Assembly: GCA_903930435.1 (NCBI GenBank)
Contig: CAIYYN010000073.1
Coordinates: 1-64,000 of the forward strand
From: an uncultured Hyphomicrobiales bacterium
GTDB taxonomy: Bacteria; Pseudomonadota; Alphaproteobacteria; Rhizobiales; Ancalomicrobiaceae
DNA: 64,000 nucleotides
Reading direction: 5' to 3'
In this document: positions 1 to 64,000 of the stretch, in pieces
How the letters are laid out: each line of letters begins with the position of its first letter
Numbering within the stretch: position 1 is the first letter of the stretch
Translations under genes and position numbers: made by a program
The notes under the pieces: generated by a model
Seen by the model: only the letters and a program-made list of their open reading frames with translations
Told to the model about the DNA's origin: nothing
Databases searched by the model: none

Positions 1-254
1 GCATTCCGAAGAGCCACTTTTTTCTCTTCCTGAAAGAATGCGAATGGCGCTTCAATAACCGCCCAGCCAGCAATCTCTTGAGGATGCTGCGAGAATGGGC
101 CAAAGTATAAAAATCAACGTCTATCTATGTCAGCCCCATATATTTTAAAGGTGAGTTATCCCAAAGCGGCCAGCGCCCCAAACCTTGGCGAAAGTATACT
201 TAATTAGGTCTACTACAATTGTTCATATGCGTATGATCATTATCATCAGAATAT
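1..254. other. Left-edge intergenic stretch, no supported gene
   Basis: No convincing gene is visible. Short frames run off the left edge on both strands, but neither has a recognisable product. The sequence becomes AT-rich toward the tRNA. At 234-248 there is a TGA-N9-TCA arrangement, the form described for rhizobial RirA iron-responsive boxes, within a GATAATGATCAT-like string. No iron gene is adjacent, so this could be chance. Confidence 0.4.
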
Positions 255-330
255 TGGCGACCCCGGCACGATTCGAACGTGCGACCAACAGCTTAGAAGG
301 CTGCTGCTCTATCCCCTGAGCTACGGGGCC
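255..330 (-). tRNA. tRNA-Arg (anticodon TCT)
   Basis: Read on the minus strand this folds as a full 76-nt tRNA with an encoded CCA end at 255-257. The acceptor stem GGCCCCG pairs with CGGGGTC with one G-U pair. The anticodon stem GCAGC/GCTGT holds the loop CTTCTAA, giving anticodon TCT (plus-strand aga at 295-297), which reads the arginine codons AGA and AGG. The T arm has the standard GTTCGAATC core. AGA/AGG are rare codons in GC-rich genomes, so this is a minor arginine tRNA. No integrase or direct-repeat attachment site is seen beside it. Confidence 0.97.
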
Positions 331-383
331 TGAATGTTTATCCGGCTTTCTAAAATCATGATCCGGCTAAATAGTCTGGCTGC

Positions 384-401
384 GCCGGGTTGAAACCCGG
401 C
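384..401 (-). terminator. GC-rich hairpin downstream of the complex I accessory gene
   Basis: GCCGGGTT and AACCCGGC form a tight inverted repeat just past the stop codon of the preceding minus-strand gene (stop at 410-412). There is no clear T run after it, so it is a candidate terminator or 3'-end stabiliser only. A short direct repeat, atccggct, occurs nearby at about 342 and 361. Confidence 0.45.
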
Positions 402-409
402 CATTCCGA

Positions 410-715
410 TCAGTGCGTCCAGGTCCCGATGCGACCGAACTTGAAGTTATCGGAATAGGATACGTTTTTGCGTGTCTTTTCCTCGGGCTCAAACACCTGG
501 TAGGGAATGCCATTTTTCGTCGCGTAGGCAATGGCTTCTTCCTTGGTCGCAAATGTCAGCTTGATCTGGCTGAGCATATCCGACGATGACGTCCAGCCCA
601 TGAGCGGTTCAGATGCGCGCGGCAATTCCGGCTCATACTCAAGACGCCAATTGTGGGTCTTGGCCTGTCCAGACTGCATGGCCGTTTTTGCCGGCCGGAA
701 AATACGTGCCACCAT
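410..715 (-). CDS. NDUFS4-like ETC complex I accessory subunit
   Basis: A 101-residue protein of the alphaproteobacterial ETC complex I / NDUFS4 family (Pfam ETC_C1_NDUFA4 type). The family supplies a small peripheral subunit of NADH:quinone oxidoreductase on the cytoplasmic arm and is shared by alphaproteobacteria and mitochondria. Seen here: an N-terminal MVARIFRPAKTAMQSG start, the WRLEYEP segment near residue 23, the central MGWTSSSDML motif, and a C-terminal FATKEEAIAYATKNG stretch followed by a basic tail ending in WTH. Length and motif order match the family. There is no signal peptide. The gene stands alone next to tRNA-Arg, away from any nuo operon, as is usual. The start is the only in-frame ATG before the conserved region. 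Confidence 0.9.
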   Translation of the reverse strand: MVARIFRPAKTAMQSGQAKTHNWRLEYEPELPRASEPLMGWTSSSDMLSQIKLTFATKEEAIAYATKNGIPYQVFEPEEKTRKNVSYSDNFKFGRIGTWTH

Positions 716-892
716 TGCGACTGATCTCCTTTCGTCCCGGCTGGTCCGCGTGTCAGGCGCTGAACGACCGGCCCATTTCGCTAGTCGGATACAACGTTCG
801 CGACCAGAACGCTACTGGCAATTCGGCACCTGCGCCGAACGAGCGCGGTTGCCCATCATGAACGTAGCGATTAAGTCAGTCATTGCCGCGAC

Positions 893-2062
893 TTAAGCCG
901 CAGGCATCGCCGTTTCGACAAGCTTGGCCCAATAGCTGACGCCATGCGGGATGACGCTATCGTCGAAGTCATACTCGGGATGATGCAAGCCCGCCGAATC
1001 GCCATTGCCGATGAAGATGAAGGCACCGGGCCGCGCTTCCAGCATGTAGGCGAAATCCTCACCGCCGAGCGATGGCTCCATGTTCGTGGTGACCTTGTCC
1101 GGTCCTACGACGCCACGCGCGATTTCGGCGGCAAATTCGGTCTGGTCGGCGTGATTGACGACGACCGGGTAGCCCCACTCGTAGTCCAGCTCGACTTCAA
1201 GGCCCATCGCAGCCGCGATGCCGTGCACGACTTCCGTGAAGCGCTTCTTCAGGAAATGCCGGGTTTCTTCGCGTAGCGAGCGCACGGTTCCGCCAATCAC
1301 CGCCGTTTGCGGGATGATATTGTTGGCGGTGGTGCCCGCATGGAAGCGGGTGATGGAGATGACGGCGTTGTCGATCGGGTCGATATTGCGCGCGACGATG
1401 GATTGCAGGGCGGTCACGATCTGCGCGCCCCCGACAATCGGATCGACGCAGATGTGCGGCTTGGCGGCGTGCCCACCAAGCCCCTTCAGGCGGATCTCGA
1501 AGGAATTGGACGCGGCCATGATCGGACCCGGGCGCGTCGTGATATGACCGACCGGAAGGCCCGGCATATTGTGCATGCCATAGACCTCGTGGACGCCGAA
1601 CCGGTCCATCATGCCATCGTCGACCATCGCCTTGCCGCCTGCCCCGCCCTCTTCGGCCGGCTGGAAGATCACGACTGCCTTGCCGGCGAAGTTGCGGGTT
1701 TCGGTCAGATAGCGGGCCGCGCCGAGCAGCATCGCGGTGTGACCATCGTGGCCGCAGGCATGCATCTTGCCGGGAACGGTCGATTTGTAGGCGTGGTCGC
1801 GGATCTCCTGGATCGGCAAGGCGTCCATGTCAGCGCGCAGGCCAATCGCGCGACTGCCGGGCTGCCGACCATTGATCACGCCGACAACGCCGGTCTGTCC
1901 AATCCCGGTTACGACCTCATCGCAGCCGAAGGACTTGAGCAACTCGGCAACGCGAGCGGCAGTTCTGTGAACATCATAAAGCAACTCCGGATGCTGGTGG
2001 AAGTCACGGCGCCATTCCGCAACCTCTTCGGCAAGTTCCGCTACGCGATTGATGATCGGCAT
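893..2062 (-). CDS. M20-family amidohydrolase (hippurate hydrolase-like)
   Basis: A 389-residue metal-dependent amidohydrolase of peptidase family M20D (hippurate hydrolase, IAA-amino-acid hydrolase, N-acyl-L-amino-acid amidohydrolase). Family members remove an acyl group from an N-acylated amino acid in the cytoplasm. Visible motifs: the N-terminal WRRDFHQHPEL signature, RADMDALPI, MHACGHDGHTAML with the metal-binding Cys/His, the PAEEGGAGG glutamates, and a late EDFAYM motif. Frame extends upstream to 2215, but the start at 2062 (MPIINRVAEL) is preferred: it sits where family proteins begin and has an AAGGGTG ribosome site 9 bases upstream. It is divergent from the peptide ABC transporter at 2378, which suggests that transporter may bring in its substrate. 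The exact substrate is not determinable. Confidence 0.9.
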   Translation of the reverse strand: MPIINRVAELAEEVAEWRRDFHQHPELLYDVHRTAARVAELLKSFGCDEVVTGIGQTGVVGVINGRQPGSRAIGLRADMDALPIQEIRDHAYKSTVPGKMHACGHDGHTAMLLGAARYLTETRNFAGKAVVIFQPAEEGGAGGKAMVDDGMMDRFGVHEVYGMHNMPGLPVGHITTRPGPIMAASNSFEIRLKGLGGHAAKPHICVDPIVGGAQIVTALQSIVARNIDPIDNAVISITRFHAGTTANNIIPQTAVIGGTVRSLREETRHFLKKRFTEVVHGIAAAMGLEVELDYEWGYPVVVNHADQTEFAAEIARGVVGPDKVTTNMEPSLGGEDFAYMLEARPGAFIFIGNGDSAGLHHPEYDFDDSVIPHGVSYWAKLVETAMPAA

Positions 2063-2377
2063 TTTAGACACCCTTGATGGATTGACTGCGTTCCTGATGA
2101 CAAGACGCGCACCGAAGTGGCGTCGGATCACGGCTATTGCCCCTATTGCGCACTGATTGCCGCCAGAAGGCAACAGCAAATCTGCATGAGCAGCCCACGA
2201 AAATATGCTGCCCAACGATTGGGCATCCGATGACGATTGGGGCTAGACAGTGGCGCACAAGGCCATAAACTGTTGAACCAATGATGAAGTGGTCCGCGTA
2301 TGATCGCTGTCTGGGTCCCTCCGGCAGGCGAGAGGCGCGTACACAAGAAAATCAGACGGGCACAGTGGGGGTTAGTG
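2063..2377. other. Divergent promoter region, amidohydrolase / peptide transporter
   Basis: This 315-base gap separates two divergently transcribed genes and must hold both promoters. I see no clear operator, terminator or RNA. Frames crossing it in both directions are in-frame upstream extensions of the flanking genes without family similarity. Confidence 0.5.
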
Positions 2378-3985
2378 ATGGTATTGAAACGGTTGGTCTT
2401 ATCTGCAGTCCTGGCGCTTGGCGCCGTCTCGCAATTGTCGTTGGCGACACCGGCGTCAGCGCTGACGTTTCGATACGCGTTCCAGGGCGACCTGAACGGT
2501 CTCGATCCCTACACATTGAACGAGACCTTCGCCCAGGCGGCCCTCAACAACATTTATGACGGCCTTACCCGCCGTGACGAAAATCTGAAGATCGTCCCCT
2601 GCCTCGCCGAAAGCTGGGAGGTCCTGAACCCCTTGCAGTGGCGCTTCCATCTGCGACACGGGGTAAAGTTTGCTGGCGGCGAAGACTTCACGGCGGATGA
2701 CGTTCTGTTCTCCGCAGAGCGCGTGCAGCAACCCGGCTCGCAAATGACAACCAAGATCCCTGCCGGGACAAAGGTCGTCAAGGTCGATGACTACACCGTC
2801 GATTTCATTCTGACCACGCCGAATCCCATCTTGATCGCGGAGTGGGACAACTGGATGATGATGTCGAAGAAGTGGGCCGAGGCCAACGGCGCGGAAAAGC
2901 CGCAGGCCGCATCCGGCTCTCAGTTGAATGCCTTTGCGCTGAAGGCGAATGGAACAGGTCCGTTCATGGTTGTCAGCCATGAACCAGGCGTGAAGACAGT
3001 CTACAAGCCGAACCCGAATTGGTGGGACAAGGCGAACAAGAAGTTCAACTTCGATGAAGTCGTCTTCACGACCATCAAATCGCCAGCGACCCGCGTTGCT
3101 GCGCTTCTGACTGGCGAAGTCGACCTGATCGAGCCGGTACCCGTGCAGGACATGCAGCGGATTGCCGATAATCCGACAACGTCAGTTCTGACCGGCCCGG
3201 AACTGCGTACCGTCTTCCTCTACATGGACGAAAAGCGCGATGAGTTGCTCTATTCGAGCGTCAAGGGCAAGAACCCCTTCAAGGATCTTCGTGTCCGCAA
3301 GGCCTTCTACGAGGCCATCGACATTGAGGCGATCAAGACCAAGATCATGCGCGGTCTGGCGACGCCGTCTGCCCTGCTGATCGCGCCGAGCCTCTATTCG
3401 CGGTCGGGCGAATTCAAGCGCCTGCCCTATGATCCCGCCGATGCCAAGAAATTGCTGGCAGAAGCAGGCTATCCCGATGGCTTTGAACTGACCATGCATT
3501 GCCCGAATGATCGTTACGTCAACGATGAGGCTATCTGTCAGGCTGTGACATCAATGCTGGCCAAGATCGGCATCAAGGCGACACTCAATGCCATGCCGAA
3601 GGCAGTCTATTTCGCCAAGGCTGGCCCTGCGCAGCATTACGATGTGTCGTTCGGCATGTTGGGCTGGACTCCGTCGGGCCTCGACAGCTGGAACGTGATC
3701 GCCAATCTCGCTGGTTGCCGCGATGACAATGGCGTCGGCGGTACCTTCAACTACGGCGGATATTGCAATCCGAAGGTCGACGAACTGAACAAGCAGATCC
3801 TCGTCGAGACCGATATCAAGAAGCGCGACGAGCTGATCGCGCAGGCCTACAAGATAATCTCCGATGATGTGGGGCTCCTCCCATTGCATCAGCAGGCGCT
3901 TGCGTGGGGTGTTTCGAAGAAGATCAAGATCCCGCTCCGCTCGGATGACGAGATCATGTTCTACACCGCCAACAAGCAGGAATGA
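2378..3985 (+). CDS. Peptide/opine ABC transporter substrate-binding protein (SBP_bac_5)
   Basis: A 535-residue periplasmic solute-binding protein of the DppA/OppA family. The start at 2378 (MVLKRLVLSAVLALGAV) gives a textbook signal peptide cleaved near PASA-LTF; the frame extends to 2300 but that adds a polar stretch ahead of the signal. Family hallmarks are present: GDLNGLDPYTLNE near the mature N-terminus, the LAESWEV and WRFHLRHGVKF segments, and FTADDVLFSAERV. The family binds di- or oligopeptides, opines or related compounds and delivers them to the membrane permease. It is the first gene of a five-gene transporter; a 223-base gap holding a palindromic repeat separates it from the first permease, a usual arrangement for making more binding protein than permease. 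Confidence 0.92.
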   Translation: MVLKRLVLSAVLALGAVSQLSLATPASALTFRYAFQGDLNGLDPYTLNETFAQAALNNIYDGLTRRDENLKIVPCLAESWEVLNPLQWRFHLRHGVKFAGGEDFTADDVLFSAERVQQPGSQMTTKIPAGTKVVKVDDYTVDFILTTPNPILIAEWDNWMMMSKKWAEANGAEKPQAASGSQLNAFALKANGTGPFMVVSHEPGVKTVYKPNPNWWDKANKKFNFDEVVFTTIKSPATRVAALLTGEVDLIEPVPVQDMQRIADNPTTSVLTGPELRTVFLYMDEKRDELLYSSVKGKNPFKDLRVRKAFYEAIDIEAIKTKIMRGLATPSALLIAPSLYSRSGEFKRLPYDPADAKKLLAEAGYPDGFELTMHCPNDRYVNDEAICQAVTSMLAKIGIKATLNAMPKAVYFAKAGPAQHYDVSFGMLGWTPSGLDSWNVIANLAGCRDDNGVGGTFNYGGYCNPKVDELNKQILVETDIKKRDELIAQAYKIISDDVGLLPLHQQALAWGVSKKIKIPLRSDDEIMFYTANKQE

Positions 3986-4055
3986 TCCTGGCATAAAGGA
4001 GGACGTGGCCTCAGGGCCTGATTATCCGACCATTATGGATGACCTCCACCCTGTC

Positions 4056-4077
4056 CCTCCCCCTTGCAAGGGGGAGG
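4056..4077. repeat. C/G-tract palindromic repeat
   Basis: A perfect 22-base palindrome: five Cs and five Gs flanking TTGCAA, with CCT/AGG ends. C-tract/G-tract palindromes of this kind are a familiar intergenic element in rhizobial genomes. As RNA it would form a strong hairpin between the binding-protein gene and the permease gene and could protect the upstream mRNA or reduce read-through. A half copy (CCCCCCTTGCAA) lies at 27079-27090, upstream of rlpA. Confidence 0.75.
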
Positions 4078-4208
4078 AGACGAAAGTTGGGACTTATGCG
4101 GCCAGATGGGCCGTATCGCCGATGGCGGCAATAGCAGCCAAAGCTAGGCAAAGTGACGACCTGGATTATGGTCCAAGATTGTTTGTGTGTGCTCTCTGAG
4201 GAGCTTGA

Positions 4209-5186
4209 ATGCTCGCGTTCCTGATCCGGCGTCTTTTTGAAGCAGCCCTTGTGATGATCGTCGTGGCGATTGTCGCATTCACGCTGTTTCGGTTTGTCGG
4301 CGATCCCGTCAGCCAGATGGTCAGCCAGGACGCGACCATTGCCCAACGGGAAGCGCTCAAGGCAGAATTGGGCCTTAATGATCCGCTGATCGTCCAATGT
4401 GCGCATTTCATCTGGAAATCGCTGCATTTCGACTTTGGGATTTCCTATAAATTCCGCGAGCCCGTCGTGAACCTGCTCGGGCAGCGGATGCCCGCCACGC
4501 TTGAACTCGCGGCAATCGCCTCACTCTTCGCAATCGGGATCGGCATTCCGCTCGGGGTCTATACCGGCATCAACCGCGACAGCCTGCTGACGCGCGTCAT
4601 CATGGCGGGATCCCTGATCGGTGTGTCGCTGCCGACGTTCCTGATCGGTATCCTGCTGATCTATCTCTTTGCCGTGACGCTGCACTGGTTGCCGAGCTAT
4701 GGTCGTGGCGAGACGACGTCGTTCTTCGGGCTTTGGCAGACCGGGCTGCTGACGAGTGGCGGACTGCGCGCTCTCGTCTTGCCGGCGGTCACACTCGGCC
4801 TTTTCCAGCTCACGCTCGTCATGCGGCTTGTGCGCTCGGAAATGATGGAGGTCCTGCGGACCGACTATATCCGCTTCGGTCGGGCACGCGGATTGACCAA
4901 TCGGGCGATCTATTTCGCCCATGCGCTCAAAAATACGCTTGTTCCCGTCATCACCGTCATCGGCGTGGAGATTGGCACCCTGATCGCGTTTTCGATCATT
5001 ACGGAAACCGTATTTCAGTGGCCGGGCATGGGGTTGCTGTTTATCCAGTCGGTGCAATTCGCCGATATCCCTATCATGGCAGCTTACCTGTTGCTGAGTG
5101 CCGTGATCTTTGTCACCCTCAATCTTGTTGTCGATATCCTCTATATGCTGATCGATCCCCGCATTCGCGTCGCGGTGAGGGCCTGA
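4209..5186 (+). CDS. Peptide ABC transporter permease (DppB type)
   Basis: A 325-residue inner-membrane permease of the DppB/OppB family. It begins with the characteristic MLAFLIRRLFEAALVM amphipathic start and first membrane helix, then a periplasmic segment with LGLNDPLIVQ, and five further hydrophobic helices. The cytoplasmic EAA loop, which contacts the ATPases, is visible as DYIRFGRARGLTNRAIYFAHALKN near residues 218-242. The C-terminus ends in the usual VDILYMLIDPRIR motif. It pairs with the next gene to form the translocation pore. The stop is followed after one base by the next start, so the two permeases are translationally coupled. An AGGAG ribosome site lies just before the ATG. 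Confidence 0.94.
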   Translation: MLAFLIRRLFEAALVMIVVAIVAFTLFRFVGDPVSQMVSQDATIAQREALKAELGLNDPLIVQCAHFIWKSLHFDFGISYKFREPVVNLLGQRMPATLELAAIASLFAIGIGIPLGVYTGINRDSLLTRVIMAGSLIGVSLPTFLIGILLIYLFAVTLHWLPSYGRGETTSFFGLWQTGLLTSGGLRALVLPAVTLGLFQLTLVMRLVRSEMMEVLRTDYIRFGRARGLTNRAIYFAHALKNTLVPVITVIGVEIGTLIAFSIITETVFQWPGMGLLFIQSVQFADIPIMAAYLLLSAVIFVTLNLVVDILYMLIDPRIRVAVRA

Positions 5187-5187
5187 C

Positions 5188-6138
5188 ATGGTCGACAGTT
5201 TGATAAAAGCACCGCGATCCCGCTTGATGCTGCGACTGGACGCCATCCGCGACAGCCATCTGTTTTATTCCTTCACGCGGTCGTGGATCGTGATGGTTGC
5301 TGCGTTTTTTGCGCTGTTGATCGTGGCGGCTGCTGCGCTTGCGCCGTTGATCGCTCCGAGCAACCCGCTTGATCTCGCTTCGCTTGATCTGATGAATGCC
5401 CGCATCCCTCCCCGCTGGCTCGAGAACGGTGATCCGCAGTTCCTGCTTGGAACCGACGACCAAGGGCGGGATCTCCTGTCCGCGCTGCTCTATGGCGCTC
5501 AGGTCTCCATCGGCGTGGCGCTTCTGTCGACCGTGCTGGCAATCCTGATCGGTGTCACTGTTGGCCTGATTGCGGGCTATTACGGCGGCATCATTGACAC
5601 TGTCATCATGCGGTTGACCGACGTGCAGCTGACCTTCCCGGCGATCCTGACCGCGCTCCTCGTCAATGGTGCGACCCGCGCCATCCTTGGCGACAGGCAG
5701 ATACAGGGATCGGAGTTCTGGATCCTGGTCGTATCCATCGCGCTTGCCTTTTGGGTCAAATATGCGCGCGTCGTCAGGGCTTCGACACTGCAGGAACGCA
5801 ACAAGGATTACGTTCATGCGGCTCGCCTGATCGGGGTGAAATCCTGGAAGATCATCGTGCATCACATCCTGCCGAATGTGCTCGGACCGGTAACGATCAT
5901 CGGGACCATTTCGCTGGCGCTGGCAATCATCACCGAAGCGACCCTGTCATTCCTCGGCGTCGGGCTGCCGCCGTCGCATCCGTCGCTGGGTACGCTGGTG
6001 CAGGTCGGCAACGAGTTCCTCATGTCGGGCGAATGGTGGATCGTGTTCTTTCCCGGCATTGTGCTTGCCGGGCTGGCGCTCTCGGTCAATATCGTTGGCG
6101 ACTGGCTGCGCGATGCGCTCAATCCGAAACTGAGGTGA
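5188..6138 (+). CDS. Peptide ABC transporter permease (DppC type)
   Basis: A 316-residue permease of the DppC/OppC family and partner of the preceding DppB-type protein. A cytoplasmic N-terminal tail of about 30 residues leads into the first helix (WIVMVAAFFALLIVAAAALAP), then the family motif LLGTDDQGRDLLSALLYGAQVS near residues 89-110, and further helices. The EAA loop is YVHAARLIGVKSWKIIVHHILPN, and the C-terminus carries the DWLRDALNPKLR signature. The gene is tightly packed: one base after dppB's stop and five bases before the ATPase start. Substrate is set by the binding protein and cannot be read from this gene. Confidence 0.94.
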   Translation: MVDSLIKAPRSRLMLRLDAIRDSHLFYSFTRSWIVMVAAFFALLIVAAAALAPLIAPSNPLDLASLDLMNARIPPRWLENGDPQFLLGTDDQGRDLLSALLYGAQVSIGVALLSTVLAILIGVTVGLIAGYYGGIIDTVIMRLTDVQLTFPAILTALLVNGATRAILGDRQIQGSEFWILVVSIALAFWVKYARVVRASTLQERNKDYVHAARLIGVKSWKIIVHHILPNVLGPVTIIGTISLALAIITEATLSFLGVGLPPSHPSLGTLVQVGNEFLMSGEWWIVFFPGIVLAGLALSVNIVGDWLRDALNPKLR

Positions 6139-6143
6139 GCGGG

Positions 6144-7133
6144 ATGAGTGATCCGATTCTATCCGTCAAGGATTTGCGCGTCGAGTTTGCGACGAGGTCG
6201 GGACCCCTGCGCGCCATCGACGGCGTATCCTTTGATCTAAACAAGGGTGAGGTGCTCGGGTTTGTCGGTGAATCCGGGGCAGGCAAGTCCTTGACCGGGA
6301 CGGCGGTCATCGGGCTGATCGATCCACCGGGGAAGATCACTGGCGGCGAAATCAGGCTTGAGGGTCGTCGGATCGATCATTTGAGCATAGAGGAACTGCG
6401 CCGTATCCGGGGCCGCGAGATCGGCATGATCTTCCAGGACCCGCTGACATCGCTCGATCCACTGATGCGCATCGGCGACCAGTTGATCGAAACGATCATC
6501 ACGCATGTCGCTGTCAGCCGCACGGAAGCGCGCGCCCGCGCCGTCAAGCTACTGGAAGACGTCGGCATTCCCGCTGCGGCTGAACGCGTGATGTCCTATC
6601 CGCACGAATTTTCCGGCGGAATGCGCCAGCGTGTCGTCATTGCGCTTGCGCTCGCCGCCGAACCGAAGGTGATCATCGCCGACGAACCAACGACAGCGCT
6701 CGACGTCTCGGTGCAGGCGCAGATCATCGCGCTTCTGAAAAAGCTGACCAGCGAGCGCGGCATGGCCGTCATGCTGATCACCCACGACATGGGCGTGATT
6801 GCACAAATCGCCAATCGGGTCGCGGTCATGTACTCGGGACGCATCGTTGAAATCGGACCTGTCGCAGATGTTGTCCGCCAGCCCGCCCATCCCTATTCGA
6901 TGGGGCTGATGGGGTCGATCCCCAGCCTTCATGCCGAGCATGCGCGCCTGAAGCAGATCCCCGGATCGATGCCACGCCTGACGGCTTTGCCCGCCGGATG
7001 CGCGTTCAGTCCGCGTTGTGAGCGCGCCGACGCCCGCTGCAAAGTTGAACGCCCTGCCCTTGCGGCGACCGGCATGACAACCTCGGCCTGTTTCCATCCC
7101 GTAACCAGCACCGTCGCCGAGGTGGCCGGATGA
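6144..7133 (+). CDS. Peptide ABC transporter ATP-binding protein (DppD type)
   Basis: A 329-residue ABC ATPase of the DppD/OppD family. The start at 6144 (MSDPILSVKDLRVEF) follows a GAGCGGG ribosome site; the open frame extends far upstream but overlaps the permease and is not coding. Motifs in order: Walker A GESGAGKSLTG near residue 40, Q-loop IFQDPLTSLDP, the family signature FSGGMRQRVVIALAL, Walker B VIIADEPTTALD, and the H-loop ITHDMG. The C-terminal oligopeptide-transporter extension carries four cysteines (CAFSPRC, ARC and a final C), consistent with the Fe-S-binding tail typical of this family. It overlaps the next gene by four bases (ATGA), indicating translational coupling. Confidence 0.94.
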   Translation: MSDPILSVKDLRVEFATRSGPLRAIDGVSFDLNKGEVLGFVGESGAGKSLTGTAVIGLIDPPGKITGGEIRLEGRRIDHLSIEELRRIRGREIGMIFQDPLTSLDPLMRIGDQLIETIITHVAVSRTEARARAVKLLEDVGIPAAAERVMSYPHEFSGGMRQRVVIALALAAEPKVIIADEPTTALDVSVQAQIIALLKKLTSERGMAVMLITHDMGVIAQIANRVAVMYSGRIVEIGPVADVVRQPAHPYSMGLMGSIPSLHAEHARLKQIPGSMPRLTALPAGCAFSPRCERADARCKVERPALAATGMTTSACFHPVTSTVAEVAG

Positions 7134-8119
7134 AGTCCCAGAGCGATGACATTACCCCAACGCTGGTGACTGTCAGCAAACTGCGGAAGGTCTACGACCT
7201 GTCGGGTCCGTGGCTGGAAAAAGTCCTTGCGGGCAAGGGCAAGCAAACCGTCACGGCGGTCGACAATGTGTCGTTCGACATCAAACGCGGTGAGACATTC
7301 GCCCTGGTCGGTGAATCCGGTTCGGGCAAGACGACCGTCGCCCGGATGGTCGTCGGCCTTCTGGAGCGGACAGCTGGCGAAGTCAGAATCGACGGTATCT
7401 CTGTCGGGTCAACGGCCAGCGCTGGCGAACGCGCGCGCTTGCGGCGGTCGATCCAGATGATCTTTCAGGACCCCTACGCAAGCCTCAACCCGCGCTGGAC
7501 GGTGGGTGCGATCATCGCCGAACCGATCGTCACCTTCGGGCTGATCAAGGGAAAAGCAGCCGTTGCAGAACGCGTCGGTGAATTGCTGACCCTCGTTGGC
7601 TTGTCGCCCGCAGATGCCGTCAAATATCCGCATCAGTTCTCCGGCGGCCAGCGCCAACGGATCGCCATCGCGCGCGCACTGTCGTCGAACCCGGAATTCA
7701 TCGTATGTGATGAGCCGACATCGGCGCTGGATGTTTCGGTGCAGGCGCAAATCCTGAACCTGATGGCCGATCTGCAAGAACGGTTGGGACTGACCTATCT
7801 TTTCATCAGTCACAACCTCGCGGTGGTGCGCCATGTCGCCGACCAAATCGGCGTCCTCTATCTCGGTCGGCTCGTTGAAATCGCTGGCTCCCGGGACATT
7901 TTCGAGCGGCCACGGCACCCGTACACGAAGATGCTGATCGCGGCTGTCCCGGATCTGGAAGATCCCGGCAAGGCCCCCGAAGGCATCGTCGGCGAAATCC
8001 CGAACCCGGTTTCACCGCCCACAGGGTGCCATTTCCATCCGCGCTGCCCCCTGGCCATGGACCGCTGCAAGATAGAGGTTCCAGCGTTCAGAGATGGCGT
8101 AGCGTGTCATCTGGCATGA
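7130..8119 (+). CDS. Peptide ABC transporter ATP-binding protein (DppF type)
   Basis: A 329-residue second ATPase of the transporter, DppF/OppF family. Motifs: Walker A GESGSGKTTVARM near residue 64, the OppF-typical IFQDPYASLNPRW Q-loop, FSGGQRQRIAIARAL signature, Walker [14 protein letters not shown], and LFISHNLAVV as H-loop. The C-terminal extension ends with PTGCHFHPRCPLAMDRCK and a last cysteine, the oligopeptide-transporter Fe-S tail. The first 30 residues carry an insertion-like segment (GPWLEKVLAGKGKQT) common in this family. It ends the operon, converging on lrgB with a 15-base gap and no obvious terminator between them. Confidence 0.94.
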   Translation: MKSQSDDITPTLVTVSKLRKVYDLSGPWLEKVLAGKGKQTVTAVDNVSFDIKRGETFALVGESGSGKTTVARMVVGLLERTAGEVRIDGISVGSTASAGERARLRRSIQMIFQDPYASLNPRWTVGAIIAEPIVTFGLIKGKAAVAERVGELLTLVGLSPADAVKYPHQFSGGQRQRIAIARALSSNPEFIVCDEPTSALDVSVQAQILNLMADLQERLGLTYLFISHNLAVVRHVADQIGVLYLGRLVEIAGSRDIFERPRHPYTKMLIAAVPDLEDPGKAPEGIVGEIPNPVSPPTGCHFHPRCPLAMDRCKIEVPAFRDGVACHLA

Positions 8120-8134
8120 TCTGCCGACATTCAT

Positions 8135-8878
8135 TCACATAAACCACCTGAGGACAACGGGCGCCAATAACGCTGTTGCCAGACCGTTGAGGGCCATGGC
8201 GAGGCCGGCAAAGGCACCGGCGACATCATCGACCTGAAAGGCACGCGCGGTTCCGATCCCGTGCGAGGCGAGGCCAGCCGCGAAGCCACGAGCGGCAAAG
8301 TCCTTGATTCCAAGGGCGTTCATCAGCGGCGTCACGATGATGGCCCCGAAAATGCCCGTGGAGATCACAAAGACGGCTGTCAACGTCGGATCCGCACCGA
8401 TCTGCTGGGCGATACCCATGGCGATCCCGGCAGTCACTGATTTCGGAGCCAATGCCAGCGTCAAGGCGTGCGGTGCACCGAGCAATGTCGAAAGCCAGAC
8501 TGCCGACAGGATGGCGACGACAGCCCCGGTGATCAGGCTGGTGACAATCGGCAGAAGCGCAGAGATCACCAGCCGTCGATTGCGATAGAGCGGCACGCCG
8601 AGCGCGACTGTCGCGGGTCCCAGGAGGAAGTGGACGAACTGCGCGCCCGCGAAATAGATGCGATAATCGGTGTGGGTCAGCGCAAGGATCGATGCCGTCG
8701 CAACAATCGAAATCAACACCGGGTTGACGATGGGGCGATAGCCTGAGAGCCGCGCCAATTGCTGGGCGATCAGGAACACGCCCACGGTGATCGTCAGCCA
8801 GAGAAGCGGGCTCTGGGCGAGATAGACCCAGAGCGCAAATATGCTGGCCTCATCGGGCACGGTGGATACCGCGTTCAT
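8135..8878 (-). CDS. lrgB: LrgB/CidB-family membrane protein
   Basis: A 247-residue polytopic membrane protein of the LrgB family (PF04172). LrgB works with LrgA in a holin/antiholin-like pair that influences murein hydrolase activity; plant and some bacterial relatives export glycolate or other small organic acids. Visible family landmarks are the GARQFVHFLLGPATVALGVPLY-like segment (here FAGAQFVHFLLGPATVAL), the conserved ALAPKSVTAGIAMGIAQQIG stretch near residues 147-166, and GLASHGIGTARAF near residue 206. About seven hydrophobic helices are seen. The start overlaps the stop of lrgA by four bases, so the pair is one translational unit. Confidence 0.92.
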   Translation of the reverse strand: MNAVSTVPDEASIFALWVYLAQSPLLWLTITVGVFLIAQQLARLSGYRPIVNPVLISIVATASILALTHTDYRIYFAGAQFVHFLLGPATVALGVPLYRNRRLVISALLPIVTSLITGAVVAILSAVWLSTLLGAPHALTLALAPKSVTAGIAMGIAQQIGADPTLTAVFVISTGIFGAIIVTPLMNALGIKDFAARGFAAGLASHGIGTARAFQVDDVAGAFAGLAMALNGLATALLAPVVLRWFM

Positions 8879-9252
8879 GCGCGATCTCCCCCGCTCAACC
8901 GGCGCACAAGCCGGAAGGTCGCGACGGTCGCAATGAGTGTCAACAAGGTTGACCCAGCCAGCGCCACGCCGATGGCAATCCCGTTCGAGGCCACAAGGCC
9001 AATCGACTGGATGATACCCGCTCCAGCCGGAACGAACAGCAGCCCGAGATTTCGCAACAGTGTGTCCGATGTCGAGCCTATGGCCGATCTCGCATCGGTG
9101 GGATCGCTGCCCGTCAATCGATGCCTCAGCGCGAGGCCGCAGAACAGGATCACGATCCCGAGCACCGGGCCGGGTATGGGCAGATGCAGCGCATGAGCGA
9201 TGACTTCACCGGCTAGCTGGCAGGCGAGCAAACTGAAAAGTCCGATGAGCAT
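8875..9252 (-). CDS. lrgA: LrgA/CidA-family holin-like protein
   Basis: A 125-residue membrane protein of the CidA/LrgA family (PF03788) with four predicted helices. The start at 9252 (MLIGLFSLLACQLAGE) is chosen because it begins at the family's first helix and has an AAAGGAC ribosome site 9-13 bases upstream; the open frame continues to 9354 with a polar, unrelated sequence. The conserved PIPGPVLGIVILFCGL motif lies near residues 26-41, followed by a loop (residues 44-60) and the C-terminal helices. With LrgB it forms a two-gene operon. The operon's trigger is unknown here; no LytSR-type two-component genes are adjacent. Confidence 0.9.
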   Translation of the reverse strand: MLIGLFSLLACQLAGEVIAHALHLPIPGPVLGIVILFCGLALRHRLTGSDPTDARSAIGSTSDTLLRNLGLLFVPAGAGIIQSIGLVASNGIAIGVALAGSTLLTLIATVATFRLVRRLSGGDRA

Positions 9253-9487
9253 GGCGTCAAGTCCTTTCGCCCGGAATCCTGTTGCGCAGCCTGCCCTGTT
9301 TGCATGCCGTGCGACAGTGGCCGCAACACAAAAACTCCTACGCCGGAAAAGCAAAAATCACCGGACACGGGCACCCATGCAGCTTCGGCATTGGCAAAGG
9401 GGGCTGGATTGGAGTAACGACTAATCTACGTTAAAACCCGAGACCGCCGACAAACCGATCAGCGGCCAGATATTCGAGAGATACGCC

Positions 9488-11329
9488 ATGCCCGCCTATC
9501 GTTCCCGCACCTCCACCCACGGCCGTAACATGGCTGGCGCACGCGGCCTTTGGCGCGCAACCGGCATGACGGACAGCGATTTTGGCAAGCCGATCATCGC
9601 GGTCGTCAATTCCTTCACCCAGTTTGTGCCGGGCCACGTCCACTTGAAGGATCTCGGCCAGCTCGTCGCCCGCGAAATCGAAAAGGCGGGCGGTGTCGCC
9701 AAGGAGTTCAATACCATCGCCATCGACGACGGCATCGCGATGGGCCATGACGGCATGCTCTACAGCCTGCCTTCACGCGAAATCATCGCCGACAGCGTCG
9801 AGTATATGGTCAATGGCCATTGCGCCGATGCGATGGTGTGCATTTCCAATTGTGACAAGATCACCCCTGGCATGTTGATGGCGGCGCTGCGGCTGAACAT
9901 TCCGTGCGTGTTCGTCTCCGGCGGTCCGATGGAAGCGGGCAAGTACATCGCTGAAGGCGTGACCAAGAAGGTCGACCTCATCGATGCGATGATCGCCGCT
10001 GCCGACAGCAAGGTCTCTGACGCCGAGGTCGCAACCATCGAGCGGTCGGCCTGCCCGACCTGTGGCTCGTGCTCGGGCATGTTCACCGCCAATTCCATGA
10101 ACTGCCTGACCGAAGCGCTCGGCCTCGCGCTACCCGGCAACGGCTCGGTTCTGGCAACCCATGCCGATCGCAAGCGCCTGTTCGTCGAAGCCGGTCACCT
10201 GATCGTCGATCTGGCGCGCCGCTACTATGAGCAGGATGACGCCAGCGCGCTGCCGCGCTCGATTGCCTCGTTCAAGGCATTCGAGAATGCGATGACGCTC
10301 GACATCGCCATGGGCGGATCAACCAATACCGTGTTGCATTTGCTGGCAGCCGCCTATGAGGGCGAAATACCATTCACAATGGACGACATTGACCGTTTGT
10401 CGCGTCGGGTTCCGGTCGTGTGCAAGGTCGCCCCCTCGGTCGCCAACGTGCATATGGAAGACGTGCACCGCGCAGGCGGCATCATGGCCATTCTGGGCGA
10501 ACTCAACCGCGCGGGTCTGATCCATGCCGATCTGCCAACCGTGCATTCGGCGACAATGGCCGAAGCACTGGCGCTCTGGGACATTGCAACGACAACGAGT
10601 GAAACGGCGCGTTCATTCTATAGCGCAGCGCCGGGTGGAGTTCCGACACAGGTCGCGTTCAGCCAGGACCGCCGCTACGACGAGCTTGATATCGATCGCA
10701 AGGCTGGCGTCATCCGCGACTTCGAGCATGCCTATTCCAAAGATGGTGGCCTCGCAGTGCTGAAGGGCAATATCGCGCTTGACGGCTGTATCGTGAAGAC
10801 AGCCGGCGTCGATGCCTCGATCCTGAAGTTCACAGGCCCTGCCGTCGTGTTCGAAAGCCAGGATGCAGCGGTCGACGGCATCCTCAATGGCGGTGTGAAG
10901 GCGGGCGACGTGGTTGTCATCCGGTATGAAGGCCCGCGCGGCGGACCCGGCATGCAGGAAATGCTATATCCGACGAGCTACCTGAAATCCAAGGGCCTCG
11001 GCAAGGCATGCGCACTCATCACCGATGGCCGGTTTTCAGGCGGAACGTCGGGCCTGTCCATCGGCCATGCATCGCCGGAAGCAGCTGAAGGCGGCAATAT
11101 CGGACTGGTCGAAGCCGGTGACATCATCGAAATCGATATCCCGAACCGCCTGATCAGCCTGAAGATCTCCGATGCCGATCTGGCCAGCCGCCGCGCCGCG
11201 ATGGAAGCCAAAGGCAAGGACGCCTGGAAGCCCACCGCACCACGCAAGCGCAAGGTCACGACAGCACTTCGCGCCTATGCCTCGATGGCGACGAGCGCCG
11301 CCCGTGGTGCCGTGCGCGAAGTGAAATGA
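9488..11329 (+). CDS. ilvD: Dihydroxy-acid dehydratase
   Basis: A 613-residue dihydroxy-acid dehydratase, which converts 2,3-dihydroxy-isovalerate and its methylvalerate analogue to the 2-keto acids in valine, isoleucine and pantothenate synthesis. The length equals the long proteobacterial IlvD form. Fe-S and Mg ligands are visible: [13 protein letters not shown] near residue 120 and [19 protein letters not shown] near residue 195. The N-terminus reads [27 protein letters not shown] as in orthologues, and [23 protein letters not shown] near residue 515 is the conserved C-terminal motif. An AGAGATACGCC stretch precedes the ATG. It stands alone as a single-gene unit. No leader-peptide attenuator is visible in the 235 bases upstream. 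Confidence 0.97.
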
Positions 11330-11479
11330 GTTGCGAGCGGTCGAATTCATCGAACCAAAACAAGACCAGTCCGTCGGAGAGAGTTAAAGCGACGAACTGG
11401 ATTTTGTTCGAGATTGGTTGAGATTACGGCTGCTTCTTCATTCCCTGTTTCAAGTCCGATTTTGCCGAGGAGACACTCA

Positions 11480-11884
11480 ATGCCGCTCACAAAAACCTAC
11501 CGTGATCTCCTGAACGAGGCGAATGCCGTCATCGAAACTATCCCGACGACTGACGCCATTGCGCTGGCCAATGACCCCGAAGTCGTGTTCGTCGATCTGC
11601 GCGACGTTCGCGAACTGGAGCGGGAAGGCATGATCCCGAATGCCTTTCATGCCACGCGCGGCATGATCGAATTCTGGATCGATCCGACCAGCCCCTACTA
11701 CAAGGACATTTTTGGCTCGGGAAAGAAATTCGTGTTCTACTGCCAGTCCGGTTGGCGATCCGCGCTGACGGTCAAGACTGTGCAGGATATGGGCCTCGAA
11801 AACGTGGCCCATATCGATGGCGGCTTCCGGGCGTGGAAGGAAACGGGCGGTCCCGTCGCAACACGGCCCGCAAAGGGTGCCTGA
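11480..11884 (+). CDS. Rhodanese-like domain protein
   Basis: A 134-residue single-domain rhodanese (sulfurtransferase fold). The active-site loop CQSGWRSALTV near residue 92 keeps the catalytic cysteine and arginine, so sulfur transfer is possible. The N-terminal CH2A-like motif VFVDLRDVRELEREGMIPNAFHATRG is intact. The start at 11480 has a strong GAGGAGA ribosome site seven bases upstream; the frame extends to 11414 without one. No signal peptide, so cytoplasmic. Family members move persulfide sulfur or detoxify cyanide and sulfide; the specific partner cannot be told. It follows ilvD by 150 bases and converges on the GH19-like gene with an 11-base gap. Confidence 0.88.
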   Translation: MPLTKTYRDLLNEANAVIETIPTTDAIALANDPEVVFVDLRDVRELEREGMIPNAFHATRGMIEFWIDPTSPYYKDIFGSGKKFVFYCQSGWRSALTVKTVQDMGLENVAHIDGGFRAWKETGGPVATRPAKGA

Positions 11885-11895
11885 CGCGCTCAAAT

Positions 11896-12546
11896 TCAGG
11901 CGTCAAAGACCGATTTCCATTTTGCGATAAGGTCAATGCGGCCTTGTAGTCCGTTGAGCCCGCCGTTGATGCGCCGGGTTTCCAGGGTTGTCTTGTCACC
12001 ATCGGCAAAGGCTATGCATCCCAACTCCGCGTATTCCGCCGCGCCCATCCAGAGGCTGATGGCGGGATCGTTCGCCGCTTCAGGGTTATCGACAAGGTTC
12101 TGTCCAATGGCCCGGCCCATGCGGTCAAAGGCCTCACGGCCTGTCGTGTTGAGCGCACCGGCACCCCGGAAATTAAACCCATCGCCTTGCTTCACGTTGC
12201 CCAGTTCCTTGGCCATGACCGGATTACCCAGCCCATAGACACGTTCGCCGATGGCTTCCGGGTTATGGGCGATGGACTCCGCTTCGGCCAAGGTAACGCG
12301 CGCATGACCACCACCAAAGACATCAACAAGGCGCAAGGCGGTGTAATCAAGATTTTCGCGTAGTTCGGTGCCGCCGTTACATTCCCAACTGATCTGACCC
12401 CAGAAATGCGCACAACGGAGAGCCGAATTAAAACTGTAATGCGCGCTGACCTGCGGCCAGGCGGCCACGGTTCCGGCGATGACAGCGTCCGTCGCGTGTG
12501 GCCAGAAACGTTTCAAGGTTGCTTCAGACAGTGAGAGGTTCATCAA
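11896..12546 (-). CDS. GH19 chitinase/lysozyme-like hydrolase
   Basis: A 216-residue protein resembling the compact bacterial and phage GH19 hydrolases that cleave peptidoglycan or chitin. Features: HFWGQISWECNGG near residue 47, which corresponds to the family's HFLAQ-x-xHE region with the likely catalytic glutamate; ELRENLDY near residue 61; a VYGLGNPVMAKELGN segment; and GDGFNFRGAGALNTTGREAF near residue 121, matching the GDG-x-x-(F/Y)RGRG-x-x-x-x-TGR motif. There is no signal peptide, so export would need a holin or other route, as for phage endolysins. It sits alone with no phage genes nearby. The start could be 12546 or 12543 (two consecutive Met codons). Family call is good; substrate is not known. 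Confidence 0.8.
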   Translation of the reverse strand: MMNLSLSEATLKRFWPHATDAVIAGTVAAWPQVSAHYSFNSALRCAHFWGQISWECNGGTELRENLDYTALRLVDVFGGGHARVTLAEAESIAHNPEAIGERVYGLGNPVMAKELGNVKQGDGFNFRGAGALNTTGREAFDRMGRAIGQNLVDNPEAANDPAISLWMGAAEYAELGCIAFADGDKTTLETRRINGGLNGLQGRIDLIAKWKSVFDA

Positions 12547-12988
12547 TTGACTCCTGGCGTGTTCAAGGCGACGAAAAGAAGCGTTTAAAGTGCATTTTCA
12601 CGTCGACACATCTTATCAAAGTGGTGAGAACCTCACAAATGAACGTGAATTCCAATGTAACGACGGCTTGAAACAACCGGCATCCAAAGCACATTAAGTC
12701 ATTGATTTTAATATATTTAGCACAAATTCGACCGCCCATGCTTGATTTCCTTGCGGCTTGAAGTCCAGCATATGCAGTGCAGATTCCGAGAGTGTGAGGA
12801 AAGCGGCGGGGATAGGTTGGAAACCTGTCAACCAGCCCTTCGGCTCGGGAGACGCCTGGCAATCGGCCTCTATCAAATGAATGTCGCCATTGGCCTTGCC
12901 GGACCAGCGAAGCGGGTGGTACGCCTTATGTTGCGACCAACAACACATCAGCTGGCCCACCAGCGTAACCGTCAGGGCGGAGACCAAC
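12547..12988. other. Intergenic stretch between divergent genes
   Basis: The 442 bases lie between the start of the GH19-like gene and the start of the fumarylacetoacetase-family gene, so promoters for both should be here. The left third is AT-rich. The right two thirds carry a doubtful minus-strand frame (12694-12990) described separately. No RNA gene or terminator was recognised. Confidence 0.45.
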
Positions 12989-12990
12989 AT
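12694..12990 (-). CDS. Doubtful short ORF, unrecognised
   Basis: A possible 98-residue product beginning MLVSALTVTLVGQLMCCW, a short hydrophobic lead that could be a signal or lipoprotein-like segment, followed by a polar body (SGKANGDIHLIEADCQ, KGWLTGFQPIPAAFL). Its central codons are biased toward G or C at third positions as in real genes here, which is the reason for listing it. Against it: its start codon overlaps the start codon of the divergent gene at 12989, no good ribosome site is visible, the last codons are AT-rich, and I recognise no family. It might be a degraded gene remnant. Function unknown. Confidence 0.25.
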   Translation of the reverse strand: MLVSALTVTLVGQLMCCWSQHKAYHPLRWSGKANGDIHLIEADCQASPEPKGWLTGFQPIPAAFLTLSESALHMLDFKPQGNQAWAVEFVLNILKSMT

Positions 12991-14011
12991 GAAACTGGCA
13001 ACACTCAAGGATCGTACACGCGACGGAACCCTCGTTGTCGTTAGCCGCGATCTCACCCGTTATGTTTCAGCCCGCCCCATCGCCAATACGATGCAGGCTG
13101 CGCTCGACGATTGGGAACACATCGCGCCGCGCCTGGAGGCGCTCGCCGAAGAACTGGAACATGGGGCTGTTCCCTCGCTGCGTTTTCACGAGCATGATGC
13201 GCATTCGCCCCTGCCGCGCGCCTATCAGTGGGCAGATGGCTCGGCCTATGTGAATCACGTGGAACTGGTGCGCAAGGCGCGCGGTGCCGAGCTTCCGGCC
13301 TCATTCTGGACGGAGCCGCTGATGTACCAGGGCTGCTCCGACGGGTTTCTTGCGCCACGTGATCCCATCGTCTGCCCATCTGAAGACTTCGGCATCGATC
13401 TTGAGGGGGAATTGGCTGTCATAACCGGCGACGTGCCGATGGGCGCCACTCGGGAAGAAGCCGCCAGCTCGATCCGGTTGATCATGCTTGTGAATGACGT
13501 TTCGCTGCGCAATCTGATCCCCGCTGAACTGGCCAAAGGGTTTGGCTTCCTGCAATCCAAGCCTGCCTCCAGCTTTTCACCTGTTGCGGTGACGCCCGAT
13601 GGACTGGGCTCGGCTTGGGATGGAGCCAAGGTATCGCTGCCATTGAAGGTGACCCTCAACGGCAAGCCGTTCGGCAAGGTAGAAGCCGGGCAGGATATGA
13701 TCTTCGATTTCCCGACGCTGATAGCCCACGTCGCCAAGACGCGCAGTCTGGCTGCTGGCTCCATTGTTGGCTCTGGAACCATTTCCAACAAGGGATCAGA
13801 TGGCGGACCGGGCAAGCCGATCGCGCAAGGTGGCGTCGGTTATGCCTGCCTGGCGGAACAACGGACCGTCGAGACCATCCTGACCGGTGCGCCAGTAACG
13901 CCCTACCTGAGATTTGGTGACACTGTCCGGATTGAAATGGGCGACCGGCAGGGTCATTCTATCTTTGGTGCGATCGAGCAGACCGTAACCAGTCTTTCGT
14001 CAACAGCTTGA
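12989..14011 (+). CDS. Fumarylacetoacetate hydrolase-family protein
   Basis: A 340-residue member of the fumarylacetoacetase superfamily, which cleaves C-C bonds in, or hydrates, acyl-pyruvate-like intermediates in aromatic and related catabolism. The metal site is recognisable as DFGIDLEGELAVITGDVP near residue 133 (the acidic triad E-x-E...D), followed by LIMLVNDVSLRNL and the late GSGTISNKGSDGGPGKP loop. The N-terminus (MKLATLKDRTRDGTLVVVS) is the typical start of the subgroup often called 2-keto-4-pentenoate hydratase/FAH-like. The start has a GGCGGAG ribosome site; upstream in-frame codons lack similarity. Ten bases downstream begins holB, so co-transcription is possible. True substrate unknown; homogentisate-pathway partner genes are absent. 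Confidence 0.88.
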   Translation: MKLATLKDRTRDGTLVVVSRDLTRYVSARPIANTMQAALDDWEHIAPRLEALAEELEHGAVPSLRFHEHDAHSPLPRAYQWADGSAYVNHVELVRKARGAELPASFWTEPLMYQGCSDGFLAPRDPIVCPSEDFGIDLEGELAVITGDVPMGATREEAASSIRLIMLVNDVSLRNLIPAELAKGFGFLQSKPASSFSPVAVTPDGLGSAWDGAKVSLPLKVTLNGKPFGKVEAGQDMIFDFPTLIAHVAKTRSLAAGSIVGSGTISNKGSDGGPGKPIAQGGVGYACLAEQRTVETILTGAPVTPYLRFGDTVRIEMGDRQGHSIFGAIEQTVTSLSSTA

Positions 14012-14020
14012 GGATCCTGA

Positions 14021-15094
14021 ATGGCTCGTGCCGCCGTCCAACTGGATGCAGCCCCGGAAGTCGACGCGATTGACGGACTTGACAATCCGCGCGAGCAGTC
14101 ACGGCTGATCGGACATGCGCACGAAGAGCAGGTGTTGCTTGACGCCTATCGATCCGGCCGCATCCATCATGGCTGGATCCTTGGCGGCGTGAAGGGCTCG
14201 GGAAAGGCGACGCTGGCATTTCGATTTGCGCGGTTTGTGCTTGCCAATCCCGATCCGGGTTCGCCGTCAGTCAGGGCCGCGACGTCGCTGCACGTCGATC
14301 CATCATTGCCTGTCAGCCGAAGGATCGCAACCGGCGCACACGTCGATCTGCTGCATCTAAAACGGCCATGGGACGAAAAGGCAAAGCGGTTCAAGACCGA
14401 GATTCCGGTAGATGAAATTCGCCGGACAGTTGGGTTCTTCGGCTCGACAGCTGGCGAAGGCGGTTGGCGCATTTCGATCGTAGACCCAGCCGATGATCTG
14501 AATGGCAATGCCGCCAATGCCTTGCTGAAAATTCTGGAAGAACCACCTGCACGCTCGTTATTCCTGATCATTGCCAATCATCCCGGACGCTTGCTGCCCA
14601 CCATTCGCTCGCGCTGCCGGATGCTGCCAATTCCGCCGCTCTCCACCTCCCAGGTTCGCGAGGGGATGCAATCATTCGGGATCGGGACCGGGCACGCTGA
14701 CAACGTATTGGAAGCAGCGGCCTCGCTCAGCGAGGGCAGCCTGCGCCGTGCAGCCTTGCTGATGGAACTGGGCGGCGTCGATATCTGGAATGCGACCGCA
14801 AAGCTGATGGCAGGGCTGCCACGCCTTGATCTGAAGGCTGTCCACGCTCTCGCCGATCAGCTGGCCACGCGCGGTGCGGATGATGTCTTTGAGCTCGGAA
14901 TCGAGTTCATCATTCGCGCCATCCATGCACGAGCCGAAGACGACAGTGGCAGCAACCTTGAAAAGGCCGCGCACTGGGCCAAGCTGCATGCCGATATCGT
15001 GGCTCAGGTCGCAACGGCCGAAGCACTGAACCTCGACAGAAAGGCGCTTGTGCTGTCGATCTTTCGGGCAATCGAAGCCGTTTCCAAGAAATAG
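14021..15094 (+). CDS. holB: DNA polymerase III delta' subunit
   Basis: A 357-residue clamp-loader delta' subunit. It forms part of the complex that opens and loads the beta sliding clamp for DNA replication. Visible: [38 protein letters not shown] near residues 31-66 with a P-loop-like [10 protein letters not shown], then the AAA+ sequence [32 protein letters not shown] and [37 protein letters not shown] (sensor 1 and SRC arginine-finger motif). Length fits alphaproteobacterial orthologues. It is followed by metG after 58 bases, an order conserved in Hyphomicrobiales, but the usual upstream neighbours (tmk and the D,D-carboxypeptidase) are 8 kb away on the other strand. Confidence 0.93.
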
Positions 15095-15152
15095 GACTTG
15101 TCTAGCGCGCTCCAATTCCTATGGTGCAGTCCCCAAAGAGGACGCGATCCCT

Positions 15153-16709
15153 ATGACTTCGAAGCCTTTCTACATCACAACCGCCATTGATTACCCGAAC
15201 GGGCGGCCCCACGTCGGCCACGCCTATGAAAAGATTGCGACAGATGCGCTCGCCCGGTTCAAACGCCTTGACGGTTACAATGTGCTGTTCCTGACCGGTA
15301 CGGACGAACATGGCCTCAAGATGCTGCAGACCGCCGAGCGGGAAGGCTTGACCACGCAGGCGCTTGTTGATCGCAATGCAGAGGTCTTCAGGCAAATGGA
15401 TGCCAAGCTTGGCGTCTCCTATGACGATTTTATCCGCACGACCGAGCAACGCCACCATGTCAGCGTTCAGGAAATCTGGCGGCGCATGGCAGCCAATGGC
15501 GATATTTACCTGGAGAAATACGCCGGTTGGTATTCGGTCCGCGACGAGGCCTATTACACCGAAGCCGAGACGGAACTGACGGAGACGGGCGAGCGGATTT
15601 CGTCGGGCACGCGTACACCCGTGACGTGGACCGAGGAAGACAGCTACTTCTTCCGGCTCTCCGCGTATCAAGACCGCCTGCTCGCTCATTACGAGGCGCA
15701 TCCGGATTTCATTGGGCCGCGAGAGCGCAAGAACGAAGTGATCAGCTTCGTGAAAGGCGGGCTGCAGGACCTGTCTATCTCGCGCACCACATTTGATTGG
15801 GGCATCCCGGTTCCCGATGCGCCGGGGCATGTGATGTATGTCTGGATTGATGCGCTTACGAATTATATCAGCGGCGCAGGGTTCCCGGACGAGAGTTCCG
15901 ACAAGTTCAAGACCTTCTGGCCCGCAGACGTCCACGTCATCGGCAAGGATATCGTGCGCTTTCACGCCGTCTATTGGCCGGCATTCCTGATGTCGGCAGG
16001 CCTGCCGCTGCCGAAGCGCGTTTTTGCGCACGGCTTCATCTTCAACAAGGGCGAGAAGATGTCGAAGTCGGTCGGCAACGTCGTCGACCCCTTCACGCTG
16101 GCTGATCACTATGGCGTCGATCAGATGCGGTTCTTCTTCCTGCGCGAAATCCCCTTCGGACAGGACGGCAGCTATAGCCACGAGGGCATTGTCGGTCGAT
16201 CCAATGCGGACCTCGCCAACGATCTCGGCAATCTCGCCCAACGCTCGCTGTCGATGATTTCAAAGAATCTCGAAGGCCGCATTCCCTCGCCCGGCCCTCT
16301 CTCGGCTGAAGATGAAACGATGCTGGCGAGCGCCGACGCCTTGCTGGCCACTGCCCGCGCAGCTTTTGACCTTCAGGAAATCCACAAGGCGCTGGAGGCA
16401 ATCTGGGCCGTCGTAGCGGATTGCAACAGGTACTTTACCGCCGCCGCTCCCTGGGCGCTCCGCAAGACCGATCCGGCGCGCATGGAGACGGTGCTGTGGG
16501 TGACTGGAGAAGTTCTGCGCATCGTCGGCATCCTGACCCAGCCCATCATGCCCACCGCATCCGCCGCCTTGCTGACAGCACTTGGCCAGCCTGAAGGCAG
16601 CGAACGTCAATTTGCAGCTCTTTCGTCTCGATTGGCGGGCGGTACGGAAATTCCAGCCCCGCAGCCGATCTTCCCGAAATACGTCGAAGCCGAAGAGGCC
16701 AAGGCCTGA
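15153..16709 (+). CDS. metG: Methionyl-tRNA synthetase
   Basis: A 518-residue class I methionyl-tRNA synthetase that charges initiator and elongator tRNA-Met. The start at 15153 ([27 protein letters not shown]) has an AAAGAGGA ribosome site; earlier in-frame codons lie inside the 3' end of holB and the gap. The HIGH-type motif is PHVGHAY near residue 18 and the KMSKS loop is [10 protein letters not shown] near residue 302. It is the short form without the zinc-knuckle insertion and without a C-terminal dimerisation tail, as usual in alphaproteobacteria. A clear hairpin terminator follows at 16726, so the transcript ends here and the expected next gene, a TatD-type hydrolase, is absent. Confidence 0.97.
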
Positions 16710-16725
16710 AATTTACGGCGCCAAA

Positions 16726-16766
16726 CAAAAACGGCCTCGCAGGATAAGTCCCGCGTGGCCGTTTTG
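16726..16766 (+). terminator. Bidirectional rho-independent terminator after metG
   Basis: AAAACGGCC followed by one mismatch and CGC pairs with GCG and GGCCGTTTT around a 12-base loop, and ends in TTTTGTCTT. The A-rich left arm makes it work in both directions, serving metG on the plus strand and the convergent polysaccharide deacetylase gene (stop at 16788) on the minus strand. Confidence 0.88.
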
Positions 16767-16787
16767 TCTTAGGGGTACTGCTCTCGA

Positions 16788-18389
16788 TCACCAGAGTCCG
16801 ACAGCAGCGCCGATGCCTTTGAACGTCTTGGCTGTCGACGAGAAGAAGCCATCGTCATTTGACTGTGGGGTCTGAACGGGAACGGGCGCAGGGATCGGTT
16901 GAGACGAAGCCGCTGGCACTTGCCCCGTTGGCGCTGCTGATCCAACCGGTTGGATCGACTGTGTCGCAGGCTGGCCATCTGTCGACGCCGGAGCAGGCTT
17001 TGCGACTGGCTTCGCCGGGAGCTGGTAGGCAGGCAGCGGGGCTGGATTGGTCGAGGGTTGACCGACCCTGCCCAGGTTCTGCTGGACAATCTGCCGGGCG
17101 GGATCAAAACCGTCGACGGTCCGCTCCGACAAGGGAGCCGGAGACGCATCGATTTCGCCCGGTGCAACGGGCCCAGTCGCGACGGGCGGCGGTGGAATCA
17201 GCGGCTCGATATGCACGATCTTGAAGCCACGCTTTTTCAGCTCGACGAGCAGTGGCGCAACCGCATTCGAACTGGATTCCTTGATATCGTGCAGCAACAG
17301 GATGCCACCGTTGTTGTGCTCCAGTTCTGCCAAGGCTTCATTCATGACATTCGGCGCTTCCGCCGTCGTCAGGTGACCTTTCAGCCAGTCATTGCCGACG
17401 GCATCGACCGCAAACACACCCATGTTGAGTGTATTGAACCATTGATTGATCACGCGGTTATTGAAGAGGCCGGGATAGCGAAAGAAGTGGGTCATCGGCT
17501 TGTCGCCAGCTTTGCCGTAGACCGCCTGATCAACGACGCGCCAACCGCTGGAAATTTCCATCTGCGACTGATCAAACGGCCCGTGCGCCAGCTTATAGCT
17601 ATGCGTCATGGTGTGATAGGCAATCGTATTGCCTTCTTCTGCAACCTTGCGCGCGACAGCCGGATAGGCTTTGGCCATCTGGCCGACCATGAAGAACGTT
17701 GCATGGGTGCATTCGTGCTTAAGAGCTGCGAGAACGCGATCCGTACGCCCGGGAAATGGACCGTCATCAAATGTCAGAATGACCTCGCGCGGCCCCAGCA
17801 ATGGCATCTTCGTATGGTAGGTCTGACCGGCGTAAAAGCCGCCGTGCGTATCGACCTTGATGATCCGGCTTATGCCGATGGCATCCGGATTGCCGGGGCA
17901 ATCAGTCGGCGGCACGTCAATAGCGACATGATGGTGTTCGGGCACAACATCCTGGCCCGTCAGTGCTGCAACTGAAATGGCGCGCTTTGCCTCGGGCGAC
18001 ACCTTGGCGGCTGCAGAATTGGCCACTTTCGCGGTCGGCTTCGCGGGATTGGCAGATACAGCGCCGGGAGTAGCTGGAACCTTGGCTACGTGCTTTACTG
18101 GGGGAACCAGAGGCTTCTTTTTGGCAGGGATTGGCGGAAGTGTGTCAGGAACCTGCGGATCAGGCGCTGTCTGAGCAAGGCGCAGCATCTGAGGCGCATC
18201 CGGAAATGCAGGATCGAGTGCGTTCGCCGTCGTCACCGACATCAACACGCCGAGTGAAGCGCCAACCGTTATCACGGCATTGCGACCCTTTGCCGATGAA
18301 GTCGCCTTGGCAGACGCTCCAGTCAACAGCTTTACAAGTTCAAGTTCCATCTCAAAAGCTCCACTGCCGCTGCCAGGCGGCATATTCAA
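16788..18389 (-). CDS. Polysaccharide deacetylase (NodB homology domain)
   Basis: A 533-residue protein with a carbohydrate esterase family 4 (NodB) domain in its middle. This domain removes N- or O-acetyl groups from peptidoglycan, chitooligosaccharide or exopolysaccharide using a bound metal. Motif 1 TFDDGPFPGRT lies near residue 208, and motif 2 YHTMTHSYKL near residue 258 keeps both metal-binding histidines; RYPGLFNNRV and LLLHDI correspond to motifs 3 and 5. An N-terminal hydrophobic segment (AVITVGASLGVLMSV) at about residues 38-52 is preceded by a basic stretch and looks like a membrane anchor or late signal. Flanking regions of roughly 100 residues on each side are rich in Pro, Ala and Lys and probably disordered, possibly wall-spanning. 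The first Met used here is uncertain. Confidence 0.85.
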   Translation of the reverse strand: MNMPPGSGSGAFEMELELVKLLTGASAKATSSAKGRNAVITVGASLGVLMSVTTANALDPAFPDAPQMLRLAQTAPDPQVPDTLPPIPAKKKPLVPPVKHVAKVPATPGAVSANPAKPTAKVANSAAAKVSPEAKRAISVAALTGQDVVPEHHHVAIDVPPTDCPGNPDAIGISRIIKVDTHGGFYAGQTYHTKMPLLGPREVILTFDDGPFPGRTDRVLAALKHECTHATFFMVGQMAKAYPAVARKVAEEGNTIAYHTMTHSYKLAHGPFDQSQMEISSGWRVVDQAVYGKAGDKPMTHFFRYPGLFNNRVINQWFNTLNMGVFAVDAVGNDWLKGHLTTAEAPNVMNEALAELEHNNGGILLLHDIKESSSNAVAPLLVELKKRGFKIVHIEPLIPPPPVATGPVAPGEIDASPAPLSERTVDGFDPARQIVQQNLGRVGQPSTNPAPLPAYQLPAKPVAKPAPASTDGQPATQSIQPVGSAAPTGQVPAASSQPIPAPVPVQTPQSNDDGFFSSTAKTFKGIGAAVGLW

Positions 18390-18889
18390 TCGCTGAGAAA
18401 CTCAAGTTTACAAAATCGATCCCTTGGCTGTTTGCCTCGGACTTCGCCAATTTGAACACCACGCCGAGAAGCTCAACTCTGATGGTGCGTATAGTTTAAT
18501 GAGTTGATCTTTGCATCTGATTGCGACGAATCCGAGACGTAACCCAGCCATACCAAGAATGCAGTGCCCGCGAGTCGGTCATTGCATTAATTGTTAACCA
18601 TCTTAACGCCGCCTTTCTCACTGGAATGTTAATATCATTTCAGAATATTCAGGATCGATCACACGGCGCGGGCTTTTGGCAATCAAACAGACAGCTTTCG
18701 CGATTCAGGCTGAAATCATTCCGGCGAAGCTGAAATGGCTCGGCAAATCGGCATTTGCAGAGACCCGAAGCATGGCTTAAGCCTATCTTTAAGCCTAATC
18801 AGTCATACCTTCTCGACATCCAGCACTTTCATACCTAGATGAACAGAGACGTGACGGATTAATCGACGGAACCAGATTGGACGGTATCG
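18390..18889. other. 500-base intergenic region upstream of clpP-like gene
   Basis: No gene is supported. It lies between two divergent genes, so it should hold promoters for the deacetylase and the protease. Present are clustered TTAA half-sites around 18592-18608 and an exact nine-base direct repeat, TTAAGCCTA, at 18777-18785 and 18789-18797 (12-base period, one helical turn), 93 bases before the clpP-like start. No terminator or RNA gene was recognised. Confidence 0.5.
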
Positions 18890-19516
18890 ATGATCACTAC
18901 CCCTAAGACCTACTGGTACACGCGCATGGACGATGAAGAAGAAAAGGACGAGGAAAAAACCAAGACTCCTCAGTCGCTTCCCGTCGACAAGCACCTGTTT
19001 GAAGCGCGGAACGTGCTGATTACCGGGACAATCACGCAAGAGCTGGCCCGCGATGTCGTCGGACGCTTGCTCGCACTGGCACATGTCTCGCAGGACCCGA
19101 TCAACGTGATCGTGTGCTCACCCGGTGGGCACGTCGAGTCCGGTGACATGATCCACGACATGATTCGGTTCGTGCCAGTTCCGGTCAACATGATCGGTGT
19201 CGGCTGGGTCGCATCCGCTGGTGCCCTCATCTACATCTCTGTGCCGATCGAGCGCCGTTTCTGTCTGCCGAACACGCGCTTCCTGCTGCATCAACCGTCA
19301 GGTGGCGCAGGCGGCCCGGTAACGGATATCGAAATCCAGGCGCGCGAGATCATCAAGATGCGCGATCGTCTGAACCAGATGTTCGCCACGGCCACTGGCC
19401 AGACCCTCGAGAAGATCGAAAAAGACACAGATCGAGACTTCTGGATGGGGCCGGATGAAGCCATCAAGTATGGTCTGGTATCCAAGGTTGTAAACAACGC
19501 CAAGGAACTCGTGTAA
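18890..19516 (+). CDS. ClpP-like serine protease subunit with acidic N-terminus
   Basis: A 208-residue ClpP-family protein. The catalytic triad is intact: Ser109 in VASAGAL, His134 in LLHQPSG and an Asp in the DTDRD segment (residues 180-183). ClpP forms a tetradecameric barrel that degrades proteins fed by ClpA or ClpX. It differs from housekeeping ClpP: residues 13-30 are a highly charged stretch ([14 protein letters not shown]) where ClpP normally has its axial-loop sequence, and the His is followed by QPSGGAGGP rather than QP-x-GG-x-xGQ. Hyphomicrobiales carry several ClpP paralogues, and this is one of the divergent ones. It is monocistronic with its own terminator. An alternative start at Met13 (18926) has no ribosome site. 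Confidence 0.88.
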
Positions 19517-19557
19517 AAATTGATAAAAGACGGCTTGCCCTTGCTCGCCGCAGTGTG

Positions 19558-19595
19558 AAAAAAGGATCGACCGTCGACGCGGTCGGTCCTTTTTT
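19558..19595 (+). terminator. Rho-independent terminator after the clpP-like gene
   Basis: A strong 16-base stem (AAAAAAGGATCGACCG against CGGTCGGTCCTTTTTT, one mismatch) around a six-base loop, ending in a run of Ts. It lies 41 bases after the clpP-like stop and 21 bases before the next gene. Confidence 0.93.
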
Positions 19596-19616
19596 GATTT
19601 TTGAGCGGTCGATCAG

Positions 19617-20417
19617 ATGTTCTTTGTCCTCTCCAAAGTGTTTTTTGCCATTGCGCGGCCGGTTCACCTGCTGTCATTGTTATTGGTAATCGGCTTGGGA
19701 CTCCAGTGGACAAGCAAGAGACGGACCGGAATTCTCCTCGTCAATCTATCGGCCATCACCCTGATTTTTATAGCATTCTCGCCTTTGGCGCTCTGGATTG
19801 AACAGCCACTTGAAATGCGATTTCCCCGACCAGGCCAACTCGACCCGGCACCCGACGGGATTATCATTCTTGGTGGCGCAACTGAGGAAGAAATGGAAGT
19901 TCGACGGCCCGACATGATTGCATTGAACGACGCCGCCGAACGGCTTACCGAGATTCCGCGCCTCGCATCGCTCTATCCAAATGCGCGTATCATCTACACC
20001 GGCGGCCCCGGTTTCCTTGTTTTTGACGTTTTACCAGAAGCCCAAAACGCCCGAAGGCTGTTCATCCAGATGGGCATTTCGGCTGACAGAATCGTTCTTG
20101 AAGACCAATCAAAAACAACATGGGAGAATGCGACCCTCACAAAGGCGATCATAAATCCCCAGCCGAATTCGCGTTGGCTGCTCGTCACCTCGGCGTATCA
20201 TATGGCTCGCTCTGTCGGCGCTTTTCGTGCCGCTGGATGGCCGGGAATCATCGCATTCCCAACTGACTACCGGGCACCTGATCCATCCTTTGAAACGGTT
20301 TGGCGGCGTCCCGGGATCGACAATCTGGCCATCATCGAGGTCGCGGCGAAGGAATATTTCGGGCTTCTTGGCTACTGGTTGAGCGGACGATCAAGCGCGC
20401 TGTTCCCGGCGCCTTGA
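19617..20417 (+). CDS. YdcF/ElyC-family (DUF218) membrane protein
   Basis: A 266-residue protein with two N-terminal membrane helices (residues about 9-30 and 40-60) and a DUF218 domain. The domain's markers are DGIIILGGATEEEMEVRRPD near residue 82, IIYTGGPG near residue 125, LEDQSKTTWENA near residue 159 with the acidic/basic pair, and LLVTSAYHMARSVGAFRAAGW near residue 187. E. coli ElyC belongs to this family and affects lipid-carrier use in peptidoglycan assembly; other members are poorly defined. Start at 19617 follows GAGCGG. It lies alone after the terminator and converges on the DUF599 gene. Role here is inferred only from family: envelope biogenesis. Confidence 0.85.
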   Translation: MFFVLSKVFFAIARPVHLLSLLLVIGLGLQWTSKRRTGILLVNLSAITLIFIAFSPLALWIEQPLEMRFPRPGQLDPAPDGIIILGGATEEEMEVRRPDMIALNDAAERLTEIPRLASLYPNARIIYTGGPGFLVFDVLPEAQNARRLFIQMGISADRIVLEDQSKTTWENATLTKAIINPQPNSRWLLVTSAYHMARSVGAFRAAGWPGIIAFPTDYRAPDPSFETVWRRPGIDNLAIIEVAAKEYFGLLGYWLSGRSSALFPAP

Positions 20418-20436
20418 GCCCCATTTGCCCATGATC

Positions 20437-21126
20437 TCAGACCTGATCCTCAAGCAAGGCCTTGCGGGCCGGCGACCAGAACTGCCGTTGAGTGAGAACG
20501 GCGACAATCAAAGTCGAGGTGGCAAAAAACACGACCGGACCAAGGAACCAGCCCAGATACCCAATCGAGAAGAACAGCGACCGCAAGCCCCAGTGAAAAT
20601 GGTGCCCGGCGTGGATCTGCATCTCGGAGGCCCGATCGATGGCCCGACGGATCAGGGCCGGATCCTCTTTTTGCGATGGAATGGCACCAATCAGGATGGC
20701 AGCGTAGTTATAAAGCCGGTACGCCCATCCGAATTTGAAGAAAGCGTAGCCATAAACAGCCGCAAGTCCGAGCACCTTTATATCCAGAACCTGTTTGCTT
20801 GCAGCCAGATGCAGCAGCGGCAGCTCGCTGAAGATCGCCACGACACGGTCTGACTGATTGAGCAGGGTCAGAGAACCACCGAGCGCCAGAAGCGACGTCG
20901 ATGCAAAAAAGGCCGTGCCACTCTGCAAACTCGCCATGATGGCGGAATCAACCATCCGCGTGTCACGCGTCAGCATCCCCTGCATCCATCGGCGACGATT
21001 GTCGTCCATCAGGCGCGACAACGAACCGCGATGCCAGCGGCTATAGTCCGTCAGCCAGCCGAAAACCGACCAGGCGACGAGATACCAGACCAGCGCGAGC
21101 ACATCCAAGGGCGTAAAATCACTCAT
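20437..21126 (-). CDS. DUF599 membrane protein
   Basis: A 229-residue integral membrane protein of family DUF599, found in alphaproteobacteria and plants with unknown function. Start at 21126 (MSDFTPLDVLALVWYLVAW) is the first ATG; the frame continues six codons to a TTG. Four hydrophobic regions are visible: residues about 7-24, 70-90, 118-140 and 182-215. The N-terminal motif WLTDYSRWHRGSLSRLMDDNRRRWMQGML (from about residue 24) and the later HAGHHFHWGLRSLFFSIGYLGWFLGP are typical family signatures, the latter histidine-rich near residue 175. Nothing in the neighbourhood reveals a role; it is divergent from the MFS gene with a 117-base gap. Confidence 0.82.
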   Translation of the reverse strand: MSDFTPLDVLALVWYLVAWSVFGWLTDYSRWHRGSLSRLMDDNRRRWMQGMLTRDTRMVDSAIMASLQSGTAFFASTSLLALGGSLTLLNQSDRVVAIFSELPLLHLAASKQVLDIKVLGLAAVYGYAFFKFGWAYRLYNYAAILIGAIPSQKEDPALIRRAIDRASEMQIHAGHHFHWGLRSLFFSIGYLGWFLGPVVFFATSTLIVAVLTQRQFWSPARKALLEDQV

Positions 21127-21242
21127 GGTATCTTTTTGCAGCAAACGACGAAAAAGAAAAGTGGCAGCTCACGTGTACGGTGCTTCGGCGCAAGTCTGCC
21201 CTGCATCTCGAATGGCTGCTGAAAGCGGACCAAAGCGTGAGT

Positions 21243-22526
21243 ATGGTCCAAGATCCGCGCGACCGAATCGCATCCGGTTCTAAAACTGCGTCCCTACCCT
21301 CACCGGGCAATTGGAGCTTGAGGCCTTTGTCCGACCATGAGTTGGCAGAAGATCATAATTCTCGACTGATCGCCGGTCGTCGGCTGTCACCGTTTGGTGC
21401 CATGCTGACGCAATTCTTCGGCTTCGGGATTGCCGCAGGCCTCTGGGCAGGCTCAGTGCCATTCGTCGCCAATCAAGCCAAAATGACGACACTGGACATC
21501 GGTCGCGCCTTCACGTTGTTTACAGCGGGTTACATCGTTGCGATGACGCTTGGCGGTGGAGCGATGCGATTGGCCTCACCACGGGCCGTGATGCTGATGG
21601 CCCTTCCGGTGAATGCTCTGGCAATGGCGGGATTGCTGCTGAGCACCTCGACGCTCCAGGTCACGATTTGCCTGGCAGCGGTCGGCCTGATCATGGGGCT
21701 GATCGATCTCGTCATGAATACCGAAGGGACTTTCGTTGAAAAGGACATGCGGCGGCCCATTCTCGTCAGGCTGCATTGTTTCGCCTCTCTGGGAACAGGC
21801 ATTGGAGCCATTGCGGGCAGCGCCTTTGCGCTAACAATCGGTCTGTTCGCATCGGTGGCGCTGTCAACCCTCGCCCTGACTATCGGATTCATCGCGATCC
21901 ATCGTGCGACACCGGAACGGATGCGGCTTTCGGGCACCAAGGGTGGCCTTTGGGCGGCCTACTCGCCATCGCTGATGATCCTCGGCATCATCTTCGGGAT
22001 CGGGGCTGCCGGGGAGACATCGGCTTCCATCTGGTCGGCGCGACTGCTTTCGGAGCAGGCTCCATCTTTGGCTGCCATCTCCGGGATCGGCGTCTCCTTT
22101 TTCGCGGGCTGTCAGGTCCTGATGCGGTTCTTTGGGGATCGACTCCGCCAGACATTCAGTGACGCCACTCTTGTTGCCGTATCCCTCGGCTTTGCGACGA
22201 TCGGATTTTCAGTCGTCGGCATGTCGGATGGGTTTGCCGCGAGTGTCATCGGCTTCGCCTTCGTTGGGCTTGGAACGGCACTGCAGGTGCCGTGCATCTT
22301 CTCCATTGCCGCGCGTCTGAACCCACAAAATGGCGGCTCAGCACTTTCACTGGTCGCGCTGATCGCCGGATTACCGCGACTTGCCGCCCCCTGGGCTTTC
22401 GGTGAAGTGGCAAGCCACACCACGACGGGAATCGCGTTCGATCTGATCGCCGGCGCATTCATCATCGCCGTTTGTCTCGCCATTATCGTCCGGTGGCGGT
22501 TCGAGGCTCTGGCGACTTCCGCATGA
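21243..22526 (+). CDS. MFS transporter
   Basis: A protein of about 427 residues from the major facilitator superfamily with around 12 hydrophobic segments. The first clear helix begins at LTQFFGFGIAAGLWAGSVPF; family-type loops include GGGAMRLASPRAV between helices 2 and 3 and FFGDRLRQTFSDAT between the two halves. It resembles the MFS group of sugar or small-molecule exporters of the FucP/YbjJ-like type (bacterial proteins often annotated simply as MFS), but no substrate can be read. The start is uncertain: the frame opens at 21180, the ATG at 21243 is used here, and ATG at 21402 sits right at the first helix. The region before 21320 looks like non-coding intergenic sequence, so a later start is likely. 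Confidence 0.75.
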   Translation: MVQDPRDRIASGSKTASLPSPGNWSLRPLSDHELAEDHNSRLIAGRRLSPFGAMLTQFFGFGIAAGLWAGSVPFVANQAKMTTLDIGRAFTLFTAGYIVAMTLGGGAMRLASPRAVMLMALPVNALAMAGLLLSTSTLQVTICLAAVGLIMGLIDLVMNTEGTFVEKDMRRPILVRLHCFASLGTGIGAIAGSAFALTIGLFASVALSTLALTIGFIAIHRATPERMRLSGTKGGLWAAYSPSLMILGIIFGIGAAGETSASIWSARLLSEQAPSLAAISGIGVSFFAGCQVLMRFFGDRLRQTFSDATLVAVSLGFATIGFSVVGMSDGFAASVIGFAFVGLGTALQVPCIFSIAARLNPQNGGSALSLVALIAGLPRLAAPWAFGEVASHTTTGIAFDLIAGAFIIAVCLAIIVRWRFEALATSA

Positions 22527-22599
22527 TGTCACAAAACGGACGTCGCGGCGCGATACTGGCTAACGGATGAATTTCATCACCATTGCCGCAGGAGTTATC

Positions 22600-23151
22600 A
22601 TGAAGTCCTTTGTTTATGCCGTGCTCGCTATGCTAAGCCTGATGCTCGCAGTTCCTGTTTCGGCGAAGGCGGGGGATCCAGTGAAGATTATGTTTGTCGA
22701 TACTGGCAACACAGGTCGGAGCATTACCGCCGAGACTATCGCGCGCATTCACGTAGCAGCGACACATAAGGCTGCTCTCTTCATCTCGCGCGGTCTTGAT
22801 GCCGATCCCTTCGAAACCAGCGTCGAAATGAACTTCCAGATCCTCTGGTCACAGCGCGGCATCAATCTTTCAGCGCATCGAGCAGAACTGATGACGGCAC
22901 AAGACGTCAAAAAATCAGACCTCATTCTGACAATGACCGGCAAGCACAAGACTCGCATCATCGAAGCGCACCCCGATGCTGCCTACAAGACCTTCACGCT
23001 GGTCGAATACGCCAATGGCGGAAGCGATGAAATTGAAGACGCCTATGGCAAGCCGCTTGAATTCTACCAGAAGACACTGGGAGCACTCGACGGATTGGTC
23101 CCGCAGGCCGTGGACAAGGCAATCGCCCAAGGTGCGCCCAAGAAGCCCTGA
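22600..23151 (+). CDS. Exported LMW-phosphatase-like protein lacking the catalytic Cys
   Basis: A 183-residue protein with a signal peptide (MKSFVYAVLAMLSLMLAVPVSA) and a low-molecular-weight tyrosine-phosphatase/arsenate-reductase fold. The P-loop aligns as FVDTGNTGRSITAE: the expected C-x5-R-S/T active site has Asp34 in place of the nucleophilic cysteine and Gly39 in place of the second cysteine, while Arg40 and Ser41 remain. The general-acid motif DP(F/Y)G is DAYG at 147-150. Cys-dependent phosphatase or arsenate reductase activity is therefore not expected. Export is also unusual, since the family is cytoplasmic. The start at 22600 has a CAGGAG ribosome site; 22567 would spoil the signal peptide. 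The P-loop codons were read directly (GTC GAT ACT). It could be a phosphate or anion binder, a scaffold, or an enzyme of another kind. Confidence 0.85.
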   Translation: MKSFVYAVLAMLSLMLAVPVSAKAGDPVKIMFVDTGNTGRSITAETIARIHVAATHKAALFISRGLDADPFETSVEMNFQILWSQRGINLSAHRAELMTAQDVKKSDLILTMTGKHKTRIIEAHPDAAYKTFTLVEYANGGSDEIEDAYGKPLEFYQKTLGALDGLVPQAVDKAIAQGAPKKP

Positions 23152-23183
23152 TTATCGATCAGACAAAAGCGTACAACGAGACG

Positions 23184-23873
23184 TCAGTTGCCCAATCCAC
23201 CAATGCCAAGTCTTGTCCTGACGGCATACCAGATGGCTTCGGCAACTGTTTCCGTATCCTGAGCCGCGTCGATTACGGCAAAACGAGATGGCTCGCCCCG
23301 GGCAAGCGCCAGAAAGCCCTCACGGCGCCGTTCCTGGATTTCGCTGCCATCCTTCTCAAATCGATCGACAGCGGCGTCTCCGCGCCTTTGAGCTGCGCGA
23401 TAGAGGCCTATGTCGGCTGGAATATCGAGCAGCAAGGTCAAATCGGGCTTGCAGTCGCCAACACTGATGGCCTCCAGCGCGACAATGATACGGGCCGGCA
23501 CAGCACCTGTCAGCCCCTGATAGACCCGTGTTGAATCAATAAACCGGTCGCACAAGACCCAATCGTTTCGTTGCAACGCCGGTCGAATGAGGCTGTCGAC
23601 GTGATCAGCACGGGCAGCCGCGAACAACATGGCCTCGGCTTCAGGACCGAGTTGTTCAGCCGCGCCACTCAGGAGCACATGGCGTATCGCCTCCGCACCG
23701 GGCGACCCGCCTGGCTCACGCGTGGTCACGACCGACAACCCATTTTCGCGCAGTCGCTGGGCCAACCGGGCAATCTGCGTCGTCTTCCCAGCGCCCTCGC
23801 CACCTTCGAATGTGATAAAATGCCCCCGCACTGACTGGGTTGTCGTGCCGACCGGTTCGCCCGAATTGGCCAT
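23184..23873 (-). CDS. tmk: Thymidylate kinase
   Basis: A 229-residue thymidylate kinase, which phosphorylates dTMP to dTDP for DNA synthesis. P-loop FEGGEGAGKTTQIARLAQRL near residue 24, the TREPGGSPGAEAIR substrate loop near residue 52, the DR(F/Y) motif CDRFIDSTRVYQG near residue 107, and the LID region RRGDAAVDRFEKDG with the Arg residues. The ATG at 23873 overlaps the stop of the upstream carboxypeptidase gene by one base (TGATG), so the two are translationally coupled; a TTG one codon earlier is possible. In related genomes holB directly follows tmk; here the gene after tmk's stop is the convergent phosphatase-like gene. Confidence 0.95.
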   Translation of the reverse strand: MANSGEPVGTTTQSVRGHFITFEGGEGAGKTTQIARLAQRLRENGLSVVTTREPGGSPGAEAIRHVLLSGAAEQLGPEAEAMLFAAARADHVDSLIRPALQRNDWVLCDRFIDSTRVYQGLTGAVPARIIVALEAISVGDCKPDLTLLLDIPADIGLYRAAQRRGDAAVDRFEKDGSEIQERRREGFLALARGEPSRFAVIDAAQDTETVAEAIWYAVRTRLGIGGLGN

Positions 23874-25129
23874 CAATGCAGCCCAACCGTCGAGCGAATA
23901 AAGCCGCCAACAAGTTCGGCCATGGCATCCAACGCCCGTTGGTGGAGCTTTCCGACGGGCACGTCTTCCGCGGTAAACAAGGGTGTGTCATGAATCACAT
24001 TGCCGTCTCGCATAATCTCCAGCCGACCGACAAGTTTTCCTTTTTCAACGGGAGCTAACAGAGGCCCCTTGTAAACAATGCGCGCCGTCAGTTTATCCCG
24101 ATGCCCGCGCGCGACCAGAACCGTGATCGCCTTGCCAGCGGTCAATCGGACGCTGCCGCTTGCGCCGCCGTATACACTCGCTTCACCAGGGCTTTCCGCC
24201 TCGGTGTACAATTGGATCTGCTCAAATGTCTTGAAGCCCCATTCCATGAGTTTGCGGGCCTCTTCGGCCCGTTCCTTCTCGGACTGAAGGCCGCTCATGA
24301 CAAGGATCAACCGCTGACCGTTCTGAACTGCTGATCCCACAATATTATAGCCGGATTCCTTGATGTACCCGGTCTTGATGCCATCTGCACCGATGTTGGC
24401 CGTCACAAGGGGATCGCGATTGAGCTGACGGATCGGATGTGAAGACACCATGTTGGTATATTCACGAAGGGCATAGAACTTATAAATGTCGGGGAACTCA
24501 GTAATCAGGTGCCGCGCCAATTTGTCGAGATCACGAGCGGTCGTGTGATTGTCGGGATCGGGCAACCCGGTCGGATTGGCGAAATGCGTCGAAGCCATGC
24601 CCAGCTCAGCGGCACGCTTGTTCATCAGTTCAGCAAACGCGGCTTCGCTGCCCGCGATACCTTCGGCAAGGGTGATAGCCCCGTCATTAGCCGAAACCAC
24701 GCAAATTCCTTGCAGAAGATCGACTACCTTGAGACGGGAATTAATTTCAGCAAACATCGTCGACGTACGGGAGGGTGCTCCGCCAGTGCGCCAGGAATGT
24801 TCGGAGACTTGAAACTCCGTGTCCAATGTCAGCTTGCCGTCCTTGATGAGTTGCCCGACGATTGCAACCGTCATCATCTTCGTCAGGCTGGCGGGATAGA
24901 ACAACTGATCGGGATTTTTTTCAAAAAGCACTGTCCCGCTGTCAAAATCCGTCAGAATGGCTGTATCCGCTGTTGTCTCGTAACCCTGATCCTTCTGCGC
25001 TGCTGGCGATGGTTTGCCATGCGCATCGGGATGCTTCAGATCAACCTTGGTATTGGCAGCAGATGCAAGATCGGCGAAAGGCCAAGCGGCAATCCCGATC
25101 ATTCCGGTCAGCAGCGCTCGCCTCAGCAT
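23873..25129 (-). CDS. D-alanyl-D-alanine carboxypeptidase (PBP5/6 type, peptidase S11)
   Basis: A 418-residue exported D,D-carboxypeptidase that trims the terminal D-Ala of peptidoglycan pentapeptides in the periplasm. The start at 25129 gives a signal peptide (MLRRALLTGMIGIAAWPFADLASA) and has a TGAGG ribosome site; the frame runs on to 25228 without similarity. The penicillin-binding motifs are all present: S-x-x-K as YPASLTKMMT, S-x-N as VVSANDGAI, and K-T-G as GIKTGYIKESGYN. A C-terminal PBP5-type beta domain (ITVLVARGHRDKLTARIVYKGP onward) and a final amphipathic segment suited to membrane attachment follow. It is in an operon with tmk and downstream of rlpA, a conserved rhizobial order. 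Confidence 0.93.
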   Translation of the reverse strand: MLRRALLTGMIGIAAWPFADLASAANTKVDLKHPDAHGKPSPAAQKDQGYETTADTAILTDFDSGTVLFEKNPDQLFYPASLTKMMTVAIVGQLIKDGKLTLDTEFQVSEHSWRTGGAPSRTSTMFAEINSRLKVVDLLQGICVVSANDGAITLAEGIAGSEAAFAELMNKRAAELGMASTHFANPTGLPDPDNHTTARDLDKLARHLITEFPDIYKFYALREYTNMVSSHPIRQLNRDPLVTANIGADGIKTGYIKESGYNIVGSAVQNGQRLILVMSGLQSEKERAEEARKLMEWGFKTFEQIQLYTEAESPGEASVYGGASGSVRLTAGKAITVLVARGHRDKLTARIVYKGPLLAPVEKGKLVGRLEIMRDGNVIHDTPLFTAEDVPVGKLHQRALDAMAELVGGFIRSTVGLH

Positions 25130-25448
25130 GTCTGCCTCAGACTTTGCCAACGATAAGCCTGGATCATGCCGAACACCTTCGGCACCACATCCGATCCGAC
25201 CAGATTTGTTGCACCATCTAGGTTTCATGCATCAACTCCGGACGCCCGTAACAGCCTGTAACCCGAATTGTCACACGCACACTGATATTGGGTATCGACG
25301 ACAGGACCAATAAAACGAAACGAACTTCAGCCACACTCTTCCGAAGACGTTTCCTAATCGCAAATAAGCGACATTACCAAGGCAACGACGTAAAAAAACG
25401 CTGTTTTCCAATACAAATCGATGCCGAGTCAGATGCCGGACGCAATCC
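25130..25448. other. Intergenic region between rlpA and the carboxypeptidase gene
   Basis: 319 bases without a supported gene, containing the carboxypeptidase promoter region. A seven-base stem TGCCGAA/TTCGGCA with a four-base loop lies at about 25168-25185 in the presumed leader. An AAAAAAACG run near 25391-25401 follows the rlpA stop but has no convincing hairpin before it. No RNA gene recognised. Confidence 0.45.
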
Positions 25449-26912
25449 TTAGTCGATGAGCGTTGCGGAATGAATGCCAAGCTGATCAGCGATCGTGATC
25501 ACATCGCCTGGAATCATGCCCACCGACGGCGTGAGCCTGACAATGACGAGATGCTCACCCAGTCCACCCACGACCGTTGATGTGGAAATTTCGCCATAGG
25601 GACGCATCAGGTCAGCAACCCGTGCTGCGTTTTCCGGCCTCGCATAGCCGCCCAGATCAATCCGGCTCGCGGCGTGACCCACATTTGTCTTGATCAGATT
25701 ATCAATCGCATCAACTGCGGGAGCGGTCGGTTCGCTCGCAACATATCCCTGAGATTGCTGCGTCTTGTAAAGCGTTTCACCGGACGGTCCGTAACGCGAT
25801 GGCAAGATCGGATCTGACGCCGGCTTTGCAGCACGTGCAATCGAACCGACACCTCCGTTCGGGGCAACCGGCAATACCTTACGCGTCGACAAATCAACCG
25901 GCGGAGCGACAGTCCGCAATGGCGGCAATGGAGCGAGCGTCGCCGATGCCGGTGCCGCAACCGGTCGAGCAGCGGGTGAAACAACCTGGCCAGATGGCAC
26001 GAGTGTCCGCGTAGACAAGGTGCCAAGCGTATTTGGCGGCAACTGGGGCCGCGCGACCACGGGAGCCGGAGTTGCACTGGCAAGCTGCTGACTGACCTGA
26101 GGACGTGCGGCAGGTATTGGCAGGGACGTCTGAGGTCCATACCCCATCGGTCGCGTTGTGGTTGCGACGAGGGATGTCTGATGCTCCGTTGCGGCAGCCA
26201 GAACGACAGGCTTCGCATGATCTTCGCCAGCGTTGAGCGGGAGATTCAGATTTGCAGCTGCCAGACCGGTCATGCGACCATCTGAAGGGAGCCGATCAGC
26301 CATTGCAATGAGATTGCGATCTTGAGTGATGGTTGGCGTTCCGGTCGTTCGCAGTGATGCGACCAGCATCCGCTGATCGGATCCCTCAACCGGGGCCGGG
26401 CCAACGTACTGGACCCGAACATGACTGAGTCCGCGCGATTTGAAGGCCAGAAGTTCTGCAGTCTTCTCGGAGACATCGATCAGCCGATCGCCGACATAGG
26501 GTCCGCGATCATTGACGCGAACAACGATCGACCGACCGTTGTCGAGATTGGTGACACGGGCATAGGACGGTATCGGCATCGTCGTGTGGGCGGCTGATAG
26601 CGAATCCTTGTCATAGACCTCGCCATTGGCGGTTTCTCGACCATGGAAATCGCTGCCGTACCAAGACGCGAGCCCAACCTTGTCGTACCCACGATCTTCA
26701 CGCGGGAAATACATGCGACCAGCCACCATGTAGGGCTTGCCGACCTGATATCGGCCACCGCCCGGAGGAACAGGTTGCCCATCGGCGATCATCTTTTTTG
26801 GGGCTTCGACGCCCCAGACAGGATCGACCTTCGACTGACTTGTCTTGGTTGGAGGAACCTGGCTGCAGGCCCCCAAAGCGAAAACAACAATAAGCGCCGA
26901 CATCGGCTTCAT
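25449..26912 (-). CDS. rlpA: RlpA septal-ring lytic transglycosylase (lipoprotein)
   Basis: A protein of about 487 residues of the RlpA family, an outer-membrane lipoprotein that cleaves naked (denuded) glycan strands at the division septum. With the start at 26912 the sequence MKPMSALIVVFALGAC is a lipoprotein signal with lipobox LGA-C16. The double-psi beta-barrel domain follows: VGLASWYGSDFHGRETANGE, then MPIPSYARVTNLDNGRSIVVRVNDRGPYVGDRLIDVS with the catalytic-type Asp. A long low-complexity Pro/Ala/Val linker occupies about residues 240-390, and a SPOR-type C-terminal domain ends the protein (IDLGGYARPENAARVADLMRPYG), which would bind septal glycan. Starts at 26978 and 26927 are also possible; GAAGG is eight bases upstream of 26912. 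Confidence 0.92.
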   Translation of the reverse strand: MKPMSALIVVFALGACSQVPPTKTSQSKVDPVWGVEAPKKMIADGQPVPPGGGRYQVGKPYMVAGRMYFPREDRGYDKVGLASWYGSDFHGRETANGEVYDKDSLSAAHTTMPIPSYARVTNLDNGRSIVVRVNDRGPYVGDRLIDVSEKTAELLAFKSRGLSHVRVQYVGPAPVEGSDQRMLVASLRTTGTPTITQDRNLIAMADRLPSDGRMTGLAAANLNLPLNAGEDHAKPVVLAAATEHQTSLVATTTRPMGYGPQTSLPIPAARPQVSQQLASATPAPVVARPQLPPNTLGTLSTRTLVPSGQVVSPAARPVAAPASATLAPLPPLRTVAPPVDLSTRKVLPVAPNGGVGSIARAAKPASDPILPSRYGPSGETLYKTQQSQGYVASEPTAPAVDAIDNLIKTNVGHAASRIDLGGYARPENAARVADLMRPYGEISTSTVVGGLGEHLVIVRLTPSVGMIPGDVITIADQLGIHSATLID

Positions 26913-27344
26913 CGACGAAGCCTTCATCCAGGCTTGTTCAAGATTTGAACATGTCATCGCCATCTTGCCAGTCGCCATAGTCCACCTGTATTGGACAAAT
27001 CACTTTGTCCTGTGAGCATGCTCACGCCATCGAAAAGAAGCATCAAGGAGGTTCTGGCGACGATTCGCCCAAAACTCCCCCCTTGCAACAATCATCAGAC
27101 AGGTTTGCTACCAGTGCGTTAATTGATCGTTAACATGAACGCTCGCAGGCGATAGCCAGGCCCAATTCAGCAGACAAGCATCATCAATCAAGACACGAGA
27201 GTCGAACTCAATATACAAATCAATTACTTACTTGATTAAGCAGGAATTAACCCTGTTTGCGCTTCGATGCGGGAAACGTGACGATCATGTGTTGATCGGC
27301 GCTCAGCATCGGGCCCGGGGAAACCAATTGATCTGATTGGTCTT
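26913..27344. other. rlpA promoter region and tail of the beta-lactamase-like gene
   Basis: 432 bases without a gene. The stretch holds the rlpA promoter, a CtrA-type box (27119-27134), a GANTC methylation site (GAGTC near 27190), and a half copy of the C-tract palindrome at 27079-27090. Its right half is AT-rich. No RNA gene or strong terminator was recognised. Confidence 0.5.
27119..27134 (-). promoter_or_regulatory. Candidate CtrA-binding site upstream of rlpA
   Basis: TTAA-TTGATCG-TTAAC matches the full alphaproteobacterial CtrA consensus TTAA-N7-TTAA with the extra C. It lies about 207 bases before the rlpA start, and the only other neighbour is a gene ending (not starting) at 27345, so rlpA is the natural target. 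CtrA controls cell-cycle and division genes in this class; binding here is an inference from the sequence. Confidence 0.55.
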
Positions 27345-28550
27345 TTATTGAACAACCTTGCTGGGTGAGCAAATGGGTGCCGGAGGCAGTCCGTTGATTA
27401 CGGACAGGGCACAAGACGCCATCGGGCCCACGGGACAGCTGGACTGGCTCGTCAGGACCACGACACCGGACGGTGCGGGTTGGTTATCATCCGGAGCGAC
27501 AAAACCAATCCACGCGGCAAAACCTTTTGTCATGCCATTTTTCCAGATTGTGGAGAGCCCTCGCACCTTTGACGGCAATCGGCTCCAAACGAGACCACTG
27601 TCCGTATCAGCGCAGCCTTGTCCACCTTCCTGGGCCGTTGCACACGGCACCGTCTTCCAGGTCTGCAATTGGGGCAGGACGGACATCACCGGGTCGTCTT
27701 TCACGCTTCGGCCCATATTGGCTGCCAGAAAGGCCATCATGTCATCAAGCGTGGAGACCAGGGCATTCGCTCCGGCGTAGGCTGGCGACCCTGTGATCAA
27801 TCGGTCAACAGGCTGATTGGCCCGATCGTAACCGATGGGGACAAGCGGGTCCGATTCCGCATAAAATCGCGTGTTGGCCAAACGCATCGGCCCGGTAACC
27901 CGCTTCAATGCGAGTTCTGCCATTGTCTGGCCTGTAACCCGCTCGATCACTTTCGCCAGAAGCGCGATACCGAGCTGTGAATCCAGATATTTGCTGCCCG
28001 GCCGTGTCTTCAGAACGATGCGGTCCAACTGGCCGAACATCCGCTCCGTATCAAAGGGGCCGCTGTTTCCCACTGCCTGCTGACGCGGCAGGCCAGACGT
28101 ATGATGCGCAAGTTGATCCAATGTGATCTCGACCACGTCTCCGGAAACGCTGTCTTTGTAGCTCGGAACCGGTGTACCTGGCGGCAACAGATCCCGCACC
28201 AAACTATCCGGGTTCAACACCCCTTCCTTTACCAACTGGGCGAAGATCGTCGCAGTAAATGTTTTCGTTATCGAGCCGATTTCAAATGCCGTTGACGCAC
28301 TCACAGGCTCGGAGTGACCGTCGACAAAGTCGACCTTGCCCGTTGTGTAGATGGACACGCGACCATTCACGTTTACTCCCAGCGCAATACCTGCCCTGTT
28401 GCAGCCCGGATTCTGCTTGAATGTCTCAACGATGGAGCGGATTGCAGCATCAGAGCTCTCGTCAGCAGCCAGAGCAGACGTGATTTGCGAGTTCATGAAC
28501 GCCGCAATAACCAACGCAAAGATGTATGAGCTGTTCGAAACTTTCGTCAA
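27345..28550 (-). CDS. Serine beta-lactamase/esterase-like protein (class C fold)
   Basis: A 401-residue exported member of the beta-lactamase (AmpC/EstB, PF00144) family, with signal peptide residues 1-29 (cleavage at ALA-ADE). The nucleophile motif is S93-I-T-K96 within EIGSITKTFTA. The second motif, normally Y-x-N, reads Y188-L-D190 in KYLDSQLGIALL, and the third, normally (K/H)-(T/S)-G, reads K337-N-G339 in IWKNGMTKGFAAW. The general layout fits the AmpC family, but these changes make true cephalosporinase activity uncertain; esterase or D-amino-peptidase-like activity is equally possible. Paired cysteines occur near residues 303 and 313 and at the C-terminus. No AmpR-type regulator is adjacent. 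Confidence 0.82.
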   Translation of the reverse strand: MTKVSNSSYIFALVIAAFMNSQITSALAADESSDAAIRSIVETFKQNPGCNRAGIALGVNVNGRVSIYTTGKVDFVDGHSEPVSASTAFEIGSITKTFTATIFAQLVKEGVLNPDSLVRDLLPPGTPVPSYKDSVSGDVVEITLDQLAHHTSGLPRQQAVGNSGPFDTERMFGQLDRIVLKTRPGSKYLDSQLGIALLAKVIERVTGQTMAELALKRVTGPMRLANTRFYAESDPLVPIGYDRANQPVDRLITGSPAYAGANALVSTLDDMMAFLAANMGRSVKDDPVMSVLPQLQTWKTVPCATAQEGGQGCADTDSGLVWSRLPSKVRGLSTIWKNGMTKGFAAWIGFVAPDDNQPAPSGVVVLTSQSSCPVGPMASCALSVINGLPPAPICSPSKVVQ

Positions 28551-28967
28551 CGGACTTCCCTGGACACGTTTGATCAGCTGAAACGATCGGCAACTGCGGG
28601 ACGTTTGTCAAAGCTGACCACAAATCAACATGCAAACGCCTGAACGCCACTCATGTACTGAAGCCTCGCAGACTGCAAGTCCGGGACGAAACGAGGAGCG
28701 AATTTCTGCTATCTGCGACGTTCCCGACACAGACAAGCGTCGCCAACTAGACCGCCAGCCCCCCCGGTTACTCGGAAAAGGTGTCGCAAATTGGCTTGCT
28801 TGTCGTCATGTTCTTGCCGTCATCGCCTATGATTATACGATGGCTCGACGAAATCTTCTCAATCATTCGGTGGAGCGACAAGAGACCAGCGTCGAAATTT
28901 TAAGTAATACTGTTGCGAATCGCTCAACATGTGGAGCGAGAGCGGAACCCACTTTGACGAGAAAAAG
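28551..28967. other. Divergent promoter region, beta-lactamase-like / OmpA
   Basis: 417 bases between divergent genes. No recognisable ORF, RNA or terminator. A plus-strand frame at 28630-28971 is open but compositionally unlike a protein and overlaps the ompA-like start. The stretch AATTTTAAGTAATACTG near 28896-28912 is locally AT-rich and could be part of the ompA-like promoter. Confidence 0.45.
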
Positions 28968-30611
28968 ATGACACAAAGCAGAAGCATTTTGTCCTGCACC
29001 ACAATCCTCTCAGGCTTGCTAGTGCTAAATACCTACAATTGCCAAAGTGTTGCGTTCGCCGCGTCGACGAATGACACGTTCATTATTGCTCAGGCAAGTC
29101 CAGCCTTGACACCGGAGGAAATCAGACGCCGCCTCGAGGAAGAAGAGCGTCGCAAGCGGCAGAATCAGGCAACACCGCCTGCGCAGCAAAAACCCACCAT
29201 AGCGCCGCCAGTTCCCGGCCACGTTGTCCCGGCAACACCGCCCGCGACTGTACAGCATCCGGTAGCGCCACCGGCCGTGGCTCCAGTCAAACCGGTGACA
29301 CCTCCGCCGCCTCCTATTCCGAATGGACAACATCCTGTTCCGGGGCAGCCAGCCCCGATCCACCCGGGCCAAGCGCCTGTCGTCGCGCCCATCGCCCCCC
29401 CGTCGACAACGGTCCAGCCACCCAAGCCCCTGCCTCCGGGCTTTGTGCCGCAACAACAGGGCCACGTCCCAACGGTGACGCCCGGCCAACCTCCAGCCAC
29501 CGTGCCGAAATTCCAGCCGCCCGCAGGCAACCCGCCACCCTCGCCTCAAGCGCCTGTCCAACCGCAGCAAGGACGCGTCCAGTCAGCTGCGCCGGGTCAA
29601 CCTTCTACGTTTGCGCCGCATTTCCAGCAGCCTGCGGGAAATCAGCCGAGAGGGAACGGCATAACGCCGCTGCAGGCAGGCGCAATCGGGGCGGCTGCCG
29701 GGCTGGTCGGCGGAATGATCATCGGGCAGCAGGTCCACGGTATCGGCGAAGTTCAATCGTCTCGCCAGACGGTGCAGCAAAATGGTGCAACCTTTTACAG
29801 CGAGCCAGGTCGCCTTATCGTGCGAGAAGGCGACGGTTTGTATGTCCGGCATGACGAAATGGAACGTTTCCGGGACCTCGGCGGCGAAGTTGACGTTGAA
29901 CAGCGCGGCGATGAGACGATCCAGATCGCGAATCGACCGGACGGATCGAAGATCATTACCGTGCTTGATCGTGACGGACAGCTATTGAAGCGGATACGGC
30001 GCTTGCCGAATGGCGTGGAAATCGTCCTGATCGACAATACCTATGGACGGCGACCGCAGCGTTTCGCTGACGAAGTCATTGTCGTGGCACCGCCGCCGGT
30101 GCTGACAGAACTCGATGCCGGTGATGCTGACGAGACACGTATCTACGAAACGCTGTCTGCACCGCCAGTCGCGTCACTTCCGCACAGGTATACGCTTGAT
30201 GAAATTCGCTACAGCCGCGACCTCCGGCACTATATGCCGAGCGTCGATCTCAACGCGATCACATTCGACACGGGATCCTGGACGGTTCCGGATGAGGAAA
30301 TTCGGCAGTTGAAGGGGATTGCCGACGCCATCAATCGGGCTATTCGTGCCAACCCGAATGAAATCTTCCTCATCGAAGGTCATACCGACGCCGTCGGATC
30401 AGACGTCGACAATCTTTCATTGTCGGATCGGCGCGCAGGGTCGGTCGCCAGCGTCCTGACGCAAGCTTACAATGTGCCTCCGGAAAACCTGACAACCCAA
30501 GGATATGGCTCGCAATTCCTGAAGGTTCAGACGTCTGGACCGTCACGGGAAAATAGACGCGTCGTTGTCCGTCGTATCACGCCACTGCTGGCAAACAGCA
30601 CCCAGCACTGA
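28968..30611 (+). CDS. OmpA-family protein with proline-rich linker
   Basis: A 547-residue exported protein. Start at 28968 (MTQSRSILSCTTILSGLLVL) gives a signal peptide cleaved near AFAA; 28929 adds a polar lead. After a short charged region (EEIRRRLEEEERRKRQ, about residues 46-61) comes a Pro/Gln/Ala/Val-rich, probably disordered stretch to about residue 235, then a glycine-rich hydrophobic segment (AGAIGAAAGLVGGMIIGQQ), a middle domain, and a C-terminal OmpA domain with IEGHTDAVGSDVDNLSLSDRRA near residue 470, which binds peptidoglycan. This architecture (DUF-like middle plus OmpA) is widespread in rhizobia. It likely links the outer membrane or envelope complex to the cell wall. A perfect 12-base-stem terminator follows. 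Confidence 0.88.
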   Translation: MTQSRSILSCTTILSGLLVLNTYNCQSVAFAASTNDTFIIAQASPALTPEEIRRRLEEEERRKRQNQATPPAQQKPTIAPPVPGHVVPATPPATVQHPVAPPAVAPVKPVTPPPPPIPNGQHPVPGQPAPIHPGQAPVVAPIAPPSTTVQPPKPLPPGFVPQQQGHVPTVTPGQPPATVPKFQPPAGNPPPSPQAPVQPQQGRVQSAAPGQPSTFAPHFQQPAGNQPRGNGITPLQAGAIGAAAGLVGGMIIGQQVHGIGEVQSSRQTVQQNGATFYSEPGRLIVREGDGLYVRHDEMERFRDLGGEVDVEQRGDETIQIANRPDGSKIITVLDRDGQLLKRIRRLPNGVEIVLIDNTYGRRPQRFADEVIVVAPPPVLTELDAGDADETRIYETLSAPPVASLPHRYTLDEIRYSRDLRHYMPSVDLNAITFDTGSWTVPDEEIRQLKGIADAINRAIRANPNEIFLIEGHTDAVGSDVDNLSLSDRRAGSVASVLTQAYNVPPENLTTQGYGSQFLKVQTSGPSRENRRVVVRRITPLLANSTQH

Positions 30612-30618
30612 CAAGCCA

Positions 30619-30652
30619 ATCGCCGGGATCAATCTGCAAAGATCCCGGCGAT
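30619..30652 (+). terminator. Terminator between the OmpA and pirin genes
   Basis: Perfect 12-base inverted repeat ATCGCCGGGATC / GATCCCGGCGAT with a ten-base loop, followed by CGCCAGTTTGTTTTAAA. It lies eight bases past the OmpA stop and 21 bases before the pirin stop on the other strand, so it may serve both convergent genes. Confidence 0.85.
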
Positions 30653-30672
30653 CGCCAGTTTGTTTTAAATGG

Positions 30673-31593
30673 TCAACCCTTGCGGACACCCTCCTTGATG
30701 AAGGTGCCGTTCCGCAATTCGTTGACCGCCGTGATCAGTTCTTCGCGAGTGTTCATGACAATTGGCCCATGCCACGCGACCGGTTCCTTGAGCGGCGCGC
30801 CGGACACCAGCAGGAAGCGGGCTCCTTTTTCACCGGCAGTCACCACCACTTCGTCACCGGCACCAAAAACGACAAGCGTCCGGTTGCCACTCATGTCGCG
30901 CATGTGCAGTTCCTCACCATTGATCTCCTTTTCAACAAGGACACCGAATGGCCTGGAGGCATCCCGGAACGATGCCGAGCCCTCGAAGATATAGGCGAAA
31001 GCCGAACGACGCGTATCAACAGGCAGCACTTTCCGCTTGCCAGGGGGCACAGTAATGTCGAGATACTGAGGATCTGCGGCGATGCCGTCTACCGGACCGG
31101 ATTTGCCCCAGAACGACCCGACAATCACCCGAACTCGGGTTCCATCATCGTCGATAATCTCGGGGATCTCGCCTGACTTGACGTCCTGGTAGCGTGGCTT
31201 TGTCATTTTCAAATCGCGCGGAAGATTTGCCCAAAGCTGGAAGCCATGCATGCGCCCGGCAAAATCACCCTTAGGCATTTCCTGATGCATGATGCCGGAT
31301 CCAGCGGTCATCCACTGAACATCGCCCGCACCTAGCGTCCCATGATTCCCAAGACTGTCGCCATGTTCCACAGAGCCCGCCAGAACATAGGTAATAGTCT
31401 CGATGCCGCGATGCGGATGCCATGGGAACCCCTTGATATAATCCTGGGGGCGATCATTGCGGAAATCATCCATCATCAGAAACGGATCGGTGAGTTCTGG
31501 ATCTCCGAAACCAAAAACGCGCTGCAAGCTTACTCCAGCTCCCTCAAGATGCGGAGTAGTTCCGGATATATGTTTCACCGGCCTTATAGACAT
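30673..31593 (-). CDS. Pirin-family protein
   Basis: A 306-residue pirin, a bicupin protein. Some bacterial pirins act as quercetin 2,3-dioxygenases or bind metabolic enzymes. The metal-binding residues are visible in the N-terminal cupin: FPWHPHRGIETITYVLAGSVEHGDS near residue 56 and MHQEMPKGD near residue 100 (three His and one Glu). The start at 31593 (MSIRPVKHISG) has a GAGGAGAG ribosome site; the frame continues to 31746 without similarity. It is the first gene downstream of the arsR-like gene on the same strand, but the 456-base gap with two hairpins argues against a single operon. Cytoplasmic; substrate unknown. Confidence 0.9.
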   Translation of the reverse strand: MSIRPVKHISGTTPHLEGAGVSLQRVFGFGDPELTDPFLMMDDFRNDRPQDYIKGFPWHPHRGIETITYVLAGSVEHGDSLGNHGTLGAGDVQWMTAGSGIMHQEMPKGDFAGRMHGFQLWANLPRDLKMTKPRYQDVKSGEIPEIIDDDGTRVRVIVGSFWGKSGPVDGIAADPQYLDITVPPGKRKVLPVDTRRSAFAYIFEGSASFRDASRPFGVLVEKEINGEELHMRDMSGNRTLVVFGAGDEVVVTAGEKGARFLLVSGAPLKEPVAWHGPIVMNTREELITAVNELRNGTFIKEGVRKG

Positions 31594-32049
31594 GGCTGCT
31601 CTCCTCAATATTTGCTCTGACCCATCGCTACCTGCATTACGCGAGTGGGTCCGTATTAATCCGAACATAGGGTGCGGATTGATTGAAGGAAAGGAACATC
31701 CATTGGACACACTGTTGCCAAAGCGCGAATAAACATCCACGGGCAAAAGGCAAAGTCAGGCGTCGATTGGCAACCGCTTCCGCCGGGCACATGCCAATTT
31801 CAACTATCGACAGCAGCAATCAATTCTGACCGTCCTGAAATGCAAGAACGGCTTAATGAACAAGCACCAGAAGGCGGGCCGTCCCCCAATCGATTGCCTT
31901 TGGCAATCGACAGACCGATATTTGAAACAATTCGATTTTAAACCCGGCGAGATCGACAATCTCTTTCTGATGAGATTGCCGATCTGCCCCATTAAAACAC
32001 AGCAAGAGGTATTGACCTGTTCATGACCTACGGAGCGCGCTGGACATGA
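31594..32049. other. Intergenic region with two hairpins after arsR-like gene
   Basis: No supported gene. Two stem-loops stand out. At 31950-31985, AGATCGACAATCTC pairs with GAGATTGCCGATCT (one mismatch in 14) around an eight-base loop. At 31890-31910, TCGATTGCC pairs perfectly with GGCAATCGA around a three-base loop. They lie 64-160 bases downstream of the arsR-like stop. Neither is followed by a clean U run on the minus strand, so they may be weak terminators, mRNA stabilisers or part of an unrecognised RNA. The pirin promoter should be in the lower third. Confidence 0.5.
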
Positions 32050-32439
32050 TCAGTTCTTCGCATAAAAATTTGCGAGCATATGGATCAGTGAACGCGCATG
32101 ATTGCTGGCAAGCGAATAATAAATCATTTTGCCATCACGCCGGGTTGAAACAAGATTATCTGCGCGGAGTCTGGCCAGTTGCTGCGATACAGCAGGCTGC
32201 CTGAGTTCAAGTGACTCCTCAAGCTCCATAACGGAACGCTCTTTCTGGGACAGCAAGCAAAGAATAACCAAGCGCCCTTCATGCGCCATCGACTTCAACA
32301 GATTGCAGGAAGCCTCGGCATTTTCCAGAAGTGGCGACAAGTCCACTGGTGCCTCAGTTTGAGTCGTCGCATCAATGACCTGATCATTAAAACGATACTT
32401 CGCTGCGATCTGGCTATTTATGTTCATATTCAGCCCCAT
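32050..32439 (-). CDS. ArsR-family regulator, SqrR/BigR-like
   Basis: A 129-residue winged-helix repressor of the ArsR family. The core LLKSMAHEGRLVILCLLSQKERSVMELEE and the recognition helix LRQPAVSQQLARLRADNLVSTRRDGKMIYYSL are closest in form to the persulfide-sensing SqrR/BigR group. That group uses two cysteines: the one in the IL-C-LL position is present (Cys61), but the second, normally near the C-terminus (as in YxxFC), is missing; the tail reads NFYAKN. Another cysteine, Cys45, sits in EASCNLL. So sensing, if redox-based, must differ. Start is uncertain: 32439 or 32427; 32517 is less likely because a perfect palindrome, probably the operator, lies inside that extension. No sulfide-oxidation genes are nearby. 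Confidence 0.82.
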   Translation of the reverse strand: MGLNMNINSQIAAKYRFNDQVIDATTQTEAPVDLSPLLENAEASCNLLKSMAHEGRLVILCLLSQKERSVMELEESLELRQPAVSQQLARLRADNLVSTRRDGKMIYYSLASNHARSLIHMLANFYAKN

Positions 32440-32493
32440 CAGTTCACATGCACCAAGTTCTGAAGTAATCGCCGCTTTCAGCTCAAATCTTCT

Positions 32494-32508
32494 ATATTCT
32501 GCGAATAT
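32494..32508 (-). promoter_or_regulatory. Palindromic operator and promoter of the arsR-like gene
   Basis: ATATTC-TGC-GAATAT is a perfect six-base inverted repeat with a three-base centre. On the minus strand it lies just after a plausible promoter: TTGTTG at 32535-32540, 16-base spacer, TATGCT at 32513-32518. A repressor bound here would cover the transcription start. AT-rich palindromes of this type are known for BigR-group repressors. A weaker relative, ATATTCGTTGATAT, lies at 32562-32575. Confidence 0.6.
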
Positions 32509-32611
32509 GAGCAGCATAAATTATCGTTATTCGGCAACAACCGAACCAATAACTGCTCCATATATTCGTTGATATAGTTGAACTCTTTTCTTAACCGGAG
32601 GTGACGATCAC

Positions 32612-32635
32612 GTGCAAAGACGCTATTACAAATAA
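32612..32635 (+). CDS. Possible seven-codon leader or remnant ORF with perfect Shine-Dalgarno
   Basis: The sequence GGAGGTGA at 32598-32605 is an exact eight-base complement to the 16S rRNA 3' end. Seven bases later a GTG opens a frame reading M-Q-R-R-Y-Y-K and stopping at TAA 32633-32635. The frame after the stop stays open for another 31 codons of AT-rich sequence (TGG TTG TCG AGA onward). It lies divergent to the arsR-like promoter. It may be a leader peptide, a small protein, or the 5' end of a gene lost when the AT-rich DNA arrived. No similarity is recognised, and translation is not proven. Confidence 0.3.
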   Translation: MQRRYYK

Positions 32636-33107
32636 AATTGGTTGTCGAGATACATCAGTATTGATTTTATAATCATAAATTTTATTTATAATGCATTTAT
32701 TCAAAAAAATAAAATTATAAGCCTCGTAGATTGATTTAATTTAAACATATAAAAATCTCAATTAAACAATTAAACCTTGTGTTGATAACATCATATACTA
32801 AAATTTTTCTGATTTTTAAATTTTTAAATTAAAAAATATACTTTTATATTTTGTCTATATTTAAAACAGAGCTTCGTCAGGCGAAAAAGCTGGTATCAAT
32901 GTTGATTAAATAGTCAGATAATCTGCGCAGGCAGCGTCACAAATGATCAGATGTCGCCATTACTGCGTTGGGTTCAGTACAGTCGGTCGCAAAGCTGAAC
33001 CCATGGATTTTCGTTTTTTTGCGACGAACGCTCATTAAACCGATGATCCGCAGGGTGAGAAGCGCGGAAAATGGGTCGAAAAGGCCGAATCACATGCGAT
33101 TCGCTCA

Positions 33108-34292
33108 TCAGCGAATCAATGACAGCCTGCCTAACCCGGCTTCCAAATCGGCGATCAAGTCTTCGGGCGCTTCCAGTCCGATCTGGAGACGAACCATCGG
33201 GCCTCCAAAGTCCGAAGACGTGACGGTGCGGGCATGCGTCAGGTTGGTTGGCACGATAAGGCTCTCAAATCCACCCCAGCTAAAGCCGATGCCAAAATAG
33301 GCGAGGCCATCGATCATTGCAGCGATAGACTCCGCCGAACACGGCTTCAAGACGACACCCATCAATCCGGATGCACCCGTAAAGTCGCGCTTCCACAAAG
33401 TGTGATCCGGGTGGCTTGGCAGCGCCGGATAAAGAACGCGTTTCACCTCTGGACGACTTTCAAGCCATGTCGCAATTGCCAGAGCGCTCTCTTGATGCTG
33501 ACGAAGCCGAACTCCAAGGGTCCGCAAACCACGCAGCGTCAGGTACATGTCGTCCGGACCGGTGAACATGCCCATATTGCCGTGTGTGGCCTTTACCTTT
33601 TTCCAAGCCTCCCCAGACGCAGCGATGGTGCCGATGAGCGCATCCGAATGGCCGACAATGTATTTCGTCGCGGCCATGATCGAGATATCAGCACCGAGAC
33701 TGAGCGGCCGATGAAAGTAGGGTGTTGCCCACGTGTTGTCGATCAGAACCAACGCTCCCTTCGCATGTGCGACGGTCGCGATTGCCGGCAAGTCCGAAAT
33801 CTCGAACGTGTGCGATCCCGGACTTTCAAGATAGACGGCGCGGGTTGTCGATTTGAACAGGCTGCCGATGTCTGCGCCGAGACCCGGATCAAAATAGATG
33901 ATTTCAACGCCATACCGCTTCAGGATCGTATCGCAAAAATTACGCGTCGGCTCATAAACTGAATCCGCAACCAGAATACTATCGCCTGAGCCGAGGACAG
34001 ACAGCAGCGCGATTGAAACGGCGCTCAAGCCCGATGGCGTCAGCACGGTCCCGTCTGCGCCTTCGATCTCACTGATTGCACCCTCCAGTGCCTCCGAAGT
34101 GGGCGTTCCCCTTCGACCGTAGACGTAACGTGCCTTTTTTGAGAGCAAGTGCGCCGTGTTTTCAAACAGCACGGTTGATGCGTGAACAACAGGCGGATTG
34201 ACGAAGGGAAAGTCCTTGCCTTCATTTCGACCGATATGTGCCAACTTGGTCATCATTGAAGGCTGGGACTTGGGTTCTTCGTTGTGCGACAT
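33108..34292 (-). CDS. metC: Cystathionine beta-lyase
   Basis: A 394-residue PLP enzyme of the Cys/Met metabolism family that cleaves cystathionine to homocysteine, pyruvate and ammonia in methionine synthesis; many also split cysteine. The PLP lysine lies in SIMAATKYIVGHSDALIG near residue 210, the phosphate-binding region in TPSGLSAVSIALLSVL, and DNTWATPYFHRPL carries the ring-stacking/aspartate region. The C-terminal FGIGFSWGGFESLIVP motif is characteristic of MetC rather than cystathionine gamma-synthase. It lies upstream of and divergent from aapJQMP; metC next to the aap genes is known from Rhizobium leguminosarum. No S-box or SAM-II riboswitch is evident upstream. Confidence 0.93.
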   Translation of the reverse strand: MSHNEEPKSQPSMMTKLAHIGRNEGKDFPFVNPPVVHASTVLFENTAHLLSKKARYVYGRRGTPTSEALEGAISEIEGADGTVLTPSGLSAVSIALLSVLGSGDSILVADSVYEPTRNFCDTILKRYGVEIIYFDPGLGADIGSLFKSTTRAVYLESPGSHTFEISDLPAIATVAHAKGALVLIDNTWATPYFHRPLSLGADISIMAATKYIVGHSDALIGTIAASGEAWKKVKATHGNMGMFTGPDDMYLTLRGLRTLGVRLRQHQESALAIATWLESRPEVKRVLYPALPSHPDHTLWKRDFTGASGLMGVVLKPCSAESIAAMIDGLAYFGIGFSWGGFESLIVPTNLTHARTVTSSDFGGPMVRLQIGLEAPEDLIADLEAGLGRLSLIR

Positions 34293-34716
34293 GTCAATCT
34301 CCGGAATTCAAGCCGAAATACGAGACTTTCAGGGATCGATACTATCCCATACGCGACATTTGGACGCCGAGCGCCTGGGACCCAGATCATCTGTACGCTA
34401 ATGACTATCGCGAAAACCGGGCAGCGTCGAGCACTCACTACCTGTCCTATTTTCTTTCATCTCTTGACCCGCAACGTCCTTTGGCCTGAGATGTGCAAGC
34501 TTGATGCGTCCGGTCAAAGGGAGTTGCCCGGTCACGAATGGCAAATCGCTATCCCTGATAGCTGCTAGTGCTTTGAGCTGTTAAACTTTTTCAGCCTTGG
34601 GACAGCAGCACGCAGGGGCTAGTCGACGAGGACCATAACAGGTCGCTGGTGAAACTCGCGTCAAACAGGCGCGGCGTTGCACCTGACGAACCGATTTTAG
34701 AAGGTGGGATGAGAAT
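34293..34716. other. Divergent promoter region, metC / aapJ
   Basis: 424 bases with no supported gene. It must contain promoters for metC and for the aap genes. I looked for riboswitch cores, paired terminator hairpins and obvious NtrC or RpoN (GG-N10-GC) boxes and found none I can defend. Short frames here are open on the plus strand but have no protein-like character. Confidence 0.45.
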
Positions 34717-35733
34717 ATGAGCAAGCGTATTTTAGCGGCGGCCTTTGGCGCTGCGTTCGCATTTGTGGCCACGTCGGCAATGGCCGGCACGCTCGATGAA
34801 GTCAAGAAGAAGGGCTTTGTGACGTGCGGCGTCAGCCAAGGTCTGGCCGGTTTCTCCTTGCCAGACGACAAGGGTGAATGGACCGGGTTCGACGTCGATT
34901 TCTGCCGCTCGATTGCCGCAGCAATCTTCAATGACGCCAAGAAGGTGAAGTTCACCCCCCTGTCATCTCAGGCTCGCTTCACCGCGCTGCAGTCTGGCGA
35001 AGTCGATCTTCTCTCACGCAATACGACCTGGACCATGGGCCGCGATACCTCGCTTGGCCTCATGTTCGCCGGCACGACCTATTACGATGGCCAGGGCTTC
35101 ATGGTGAAGAAGTCCCTGAACGTCAAGTCGGCCCTGGAACTCTCGGGCGCGTCCGTCTGCACGCAGACTGGCACAACAACCGAACAGAACCTGGCTGACT
35201 ATTTCCGTTCCAAGAACATGAAATATGAAGTCGTCAGCTTCGAAAAGCAGGCCGACGTTGACAAGGCCTATGAATCCGGCCGCTGCGACGTTTACACGAC
35301 CGACCAGTCCGGCCTTTACGCCGTACGCCTGACACTGGCAAATCCGGATGATCATGTCATCCTGCCGGAAATCATCTCCAAGGAGCCGCTGGCCCTCACG
35401 GTCCGTCAGGGCGACGATGTCTGGTTCAGTGTCGTGAAGTGGGTCTATTTCGCCACCGTCAACGCCGAGGAACTGGGCGTGACCTCGAAGAATGCTGACG
35501 AGATGCTGAAGTCGACGAACCCGGAAATCCAGCGTCTGGTCGGTGCGACCGACAAGTTCGGCGAAGGCATTGGCCTCACGAATGCTTGGGCCTATCAGGC
35601 CATCAAGCTCGTCGGCAATTATGGCGAGATCTTCGAGCGCAACCTCGGCCCGAGCACGCGCCTGAAAATCGCCCGTGGCGTCAACGCACTGTGGAAGAAC
35701 GGCGGCCTCCAGTACGGCCCGCCAATCCGCTGA
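34717..35733 (+). CDS. aapJ: General L-amino acid ABC transporter, binding protein
   Basis: A 338-residue periplasmic binding protein of the AapJ/YhdW family (polar amino-acid group, SBP_bac_3), with signal peptide MSKRILAAAFGAAFAFVATSAMA. After cleavage it begins GTLDEVKKKGFVTCGVSQGLAGFSLPDDKGEWTGFDVDFCRSIAAAIF, the family's ligand-domain start. Two Cys pairs are likely to be structural (GVSQ region and SGASVCTQTGTTTEQN). AapJ captures a wide range of L-amino acids and passes them to AapQM. A GAAGGTGG ribosome site lies upstream. It is first in aapJQMP and separated from aapQ by 133 bases with a hairpin, which would favour excess binding protein. Confidence 0.96.
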   Translation: MSKRILAAAFGAAFAFVATSAMAGTLDEVKKKGFVTCGVSQGLAGFSLPDDKGEWTGFDVDFCRSIAAAIFNDAKKVKFTPLSSQARFTALQSGEVDLLSRNTTWTMGRDTSLGLMFAGTTYYDGQGFMVKKSLNVKSALELSGASVCTQTGTTTEQNLADYFRSKNMKYEVVSFEKQADVDKAYESGRCDVYTTDQSGLYAVRLTLANPDDHVILPEIISKEPLALTVRQGDDVWFSVVKWVYFATVNAEELGVTSKNADEMLKSTNPEIQRLVGATDKFGEGIGLTNAWAYQAIKLVGNYGEIFERNLGPSTRLKIARGVNALWKNGGLQYGPPIR

Positions 35734-35746
35734 TCATGACTGCCTG

Positions 35747-35773
35747 AAGCTCGGGTTGACGTCAACCCGGCTT
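35747..35773 (+). terminator. Hairpin between aapJ and aapQ
   Basis: A perfect 18-base palindrome CGGGTTGAC/GTCAACCCG at 35752-35769, extended by AAGC/GCTT with one bulged T. It lies 14 bases after the aapJ stop and lacks a long T run, so it is likely a partial terminator or 3'-end stabiliser that raises aapJ message over aapQMP. A second small hairpin, CCTGC/GCAGG, follows at about 35790-35803. Confidence 0.7.
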
Positions 35774-35866
35774 TGACTGGCCATCCGGACCTGCTGCGGC
35801 AGGCCCGGGTGCACAGAAAAACGCGGACAGGTGAAAGACCCTGAACAGGGCGGAGCATGTCAAGTC

Positions 35867-37075
35867 ATGACGATCACAACAGAAGTCAGTCCACAGTCGT
35901 CTGATAGTCAGGGTGACAAGATATTCTGGTGGAATGACCCGAGAATACGGGGATTCATTCTGCAGGGTGCGATGTTGCTGGCGGTCGTGCTGGTGTTTTC
36001 AACCGCGATCTACACTGCAAACAGCAATCTGGATAATCACCACAATGCTCGAGGCTTTGGCTTCCTCGACAATCGCGCAGGCTTTGACCTGGCGCAGGCT
36101 CTGGTCGATTATCCCAAGGACGCGACCTACGGACGCGCATTGCTCGTCGGCTTTCTGAATACCGCGCTCGTTGCCGTCTTCGGCATCCTGTTCGCCACAA
36201 TTCTCGGTTTTATCGCCGGCATCGCACGACTTTCCAAGAATGCCGTCATTTCGACCATCGCTATGGTTTACGTCGAGACCGTACGTAATGTTCCCCTGCT
36301 GCTCCAGATGCTCTTCTGGTACGTCGGTGTACTGCAAGTGCTTCCGGCGCCCCGCAATTCCTTTCAGCCCATCACCGGCTCAGTGTTCCTGAACAATCGT
36401 GGCCTATTCATACCGCAGGTCAGCTTCACTGGTATGACCGGCTGGGGCATCCTTTTCGGTCTGGTTCTGGGCATCGTTGCTGCCGTTATCATGTCAAAAT
36501 GGGCGACGGCGCGGCAACTCCGGACCGGCGCACAATTTCCGGCATTCTGGGTAGGTCTTGCCTTGATCCTCGCGTTGCCGATTATCGGCTTCGTCATTAC
36601 GGGTGCGAATTACACCACCAATTTCCCGATCAAATCGACGTTCAATTTGTCCGGCGGCATGCGCGTCATTCCGGAATTCATGGCGCTCGTGCTGGCGCTA
36701 ACACTTTATACTGGCGTGTTCATCGCGGAAATCGTCAGATCCGGTATCCTGTCGGTCAGCTACGGACAATCCGAGGCCTGCCATGCACTGGGCCTGACGA
36801 ATGGCCAGACGTTGCGGCTGGTGGTCATTCCGCAGGCGATGCGCGTGATTATTCCGCCACTGACGAACCAGTACCTGAACGTGACGAAAAACTCCTCACT
36901 GGCGGTTGCTATCGGCTATCCCGATCTCGTCTACGTCGGCGGAACAGTGCTCAACCAGTCTGGCCAGGCGATTGAAGTCATTGCCCTCTGGATGCTCGTC
37001 TACCTCGGCACGAGCGTGACGACGGCAACCCTCATGAACTGGTACAATCAACGCAATGCGATTGTGGAGCGGTGA
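35867..37075 (+). CDS. aapQ: General L-amino acid ABC transporter, permease AapQ
   Basis: A 402-residue inner-membrane permease (HisM/ArtQ-type BPD domain). The first helix (FILQGAMLLAVVLVFSTAIYT) is followed by a periplasmic loop with DNRAGFDLAQALVDY, then RNVPLLLQMLFWYVGVL, where the conserved FRNVPLLL motif is found. The EAA loop is SYGQSEACHALGLTNGQTLRLVVIPQAMRVIIPPLTNQYLN near residues 300-340. The long insertion between helices (about residues 165-265) is typical of AapQ. Start 35867 (MTITTEV) is preferred; a GTG at 35831 is in frame but its product is not family-like. It ends just before aapM, consistent with coupled translation. Confidence 0.95.
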   Translation: MTITTEVSPQSSDSQGDKIFWWNDPRIRGFILQGAMLLAVVLVFSTAIYTANSNLDNHHNARGFGFLDNRAGFDLAQALVDYPKDATYGRALLVGFLNTALVAVFGILFATILGFIAGIARLSKNAVISTIAMVYVETVRNVPLLLQMLFWYVGVLQVLPAPRNSFQPITGSVFLNNRGLFIPQVSFTGMTGWGILFGLVLGIVAAVIMSKWATARQLRTGAQFPAFWVGLALILALPIIGFVITGANYTTNFPIKSTFNLSGGMRVIPEFMALVLALTLYTGVFIAEIVRSGILSVSYGQSEACHALGLTNGQTLRLVVIPQAMRVIIPPLTNQYLNVTKNSSLAVAIGYPDLVYVGGTVLNQSGQAIEVIALWMLVYLGTSVTTATLMNWYNQRNAIVER

Positions 37076-37080
37076 GCCAA

Positions 37081-38229
37081 ATGACAGACATCACGTCACC
37101 CTCAACGCGTTCCCTCGGTTTTGTCCGTGCTGAACTGGTCAAACCCCTGCCCCCGCCAGCCAATCTTGTCGGGCCTGTCGCGTGGATCAGGAAGCGGCTT
37201 TTTTCGACGCTGCCGGATACGATCCTGACGCTGGTCGGCATTTCAATCGCGGTGTTTCTGATTTGGGGCGTGGTATCATTTGCCATCGTCCACGCGACCT
37301 GGACCGGTGAAGACGGCGACGCCTGCCGCAAAAATCTGGACGGAGCCTGCTGGCCGTTCATCGGAACGTACTGGAAGACCTTTGTTTACGGCCGGTATCC
37401 GATTGCCGAGCGCTGGCGCGTGAACTGTGTAGCGGCTGCCTTTGTCCTGCTGCTGGTGCCTTTGGCCATGCCTTCGGTCAAAGGAAAACTCGTAAATGCG
37501 CTGCTGTTCATCTTTGTGCTGCCGATTTTTGCCTATGTCATGCTCGGGGGCGGCATTTTCGGTATGCCGCCTGTCGAAACGGCCTATTGGGGCGGATTGA
37601 CGGTAACCCTCGTTATTGCCGTTACAGGTATCGTTGCGTCCCTGCCGCTGGGCATTTTGCTTGCCCTTGGTCGCAGATCAAAGCTGCCGATCATCAAGCT
37701 GTTTTCGGTGATCTACATCGAGTTCTGGCGCGGGGTGCCGCTCATCACGGTGCTCTTCATGGCCTCGAACCTGCTTCCGTTGTTCCTGCCGGATGGCATG
37801 ACGGTGGACAAGCTTGTCCGTGCCCTGATCGGCGTCACGCTCTTTACGGCAGCTTATATGGCCGAGACCATTCGTGGCGGACTGCAGGCGATCCCGAAGG
37901 GCCAATATGAAGGCGCGATGGCGCTTGGGATCGGCTACTGGCGGATGATGGCGCTGGTTGTCATGCCGCAAGCTCTGAAGCTGGTTATTCCCGGCATCGT
38001 GAACAGTTGCATCAGCCTGTTCAAGGACACATCGCTGGTCCAGATCGTCGGAATTCTCGACCTGCTCTCGACAGTCCAGTCGTCGGCAACCGATGCACGC
38101 TGGGCGTCGCCGACGACAGTGAACACAGGTTACCTCGTCGCCGCCCTCACCTATTTCGTCTTCTGCTTCTCCATGAGCCGCTATTCCCAATTCGTCGAGC
38201 GCCGCCTCAATACTGGCCACAAGCGCTGA
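37081..38229 (+). CDS. aapM: General L-amino acid ABC transporter, permease AapM
   Basis: A 382-residue permease, partner of AapQ. Features: a cytoplasmic N-terminus, first helix [28 protein letters not shown] near residues 55-80, a periplasmic Cys-containing loop ([25 protein letters not shown]) characteristic of AapM, and further helices. The motif [15 protein letters not shown] lies near residue 219 and the EAA loop is [37 protein letters not shown] near residue 273. The ATG at 37081 is used; a GTG at 37072 overlaps the aapQ stop but has a ribosome site too close to work. The gene sits five bases after aapQ and 23 bases before aapP. Confidence 0.95.
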
Positions 38230-38252
38230 ACCACGTGAAGGAGATCTTACCT

Positions 38253-39029
38253 ATGGCCACCGCGACACTCGCAACACCGCAAACTTCCCTCTCGTCAGAC
38301 ATCGCCGTCTCCCTGCAAGGGGTGAACAAGTGGTATGGTGACTTCCACGTCTTGAAAGAAATCGACCTGACGGTTGCGAAGGGCGAACGCATCGTCATCT
38401 GCGGCCCATCCGGCTCGGGCAAGTCAACAATGATCCGTTGCATCAACCGGCTTGAGGAGCATCAGGCGGGCAAGATCATCGTCGACGGAACTGAACTCAC
38501 CAATGACCTGAAGCGCATCGACGAAATCCGCCGCGAAGTCGGCATGGTGTTTCAGCATTTCAATCTGTTCCCGCACCTCACCATCCTTCAGAACTGCACG
38601 CTGGCACCGATCTGGGTGAAGAAGATGCCCAAGAAGGATGCCGAGGAAATCGCGATGCAATACCTGAAGAAGGTGCGCATTCCGGAGCAGGCCAACAAAT
38701 ATCCAGGCCAACTCTCAGGCGGTCAGCAACAGCGCGTGGCAATCGCCCGTTCGCTCTGCATGAACCCAAAAATCATGCTGTTTGACGAGCCGACGTCTGC
38801 GCTTGATCCGGAAATGGTCAAGGAAGTGCTCGATGTCATGATCAGCCTGGCCGAGTCAGGCATGACCATGTTGTGCGTCACGCATGAAATGGGTTTTGCC
38901 CGGCAGGTCGCCAATCGCGTGATCTTCATGGACGCGGGTCAGATCATCGAGCAGAATGCGCCGAACGAGTTCTTCTCAAACCCGCAGCATGAGCGGACAA
39001 AGCTGTTCCTCAGCCAGATCCTGCACTGA
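38253..39029 (+). CDS. aapP: General L-amino acid ABC transporter, ATPase AapP
   Basis: A 258-residue ABC ATPase that powers AapQM. The start at 38253 ([15 protein letters not shown]) has a GAAGGAG ribosome site; the frame extends far upstream inside aapM without coding character. Motifs: Walker [18 protein letters not shown] near residue 47, Q-loop [16 protein letters not shown], signature [15 protein letters not shown], Walker [18 protein letters not shown]-loop [12 protein letters not shown], and the polar-amino-acid family ending [19 protein letters not shown]. It is the last gene of aapJQMP. A weak stem-loop follows at 39084-39117. Confidence 0.97.
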
Positions 39030-39083
39030 GCCTTGTTGCGGGGCCAGATTCGGCTGCATAGTGAGGCGTAACGCCCGCATTTG

Positions 39084-39117
39084 GAAACGGCGACTTTGCT
39101 CAATGCGCCGCCGTTTC
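39084..39117 (+). terminator. Weak hairpin after aapP
   Basis: GAAACGGCG pairs with CGCCGTTTC (nine perfect base pairs) around a 16-base loop, 55 bases past the aapP stop. No T run follows, so it may only slow or stabilise the end of the aap transcript. Confidence 0.45.
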
Positions 39118-39202
39118 GACAGCCGATCAATGGACCTAGATGAAACTACCTCACCAAAAACACGGTCGGCGTCCGGATCAATCAGCGACGCCGGTGGAGG
39201 TC

Positions 39203-39667
39203 ATGGAAAAGCGTGAAATCGACATGGGGTCGCTCGATGACTCCATCGGCTATCGCATGCGCAGGGCGCAGATTGCTATCTTCCAGGATATCATCAGCGC
39301 TTTCGCCGAGGCGGATATCCGCCCTGCCCAATTCTCGGTGATGGTGCTGATCGGGCAAAACCCCGGCCTCAATCAATCGGAGGTCGCTGCCGCGCTTGGT
39401 ATCAAACGCGCCAATTTTGTTGCCTTGATCGACAGCTTGGAAGCGCGGGGACTCGCTAAGCGGGAGCCAACGGCGACCGATCGCCGCTCATATGCGCTCC
39501 AACTGACTGAAGCCGGGCAAAGCCTACTCGATGACTTGCAACGCGTGCAAGCCGAGCATGAGGCGCGGATTGTCGCCCGGATAGGGGCGGAAAATCGTGC
39601 GATGTTGCTGGAATTGCTGGAAGCGATCGCTGCCGGTTCCGACAGCGATCAGATCGAGGACGCCTGA
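39203..39667 (+). CDS. MarR-family regulator, likely repressor of the adjacent CoA catabolic operon
   Basis: A 154-residue winged-helix protein. LDDSIGYRMRRAQIAIFQDII opens the dimer helix; GLNQSEVAAALGIKRANFVALIDSLEARGLAKREPTATDRRSYALQLTEAG is the DNA-binding part, with the recognition helix and the D-R-R-S wing motif. MarR proteins beside hydroxycinnamoyl-CoA genes (CouR, FerC type) are repressors released by an aryl-CoA ester. The gene is convergent with the SDR gene (10-base gap), and the operon's promoter, 3.6 kb away, carries a perfect MarR-type palindrome. The start is uncertain: 39203 has GGAGG very close; 39224 and 39140 are also open. Confidence 0.88.
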   Translation: MEKREIDMGSLDDSIGYRMRRAQIAIFQDIISAFAEADIRPAQFSVMVLIGQNPGLNQSEVAAALGIKRANFVALIDSLEARGLAKREPTATDRRSYALQLTEAGQSLLDDLQRVQAEHEARIVARIGAENRAMLLELLEAIAAGSDSDQIEDA

Positions 39668-39677
39668 ACGTCTATCC

Positions 39678-40439
39678 TTATTTCGGCGCCATCCGCAAGG
39701 CACCGTCAAAGCGGATGACTTCGCCATTCAGATAGTCATTATCGACAATGTGGCAGACCAGATTGCCGAATTCGGCGGGATCGCCCAATCGGCGCGGAAA
39801 GGGGATCGCAGCCGCAAGACTGGTCTGTGCCTCAATCGGCAAGGCTTCCAGCAAAGGTGTCTTGAACAGTCCCGGTGCAATTGCCATAACGCGAATGCCG
39901 AACTGGGCCATTTCACGAGCAGCTGGCAAGGTCAACGCCACGACACCGCCCTTTGAAGCTGCATAAGCCGCCTGGCCGATTTGTCCGTCGTAGGCAGCAA
40001 CCGAAGCGGTCGAAATGATCACGCCGCGCCCGCTTGTACCAATACCATCGGTCGGGATCAGCTTTGCGCAGGCAATGCGCATGATGTTGAACGTCCCGAT
40101 CAGATTGACACGGATGACGCGTTCGAAATCGCTGAGCGGCTGTGCGCCTGTCTTGCCGACAATGCGCTGTGCGACGCCGATACCTGCGCAATTGACGACG
40201 ATACGCGGGACGCCGATGCGGCTTTCGACCATGTCAAATGCGGCTTCGACGGCGGCGGCATCGGTGACATCGCAGGCAACCGACAGGCCATCGATGTCCT
40301 TTGCGACCGTATCTGCGGCCTCTTGATTGCGATCTACGACCGCGACTTTCGCTCCACGCGCGGCCAGAGCTCGGGCCACAGCGGCACCCAACCCAGAACC
40401 GCCCCCGGTTACCAATGCTGTCAATCCCTTGGGGTCCAT
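39678..40439 (-). CDS. SDR-family 3-hydroxyacyl-CoA dehydrogenase-like enzyme
   Basis: A 253-residue short-chain dehydrogenase of the HSD10 (3-hydroxyacyl-CoA dehydrogenase type 2) group. The NAD site is VTGGGSGLGAAVARAL near residue 10, DVTDAAAVEAAF gives the cofactor-specificity region, NCAGIGVA the structural motif, and STASVAAYDGQIGQAAYAASKGG the catalytic Ser-Tyr-Lys. It would oxidise the beta-hydroxyacyl-CoA made by the crotonase next door to a beta-ketoacyl-CoA. The gene follows the ligase gene after three bases in a three-gene operon. The substrate aryl- or alkyl-chain type is not determined by the sequence. Confidence 0.88.
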   Translation of the reverse strand: MDPKGLTALVTGGGSGLGAAVARALAARGAKVAVVDRNQEAADTVAKDIDGLSVACDVTDAAAVEAAFDMVESRIGVPRIVVNCAGIGVAQRIVGKTGAQPLSDFERVIRVNLIGTFNIMRIACAKLIPTDGIGTSGRGVIISTASVAAYDGQIGQAAYAASKGGVVALTLPAAREMAQFGIRVMAIAPGLFKTPLLEALPIEAQTSLAAAIPFPRRLGDPAEFGNLVCHIVDNDYLNGEVIRFDGALRMAPK

Positions 40440-40442
40440 GGT

Positions 40443-42344
40443 CTAGCTCCTCGGTTTCTGGTTCGCGATCAGGATGCGCGGTGACGGGTTATCAGAGTAC
40501 ATGTCTTCAACCACGCTCGCCCGGCGCGTCAAGACAGCCCTTTGATTGATGGAGCCTTTGTCGGTAACCTCGTTGGCATCGATAGAGGGTGGCGTTTCCA
40601 GCACTGTCAACCGCGATACACGCGAAGACGAGCCGGTGGAGTCACGGGCCAGAGCGTCCAACCTCGTCTGGAACGCTGATCGCACACGGATATCGGCCAA
40701 TACCTCGGCGAGCGAAACGGTCTTGGCCAGATCGGGCACCAAGGCACGAACCGCGTCTTCTTCGGGAATGATCAAGACGCCGATATCATCGCGGTCATGA
40801 CCGGCTACAACCACATCGCGGACCAGCGGCGCGCAGGCGAGGATCACCTTTGCCCGCATCGGCCCAACACTGACCCAAGTCCCTGTCGCCAGTTTAAAGT
40901 CTTCGGACACGCGCCCGTCAAATATGAAGCCCAGGTGCGGTCTCGCCTCATCAACGAACTTCAGCGCATCGCCCAGCTTGTAGAAGCCTTCGTCATCGAA
41001 GGCCTTTGCCGTCAGATCCGGCGCGCGCCAATAGCCAGGTGTCATGCTTGGCCCCCGCAGGCGGGCTTCCAGCTTGCCCTGATCAGGCACCAGCTTCAAT
41101 TCAATGCCAGGCATCGGGATGCCGACCGCCCCTGCCCTCAAGGTTTCCTTGGTCACCATGAGCGCGGCAGGCGCCGTCTCGGTTGACCCCAGGCTCGACA
41201 TCATCATCACGGTCTCGCCCGTCGTTTCTGTGGAAATGGAATCGAGTTCGTCCCAGATGTGCTGGGACAGGCTCGCGCCGGCAAAGAACATGGTTTTCAG
41301 CCGACCAAAGAAATTTCGCGCCAGATCTGGTTCGTTGCGCAAGTGAGGCAGCAGCGTTTCATAGCCCTTCGGGACATTGAAATAGATTGTCGGCGAAATC
41401 TCTCGCAACGCCCTGACTGTCGGCTCGATGCCGCCGGGAACGGGCTTGCCCGCATCAATGTGGAACGTGCCGCCGTGATAGAGCGCGATCCCCATGTTGT
41501 GATTGCCACCAAACGTGTGGTTCCAGGGCAGCCAGTCGAGAATGACAGGCGGCTCGTCACTCAAAAACGTCAGGGCATTGGCAAGCTGGACCTGATTGAC
41601 GCACAACATGCGCTGGGTGTTGATCACGGCCTTTGGCGCGCCCGTCGATCCGGAGGTAAACAGGAATTTCGCAATCGTGTCTGGACCGACCTTTGCGTGA
41701 GCGGCATCAACGGCTGGGTCGATTGGCGTTGATGCCAATTCGGCAAAATATGTGCACGCCCGTCCGGCGACCGGATTGCGCGTGACGACCAATTCGATCT
41801 CAAGTGGGATAACGGCGTTGATCGCCTTGGCAAATCGCGCACCCTCAGCGGCGAACACCAGCCCCGGCGTCAGGACGTTGTAGATGTGCTCGACCTTGCC
41901 GTAGTCCGACGCAATCAGCGAATAGGCAGTCGAGATTGGCGAGACGGGAACGCCAATGTACATGGCGGCCAACGTCAACAGCGCATGCTCGATATCATTG
42001 CCCGACAGGATCATGATCGGACGCTCAGTCGATAAATTGCGGCGCAGCAGCGCACTGCCAATCCGGCGGACGAGGTCGAGCGTCTGCGAATAGGTCAATC
42101 CACGTCGGTGGCCGTCCGGGGCTGGTTCGGTCAGATAGAGGCGATCCGGTGCCTCGTTTGCCCATTTGACCAGGCGATCGGTCAGGCGGTCGGGAAAAGT
42201 AGGCAGCGGCAATGGAGATTTTGCCAGAATCGTCCCATCGTCGCGATAAGTGACGTCAATCGCTGCTTCCCAGATCCGGGTGTCGCGCTGGGGCACATGA
42301 CCAGCTTTCGAGACCTCATGCGAAGCGATCGCCTGCCTGTCCAT
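40443..42344 (-). CDS. Feruloyl-CoA synthase-like acyl-CoA ligase
   Basis: A 633-residue AMP-forming ligase of the long feruloyl-CoA-synthase family, which activates hydroxycinnamic or related acids to CoA thioesters with ATP. The AMP-binding P-loop is LFTSGSTGAPKAVINT near residue 230, LPWNHTFGGNHNMG near residue 275, and SLGSTETAPAALMV near residue 380, with KLGDALKFVDE and the hinge region FIFDGRVSEDFKLATGTWVSVG. The C-terminal catalytic lysine usual in other ligases is not evident at a standard place in DKGSINQRAVL, which may be the QR-AVL motif typical of this group. Start 42344 (MDRQAIASHEVS) has an AAGGAA site; the frame continues upstream to 42392. Confidence 0.87.
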   Translation of the reverse strand: MDRQAIASHEVSKAGHVPQRDTRIWEAAIDVTYRDDGTILAKSPLPLPTFPDRLTDRLVKWANEAPDRLYLTEPAPDGHRRGLTYSQTLDLVRRIGSALLRRNLSTERPIMILSGNDIEHALLTLAAMYIGVPVSPISTAYSLIASDYGKVEHIYNVLTPGLVFAAEGARFAKAINAVIPLEIELVVTRNPVAGRACTYFAELASTPIDPAVDAAHAKVGPDTIAKFLFTSGSTGAPKAVINTQRMLCVNQVQLANALTFLSDEPPVILDWLPWNHTFGGNHNMGIALYHGGTFHIDAGKPVPGGIEPTVRALREISPTIYFNVPKGYETLLPHLRNEPDLARNFFGRLKTMFFAGASLSQHIWDELDSISTETTGETVMMMSSLGSTETAPAALMVTKETLRAGAVGIPMPGIELKLVPDQGKLEARLRGPSMTPGYWRAPDLTAKAFDDEGFYKLGDALKFVDEARPHLGFIFDGRVSEDFKLATGTWVSVGPMRAKVILACAPLVRDVVVAGHDRDDIGVLIIPEEDAVRALVPDLAKTVSLAEVLADIRVRSAFQTRLDALARDSTGSSSRVSRLTVLETPPSIDANEVTDKGSINQRAVLTRRASVVEDMYSDNPSPRILIANQKPRS

Positions 42345-42400
42345 GGGTTCGTTTCCTTCCCGCTTGCCAGCTTGTGCCGGTCTTGGCGACACAAATGGCC

Positions 42401-43222
42401 CTAAGAGGTATGCGAGACTTTAGCCGCCCGCTTTTCCAGAAAATCGCGAAGTCGTTCTTTCGCCTCAGGGTCACCCTGGGCAATCGACGAGATCAGGGCT
42501 TCCATTGCCAGTCCGGTCACAGGATCAATCGACCCGATCCGGGGCAGGATATGCTGAACCGCGAAATTGGTCATCTGCGTGTTGCGCGCGATCCGGTGGG
42601 CGAGCTCAATTCCCTTGGCAAGCCCTTCGCCCGGCTCAGTCACATAGTGAGACAATCCGATAGCTTGCCCCTCGTCCGCCCCGTAGGTGCGTCCAGTCAG
42701 CATCATGTCCTGCATCCGCGAGACACCGATCAGTCGGGAAATACGAACCGATCCGCCGCCGCCAACGAAAATGCCGCGCATGCCCTCTGGCAAGGCGTAG
42801 AAGGTGGATTTTTCCGCAACGCGGATGTGTGTCGAGCAAGCCAGTTCCAGTCCACCGCCGACTACGGCTCCATGCAGAACACTGACGACCGGCACACGGC
42901 CATATTCAATGGCCTCAAACGCCCGATGCCAGCCACGCGAATGCGCGATGCCCGCCGCAACGTCAGTCTCCGTGACTTCGGAGAGATCAAGCCCGGCTGA
43001 AAAATGCTCGCCACGCCCCGCGAGCACGACGGCTTTGACGGACGCAGGCAGGCTCGAAAAAACCCACTCAAGCCCGTGGACGGTTTCATCGTTGATAGCG
43101 TTCCGACGTTCGGCCCGATTCAGGTGGATGATGGCAATATCATCCTCAATCGCGACCTCGATCGTCTTCGGGATCGTCCGATCAGCGAGACCAGGATGCG
43201 GTGTTGACCGGGGTCCGGACAT
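42401..43222 (-). CDS. Enoyl-CoA hydratase/isomerase (crotonase) family protein
   Basis: A 273-residue crotonase. The oxyanion-hole motifs are HFSAGLDLSEV near residue 72 and LHGAVVGGGLELACSTHIRV near residue 115; a catalytic-type Glu lies in FYALPEGMRGIFVGGGGSVRISRLIG near residue 145. It is not closely like hydroxycinnamoyl-CoA hydratase-lyase, so it more likely hydrates the double bond of an aryl- or acyl-acrylyl-CoA in a beta-oxidation-like route completed by the SDR enzyme. First gene of the operon: GGAGAG ribosome site, and a promoter with a MarR-type palindrome just upstream. The operon order is crotonase, ligase, dehydrogenase. Confidence 0.9.
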   Translation of the reverse strand: MSGPRSTPHPGLADRTIPKTIEVAIEDDIAIIHLNRAERRNAINDETVHGLEWVFSSLPASVKAVVLAGRGEHFSAGLDLSEVTETDVAAGIAHSRGWHRAFEAIEYGRVPVVSVLHGAVVGGGLELACSTHIRVAEKSTFYALPEGMRGIFVGGGGSVRISRLIGVSRMQDMMLTGRTYGADEGQAIGLSHYVTEPGEGLAKGIELAHRIARNTQMTNFAVQHILPRIGSIDPVTGLAMEALISSIAQGDPEAKERLRDFLEKRAAKVSHTS

Positions 43223-43248
43223 TGGGCTCTCTCCCGAAAAATTTTATT

Positions 43249-43284
43249 GTTATAGACTATAACTATATTAGCAATTCGGGTCAA
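43249..43284 (-). promoter_or_regulatory. Promoter with MarR-type operator for the CoA catabolic operon
   Basis: On the minus strand TTGACC (43279-43284), a 17-base spacer and TATAGT (43256-43261) form a good sigma70-type promoter. GTTATAG-A-CTATAAC (43249-43263) is a perfect seven-base inverted repeat that contains the -10 box. This layout suits a repressor blocking RNA polymerase; the MarR gene at 39203 is the natural candidate. No second copy is visible upstream of the MarR gene itself. Confidence 0.78.
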
Positions 43285-43304
43285 TGAGACTGCGATCAAA
43301 ACAC

Positions 43305-43334
43305 GTGTGGCCGGGAACGAAGCCCCGGCCACAC
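43305..43334 (-). terminator. Terminator of the BMP-family gene
   Basis: GTGTGGCCGGG pairs perfectly with CCCGGCCACAC around an eight-base loop; on the minus strand it is followed by GTGTTTTGATC. It lies 22 bases past the stop of the BMP-family gene (43357) and just upstream of the catabolic promoter, isolating the two units. Confidence 0.82.
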
Positions 43335-43356
43335 AGCATTCCATGCCAACAGGCGA

Positions 43357-44427
43357 TCAGTTTGGCAGCTTGTCGTCAATGCCCTTGACGTACCAGTTCA
43401 TGCCCGCAATGGCGCCATCGTCGAGGTCATGCACCATTGAGCCATCCTGCTTGGTGATCATGCCACCAAACGGCTTCAGGGTGCCGGCCTTGATCTTGGC
43501 CATCGTGTCTTCTGCCATCTTCTTCACGTCGTCCGGGACGTTGGCGATTGGCGGCAGCACGACCATGTTCTGTGCCATGCCATCCCACGTATCGGTCGAC
43601 TTCCAGGTGCCAGCGAGCACAGCCTTGGTGCGCTCGATATAATAGGGGCCCCAGTTGTCGGTGATCGCTGTGATCTGAGCCTTCGGGGCAAACTTCACCA
43701 TGTCAGACGACTGGCCGAAACCGAGCACGCCCTTTTCCTGGGCAACCTGCAACGGAGCGGTCGAGTCTGTGTGCTGGGTGATAATATCCGCGCCCTGGCT
43801 GATCAGCACCTTGGCTGCGTCAGCTTCCTTGCCCGGATCGTACCAGGAATTCACCCAGACGATCTTGACCTTGATATTCGGATTGACCGATTGCGCGCCC
43901 AGCATGAAGGCATTGATACCCGAGACAACTTCCGGGATCGGGAAAGAAACGATGTAGCCAATCGTGTTCGACTTGGTCATCTTGCCAGCGATCTGGCCGA
44001 TGACGTAGCGACCCTCGTAGAAGCGGGCGCTGTAGGTGGAAACGTTGTCGGCACGCTTGTAACCCGTTGCATGTTCAAACTTCACGCCCGGATACTTCTT
44101 TGCGACCTTCAGCGTCGGGTCCATGAAGCCGAACGACGTCGTGAAGATCAGCTTGTTGCCGTCGCGGGCAAGGCGCTCGATGGCGCGCTCGGCGTCGGGA
44201 CCTTCCGGCACATTTTCGACAAAGGACGTCTCGACCTGATCGCCCATGGCTGACTGGAGAGCGCGGCGACCCAGTTCATGCTGATAGGTGTATCCGCCGT
44301 CACCCACCGGGCCGGTGTAGACAAAACCAACCTTCAGCTTTTCAGCAGCAGACGCGATCCCGGAAAGACCGGCTACCGCCAGCCCTGCCGTCAGCACGGT
44401 CGCCAGAAGTTTGTTCAACGAAACCAT
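43357..44427 (-). CDS. BMP-family ABC transporter substrate-binding protein (orphan)
   Basis: A 356-residue periplasmic binding protein of the BMP/PnrA (Bmp, PF02608) family, which bind nucleosides, purines or related compounds. Start at 44427 (MVSLNKLLATVLTAGLAVAGL) has a GAGAGGAAC ribosome site and gives a signal peptide ending ASA. Ligand-domain markers: KVGFVYTGPVGDGGYTYQHELGRRALQ near residue 30 and KLIFTTSFGFMDPTLKVAKKYPGVKFEHATGYK near residue 95, then WVNSWYDPGKEADAAKVLISQGADIITQHTDS. The permease and ATPase genes that usually accompany it are not in this neighbourhood. It is divergent from the riboswitch-led FAD oxidoreductase gene. Confidence 0.88.
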   Translation of the reverse strand: MVSLNKLLATVLTAGLAVAGLSGIASAAEKLKVGFVYTGPVGDGGYTYQHELGRRALQSAMGDQVETSFVENVPEGPDAERAIERLARDGNKLIFTTSFGFMDPTLKVAKKYPGVKFEHATGYKRADNVSTYSARFYEGRYVIGQIAGKMTKSNTIGYIVSFPIPEVVSGINAFMLGAQSVNPNIKVKIVWVNSWYDPGKEADAAKVLISQGADIITQHTDSTAPLQVAQEKGVLGFGQSSDMVKFAPKAQITAITDNWGPYYIERTKAVLAGTWKSTDTWDGMAQNMVVLPPIANVPDDVKKMAEDTMAKIKAGTLKPFGGMITKQDGSMVHDLDDGAIAGMNWYVKGIDDKLPN

Positions 44428-44783
44428 GTTTGTTCCTCTCCACTCAATGCGAGGCGTCAATACGTGAGCCACGCCGTCGACGCGGACCCACCTCTATTCC
44501 CCTGGTTCAGGCCACTCAATCAACCGATGATCCTGACGGACGCGGACGATCGCAATTGCACCTGGTTCGCAGCCTATCGTGTGCGCAAAGTTTCGTCACG
44601 TCTCGTTCTCATGCGAAACGTGCTTTTTTAACGGGCAGTTTGACGATTACGGACCTGTATCGGACATCCGCATATAGTGCAGTGCACAAATGCAATGCAA
44701 ACGATCAAAACAGCATTGACTTGCAGGGACCTGTGCCGCATCACTGCTGACACAAGCAGTAGAGTTCGGTACCAGATTGGACA
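44428..44783. other. Divergent promoter region upstream of the glycine riboswitch
   Basis: 356 bases between the BMP-family start and the riboswitch. No gene is supported. It should hold the BMP promoter and the riboswitch promoter; TTGACT at 44716-44721 is a possible -35 box, but the matching -10 is weak. A string of TGCA-containing repeats (tgcagtgcacaaatgcaatgc) at 44678-44698 is notable but unexplained. Confidence 0.4.
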
Positions 44784-44964
44784 AAAATCCTGCTCTGGAA
44801 ACGACACCGAAGGAGCAACCGCCCCGGAAACTCTCAGGTACAAGAGACTGCTTGACGGATAGAACACTCTGAAAAGTGGGGCCTCATGCCCCCGCCGATG
44901 GTGTAAGTCGCTTGTCCCGTGCCGGGATACGACGAATCTCTCAGGCCAATGACAGAGGGGGCAC
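44784..44964 (+). ncRNA. Tandem glycine riboswitch
   Basis: Two gcvT-type aptamers in a row. Aptamer 1 (about 44784-44862) has the conserved core CACCGAAGGAGCAA at 44805-44818 and CTCTCAGGTACAAGAGAC at 44831-44848. Aptamer 2 (about 44865-44964) has GCCGATGGTGTAAG at 44894-44907 and CTCTCAGGCCAATGACAGAG at 44938-44957; its first strand CTCTG (44868-44872) pairs with CAGAG. A short linker (ATAGAACA) joins them as in known tandem glycine riboswitches. A small hairpin CCGCTG/CAGCGG (44969-44985) precedes the AAGGAG ribosome site (44986-44991), suggesting control of translation. Boundaries are approximate. Confidence 0.93.
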
Positions 44965-44996
44965 GTGTCCGCTGAGATGCAGCGGAAGGAGTGCTC

Positions 44997-46328
44997 ATGT
45001 CTACAGATACATCATCCGCATTGCGTGCACCTGAAGTCCCGGTCTCGGCTCCTGCCATCGTGAAATCGCGCGCGACCAAACCACGGGTCGCGGTGGTCGG
45101 CGCAGGTATCACCGGCGTTACAACCGCTTATGCGCTGGTCAAGCGGGGCGCAGATGTCACGCTCTTTGACCGTCACCCCTATGCTGCGATGGAAACATCG
45201 TTCGCCAACGGCGGTCAGCTGTCAGCGTCGAATGCCGAAGTCTGGAACAGCTGGACGACGGTCATGAAGGGCATCAAATGGATGTTCTCGCCCGGCGCGC
45301 CGCTGCTGGTGAACCCGAAGCCGTCCTGGCACAAGTTTTCGTGGATGGCCGAATTCATCGCCAATATTCCGAAGTATGAAGAAAACACGATCACGACAGC
45401 CCGCTTGGCGATTGAAGCGCGCGGCCACCTGACACGGATCGCTCAGGAAGAAGGCATCGAGTTCGACGTCGAAAATCGCGGTATTCTGCACATCTACGGT
45501 AACAAGCATGATTTCGACGCGGGCGTCAAAGTCTCGAAACTGCTCGCCGCCGGTGGACTTGAGCGCCGGACCGTGACGCCGACAGAAATGAAGCAGATCG
45601 AGCCTGCACTGAAGGGCGAGTACTACGGCGGGTTCTACACGCCGAGTGACTTCACCGGCGATATCCACAAGTTCGCTTATGGCCTGTCGCGGGCCTGCGA
45701 GCGGCTTGGCGTTGTCATGAAGTTTGGCACAGAGGTGCAGGACATGAAGCCTGCCGACGATCACATCATGATCACGAGCCTCGATGTCGACCCCAAGGAC
45801 GAGGATCTGCACCCGCAGCCAGTGACCGAGCGTTTTGACAAGATCGTCATCTGCGCCGGTGTCTTGTCCCGGCAGATTGCATCGGGCCTTGGCGACCGCG
45901 TCAATATCTACCCGGTCAAGGGTTACTCGATCACCGTCAACCTGTTGGAAGAAGAGGACCGCAAGGCCGCTCCCTGGGCCAGCCTGCTCGATGATCGGGC
46001 CAAGATCGTTACCAGTCGCCTCGGCAAGGATCGCTTACGCGTCGCCGGAACAGCCGAATTCAACGGCTATAACCGCGATATTCGCGCCGACCGTATCCGT
46101 CCGCTGGTGGATTGGTGCCGCGTCCACTTCCCCAATATGTCGACGCGTCAGTCGGTCCCGTGGGCAGGTCTGCGTCCGATGATGCCGGATATGCTTCCGC
46201 GCGTTTCAGTCGGTAAAAACCCGAACGTGTTCTACAACACCGGCCATGGACATCTCGGCTGGACACTCTCGGCAGCGACGGCTGATTCCGTGGCCGCGCT
46301 GGCCACAGCCGTCCGCAACGATATGTAA
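44997..46328 (+). CDS. DadA-like FAD amino-acid oxidoreductase under a glycine riboswitch
   Basis: A 443-residue FAD-dependent oxidoreductase (DAO family) of the DadA type, which deaminates D-amino acids oxidatively, passing electrons to the quinone pool. The dinucleotide fold is RVAVVGAGITGVTTAYAL near residue 29, followed by the DadA-type SFANGGQLSASNAEVW near residue 67, and GYSITVNL and the late GHGHLGWTLSAATA flavin-site motif. A 25-residue N-terminal extension precedes the fold. The start at 44997 has AAGGAG; a GTG at 44991 overlaps it. The glycine riboswitch upstream suggests glycine (or a glycine-yielding compound) as physiological substrate or inducer, so glycine oxidation is an alternative to D-alanine oxidation. 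Confidence 0.88.
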   Translation: MSTDTSSALRAPEVPVSAPAIVKSRATKPRVAVVGAGITGVTTAYALVKRGADVTLFDRHPYAAMETSFANGGQLSASNAEVWNSWTTVMKGIKWMFSPGAPLLVNPKPSWHKFSWMAEFIANIPKYEENTITTARLAIEARGHLTRIAQEEGIEFDVENRGILHIYGNKHDFDAGVKVSKLLAAGGLERRTVTPTEMKQIEPALKGEYYGGFYTPSDFTGDIHKFAYGLSRACERLGVVMKFGTEVQDMKPADDHIMITSLDVDPKDEDLHPQPVTERFDKIVICAGVLSRQIASGLGDRVNIYPVKGYSITVNLLEEEDRKAAPWASLLDDRAKIVTSRLGKDRLRVAGTAEFNGYNRDIRADRIRPLVDWCRVHFPNMSTRQSVPWAGLRPMMPDMLPRVSVGKNPNVFYNTGHGHLGWTLSAATADSVAALATAVRNDM

Positions 46329-46345
46329 TCGGCGTCTCGAACGTG

Positions 46346-46378
46346 CGGGCGTCCCGGGGACGAAAACCGGGATGCCCG
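46346..46378 (+). terminator. Terminator after the DadA-like gene
   Basis: CGGGCGTCCCGG pairs with CCGGGATGCCCG (12 pairs, one G-U) around a nine-base loop, 17 bases past the stop. It is followed by ATTTCGG rather than a strong T run, so termination efficiency is uncertain. Confidence 0.72.
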
Positions 46379-46484
46379 ATTTCGGCAGAAATACGCAGAA
46401 TCCCCAACACGCTAAGCTGTCACCGACATGTTAGCCTCTTGCGAAGGAGTCGGAGAAAATCTCCTTCCACTCAAGAGCTTGTCC

Positions 46485-48155
46485 ATGTCAGATGCCCCGA
46501 TGCCCGCGAAACAACCGGTGTCCCTCGAATTTTTGCCTAAGCTGATCACCGTGCTGCGTGAAGGCTATACGGTAAAGCGTTTCGTGGCCGACTTTATCGC
46601 TGGCCTGACGGTGGCCATCGTGGCCTTGCCGCTTTCGATGGGCATCGCTATTGCGTCAGGTTCGACACCCGACAAGGGCTTGTACACCGCGATTGTCGCC
46701 GGATTTTTGATCTCGGCGCTGGGTGGCAGCCGGTTTCAGATCGGCGGCCCTACCGCCGCATTCATTGTGATTGTTTACCGGATCATTGAACGGCATGGCT
46801 ATGACGGGCTGGCGCTTGCCACGCTGATAGCCGGATTCCTGATCTTGATCGCAGGTGCACTGCGGTTGGGAACATTCATCAAATATGTCCCCTACCCCGT
46901 CACAATCGGCTTCTCCGCCGGTATCGGTGTTTCGATCTTTGTCGGCCAAATCGCTGACCTGTTGGGGCTATCGACGGGAAAGTTGCCCGGCGATTTCGTG
47001 CCGAAGATCACCGCGATTGCCCACGCACTGCCGTCATTCACCCCGTCGGCGGCCGCACTGGCTGCTATTTCAATTGCGACCATCCTCGGATTGAAGGCCT
47101 GGCGACCCAAAGTGCCGGGAATGCTGGTCGCCGTCGTGGTGACATCTCTTCTTGTCGTGATGTTCCATTTTTCAGTTGTCACCATTGGTTCGAAATTCGG
47201 CGCCATGCCGTCGGGCCTGCCCTGGCCTCAGTTACCGGATGTTTCATGGGCGCGCCTCATCGAGGTTGCCCCTGACGCTGCTACCATCGCCCTCCTCGCA
47301 GGCATTGAATCGCTTCTGTCAGCTGTCGTCGCGGATGGATTGACGGGCAGCCGACATCGCTCGAACGGCGAACTGATCGCTCAAGGGATCGCCAATATTG
47401 CTTCGCCTCTTTTCGGCGGGCTGCCCGCGACAGGTGCGCTCGCGCGGACGGCGACCAACATCCGCGCGGGATCGACCGGTCCCGTTTCAGGCATGCTACA
47501 TGCGGTTTTCCTGCTCGCATTCGTGATGGTCGCCGCCCAGCTCATGGTCTACGTTCCTCTCGCGACCCTAGCAGCTATCCTGACCGTCGTCGCGTGGAAC
47601 ATGAGCGAAGTTCATGTCGTCGTCAGGCTCATCAGAAACTGCGATTGGGGTGATCGCATCGTCTTGCTGGGTACATTCGGGCTTACTGTGTTCTTTGATC
47701 TGACAGTCGGCATCCTGTTCGGCGTCATCGTCTCGGCCTTCCTGTTCATGCACAAGATGGCACAATCGGTGACATATGACACAGGCGCGGGCGCAGACAA
47801 TATCGAGGAAGATCAACTGATAACGGCCGCGACTGCAGGGGGAGATGTCGCCATTTTCCGCATTTCAGGACCATTCTTTTTCGGGGCGGCGAACGAATTG
47901 GCGACCACTCTTTCGAAGATAGGCGGCCGTCAGCCAAAGCGTCTGATCATCGACTTCTCAGGCGTGCCGCTCATTGATGCAACGGGTGCTGCTGTGCTCA
48001 AGGGAATTGTGACGGCAGCAGGAAAACAGGCAACAGACGTTGTGCTGACCGCGATGTCGCGACCCGTCATGCGTACCCTGGTGAGCCACGGTGTGACCCA
48101 TTCAAGCGGACATGTGTCAAGCGCACCTTCAATCATCGAAGCGTTGAAAAGATGA
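46485..48155 (+). CDS. SulP-family anion transporter with STAS domain
   Basis: A protein of about 556 residues of the SulP (SLC26) family with 10-12 membrane helices and a C-terminal STAS domain. The family moves sulfate, bicarbonate, C4-dicarboxylates or other anions. DFIAGLTVAIVALPLSMGIAIASG (from about residue 36) is the family's first helix signature; FQIGGPTAAFIVIVY and VPYPVTIGFSAGIGVSIFVGQ follow. GIESLLSAVVADGLTGSRHRSNGELIAQGIAN is the conserved mid-protein motif. The STAS part starts at AIFRISGPFFFGAANELATTL with LIIDFSGVPLIDATGAAVLKG. No carbonic anhydrase or sulfur genes adjoin, so the substrate is open. Start uncertain: 46428 gives 19 extra residues. Confidence 0.9.
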   Translation: MSDAPMPAKQPVSLEFLPKLITVLREGYTVKRFVADFIAGLTVAIVALPLSMGIAIASGSTPDKGLYTAIVAGFLISALGGSRFQIGGPTAAFIVIVYRIIERHGYDGLALATLIAGFLILIAGALRLGTFIKYVPYPVTIGFSAGIGVSIFVGQIADLLGLSTGKLPGDFVPKITAIAHALPSFTPSAAALAAISIATILGLKAWRPKVPGMLVAVVVTSLLVVMFHFSVVTIGSKFGAMPSGLPWPQLPDVSWARLIEVAPDAATIALLAGIESLLSAVVADGLTGSRHRSNGELIAQGIANIASPLFGGLPATGALARTATNIRAGSTGPVSGMLHAVFLLAFVMVAAQLMVYVPLATLAAILTVVAWNMSEVHVVVRLIRNCDWGDRIVLLGTFGLTVFFDLTVGILFGVIVSAFLFMHKMAQSVTYDTGAGADNIEEDQLITAATAGGDVAIFRISGPFFFGAANELATTLSKIGGRQPKRLIIDFSGVPLIDATGAAVLKGIVTAAGKQATDVVLTAMSRPVMRTLVSHGVTHSSGHVSSAPSIIEALKR

Positions 48156-48170
48156 ATTGAGCCAAGCGTA

Positions 48171-49559
48171 TCAATACGCGTCAGACACCTTCATCGCAGC
48201 ATTGACCATTGCGCCGGCAACAACGCTCGCAGGCCCGTCAGAGGCATCAGTTTGGTCCGTAGCAGCCTTCAACAGCGTGAGACTGACGACATATTGGCCG
48301 CCACCTTTTTTCGCCATCACGATGACATGTGAGACACGGACAGTCTCACCTGACTTGCACGTGGAACTGGCGTGAAGTGTCGCCTTGGCGGCCAAGTCTT
48401 CACTTGGCAGATTGGAGGTGGCATAGTCCCCGGAACATCCGATCCGATCATAGGCCAGAGCCTCATTCAACGTCGCAGCGGACGTCGCTTGGTTCGCCTC
48501 AGCAACAACTCCCGTTACCCCCTGCAAGCTGAAAGCGGTCCTGACATCTGGCAATACGGACGCAGCAGCCGACGGCGTAAGCCACCCGAAATCGGTGCGG
48601 CTCAGCGATGAAACCAGATCCGTGACAAGGCGTCGTGACTCCGATAACGAGTATCCTGGATCAGCTGCAACCGGAGTCAGCGTCGCGCTCGCTGCATCGG
48701 ACATGGGAACTCCGCCGACACGACCGACCGGATCAACAGGCAACTGATGTGCAGTTTGCTGGTTGGACGGTTTGGAGCCAGGCTGAACGGTGTTCTCACC
48801 AAGTGTTGCCTCTCCTGCGGCAGAAGCGGTCGCAACAACCTTGGCTACGACAGTCGATACACCACTGGCAGGCTTGCGGGGTTCGTCCGCATTTGCCTCG
48901 ATAACGCCAGCCGGGAGCTTGACCGGCGGCTTTACGGACTCCGCAGGAACCGACTTTCGGGGTGATTCACCGTTCATTTCATCCGATTCATCGTCCTGTT
49001 GTCTGATGGTGGCGTCAGGCTTGTCATCTTCAGCTGATCTATACCTGATCACGCAGGCCTTAACCCAAGCCACTGCCTTGTCGTATCCGGCAAGCTGAAA
49101 ATTATAGGCGCTGGCTTCCCGACTGACCCGCACAGTGGTGGCTTTTGAAAATTGCTCGAGTAGATGCATTGTCGAAGGCAACACGAGCGCGACATAGTGG
49201 GAATCGCTTAGTTTCGCATCAAGGGCAATAGGCTGCTTCCTGTTTCCGTCAAAGTTGAGCGTCGCAACAAACCGGTCCGCCGGATCGATATCCCATGACG
49301 GACGGTGAAGCCAAAGATACCAATTGTTCCGGGCATTCGCGCTGACAACCAGGGACACATGGTCTTCACCCACTGTCCGCATGGAACAATTGTGAAACTT
49401 GCCAGTCTTGGTATTACTATAAGCGTTCAACGTCCATCTATCGACCTGGTCGGTTTCCAGAATAGACGCAATGGCAGTGTCAAACGACATGAGAGTAACC
49501 GCCAGATTTATGAGGCAGCGCAATAGTCCAATCTGTGTTCCTCGTTCAACTTTAAACAT
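48171..49559 (-). CDS. Unrecognised exported protein with low-complexity linker
   Basis: A 462-residue protein I do not recognise. Start at 49559 (MFKVERGTQIGLLRCLINLAVTLMSFDTAIAS) gives a plausible signal peptide; a GGAAA site lies upstream, and the frame opens at 49592. Two blocks are separated by a linker. Block 1 (about residues 30-175) has Cys58 (NCSM), aromatic-rich NNWYLWLHRPSWDIDPADRF and a Cys at ACVIRY. The linker (about 180-300) is rich in Asp/Glu, Pro, Ser and Ala. Block 2 (about 310-455) includes SRRLVTDLVSSLSRTDFGWLTPSAAASVLPDVRTAF and two Cys. The second block has a regular alpha/beta look. Convergent with the SulP gene (15 bases). Function unknown; envelope location is inferred. 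Confidence 0.65.
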   Translation of the reverse strand: MFKVERGTQIGLLRCLINLAVTLMSFDTAIASILETDQVDRWTLNAYSNTKTGKFHNCSMRTVGEDHVSLVVSANARNNWYLWLHRPSWDIDPADRFVATLNFDGNRKQPIALDAKLSDSHYVALVLPSTMHLLEQFSKATTVRVSREASAYNFQLAGYDKAVAWVKACVIRYRSAEDDKPDATIRQQDDESDEMNGESPRKSVPAESVKPPVKLPAGVIEANADEPRKPASGVSTVVAKVVATASAAGEATLGENTVQPGSKPSNQQTAHQLPVDPVGRVGGVPMSDAASATLTPVAADPGYSLSESRRLVTDLVSSLSRTDFGWLTPSAAASVLPDVRTAFSLQGVTGVVAEANQATSAATLNEALAYDRIGCSGDYATSNLPSEDLAAKATLHASSTCKSGETVRVSHVIVMAKKGGGQYVVSLTLLKAATDQTDASDGPASVVAGAMVNAAMKVSDAY

Positions 49560-49734
49560 CGATCGATTTCCAATGGAGACAAATTCCCACATGATGGCGT
49601 TGCTAAAATGAAATCAACAGCCTGACACGACCCTGCCGACGCAATTTAAATACATACTGGAAACATCGGCACGTGGTTTTGGCAGACAGGCTGTGAACCT
49701 GAGGTGAACAACCTGTCCCAAGCCACGAAAGAGG

Positions 49735-51330
49735 TCAGGCAGCCTCTTCCAAGCTTCCAGAGCCCTCACCAACAAGCGCGCCCGCCAGTTCCAGGAAGAG
49801 ATTTGCTGGCAGCGGGGGAGCAAAGATATACCCTTGCGCAGATGTGACGCCTTTTTCGCGCAAGCGCTGAATCTGGTCTTCACGCTCCACGCCTTCTGCC
49901 ACAATGCCCATGCCGAGCGAGTTGGCGAGTTCAATCAGCACGTCCACGATGGTCGATGCCCCGATATCGGCACCCATCGCATCAACGAACATCTTGTCGA
50001 TCTTGACGATATCGATACCGAGTTGTTGCAGGTACGCCAGACCACCGTGTCCCGTGCCCGTATCATCGAGCGCAACACGGCATCCCAATGAATGCAGTTC
50101 CGCAATAATCTTCCTTGCACGATCGATGTCGTTGAGCGGATATCGCTCGGTTACTTCAAAAACCAACTGCTCATAAGCAATCGGGCCGCCACCGAATATG
50201 GCTTCGATATCATCAATCACCTTGCGATCATCAAAATGTCCGGCAAACAGATTGATCGATAGCTTGAGGTTACGTTTCTTGGCGTATAGCCCGCCAAGAT
50301 CCTTGGCTGATTGGCGCATGATCGCGCGGGTCATCTCAAAGACATGCCCAGATGCCTCTGCGTATGGCATGAATGCGCCCGGCGACACGACAACGCCATC
50401 CGACTTGATCCAGCGCACCAATAGTTCGCACCCTTCGATCTGCCCGGTATCTATATTCATAACAGGTTGATAATACGGCACAAACTCGTTTCGGATCAAA
50501 CCCATGACAAATTCGTCATGGGTCGCCTGATCAGGACGCCAATTGAGCCAGACAGCAACGCCCACCAATAGAAAACCGATTGCCACAGAACTGACCGTCA
50601 AGGTCAGATCGAGGGAGTCAACAATGGCATAGGTGCTCGATGTATCCACACGCGTGACGACATTGACCGGGAAAATCTCCGACCGCGCATTGACGGACAG
50701 TCGCTCCCCATCATCAGCCGACTCAGCAAGGGCATGACCAGCCGAAAACCATTTCTTGCCGTCACCAACCGTCACTTCAACATAGCGTCTATCGCGGAAA
50801 AACTCCGGACCCGCATCGATATCCAGCGCACCAATCGAAATCTCGGCAATTATGCGGGCACCAGACGTGCTCTTCCAGCCAACGATTGCTGTTCCCTCTG
50901 GCAGATCTGAGGCTGCGTCTTTGTCCGACATCACAATGGTGACCTGACGCTCATCCAGGTTCACGGAAGACATCATCGAGCCCCGTCGAACCGACGTCGG
51001 CGGAATGAGACAACGGGCGAAGCCATTATCATCAACGAGTCCAACACGTCGAACAAATGCCGATCTGGACACAATTTCCGCCATGCCGACCTGGTCCGCC
51101 GGCGAACAGGTGTGGAACCCACCGCGGTCAATATCCCTGAGAACGCCCACGGCTTCGGACAGGACACGTTCAGCTCGCGTGAGATAGCGGTTTGAAATCG
51201 CTTCAAGTTCTGCTTTACCGGTCTTCAGGGCGTGCGCATGCAGCACAACTTTTCCCAGCACGTATGGCGCGACTGCGATGACGAGCGCAATCACGACAGA
51301 TATCAGCAGACCGTATGACCGTTTCTTCAC
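49735..51330 (-). CDS. CSS-motif cyclic-di-GMP phosphodiesterase (EAL domain)
   Basis: A 531-residue membrane protein. Two helices (about residues 8-29 and 238-262) bracket a periplasmic sensor with the CSS motif (FHTCSPADQVGM near residue 73, with a second Cys in ARCLIPP near residue 106), the redox-responsive domain of PdeC-type enzymes. The cytoplasmic EAL domain follows: YYQPVMNIDTGQIEGCELLVRW (the EAL motif reads ELL), INLFAGHF, FEVTERYPL, DDTGTGHGGLAYLQQLGIDIVKIDKMFV and AEGVEREDQ. The metal-binding Glu, Asn, Glu, Asp-Asp, Lys and Glu positions look intact, so phosphodiesterase activity toward c-di-GMP is expected. Monocistronic; separated from its neighbours by 120-180 bases. Confidence 0.9.
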   Translation of the reverse strand: MKKRSYGLLISVVIALVIAVAPYVLGKVVLHAHALKTGKAELEAISNRYLTRAERVLSEAVGVLRDIDRGGFHTCSPADQVGMAEIVSRSAFVRRVGLVDDNGFARCLIPPTSVRRGSMMSSVNLDERQVTIVMSDKDAASDLPEGTAIVGWKSTSGARIIAEISIGALDIDAGPEFFRDRRYVEVTVGDGKKWFSAGHALAESADDGERLSVNARSEIFPVNVVTRVDTSSTYAIVDSLDLTLTVSSVAIGFLLVGVAVWLNWRPDQATHDEFVMGLIRNEFVPYYQPVMNIDTGQIEGCELLVRWIKSDGVVVSPGAFMPYAEASGHVFEMTRAIMRQSAKDLGGLYAKKRNLKLSINLFAGHFDDRKVIDDIEAIFGGGPIAYEQLVFEVTERYPLNDIDRARKIIAELHSLGCRVALDDTGTGHGGLAYLQQLGIDIVKIDKMFVDAMGADIGASTIVDVLIELANSLGMGIVAEGVEREDQIQRLREKGVTSAQGYIFAPPLPANLFLELAGALVGEGSGSLEEAA

Positions 51331-51509
51331 AATCAGATCCAGTTTCTGAGCGCAAGCCGGGGGACTCAGCGAGTCCGCTCAGTCCACATGCGAGAAACAA
51401 TGGCAGACTTAAGGTAAACAACTCCTGAAGATCGCTACACGCGGCGCTATCAGTCGTAGGCTGTGAGCAAGAGCTTTAATCGCCATTGATATGGAGCCAA
51501 CCGTTGCGC

Positions 51510-52583
51510 TCAGATATCTTCGTAGTCGTGGATGCGGCCTTGCCAGTCGCGGACCCGATAATGCCGCTCGGAAACTTTTTCGACCCAGTCGGGCTCAATG
51601 GGAACCTTGCCAAAACCGCCGGGTATATCGAGGATGTAAGTTGGCTGAGCAAGGCCGGTCAGTTGCCCACGCAAATCCGCGACCAATCTCTTGCCGACGT
51701 CCAGCGGCACGCGGAAATGCGACGTGCCTTCCGCAAAATCGAGATGATGCAGATAATAGGGCTTAACCCGCAGGCGTACCAATGCCCTCATAAGATCGGT
51801 GAGAGTATCAACACGATCGTTGACGCCACGCAGCAGCACTGTTTGCGACACGAGCGGAAAGCCAGCATCCACGAGACGTGCAATCGCGTCTGAAGCTGCT
51901 GTTGTCAACTCAGAGACATGATTGACGTGCACCCCGATCCAGGTGGCGAACCGCCGACGCAGAATCCGGATCAAGTCAGGTGTTATCCGGTCTGGATCGA
52001 CTGTCGCGACACGGGTATGGAGCCGAACAACCGCAACATGGGGGATGGACTGGAGACCGTCGAAAATCTTCGCCAACCGGCGATCACTGAGCACGAACGG
52101 ATCGCCACCGGTCAGGATGACTTCAAAGATCTCGGGGTGGTCAGCGATATAGGCGAGAGCAACATCAAGTTCGGCATCGCTCAATTGCTCGGCACCGGAC
52201 CCAACCTTTTCGCGACGAAAGCAGAAACGGCAATAGACCTGGCACAAATGCGTCGGCTTCAGCAGGACCCGATCCGGATAACGATGTGTGATACCGCGCA
52301 CAGGCGAATGCGCATCATCACCAATCGGATCCTTCAACTCGTTGGCTTGAATGATCAATTCGCGTTCATCGGGTATAAACTGGCTGCGAATGGGTCCATC
52401 CGCCGTATCCCGCTCGATCAAAGCCGCGATTTCTGGCGTTATCCGCAACTGAAACCGGTCCACGACCGGCTGCAACGCCTCACCAGCGTCCACGGTCACT
52501 AACCCTTGCGAAACCAGGTCCTCAACGCGCGTGATTGGACGCAGTGTGGGTGATGTCGGGGCAATCGCCAGACCGTGCTTCAT
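51510..52583 (-). CDS. Lysine-2,3-aminomutase-like radical SAM protein (EpmB/KamA type)
   Basis: A 357-residue radical SAM enzyme. The Fe-S ligands are Cys114, Cys118 and Cys121 in LCQVYCRFCF, and a PLP-lysine motif PGGFGKVPIEPDW appears near the C-terminus. The length matches EpmB, which converts (S)-alpha-lysine to (R)-beta-lysine for post-translational modification of elongation factor P, more than free-lysine LAM. The EF-P gene and the EpmA ligase are not in this window. The start lies two bases after the ppx stop, so it is translationally coupled to the polyphosphate genes; AGGTGG is the only ribosome site and lies 14 bases upstream. Weaker alternatives are free lysine mutase or another radical SAM role. 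Confidence 0.85.
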   Translation of the reverse strand: MKHGLAIAPTSPTLRPITRVEDLVSQGLVTVDAGEALQPVVDRFQLRITPEIAALIERDTADGPIRSQFIPDERELIIQANELKDPIGDDAHSPVRGITHRYPDRVLLKPTHLCQVYCRFCFRREKVGSGAEQLSDAELDVALAYIADHPEIFEVILTGGDPFVLSDRRLAKIFDGLQSIPHVAVVRLHTRVATVDPDRITPDLIRILRRRFATWIGVHVNHVSELTTAASDAIARLVDAGFPLVSQTVLLRGVNDRVDTLTDLMRALVRLRVKPYYLHHLDFAEGTSHFRVPLDVGKRLVADLRGQLTGLAQPTYILDIPGGFGKVPIEPDWVEKVSERHYRVRDWQGRIHDYEDI

Positions 52584-52585
52584 GT

Positions 52586-54157
52586 TTAATCCGAAATTTC
52601 CACCTGTCCGTCGAACCCGCCCAGTCGCGCCAGCTGTTTCAGGCGACGACGAACGACCTCGCCATCAAGGCTGCCAAGTGCCGACGGCAGTTGCAGGACA
52701 AGTGTATCAGATTTCAGAACGATGCGCGTTTGTGGCAGAATGCCTGCCATACCAGCGGACAGGATGAACGCGACCCGGAAGGCCGCACCAATGATCCGCG
52801 CCCTCTCCCGCAATCTGACCGGAGCCAACTCGCTTAAACGCGGTGAAAGTGCGTCGTCGATGAGACCCATGTGGCGATAGAAAATCGTCAGTGCCAGAAA
52901 GGCCCGACCGGGATGATCGACGCCGACAAAGGCGCCGTTTGCAACCAGATTGAGGCTCTGTTCGCCCCGATAATCCGGATGGGTGCGCCAGCCGTTATCA
53001 GCCAGCAGGCAGACAGCTATCCGCAGCCGCAAATCCTCAGGGGTCTCGTCGACGCCGAGCGCGTCAAGGACGGCTTTGGTCCAGGGAACAAGTTCTCGTG
53101 CATGAACCGGTGATCTGGATCGGAGAACCGCCAGCTCTTCTGCCGCCGCGATCAACGGATCACGCGCCTTTTCTGTCTCGCTGAGGAGATCGTACAAATG
53201 CCCTTCGCGGAGGCCGAGAGCGGACATGACGATTTCTTTCGGCTTTCCAATCCGAATGATTTGTCCCAGCACCACGGCACCATAGCTGAGAAGATCGCGA
53301 CGCTGTTTCGACACGACTTCGATGCGATCAACGGTGTCGATATTGCTGCGGGCGATCAAGCGGCAGAACTCAAGCGCATCATTGGCCGAAATCGCATAGT
53401 TCTGCATGACATGAAGCGGATAGCCGGTCTGGAACATGTGCAGTCGCGCAAGCGAACGCCAGGTTCCGCCAACGGCATAGAAACTTCGACCGGTCACAAT
53501 CGGCAATTTGTCCGATCGCTCAAGAATGTCGCCTGCAATTTTTTCAGCCTTGCGCAAAGAACCGTCGGCCAGTTCCGACAGCTTTATCCCGCCAAGCCCG
53601 TAAGTTCGGCCCTCTCCGACACGAGACCCAACGACCTCGACAAGTTCAAGGCTACCTCCGCCGAGATCGCCTACAAGACCATCGGGGGCATGAACACCGG
53701 CAATGATGCCGAGCGCGGCCATTCTTGCTTCTTCAGATCCCGAAAGCACCTGAACCGGAACACGGCAGATCCGCTCAAGTTCGGAAATGAAATCGGACCC
53801 GTTAGACGCCTCACGGACAGCGGCGGTGGCCAGGATATGAAACTCGATGACCGACCATTGATCCGAGAGCTGGCGAAAACGTTTGGCAGCCGATAACGCA
53901 ACCTCGACTGAGGCCTCGTTGAGACGACCCGTCTTGCCGACGCCCTTGCCGAGCCCGGCCAGTATCTTTTCATTGAAGAGCACCGTCGGCGCGCGGCATT
54001 GCCGTTCATAGATGACAAGCCGCACGGAATTCGACCCGATATCAACAACCGCAATCGGTCCATCACCAGACAGCCGTCCAGGTGCGTCGATCATGGCGCG
54101 ATCGTGAAGGGTGATGCGGAGCGACTCAGGCAAATGCTTATTCGAAAGTTCAGTCAC
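52586..54157 (-). CDS. ppx: Exopolyphosphatase (Ppx/GppA family)
   Basis: A 523-residue exopolyphosphatase/guanosine-pentaphosphatase of the ASKHA ATPase-like fold. The phosphate 1 motif is [16 protein letters not shown] near residue 35; [15 protein letters not shown] near residue 138; the phosphate 2 loop [14 protein letters not shown] near residue 158; and [17 protein letters not shown] [12 protein letters not shown] follow. The C-terminal part is all-helical and HD-like, as in Ppx. It shortens polyphosphate from the ends and can remove phosphate from pppGpp. It starts at a GTG that overlaps the end of ppk by eight bases (54150-54157), so ppk and ppx are coupled, which is the standard order. 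Confidence 0.92.
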
Positions 54158-56396
54158 GCGAGGCCTTATGGGCGATGGTCCGGGGCGAATCCGACTTCAA
54201 CGATTTGCCGCGCCCGGACAAGGATGGATTTGTCATGAAGTACTTGTGAGCATTGAACGGCTCTTCGCCCGGCGCCAGTCGGACACGCTCGTGACTACCG
54301 TCCCGGAGCAGCCGCCAGCTTTGCTCATTGTCCTTCAGATTGGCAACCATTATCTGGTCGAGCACCTGTTCATGCACAGTTGCGTTGGTTACCGGAGCAA
54401 GAGCCTCGACGCGACGATCAAGGTTCCGAGGCATCATGTCGGCGGAGCCGATATAGACCTTGGCCTGCGGTGAGGGAAGTCCATGTCCGTTGCCGAAACA
54501 GAAAATACGACTGTGCTCAAGGAAACGCCCAACAATCGACTTCGCTCGAATGTTTTCGGATAGGCCCGGCACACCCGGTCGCAGACAGCAGATACCGCGA
54601 ATGATGAGGTCAATCTGAACGCCAGCCTGGCCGGCCTCATACAGTTTGTCGATGATGCCGGCATCTACCAGGCTATTCATCTTGAACCAGATCTGCGCGG
54701 GCCGACCAGCCTTTGCATGACCAATTTCAGCGTCGATGAGTTCGACGATCTTCGATCTTAGGGTCAGCGGCGAGATCGCCATTTTCTCGAGCTTTTGTGG
54801 CTCGGCGTATCCCGTAATAAAATTGAAGATCCGGGCAACATCGCGCCCGATGATCGCATCCGACGTGAACAACGACAAATCGGTATAGATGCGAGCCGTA
54901 ATCGGGTGGTAGTTGCCGGTGCCGATATGGCAATACGTGGCCAGTTCACCCTGCTCACGACGGACGACGAGCGATAACTTTGAGTGTGTCTTCAATTCGA
55001 CAAAGCCAAAAACGACTTGCGCTCCTGCTCGTTCCAGATCGCGCGCCCAACGAATATTGGCTTCCTCATCGAACCGGGCCTTCAGCTCAACCACCGCAGT
55101 GACGGATTTGCCCGCTTCAGCCGCTTCGGCGAGCGCCTTGACGATCGGACTGTTCTTCGACGTGCGGTAAAGCGTCTGCTTGATCGCGACAACATCCGGG
55201 TCGTGTGCCGCCTGATTGAGGAATTGGACAACCGTATCAAAGGTTTCATAGGGGTGGTGAACGATGAGTTCCTTGCGCTTGACGGCAGCAAAGACATCGC
55301 CACCAAACTCGCGGATGCGTTCCGGGAAGCGCGGTGTGTAAGGTTCGAACTTCAGTTCAGGCCGATCAACACCAACGAGCAGCGATGTTTCGTTCAGGGC
55401 CAGAACACCCTCAGCAAGGAAAACGCCGTCTGGATCCACATGCAGGGCTGACGCCACGAACCGCCGAAGCCGTTCAGGTGTCGATGCCTCGATTTCCAGC
55501 CGAATGACATCGCCGCGACGGCGACGCTTCAACATCGACTCGAAGACCCGGACCAGATCTTCGGCTTCTTCCTCGATTTCAATATCCGTATCGCGAATGA
55601 CGCGGAACGCACCCTTTGCAACGACTGTATAACCGGGAAACAGACCAATGATATTGGCGCTGATCAGATTTTCGAGACTGATGAAGCGCTTGGCCCCGGG
55701 ATGCGCATCATCTGGCGGCAGCTCAATAAACCGATTGAGCGACGATGGAATACGAATGAGCGCGGTCATCGATGAACTTGCGACCTGCCCGCTCGTCCCG
55801 TGATTGACGTGAGCATGGGAGTCGTGATGGCCCGTGCGATGCAATTCCAGGATCAACGAAAAGCCGAGATTCGGAATAAACGGGAAGGGATGAGCAGGAT
55901 CGCATGCGAGGGGGGTCAGCACAGGGAAGACCTGAGCCAGGAAAAACTGCTCAACCCACCTGGATTCCGTTGCTGTCAATTCATCGGCCTCAACAATCGT
56001 CAGGCCGTAATCGACGAGTTCGAGCTTGAGACTGTTCCAGAGCCGTTGCTGTTCAGCGGTCAGTTGGTCGACGCTCTCGAAAATCTTGACCAACTGCTCC
56101 GAAGGAGTGAGGCCATCATCTGAACGCGTCTGGATATCCGCGTGCTTCTGGCCAATCAGGCCGGAGACACGCACCATGAAAAATTCATCCAGGTTATTCG
56201 CCGAGATCGACAGGAATCTCAGGCGCTCAAGGATCGGGTGGTTCGGATTGGCGGACTCCTCGAGAACCCGATGATTGAAGCTCAACCACGACAGTTCGCG
56301 ATTGGTGAACCGGGATGGATCACGCGGAAGGTCAACATCGCCCTGATCAGCAAAGGGCTGTTCCTGCTCGGTCGACGCGTTTGCAGCCAAATCCAT
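54150..56396 (-). CDS. ppk: Polyphosphate kinase 1
   Basis: A 748-residue polyphosphate kinase that polymerises the gamma phosphate of ATP into polyphosphate. Start at 56396 ([14 protein letters not shown]) follows GGAGGCG; the frame opens at 56414. Domains in order: the N-terminal helical domain ([48 protein letters not shown]), head domain, and the two catalytic lobes. The autophosphorylated His is in [13 protein letters not shown] near residue 470, and [20 protein letters not shown], then FCFGNGHG and [16 protein letters not shown] are the later catalytic motifs. The gene lies 65 bases after hdaA and overlaps ppx. Confidence 0.95.
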
Positions 56397-56461
56397 TGTC
56401 GCCTCCCAACTCACTCATGTTTCACCAGACCCGGACCCTATCGGGCGATGATGACGGTTTT

Positions 56462-57196
56462 TCATTCATTCGTCGATTCATCTGGGCCACCCGAGTCTTC
56501 AAGACCCGGCAAACTTGGCTGCAGCATCGAGTCCGTTAGAAACTCCGCTGCAAGAGCCCGTGTGATACCTGACTTTCGCGACATCGCTGCGGCATCGAGT
56601 TGCCGTGATAGATGATAGGCAGCTGCATGAGACCGTTCCATGCGCGCGATACAATATTTCAGCACAGACGGATCGACCACGGTCTGCCGATCTGCAAAAT
56701 GCTTCGCCAGAATCGCCTCGAGAAGGGAATCCTCGGGCGCCCTGATGATCACGGGCGTCGCAGCACGCAAGCGTGATGCTAGATCCGCGAGTTTCAGGCC
56801 CCAATCCACTGGCAAGCTGCGCGATGTCATGAGGAGCCAGCTTTCGGCACTCTGGGTTGCATTAATCAGATGAAACAGGCCTGCCTCGTCGATGCCTTTC
56901 GCGACATCTTCAAGCACAACCATCGAATTTCTGGACCCATCCTCAACGGCTGCAGCAATCACGTGCAAATCTGATATTGCCGCATCAAAGACGTCAAAAG
57001 GCGTAACGCCTGAAAAGAGCGACACGATATGCGATTTTCCGCTCGCTTCAGGGCCGACGAGCAACATGACCCTTGATGGCCACTCGGGCCAGCGATCAAC
57101 AAGATCCAAGGCAGCTCGATTGGATGGCGCAATCTGGAAGTCCTCGCGACCATACCGCGCATTTGGACTGAAGCTGAGCGTCAACTGCCTCGTCAA
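56462..57196 (-). CDS. hdaA: DnaA-regulatory protein HdaA
   Basis: A 244-residue AAA+ protein, the alphaproteobacterial Hda, which with the loaded beta clamp triggers ATP hydrolysis on DnaA and so prevents extra rounds of replication initiation. The N-terminus Q4-L-T-L-S-F9 is a clamp-binding motif. The P-loop is [13 protein letters not shown] near residue 45, Walker B-like region [22 protein letters not shown] near residue 90, sensor [15 protein letters not shown] and the arginine-finger region [14 protein letters not shown]. It lacks a DNA-binding domain IV, unlike DnaA. It is divergent from purM and leads the ppk-ppx-kamA unit, an arrangement conserved in rhizobia. Confidence 0.9.
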
Positions 57197-57394
57197 ACCG
57201 GTTCCGCTCCAGATGCAAACGTAGGTCTATCGGCCCGCGAGCCCTCGACGGTGCCGCCGAGGCTATGGTCCGCACTTCGGCCACAGATAGTCATTCCCCA
57301 TTCTCCTGGTCAATGGGTACCGTCGTTGACCTGTTGCAATTCGTTGCATCATAAGCCAAACCGGAAGCTTGAAGCTCGATGTGAGAGGAATTCC

Positions 57395-58465
57395 ATGGCT
57401 GACGCGCCAAACCAATGGACCTATGCCGATGCAGGCGTCGATATCGACGCCGGGAATGAGCTCGTGCGCCGGATAAAGCCCGCCGTCCGCTCCACCGCCC
57501 GGATCGGCGCTGATGCCGAAATCGGCGGATTTGGCGGATTATTCGACCTCGCAGCTTGCAAATACAAGGACCCGGTCCTCGTAGCCGCAAACGATGGCGT
57601 CGGAACAAAGCTGAAGCTGGCCATCGACGCAGGTATTCACTCCACCGTTGGCATTGACCTCGTCGCAATGTCAGTGAATGATCTGATCGTTCAAGGGGCC
57701 GAACCCCTTTTCTTTCTCGATTATTTCGCCTGCGGCAAGTTGAGCGTCGAGACTGCTGCCAGTGTTGTCGAGGGCATCGCAGCGGGTTGCCGCATGGCAG
57801 GGGCTGCCCTCATCGGCGGCGAAACCGCCGAGATGCCGGGTATGTATGCGGACGGGGACTATGATTTGGCAGGCTTCGCGGTCGGCGCCGTCGAGCGTGA
57901 CCAGATCCTGCCCAAACCAACCATTCAGGCCGGTGACATCATTCTCGGACTTGGATCATCCGGAGTCCATTCAAACGGGTATTCGCTGGTTCGAAAACTC
58001 ATTGCAGTCAGCGGGCTTGAGCTAACCGCTCCAGCCCCCTTCGCGCCGCATATGTCTCTCGCCGAAGCCTTGCTCACGCCGACGCGGATTTATGTGAAGC
58101 AGGTGCTCGCCGCTATCCGGGAGACAGGTGCGATCAAGGGCTTGGCGCATATTACGGGCGGCGGCTTCTGGGAAAACATTCCCCGCGTCCTGCCAGACAA
58201 TCTGGCAGCCAGGATCGATCTGAAGCAAATTCCGGTTTCCGGCGTGTTCAAATGGCTCGCAAAGGTCGGGGGCATCTCCGCGCATGAGATGCTGCGCACG
58301 TTCAATTGCGGAATTGGCATGATTGTCGTCGTCTCACCCGACATGGCTGTCGAAGTGGCAGCCAGCCTTACGGCCCAAGGCGAAGCCGTCTCCCGCCTGG
58401 GCGTGATTGAAGCCAGCTCAGGTCCATCACACGTCATCGGTGATGGCGAGCTCGATCTCGGATGA
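57395..58465 (+). CDS. purM: Phosphoribosylformylglycinamidine cyclo-ligase
   Basis: A 356-residue AIR synthetase, fifth step of purine synthesis, which closes the imidazole ring using ATP. The start at 57395 ([24 protein letters not shown]) has a GAGAGGAA ribosome site; upstream in-frame codons lack similarity. Motifs: [12 protein letters not shown] near residue 9, [16 protein letters not shown] near residue 61, [25 protein letters not shown] near residue 91, [29 protein letters not shown] near residue 133, and [19 protein letters not shown] near residue 250. It overlaps purN by four bases (ATGA). No PurR-type or guanidine/purine riboswitch is evident upstream. Confidence 0.96.
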
Positions 58466-59148
58466 GCGCGGCGGTGTTGAAGCCAACCAAACGCCGTGTC
58501 GGCATCCTGATTTCAGGCGGAGGCTCAAACATGGCCGCCCTGATCCAGGCGGCAAGGGATGACGACTATCCGGCAGACATCGTTCTGGTCATTGCGAACA
58601 AGGAAAACGCTGGCGGGATCGAAAAGGCGCGCGTTGCAGGAATTCCGACAGCCGTGATTGACCACCGGCAGTTTGGGACGCGGGAAGATTTTGATCGGGC
58701 TGTCCACGCCGCAATGACCGCTGCCGGTGTGGAGATCATCTGCATGGCCGGCTTCATGCGGATCGTGTCGCCATGGTTTGCGACCGAATGGTCAGACCGA
58801 TTGCTCAACATCCACCCTGCACTGCTGCCCTCATATACCGGGCTGCATACCCACGCTCGTGCATTGAAGGATGGCGTCAAGATCCATGGCTGCACCGTTC
58901 ATTTTGTCCGACCTGAGTTGGACGTCGGTCCAATCATCGTTCAGGCAGCAGTCCCGGTCTTCCCGGAAGATGACGAACAGAGCCTCGCCGCGCGGGTTTT
59001 GGCGCAAGAGCATCGCATCTATCCTGCTGCCCTCGCATGGGTCGCGTCAGGCCAGACAACAATTCAAATGGGCCGCGACGGGGGTGAACAGGTACATATC
59101 TCCAACGTCACCACTGCATCGGCAGTGATGACGGTACCTGCAATCTGA
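58462..59148 (+). CDS. purN: Phosphoribosylglycinamide formyltransferase
   Basis: A 228-residue GAR transformylase, which adds a formyl group from 10-formyl-tetrahydrofolate in purine synthesis. [20 protein letters not shown] near residue 13 is the N-terminal phosphate loop, [14 protein letters not shown] near residue 93 precedes the catalytic loop [36 protein letters not shown] (Asn and His of the active site), and [14 protein letters not shown] carries the Asp. It overlaps purM by ATGA and converges on the chemoreceptor gene after six bases. The purM-purN order is standard for the group. Confidence 0.96.
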
Positions 59149-59154
59149 CTATTT

Positions 59155-61152
59155 TCAGGCAGCACGAAGTTGCTGAATGAAGGCGTCGACTTCGGTTCTC
59201 AGCCAGGTCGCCTGATTACCAAGCTCACGGGCAGCTTCCGCGGACATTTGAGCCGCGTGATCGGTTTCCGAGGCCGCGTTGCCGAAATTGGCAATTGCCC
59301 TCGTCAATTCGCCTGCCTGCTGATCAGCCTGATTAATATCGGCGCTGATTACCCCCACATCATGGAACTGCCGCTCCATCGACTGCGAGGCTTCACGAGC
59401 GATTCCGCCGAGAGTCCCAATGGTTGTCGTGATTTCTTCAATCGCTTCCACAGCTGCCAGTGTCGCTGTCTGGATGTCGGTAATCTGGCTGGAAATATCT
59501 TCGGTGGCTCGACCAGTCTGTGACGCGAGGCTTTTGACCTCTGAAGCCACGACAGCAAATCCACGTCCGGCCTCACCTGCCCGTGCCGCTTCAATCGTGG
59601 CATTCAAAGCCAGAAGATTTGTTTGCTCGGCAATTTCCCGGATCAACTTCACGACTTCGCCAATACGGCTTGCAGCCGAGGCGAGGCGATCAACGGTCAC
59701 GCGTGTCGCGCCAGCGCGCGATTCTGCGTCGGTTGAAACAGTCGCTGCACGCGACATCCTGTCCGCGATTTCGCGTGCATGCGCTGACATGACATTGGTG
59801 CTGGAAGCGACCGACCTGACACGTGATCCCGACGATTCTGCGAAATGGGCAGCTTTCCGACCTTCAGTGGCACTCACTTCGGCGATGCGTGCCAGCGAAC
59901 TTGCGTTGGATTCAACCTGTACGGAAGCCGACGCTACGGTCGTGACCACTTCCAAAACGCGCGCCTCGAATTCGGCGGCCAGCTTGAACATCGTCTCGCG
60001 GCGCTGTTCGATCATTTTACGTTCGGTGTGGAGACGAGCCTCACTCATCCCATCCATCTCGATCAGACAGTCACGGAATATCGCAACAGCCTTCGAAATT
60101 TGTCCAAGCTCATTTTTATCATCAGCAAACGGAATCTCGCTCTCGTGATCCCCAGCCGCGAGGTCCTTCATACGCTTGGTGAGCCGCGCGACACCGCCGA
60201 CGATCGACCTCGCAATGAAGACCACCATGATCAGCGACACGGCCAGCACACCGGCGACAATCCCGAGGCGACCCCAGAGCTTGCTGCTGAAGTTGCTGAT
60301 ACGCAGTTCAAGCAACCGCTTGAGTTCAACCGACCAGACGTCCCACAATGAATTTGCCTGTTGCTGCAGCGCCTGATGCCGTCCTTCAAGGGCACCAAGT
60401 CCCTTGAAGCTGCCTGCACTCGCGATCAAATCCGAGATGCGTGTTGCTTCTGCTTTCAGATCACTCGCCAATGTATGAATTGTCTGGCGACCAGGCTCGA
60501 CGGAGACCTTCAGTGTTCCATCGGGGGATCCAGCGATCGCATTGGTCAGCGACCCGTCGATTGCGTCGATCGCTGCCGAGAACCGGCCGATCGCCATCAA
60601 AAGCGCTGCACGATCCTCAAAGTTAGGCTTGGCCACGCCATCCAGCGCACCGGCAGCATCAAATACGGCGCGGGCGCTATCGGCCAATTCGGGCAGTTTC
60701 ACAGTCGTGGCGTCCATCATGTAGAAGCTGTCGAGATCCGGATCGAGCGTCAGGTTCGACCCATCATCGATCTTCCCGATCAGCGCGATCAAGGCAGACC
60801 TGACCGCATCACCATTGCCTGACTTGCCCGTTTCAGCATCGACGGCATCGTGAGCCGATTTGGTCTTCATGTCCTCGTCAAACTTTTTGCCAGCCGCACC
60901 TAATTGTGTCGCATGCGCGGCAACAATGGTGCCGGCTTGCGCTGGATCTTTCCAGGTTTCCGCCAACATCGGCCAGACTGACCTGACATAGCTGACCCCA
61001 TCGACTTCCTTTGTCGCGAAACCGATATCGGTTGTAGATTGAGCGTAAAATAGCTCGCCAAGCACGCCAATCGGGATCAGAAACAGAACCGAAACGACTG
61101 CCAGCTTGACCGGGAGAGAAAACAACCCGACGACCGATGATTTGAACTGCAT
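59155..61152 (-). CDS. Methyl-accepting chemotaxis protein
   Basis: A 665-residue chemoreceptor. The N-terminal signal anchor ([23 protein letters not shown]) and a second helix near residue 310 ([22 protein letters not shown]) bound a largely helical periplasmic sensor of about 270 residues. A HAMP domain ([28 protein letters not shown]) leads into a cytoplasmic coiled coil whose hairpin tip reads [38 protein letters not shown], which binds CheA and CheW. No PAS or ligand-binding motif is recognisable, so the ligand is unknown. Start 61152 (MQFKSSVVG) is preferred; 61176 adds eight residues. No CheY/CheA genes are nearby. Stands alone, with its promoter in an AT-rich region. Confidence 0.9.
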
Positions 61153-61551
61153 CCTAAGCCCGCCTTGCATGACCAATTTATTTGAGATTGAAATATGAAA
61201 TTCACATCATTAATTCTCAGTAAAAATATGCAATATTTCTTCTGAATTGCCGATAAAACAACAAGCCATTATTGGTCTTACTTTAAAATGCGACCTTTAC
61301 CGTGCCATAAAATAAGATTTGTCCGACGAATAGAAAGAAAAAGCTGTCACAAAATAAGCATTAGCCTATATTTTGAGCAATTATCTCTTTCAGGTTGAAA
61401 ATCCTAAATTTTCAACATTTAGTCATTATACGAAATAACTATAGTGACCGGCCACAATTCGAGAGCCAGTTATCAGTCACCAAAGCAATCCGTCTCCGTG
61501 TCATCAGAACCGGGTCAATACGTGTGTCGCGCGCTCCAACCCGTTTGAGCC
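61153..61551. other. AT-rich upstream region of the chemoreceptor
   Basis: 399 bases with no supported gene. The part from about 61190 to 61460 is noticeably AT-rich compared with the genes around it and holds the chemoreceptor promoter. No hairpin, RNA or operator was recognised. It also separates the chemoreceptor from the AroE-like gene, whose stop is at 61552, so read-through from the minus-strand catabolic cluster is possible. Confidence 0.5.
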
Positions 61552-62379
61552 TCACAGTTTGGCGAAGCGCCGCAGCTCGTCTGGCGTAGTGGCGGGAAAA
61601 CCGAAGAATTCGAGATACGCGGGGATCTGCTCAAACAACATGTCGGTACCGACCTGGACTGTGCATCCCTTGTCACGGGCAGCCCTCAAGAAAGGTGTAA
61701 ACTTCTGCTTCATGACGACTTCGCCAACAAGGGCACGCGGATCGATTCGATCGACGTCCATGGGGAGGGGATCACCATCGTTCATACCAATGGGGGTGGC
61801 ATTGACCACAATGTCATAGCCCTGCGGATCTCGGGTCCCGATATCGAGTGTCAGTTTCGGGTAATGCGTTGCCAAACGTCCTGCGAGGGCTTCACAGGAC
61901 GCCGCGTTGACGTCGAACAGGCCCAGTCGGCTGATGCCAGCCCCAGCAAACGAAGCCGCAATCGCCGATCCTACACCGCCAGACCCAACGACCAGCACAG
62001 AAGCGCCCGTGACCTGCTTGCCCTTACGTAACACGCCTCGGACAAATCCTTCCCCGTCGAACATATCGCCCAGCAGCGAGCCATCTGGTCGCAGCAGGAT
62101 TGCGTTGCAAGCCCCGGCGATTCTGGCTGCGACTGAGACTTCATCCATCATGGCGACCGTCGTCACCTTGTGCGGCATCGTCACAAGCGCACCGTGAAAA
62201 TTCGTCAGCCGGAATATGGATGGGATAATACTCGGGTAGTCTTCAGCCTTGATCCCCATCGGCATCACGACAGCGTTGATGCCTTTCGCCTCAAACCAGG
62301 GATTATAGATCATCGGCGCCTTGAACGATGACGTGGGATAGCCGACGTGGGCGATAAGGCGCGTATTTCCATCAATCAT
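61552..62379 (-). CDS. AroE-like dehydrogenase with divergent substrate site
   Basis: A 275-residue shikimate/quinate-type dehydrogenase fold. The Rossmann motif is ASVLVVGSGGVGSAIAASFAGAGISRLGLFD near residue 122, and the catalytic Lys of the VTxPxK motif is in ALVTMPHKVT near residue 65. It departs from classical AroE at the N-terminal S-x-S-x-S shikimate-binding segment, here GYPTSSFKAPMIYN, and the NTDGxGF motif reads MFDGEGF. So biosynthetic shikimate reduction is less likely than oxidation of a related cyclic acid or polyol. Start at 62379 follows AGGATCTG; a GTG at 62403 overlaps the upstream gene. Four bases separate it from the Gfo/Idh gene, so it is the last gene of the operon visible. 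Confidence 0.82.
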   Translation of the reverse strand: MIDGNTRLIAHVGYPTSSFKAPMIYNPWFEAKGINAVVMPMGIKAEDYPSIIPSIFRLTNFHGALVTMPHKVTTVAMMDEVSVAARIAGACNAILLRPDGSLLGDMFDGEGFVRGVLRKGKQVTGASVLVVGSGGVGSAIAASFAGAGISRLGLFDVNAASCEALAGRLATHYPKLTLDIGTRDPQGYDIVVNATPIGMNDGDPLPMDVDRIDPRALVGEVVMKQKFTPFLRAARDKGCTVQVGTDMLFEQIPAYLEFFGFPATTPDELRRFAKL

Positions 62380-62383
62380 CGTA

Positions 62384-63418
62384 TCAGATCCTGATTCTTT
62401 CACCGGTTTCAGCCGCCTCAGTGATGGCCATGATCACTTTCAGCGTTTCCAATCCTTCACGTCCCGAAACAAGCGGTGATGCCTGGCCGCGGATCACGTC
62501 GCAGAAATGCCTGATCTGAAGCTTCAGCGGATCATCCTGAGCGACAGGCACCCGTTCGCGCGCCAGAGGCTCCCACCAGCTTCGTTTCGTCGAATTGAAC
62601 CAGACATCGAGTTGCGGCACGGTCAAGGACGCGTGCGTGCCGCCGATCTGGTAGCAGGATTGATCCTGTTGCGGATACGCTGGATTTTCACCCGTCGTCA
62701 TCTCCCAGCTCCAGGGTGCCACTACCGTGTCGGAGACATTGACCGTTCCGAGAACGCCGCTGGCGAATTGCAACAGGATGGCAGCGCTCTCCTCTACAGC
62801 ATGACCGCGCACTGATTTAGACGTCAGCGCTTGCACCGCGACAATCTCGCCCAGAAGGTAACGGAACAGGTCCACGTCATGAATCAGGTTGAGCAGAACG
62901 GGCCCCGCACCCGGTTCTCGACGCCAGGAAACCTCGAAATAGTCATCCGGCTTGAAAAGCCAGAACTGACCGCTCAGCGTTACCACCGTCCCGAGACGTC
63001 CTGAGGAAATAATTTCCTTCGCTTTCTGGATCAGAGGGTTATAGCGCCGATGGTGACCGACAAGCAGCGGTACACCAGCAGCTTCAGCTGCATCTACCAG
63101 CCTTTGGGCATCTGCCACGCTGTCGGCAATCGGCTTTTCGATGATTGACGGCAATCCCTCGGCGACTGCCTCCAGCCCGTTTTCGACATGCATCTGGTTG
63201 GGTGTCGCGATGATTACGCCATCCGGTCGCTCAACGGTCAACAAGTCGGCCAGACTGGAAAACCAGCGCACACCCAAGTGCGTTGCGACCTGTTGTCCCG
63301 CGACTGTCGGGTCCACAACGGCCACAAGACTGGCTTCCGGTTCGCGAGCAATGATCTCAGCATGTCGTTTGCCGATCATGCCCGCACCGATGACTGCCAA
63401 TTTAACCGGTTGCGCCAT
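62384..63418 (-). CDS. Gfo/Idh/MocA-family oxidoreductase
   Basis: A 344-residue NAD(P)-dependent oxidoreductase of the glucose-fructose oxidoreductase / inositol dehydrogenase / MocA family. The N-terminal Rossmann motif is VIGAGMIGKRHAEIIA near residue 9, the EKPIADSVADAQRLVDAA motif carries the catalytic Lys of E-K-P near residue 93, and the C-terminal half contains RREPGAGPVLLNLIHDVDLFRYLLGE with the D-x-x-x-H/GGH-like active residues in LIHDVD. Such enzymes oxidise cyclitols, sugars or their acids; substrate unknown. It sits between aroQ and the AroE-like gene on the same strand, so it probably acts in the same pathway. Confidence 0.88.
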   Translation of the reverse strand: MAQPVKLAVIGAGMIGKRHAEIIAREPEASLVAVVDPTVAGQQVATHLGVRWFSSLADLLTVERPDGVIIATPNQMHVENGLEAVAEGLPSIIEKPIADSVADAQRLVDAAEAAGVPLLVGHHRRYNPLIQKAKEIISSGRLGTVVTLSGQFWLFKPDDYFEVSWRREPGAGPVLLNLIHDVDLFRYLLGEIVAVQALTSKSVRGHAVEESAAILLQFASGVLGTVNVSDTVVAPWSWEMTTGENPAYPQQDQSCYQIGGTHASLTVPQLDVWFNSTKRSWWEPLARERVPVAQDDPLKLQIRHFCDVIRGQASPLVSGREGLETLKVIMAITEAAETGERIRI

Positions 63419-63472
63419 AATTCCAATCGTTCGTCAGTGCCGCTCAGATGCTGGGGAATGCACGCGCACCAT

Positions 63473-63922
63473 TCAAGCTTTCTTGTCGTTGATCAATTTG
63501 GCTATGCGCTGGAGAGCAAGCGTATAGCCTTGCGTGCCCAGACCGGCGATCACGCCATCTGCGCGCAACGAAACATAGGAATGATGCCGGAACGCTTCAC
63601 GCTTGTGCACATTCGAGATGTGCACCTCAATCACGGGAAACTCAAAGGCATTGAGGGCGTCGAGAATGGCCACTGACGTATGGGTAAAGGCCGCCGGATT
63701 GATGACGATACCGCCAGCAGTTTCACGCGCTTCGTGAATCCAGTCGATGATCTCATACTCGCGGTTGGACTGGTGAAACCGGATTTCCAGGCCCAGTTCC
63801 TGACCCACCCGGCGGCAGTCAGCCTCGACATCGGCCAGTGTTTCATGGCCGTAGATGTGCGGCTGACGCTTGCCCAGAAGATTGAGATTTGGCCCGTTGA
63901 GGACATAGACCAGACGACTCAT
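63473..63922 (-). CDS. aroQ: Type II 3-dehydroquinate dehydratase
   Basis: A 149-residue dodecameric 3-dehydroquinase, interconverting 3-dehydroquinate and 3-dehydroshikimate. The N-terminus [24 protein letters not shown] includes the Arg and Tyr of the flexible active-site lid; [16 protein letters not shown] near residue 76 and [20 protein letters not shown] near residue 99 contain the catalytic His and phosphate/carboxylate-binding residues. AAGGAAAGAG precedes the ATG. Being with dehydrogenases of polyols and not with aro genes, it is likely a catabolic copy (quinate or shikimate breakdown to protocatechuate). It follows, by about 20 bases, the gene that enters from the right edge. Confidence 0.92.
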
Positions 63923-63942
63923 AAGAGATCTCTTTCCTTAAA

Positions 63943-64000
63943 TTAAAACGCTTCGACACGCAGTCCGGTAAAGGTCCCAACCGCTGTCATCCGGGTTCTG
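63943..64000 (-). CDS. Partial CDS, C-terminus only, entering from the right edge
   Basis: The last 18 codons of a minus-strand gene are visible, reading RTRMTAVGTFTGLRVEAF before TAA at 63943-63945. The even reading and the close spacing before aroQ (20 bases) support a real gene in the same operon. Too little is present to name the product. Confidence 0.5.
   Translation of the reverse strand, partial: RTRMTAVGTFTGLRVEAF

Follow-up and report, generated by a model that had tools for sequence, protein, structure and literature searches.

We describe bacterial proteins of the low-molecular-weight (LMW) phosphatase fold that carry an aspartate in place of the catalytic cysteine and that, judged by their sequences, are a selected, accessory, cysteine-free subfamily with predicted export. 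The member analyzed here is encoded within a 64,000-nucleotide stretch of DNA (the window) from an uncultured Hyphomicrobiales bacterium. The cysteine is taken to define the PTP P-loop enzymes; with a conserved natural family that has Asp instead, it can be asked by experiment if a carboxylate can serve in the P-loop and if an oxidizing environment favors it. Domain-based annotation as an "arginine phosphatase" or "tyrosine phosphatase" can mask a chemical change of this size. The Cys-to-Asp exchange itself is not new, because natural eukaryotic pseudophosphatase domains are known. What appears to be undescribed is a stand-alone bacterial LMW branch that is exported, has no cysteine, and shows exchanges both ways on its tree; our literature search, incomplete in its coverage, returned neither the motif nor exported LMW phosphatases.

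Reading frame, fold, and active site of the window protein

The gene and the features within it are as follows.

22600..23151, + strand: whole gene, encoding a protein of LMW-phosphatase fold with predicted export and Asp at the nucleophile site (183 residues plus stop)
22590..22594, + strand: ribosome-binding site AGGAG, five bases 5' of the ATG, as read from the sequence
22600..22671, + strand: predicted signal peptide, residues 1-24 (by a rule on hydrophobicity and charge; shared by homologues)
22693..22722, + strand: P-loop FVDTGNTGRS, residues 32-41 (no variation among 37 nonredundant Asp-type homologues)
22699..22701, + strand: codon GAT for Asp34, replacing the catalytic cysteine (sequence and homologue alignment)
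22714..22716, + strand: codon GGT for Gly39, replacing the second P-loop cysteine (sequence and homologue alignment)
22717..22719, + strand: Arg40, the phosphate-binding arginine of the P-loop (invariant in 63/63 Asp-type and 19/19 Cys-type proteins)
23038..23049, + strand: acid loop D147-A-Y-G, with Asp147 at the general-acid position (invariant in 63/63 and 19/19)

The reading frame is open, and its GC3 is about that of its neighbors. An alternative in-frame ATG at 22567, which would add 11 residues ahead of the signal peptide, is not a likely start. The protein begins with MKSFVYAVLAMLSLMLAVPVSAKA, followed by GDPVKIMFVDTGNTGRS, and cleavage probably falls near VSA-KA or AKA-GD. A preliminary description of this DNA had reported the signal peptide, the P-loop with its altered codons, the retained Arg40-Ser41 pair, and the acid loop, all of which we find in the open reading frame at 22600-23151, Ser41 standing next to Arg40.

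The assignment to the LMW phosphatase fold is supported by sequence and structure prediction alike. The Pfam LMWPc profile (PF01451) matches at 2.2e-17 and scores 64 bits where the cut-off is 23.2, and an AlphaFold2 model built from a 50-sequence alignment reached a pLDDT of 96.9 and a pTM of 0.92. This model matches solved LMWPc members with Z scores of 20-25, the best being YwlE arginine phosphatases (4kk4, Z 25.0, rmsd 1.4 over 150 residues) together with 4egs (35% identity), whereas tyrosine-type LMW phosphatases rank after them at Z about 20-22. A sequence profile search against the PDB placed YwlE at 2e-36 and the next family at 1e-17. The window protein most resembles arginine phosphatases of the YwlE type and is related to the exported Cys-bearing proteins described below. 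Both the P-loop arginine and the general-acid aspartate of the LMW-PTP superfamily are present, and the predicted export departs from the cytoplasmic location usual in that superfamily. Because Asp34 replaces the catalytic cysteine of the C-x5-R-S signature, in the window protein as in 62 homologues, the protein belongs to the fold family yet is not a Cys-dependent phosphatase; as in pseudophosphatases, a catalytic residue has been lost, here Cys to Asp.

Three other assignments were considered and rejected. An aspartic-protease reading of "DTG" is ruled out by the LMW-PTP fold; a thioredoxin-linked arsenate reductase ArsC would need cysteines for its relay, of which there are none, and the NCBIfam scores of 19-20 bits fall short of the 174-bit cut-off; and a HAD-superfamily phosphatase is contradicted by both the motif, D-T-G-N-T and not DxDx[TV], and the LMW-PTP fold of the model. 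The source genome encodes one other LMWPc protein (L100, G000:C48:6164-6547), which keeps the catalytic Cys in the P-loop FACSMNAVRS and shows no export signal.

Homologues, export signals, and gene neighborhood

To place the window protein within its family, we scanned 84,980 species, one genome each, and retained 80 of the 92 relatives identified. The final set of 82 sequences comprises 79 relatives extended to full frames, the window protein, L016, and L017; a cytoplasmic archaeal Cys-type protein (L096) was left out. The nucleophile site holds Asp in 63 sequences (window included), Cys in 19, and a third residue in none. The scan pattern FV[DC]TGNTG is blind to other residues at this site, and a second pattern that excludes the site, [IL]LTMT[GD]KH, again returned D or C only; some uncommon third residue is not excluded. 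Because the codons are GAC or GAT for Asp and TGC or TGT for Cys, each exchange amounts to two base changes.

The cysteine at the nucleophile site is not the only one missing. Cysteines are absent from the mature domain in 63/63 Asp-type proteins, as compared with two or three in sampled cytoplasmic relatives, exactly one in the exported Cys type of Enterobacterales and Orbaceae, and three in that of Legionellales. Among 37 Asp-type proteins that are mutually <80% identical (pairwise identity 50% on average, 31% at minimum), residues 32-41, R64, P70, E76, D147, A148, and Y156 never vary, so that Asn37, Arg40, and Asp147 are invariant despite identity down to 31%. Ser63 and His93, which we take to be P-loop support residues by comparison with human LMW-PTP, show one variation each in the same 37 proteins. 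Thr38 is present in 82/82 sequences, whereas the cytoplasmic outgroup mostly has Ile (CLGNI), and residue 148 is Ala in 63/63 Asp-type proteins versus Pro in 14/19 of the Cys type.

An N-terminal hydrophobic export segment precedes the domain in 61 of the 63 Asp members, 57 of which also pass a stricter rule requiring a net positive charge as well as a cleavage motif; the two without it are L083 and L085. This pairing goes beyond coincidence: dozens of homologues, at 31-54% identity, have both the signal peptide and the Asp/Gly pair. The preliminary description had proposed export, a claim that would fail for an N-terminus neither cleaved nor exported, and had named as the mark of decay, as opposed to a new subfamily, a single mutated copy among homologues that all keep Cys. 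Asp is instead conserved in 62 homologues, and predicted export goes with it in the 61 of 63, so that neither objection applies at the level of sequence. A sister branch is exported with the catalytic Cys kept, yet has Gly at the second P-loop Cys site; export, therefore, does not require Asp. The route of export may differ between members, because several starts are twin-arginine-like (L028, L059, L061, L062, L064, L065, L068, L070, L071, and L077, from Caulobacterales, Phenylobacterium among them, and from Acetobacteraceae), whereas the window protein is Sec-like. In a Comamonadaceae MAG (L085:1531-3704), the stop of a tetratricopeptide-repeat gene and the start of the Asp-type gene, which has no signal peptide, share four bases.

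Hosts of the Asp type are scattered through the alpha-, beta-, and gamma-proteobacteria, including Xanthobacter, Aquabacter, Phenylobacterium, Acetobacteraceae, Burkholderia, Paraburkholderia, Aquitalea, Polaromonas, Pseudomonas brassicacearum, and P. fluorescens, with one Acidobacteriaceae genome in addition; the Cys type occurs chiefly in Enterobacterales, Gilliamella, and Legionellales. The gene is accessory and sporadic. An even draw of 398 Pseudomonadota genomes holds no close member, since the next best match is 4e-24 as against 1e-62 for the window protein, and the gene is absent from all 14 related genomes examined, two of the same genus and twelve of the same family, and is therefore dispensable. 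A plasmid tblastn search found two proteins with a signal peptide, one from Burkholderia arboris (49% identity, FVDTGNTGRS) and one from a Klebsiella plasmid (42% identity, FVCTGNTGRS). The former sits on a 3.5-Mb replicon, the latter is of the Cys type, and phages yielded distant matches only, which leads us to reject a phage or plasmid gene. On the Klebsiella sp. PL-2018 plasmid pmk1 (L017:5935-7623), the exported Cys-type gene is followed on the same strand by histidine phosphatase family and peptide deformylase genes.

The immediate neighbors at about 45 loci share no common family and offer no hint of function, gene calling being rough in the GC-rich loci; three Xan_ur_permease and three GGDEF genes are too few, or belong to too common a family, to count. 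The genome was also searched for a McsB-like arginine kinase, with a control that matched nowhere. Upstream in the window (20437-22526) lie a DUF599-like gene and an MFS gene that also adjoin in the same-genus genome G001 (L144). In G001 the MFS gene leads to holB instead, so the region has undergone rearrangement or gene gain; tmk there has a different neighbor.

Cys/Asp exchanges and possible functions

In a tree rooted on cytoplasmic LMW phosphatases, the exported proteins cluster, and the Asp members form one group enclosing two Cys members. With the nucleophile column masked, three changes are needed, most simply one Cys-to-Asp change and two putative returns to Cys, and an undivided Asp clade is rejected (AU p = 9.5e-5). 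The first return is an exported protein of a Rhizobiales genome (L069), the placement of which was not resolved in the first tree; the second, from an Acetobacteraceae MAG (L093:5997-6465), has Cys again but has lost the signal peptide; its R64 is altered, it has gained a further Cys, and it may be on a divergent course. For these reasons, the single returns are less secure than the overall rejection. That Cys returns lie inside the Asp group suggests that the other active-site machinery stayed usable.

The reading we prefer, to which we give not quite an even chance, is a phosphohydrolase of the periplasm, proof against oxidation, in which Asp34 stands in for the thiolate. Once the protein is exported, Arg40 would hold the phosphate of a periplasmic substrate in the P-loop. 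The Asp34 carboxylate, which would retain the negative charge of the thiolate, could either attack phosphorus, giving a transient acyl-phosphate, or position a water molecule, with Asp147 serving as proton donor and then as proton acceptor. Such a trade of Cys for Asp would yield a slower enzyme, but one immune to oxidation. Because Thr38 is invariant, as in YwlE, a phosphoarginine-like or other small phospho-group substrate is possible. Against this reading, two Asp members have no export signal, and, by analogy with other phosphatases, Asp at the nucleophile position might be expected to leave the protein deficient in catalysis (PMC3172300).

The same analogy favors an exported pseudophosphatase, in which the P-loop would bind a phosphopeptide or small phospho-ligand without turnover as a sensor, trap, or envelope partner, and which we consider a substantial possibility if clearly short of even. 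An Asp in the PTP loop, including the cited C215D variant, permits substrate binding but is deficient in catalysis, and PTP99A D2, a natural Asp-bearing domain, is inactive, its other catalytic motifs having decayed and a restored Cys having brought no revival (PMC3172300). Tensin, too, is classed as a Cys-to-Asp pseudophosphatase (PMC8269279). Mere binding would need no general acid, however, yet Asp147 is invariant in 63/63 proteins; the catalytic motifs that decayed in PTP99A D2 are intact here, and the Cys returns are hard to square with a pure binder. We prefer the phosphohydrolase over the pseudoenzyme mainly because the general acid was never lost and because of the apparent Cys returns. 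Of the secreted pseudo-enzyme proposed in the preliminary description, the loss of the nucleophile stands. Inactivity is conjectural: the retention of Asp147, the arginine, and the support residues, together with the returns to Cys, agrees no less well with surviving chemistry than with a loss of activity.

A periplasmic binder of free phosphate, arsenate, or sulfate, in which Asp34 and Asp147 would accept hydrogen bonds from the protonated anion, appears improbable. Periplasmic phosphate-binding proteins use an aspartate in a comparable way, the protein is stand-alone with predicted export and an intact P-loop, and an MFS transporter gene precedes the window gene 73 bases away on the same strand. 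No transporter or ars/pst gene recurs beside the homologues, however, and the same-genus genome G001 has the MFS gene without the phosphatase-fold gene. Decay or local mutation to a functionless copy, which the absence from related genomes could be taken to favor, is hardly credible, given that neither the Asp motif nor the catalytic residues vary among hosts from many genera and several classes, that the window copy keeps its frame, ribosome site, and neighbor-like GC3, and that decay of a single copy is excluded by the 62 Asp homologues in many separate hosts.

Comparison with known phosphatases

The closest known structures, the YwlE-type proteins (PDB 4kk3, 4kk4, and 4pic) and 4egs, share the fold (Z 23-25, rmsd 1.3-1.7) along with Thr38, the arginine, and the general-acid Asp; the YwlE P-loop, CTGNT, has the same Thr, not Ile, at position 38. 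Unlike YwlE, the window family is without any cysteine, is predicted to be exported, and has DA rather than DP in the acid loop. In YwlE, the two active-site cysteines form a disulfide that inactivates the enzyme (PMC6429109), a redox switch that is absent here, where the two positions are Asp34 and Gly39. The top structural match is YwlE C7S, the title of which gives a phosphorylated serine at the nucleophile position, so an oxygen nucleophile can be phosphorylated in the YwlE pocket.

The exported Cys-type relatives of Enterobacterales, Gilliamella, and Legionellales belong to the same exported tree group and share the GNTGRS loop and the export signal, but they keep the catalytic Cys and mostly have DP in the acid loop; they are annotated as "low molecular weight protein arginine phosphatase" (e.g., WP_217076887.1). 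HAD-superfamily phosphatases use an Asp nucleophile and an Asp general acid, as proposed for the window protein. Their fold and motifs are different and they depend on Mg2+, making this a likeness of chemistry only, not of membership.

TpbA of Pseudomonas aeruginosa is a functional periplasmic Cys-dependent tyrosine phosphatase with a signal peptide (PMC2691606). It shares the signal peptide and the periplasmic location with the window protein, for which both are predicted, but it is not an LMW phosphatase, has its signature at position 132, and depends on Cys. Since TpbA works and Cys-type relatives are exported too, the Cys-to-Asp exchange is not dictated by export alone, a point against the phosphohydrolase reading.

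The nearest parallels to the exchange itself are PTP1B C215D and PTP99A D2, in which Asp likewise replaces the catalytic Cys of a P-loop phosphatase. Both belong to another PTP fold class and are neither bacterial nor exported; moreover, PTP1B C215D is artificial, and PTP99A D2 is a regulatory second domain with further motifs decayed. PTP1B C215D, the work of Romsicki in 2003, reportedly has weak residual activity with an acidic optimum, is insensitive to oxidation, and involves Asp215 directly. We suggest, tentatively and with rather more doubt than confidence, that the window protein belongs to a natural P-loop phosphatase lineage that swapped Cys for a catalytic Asp while in exported form and later reverted, and that it may be a working, carboxylate-based counterpart of PTP1B C215D that is proof against oxidation.
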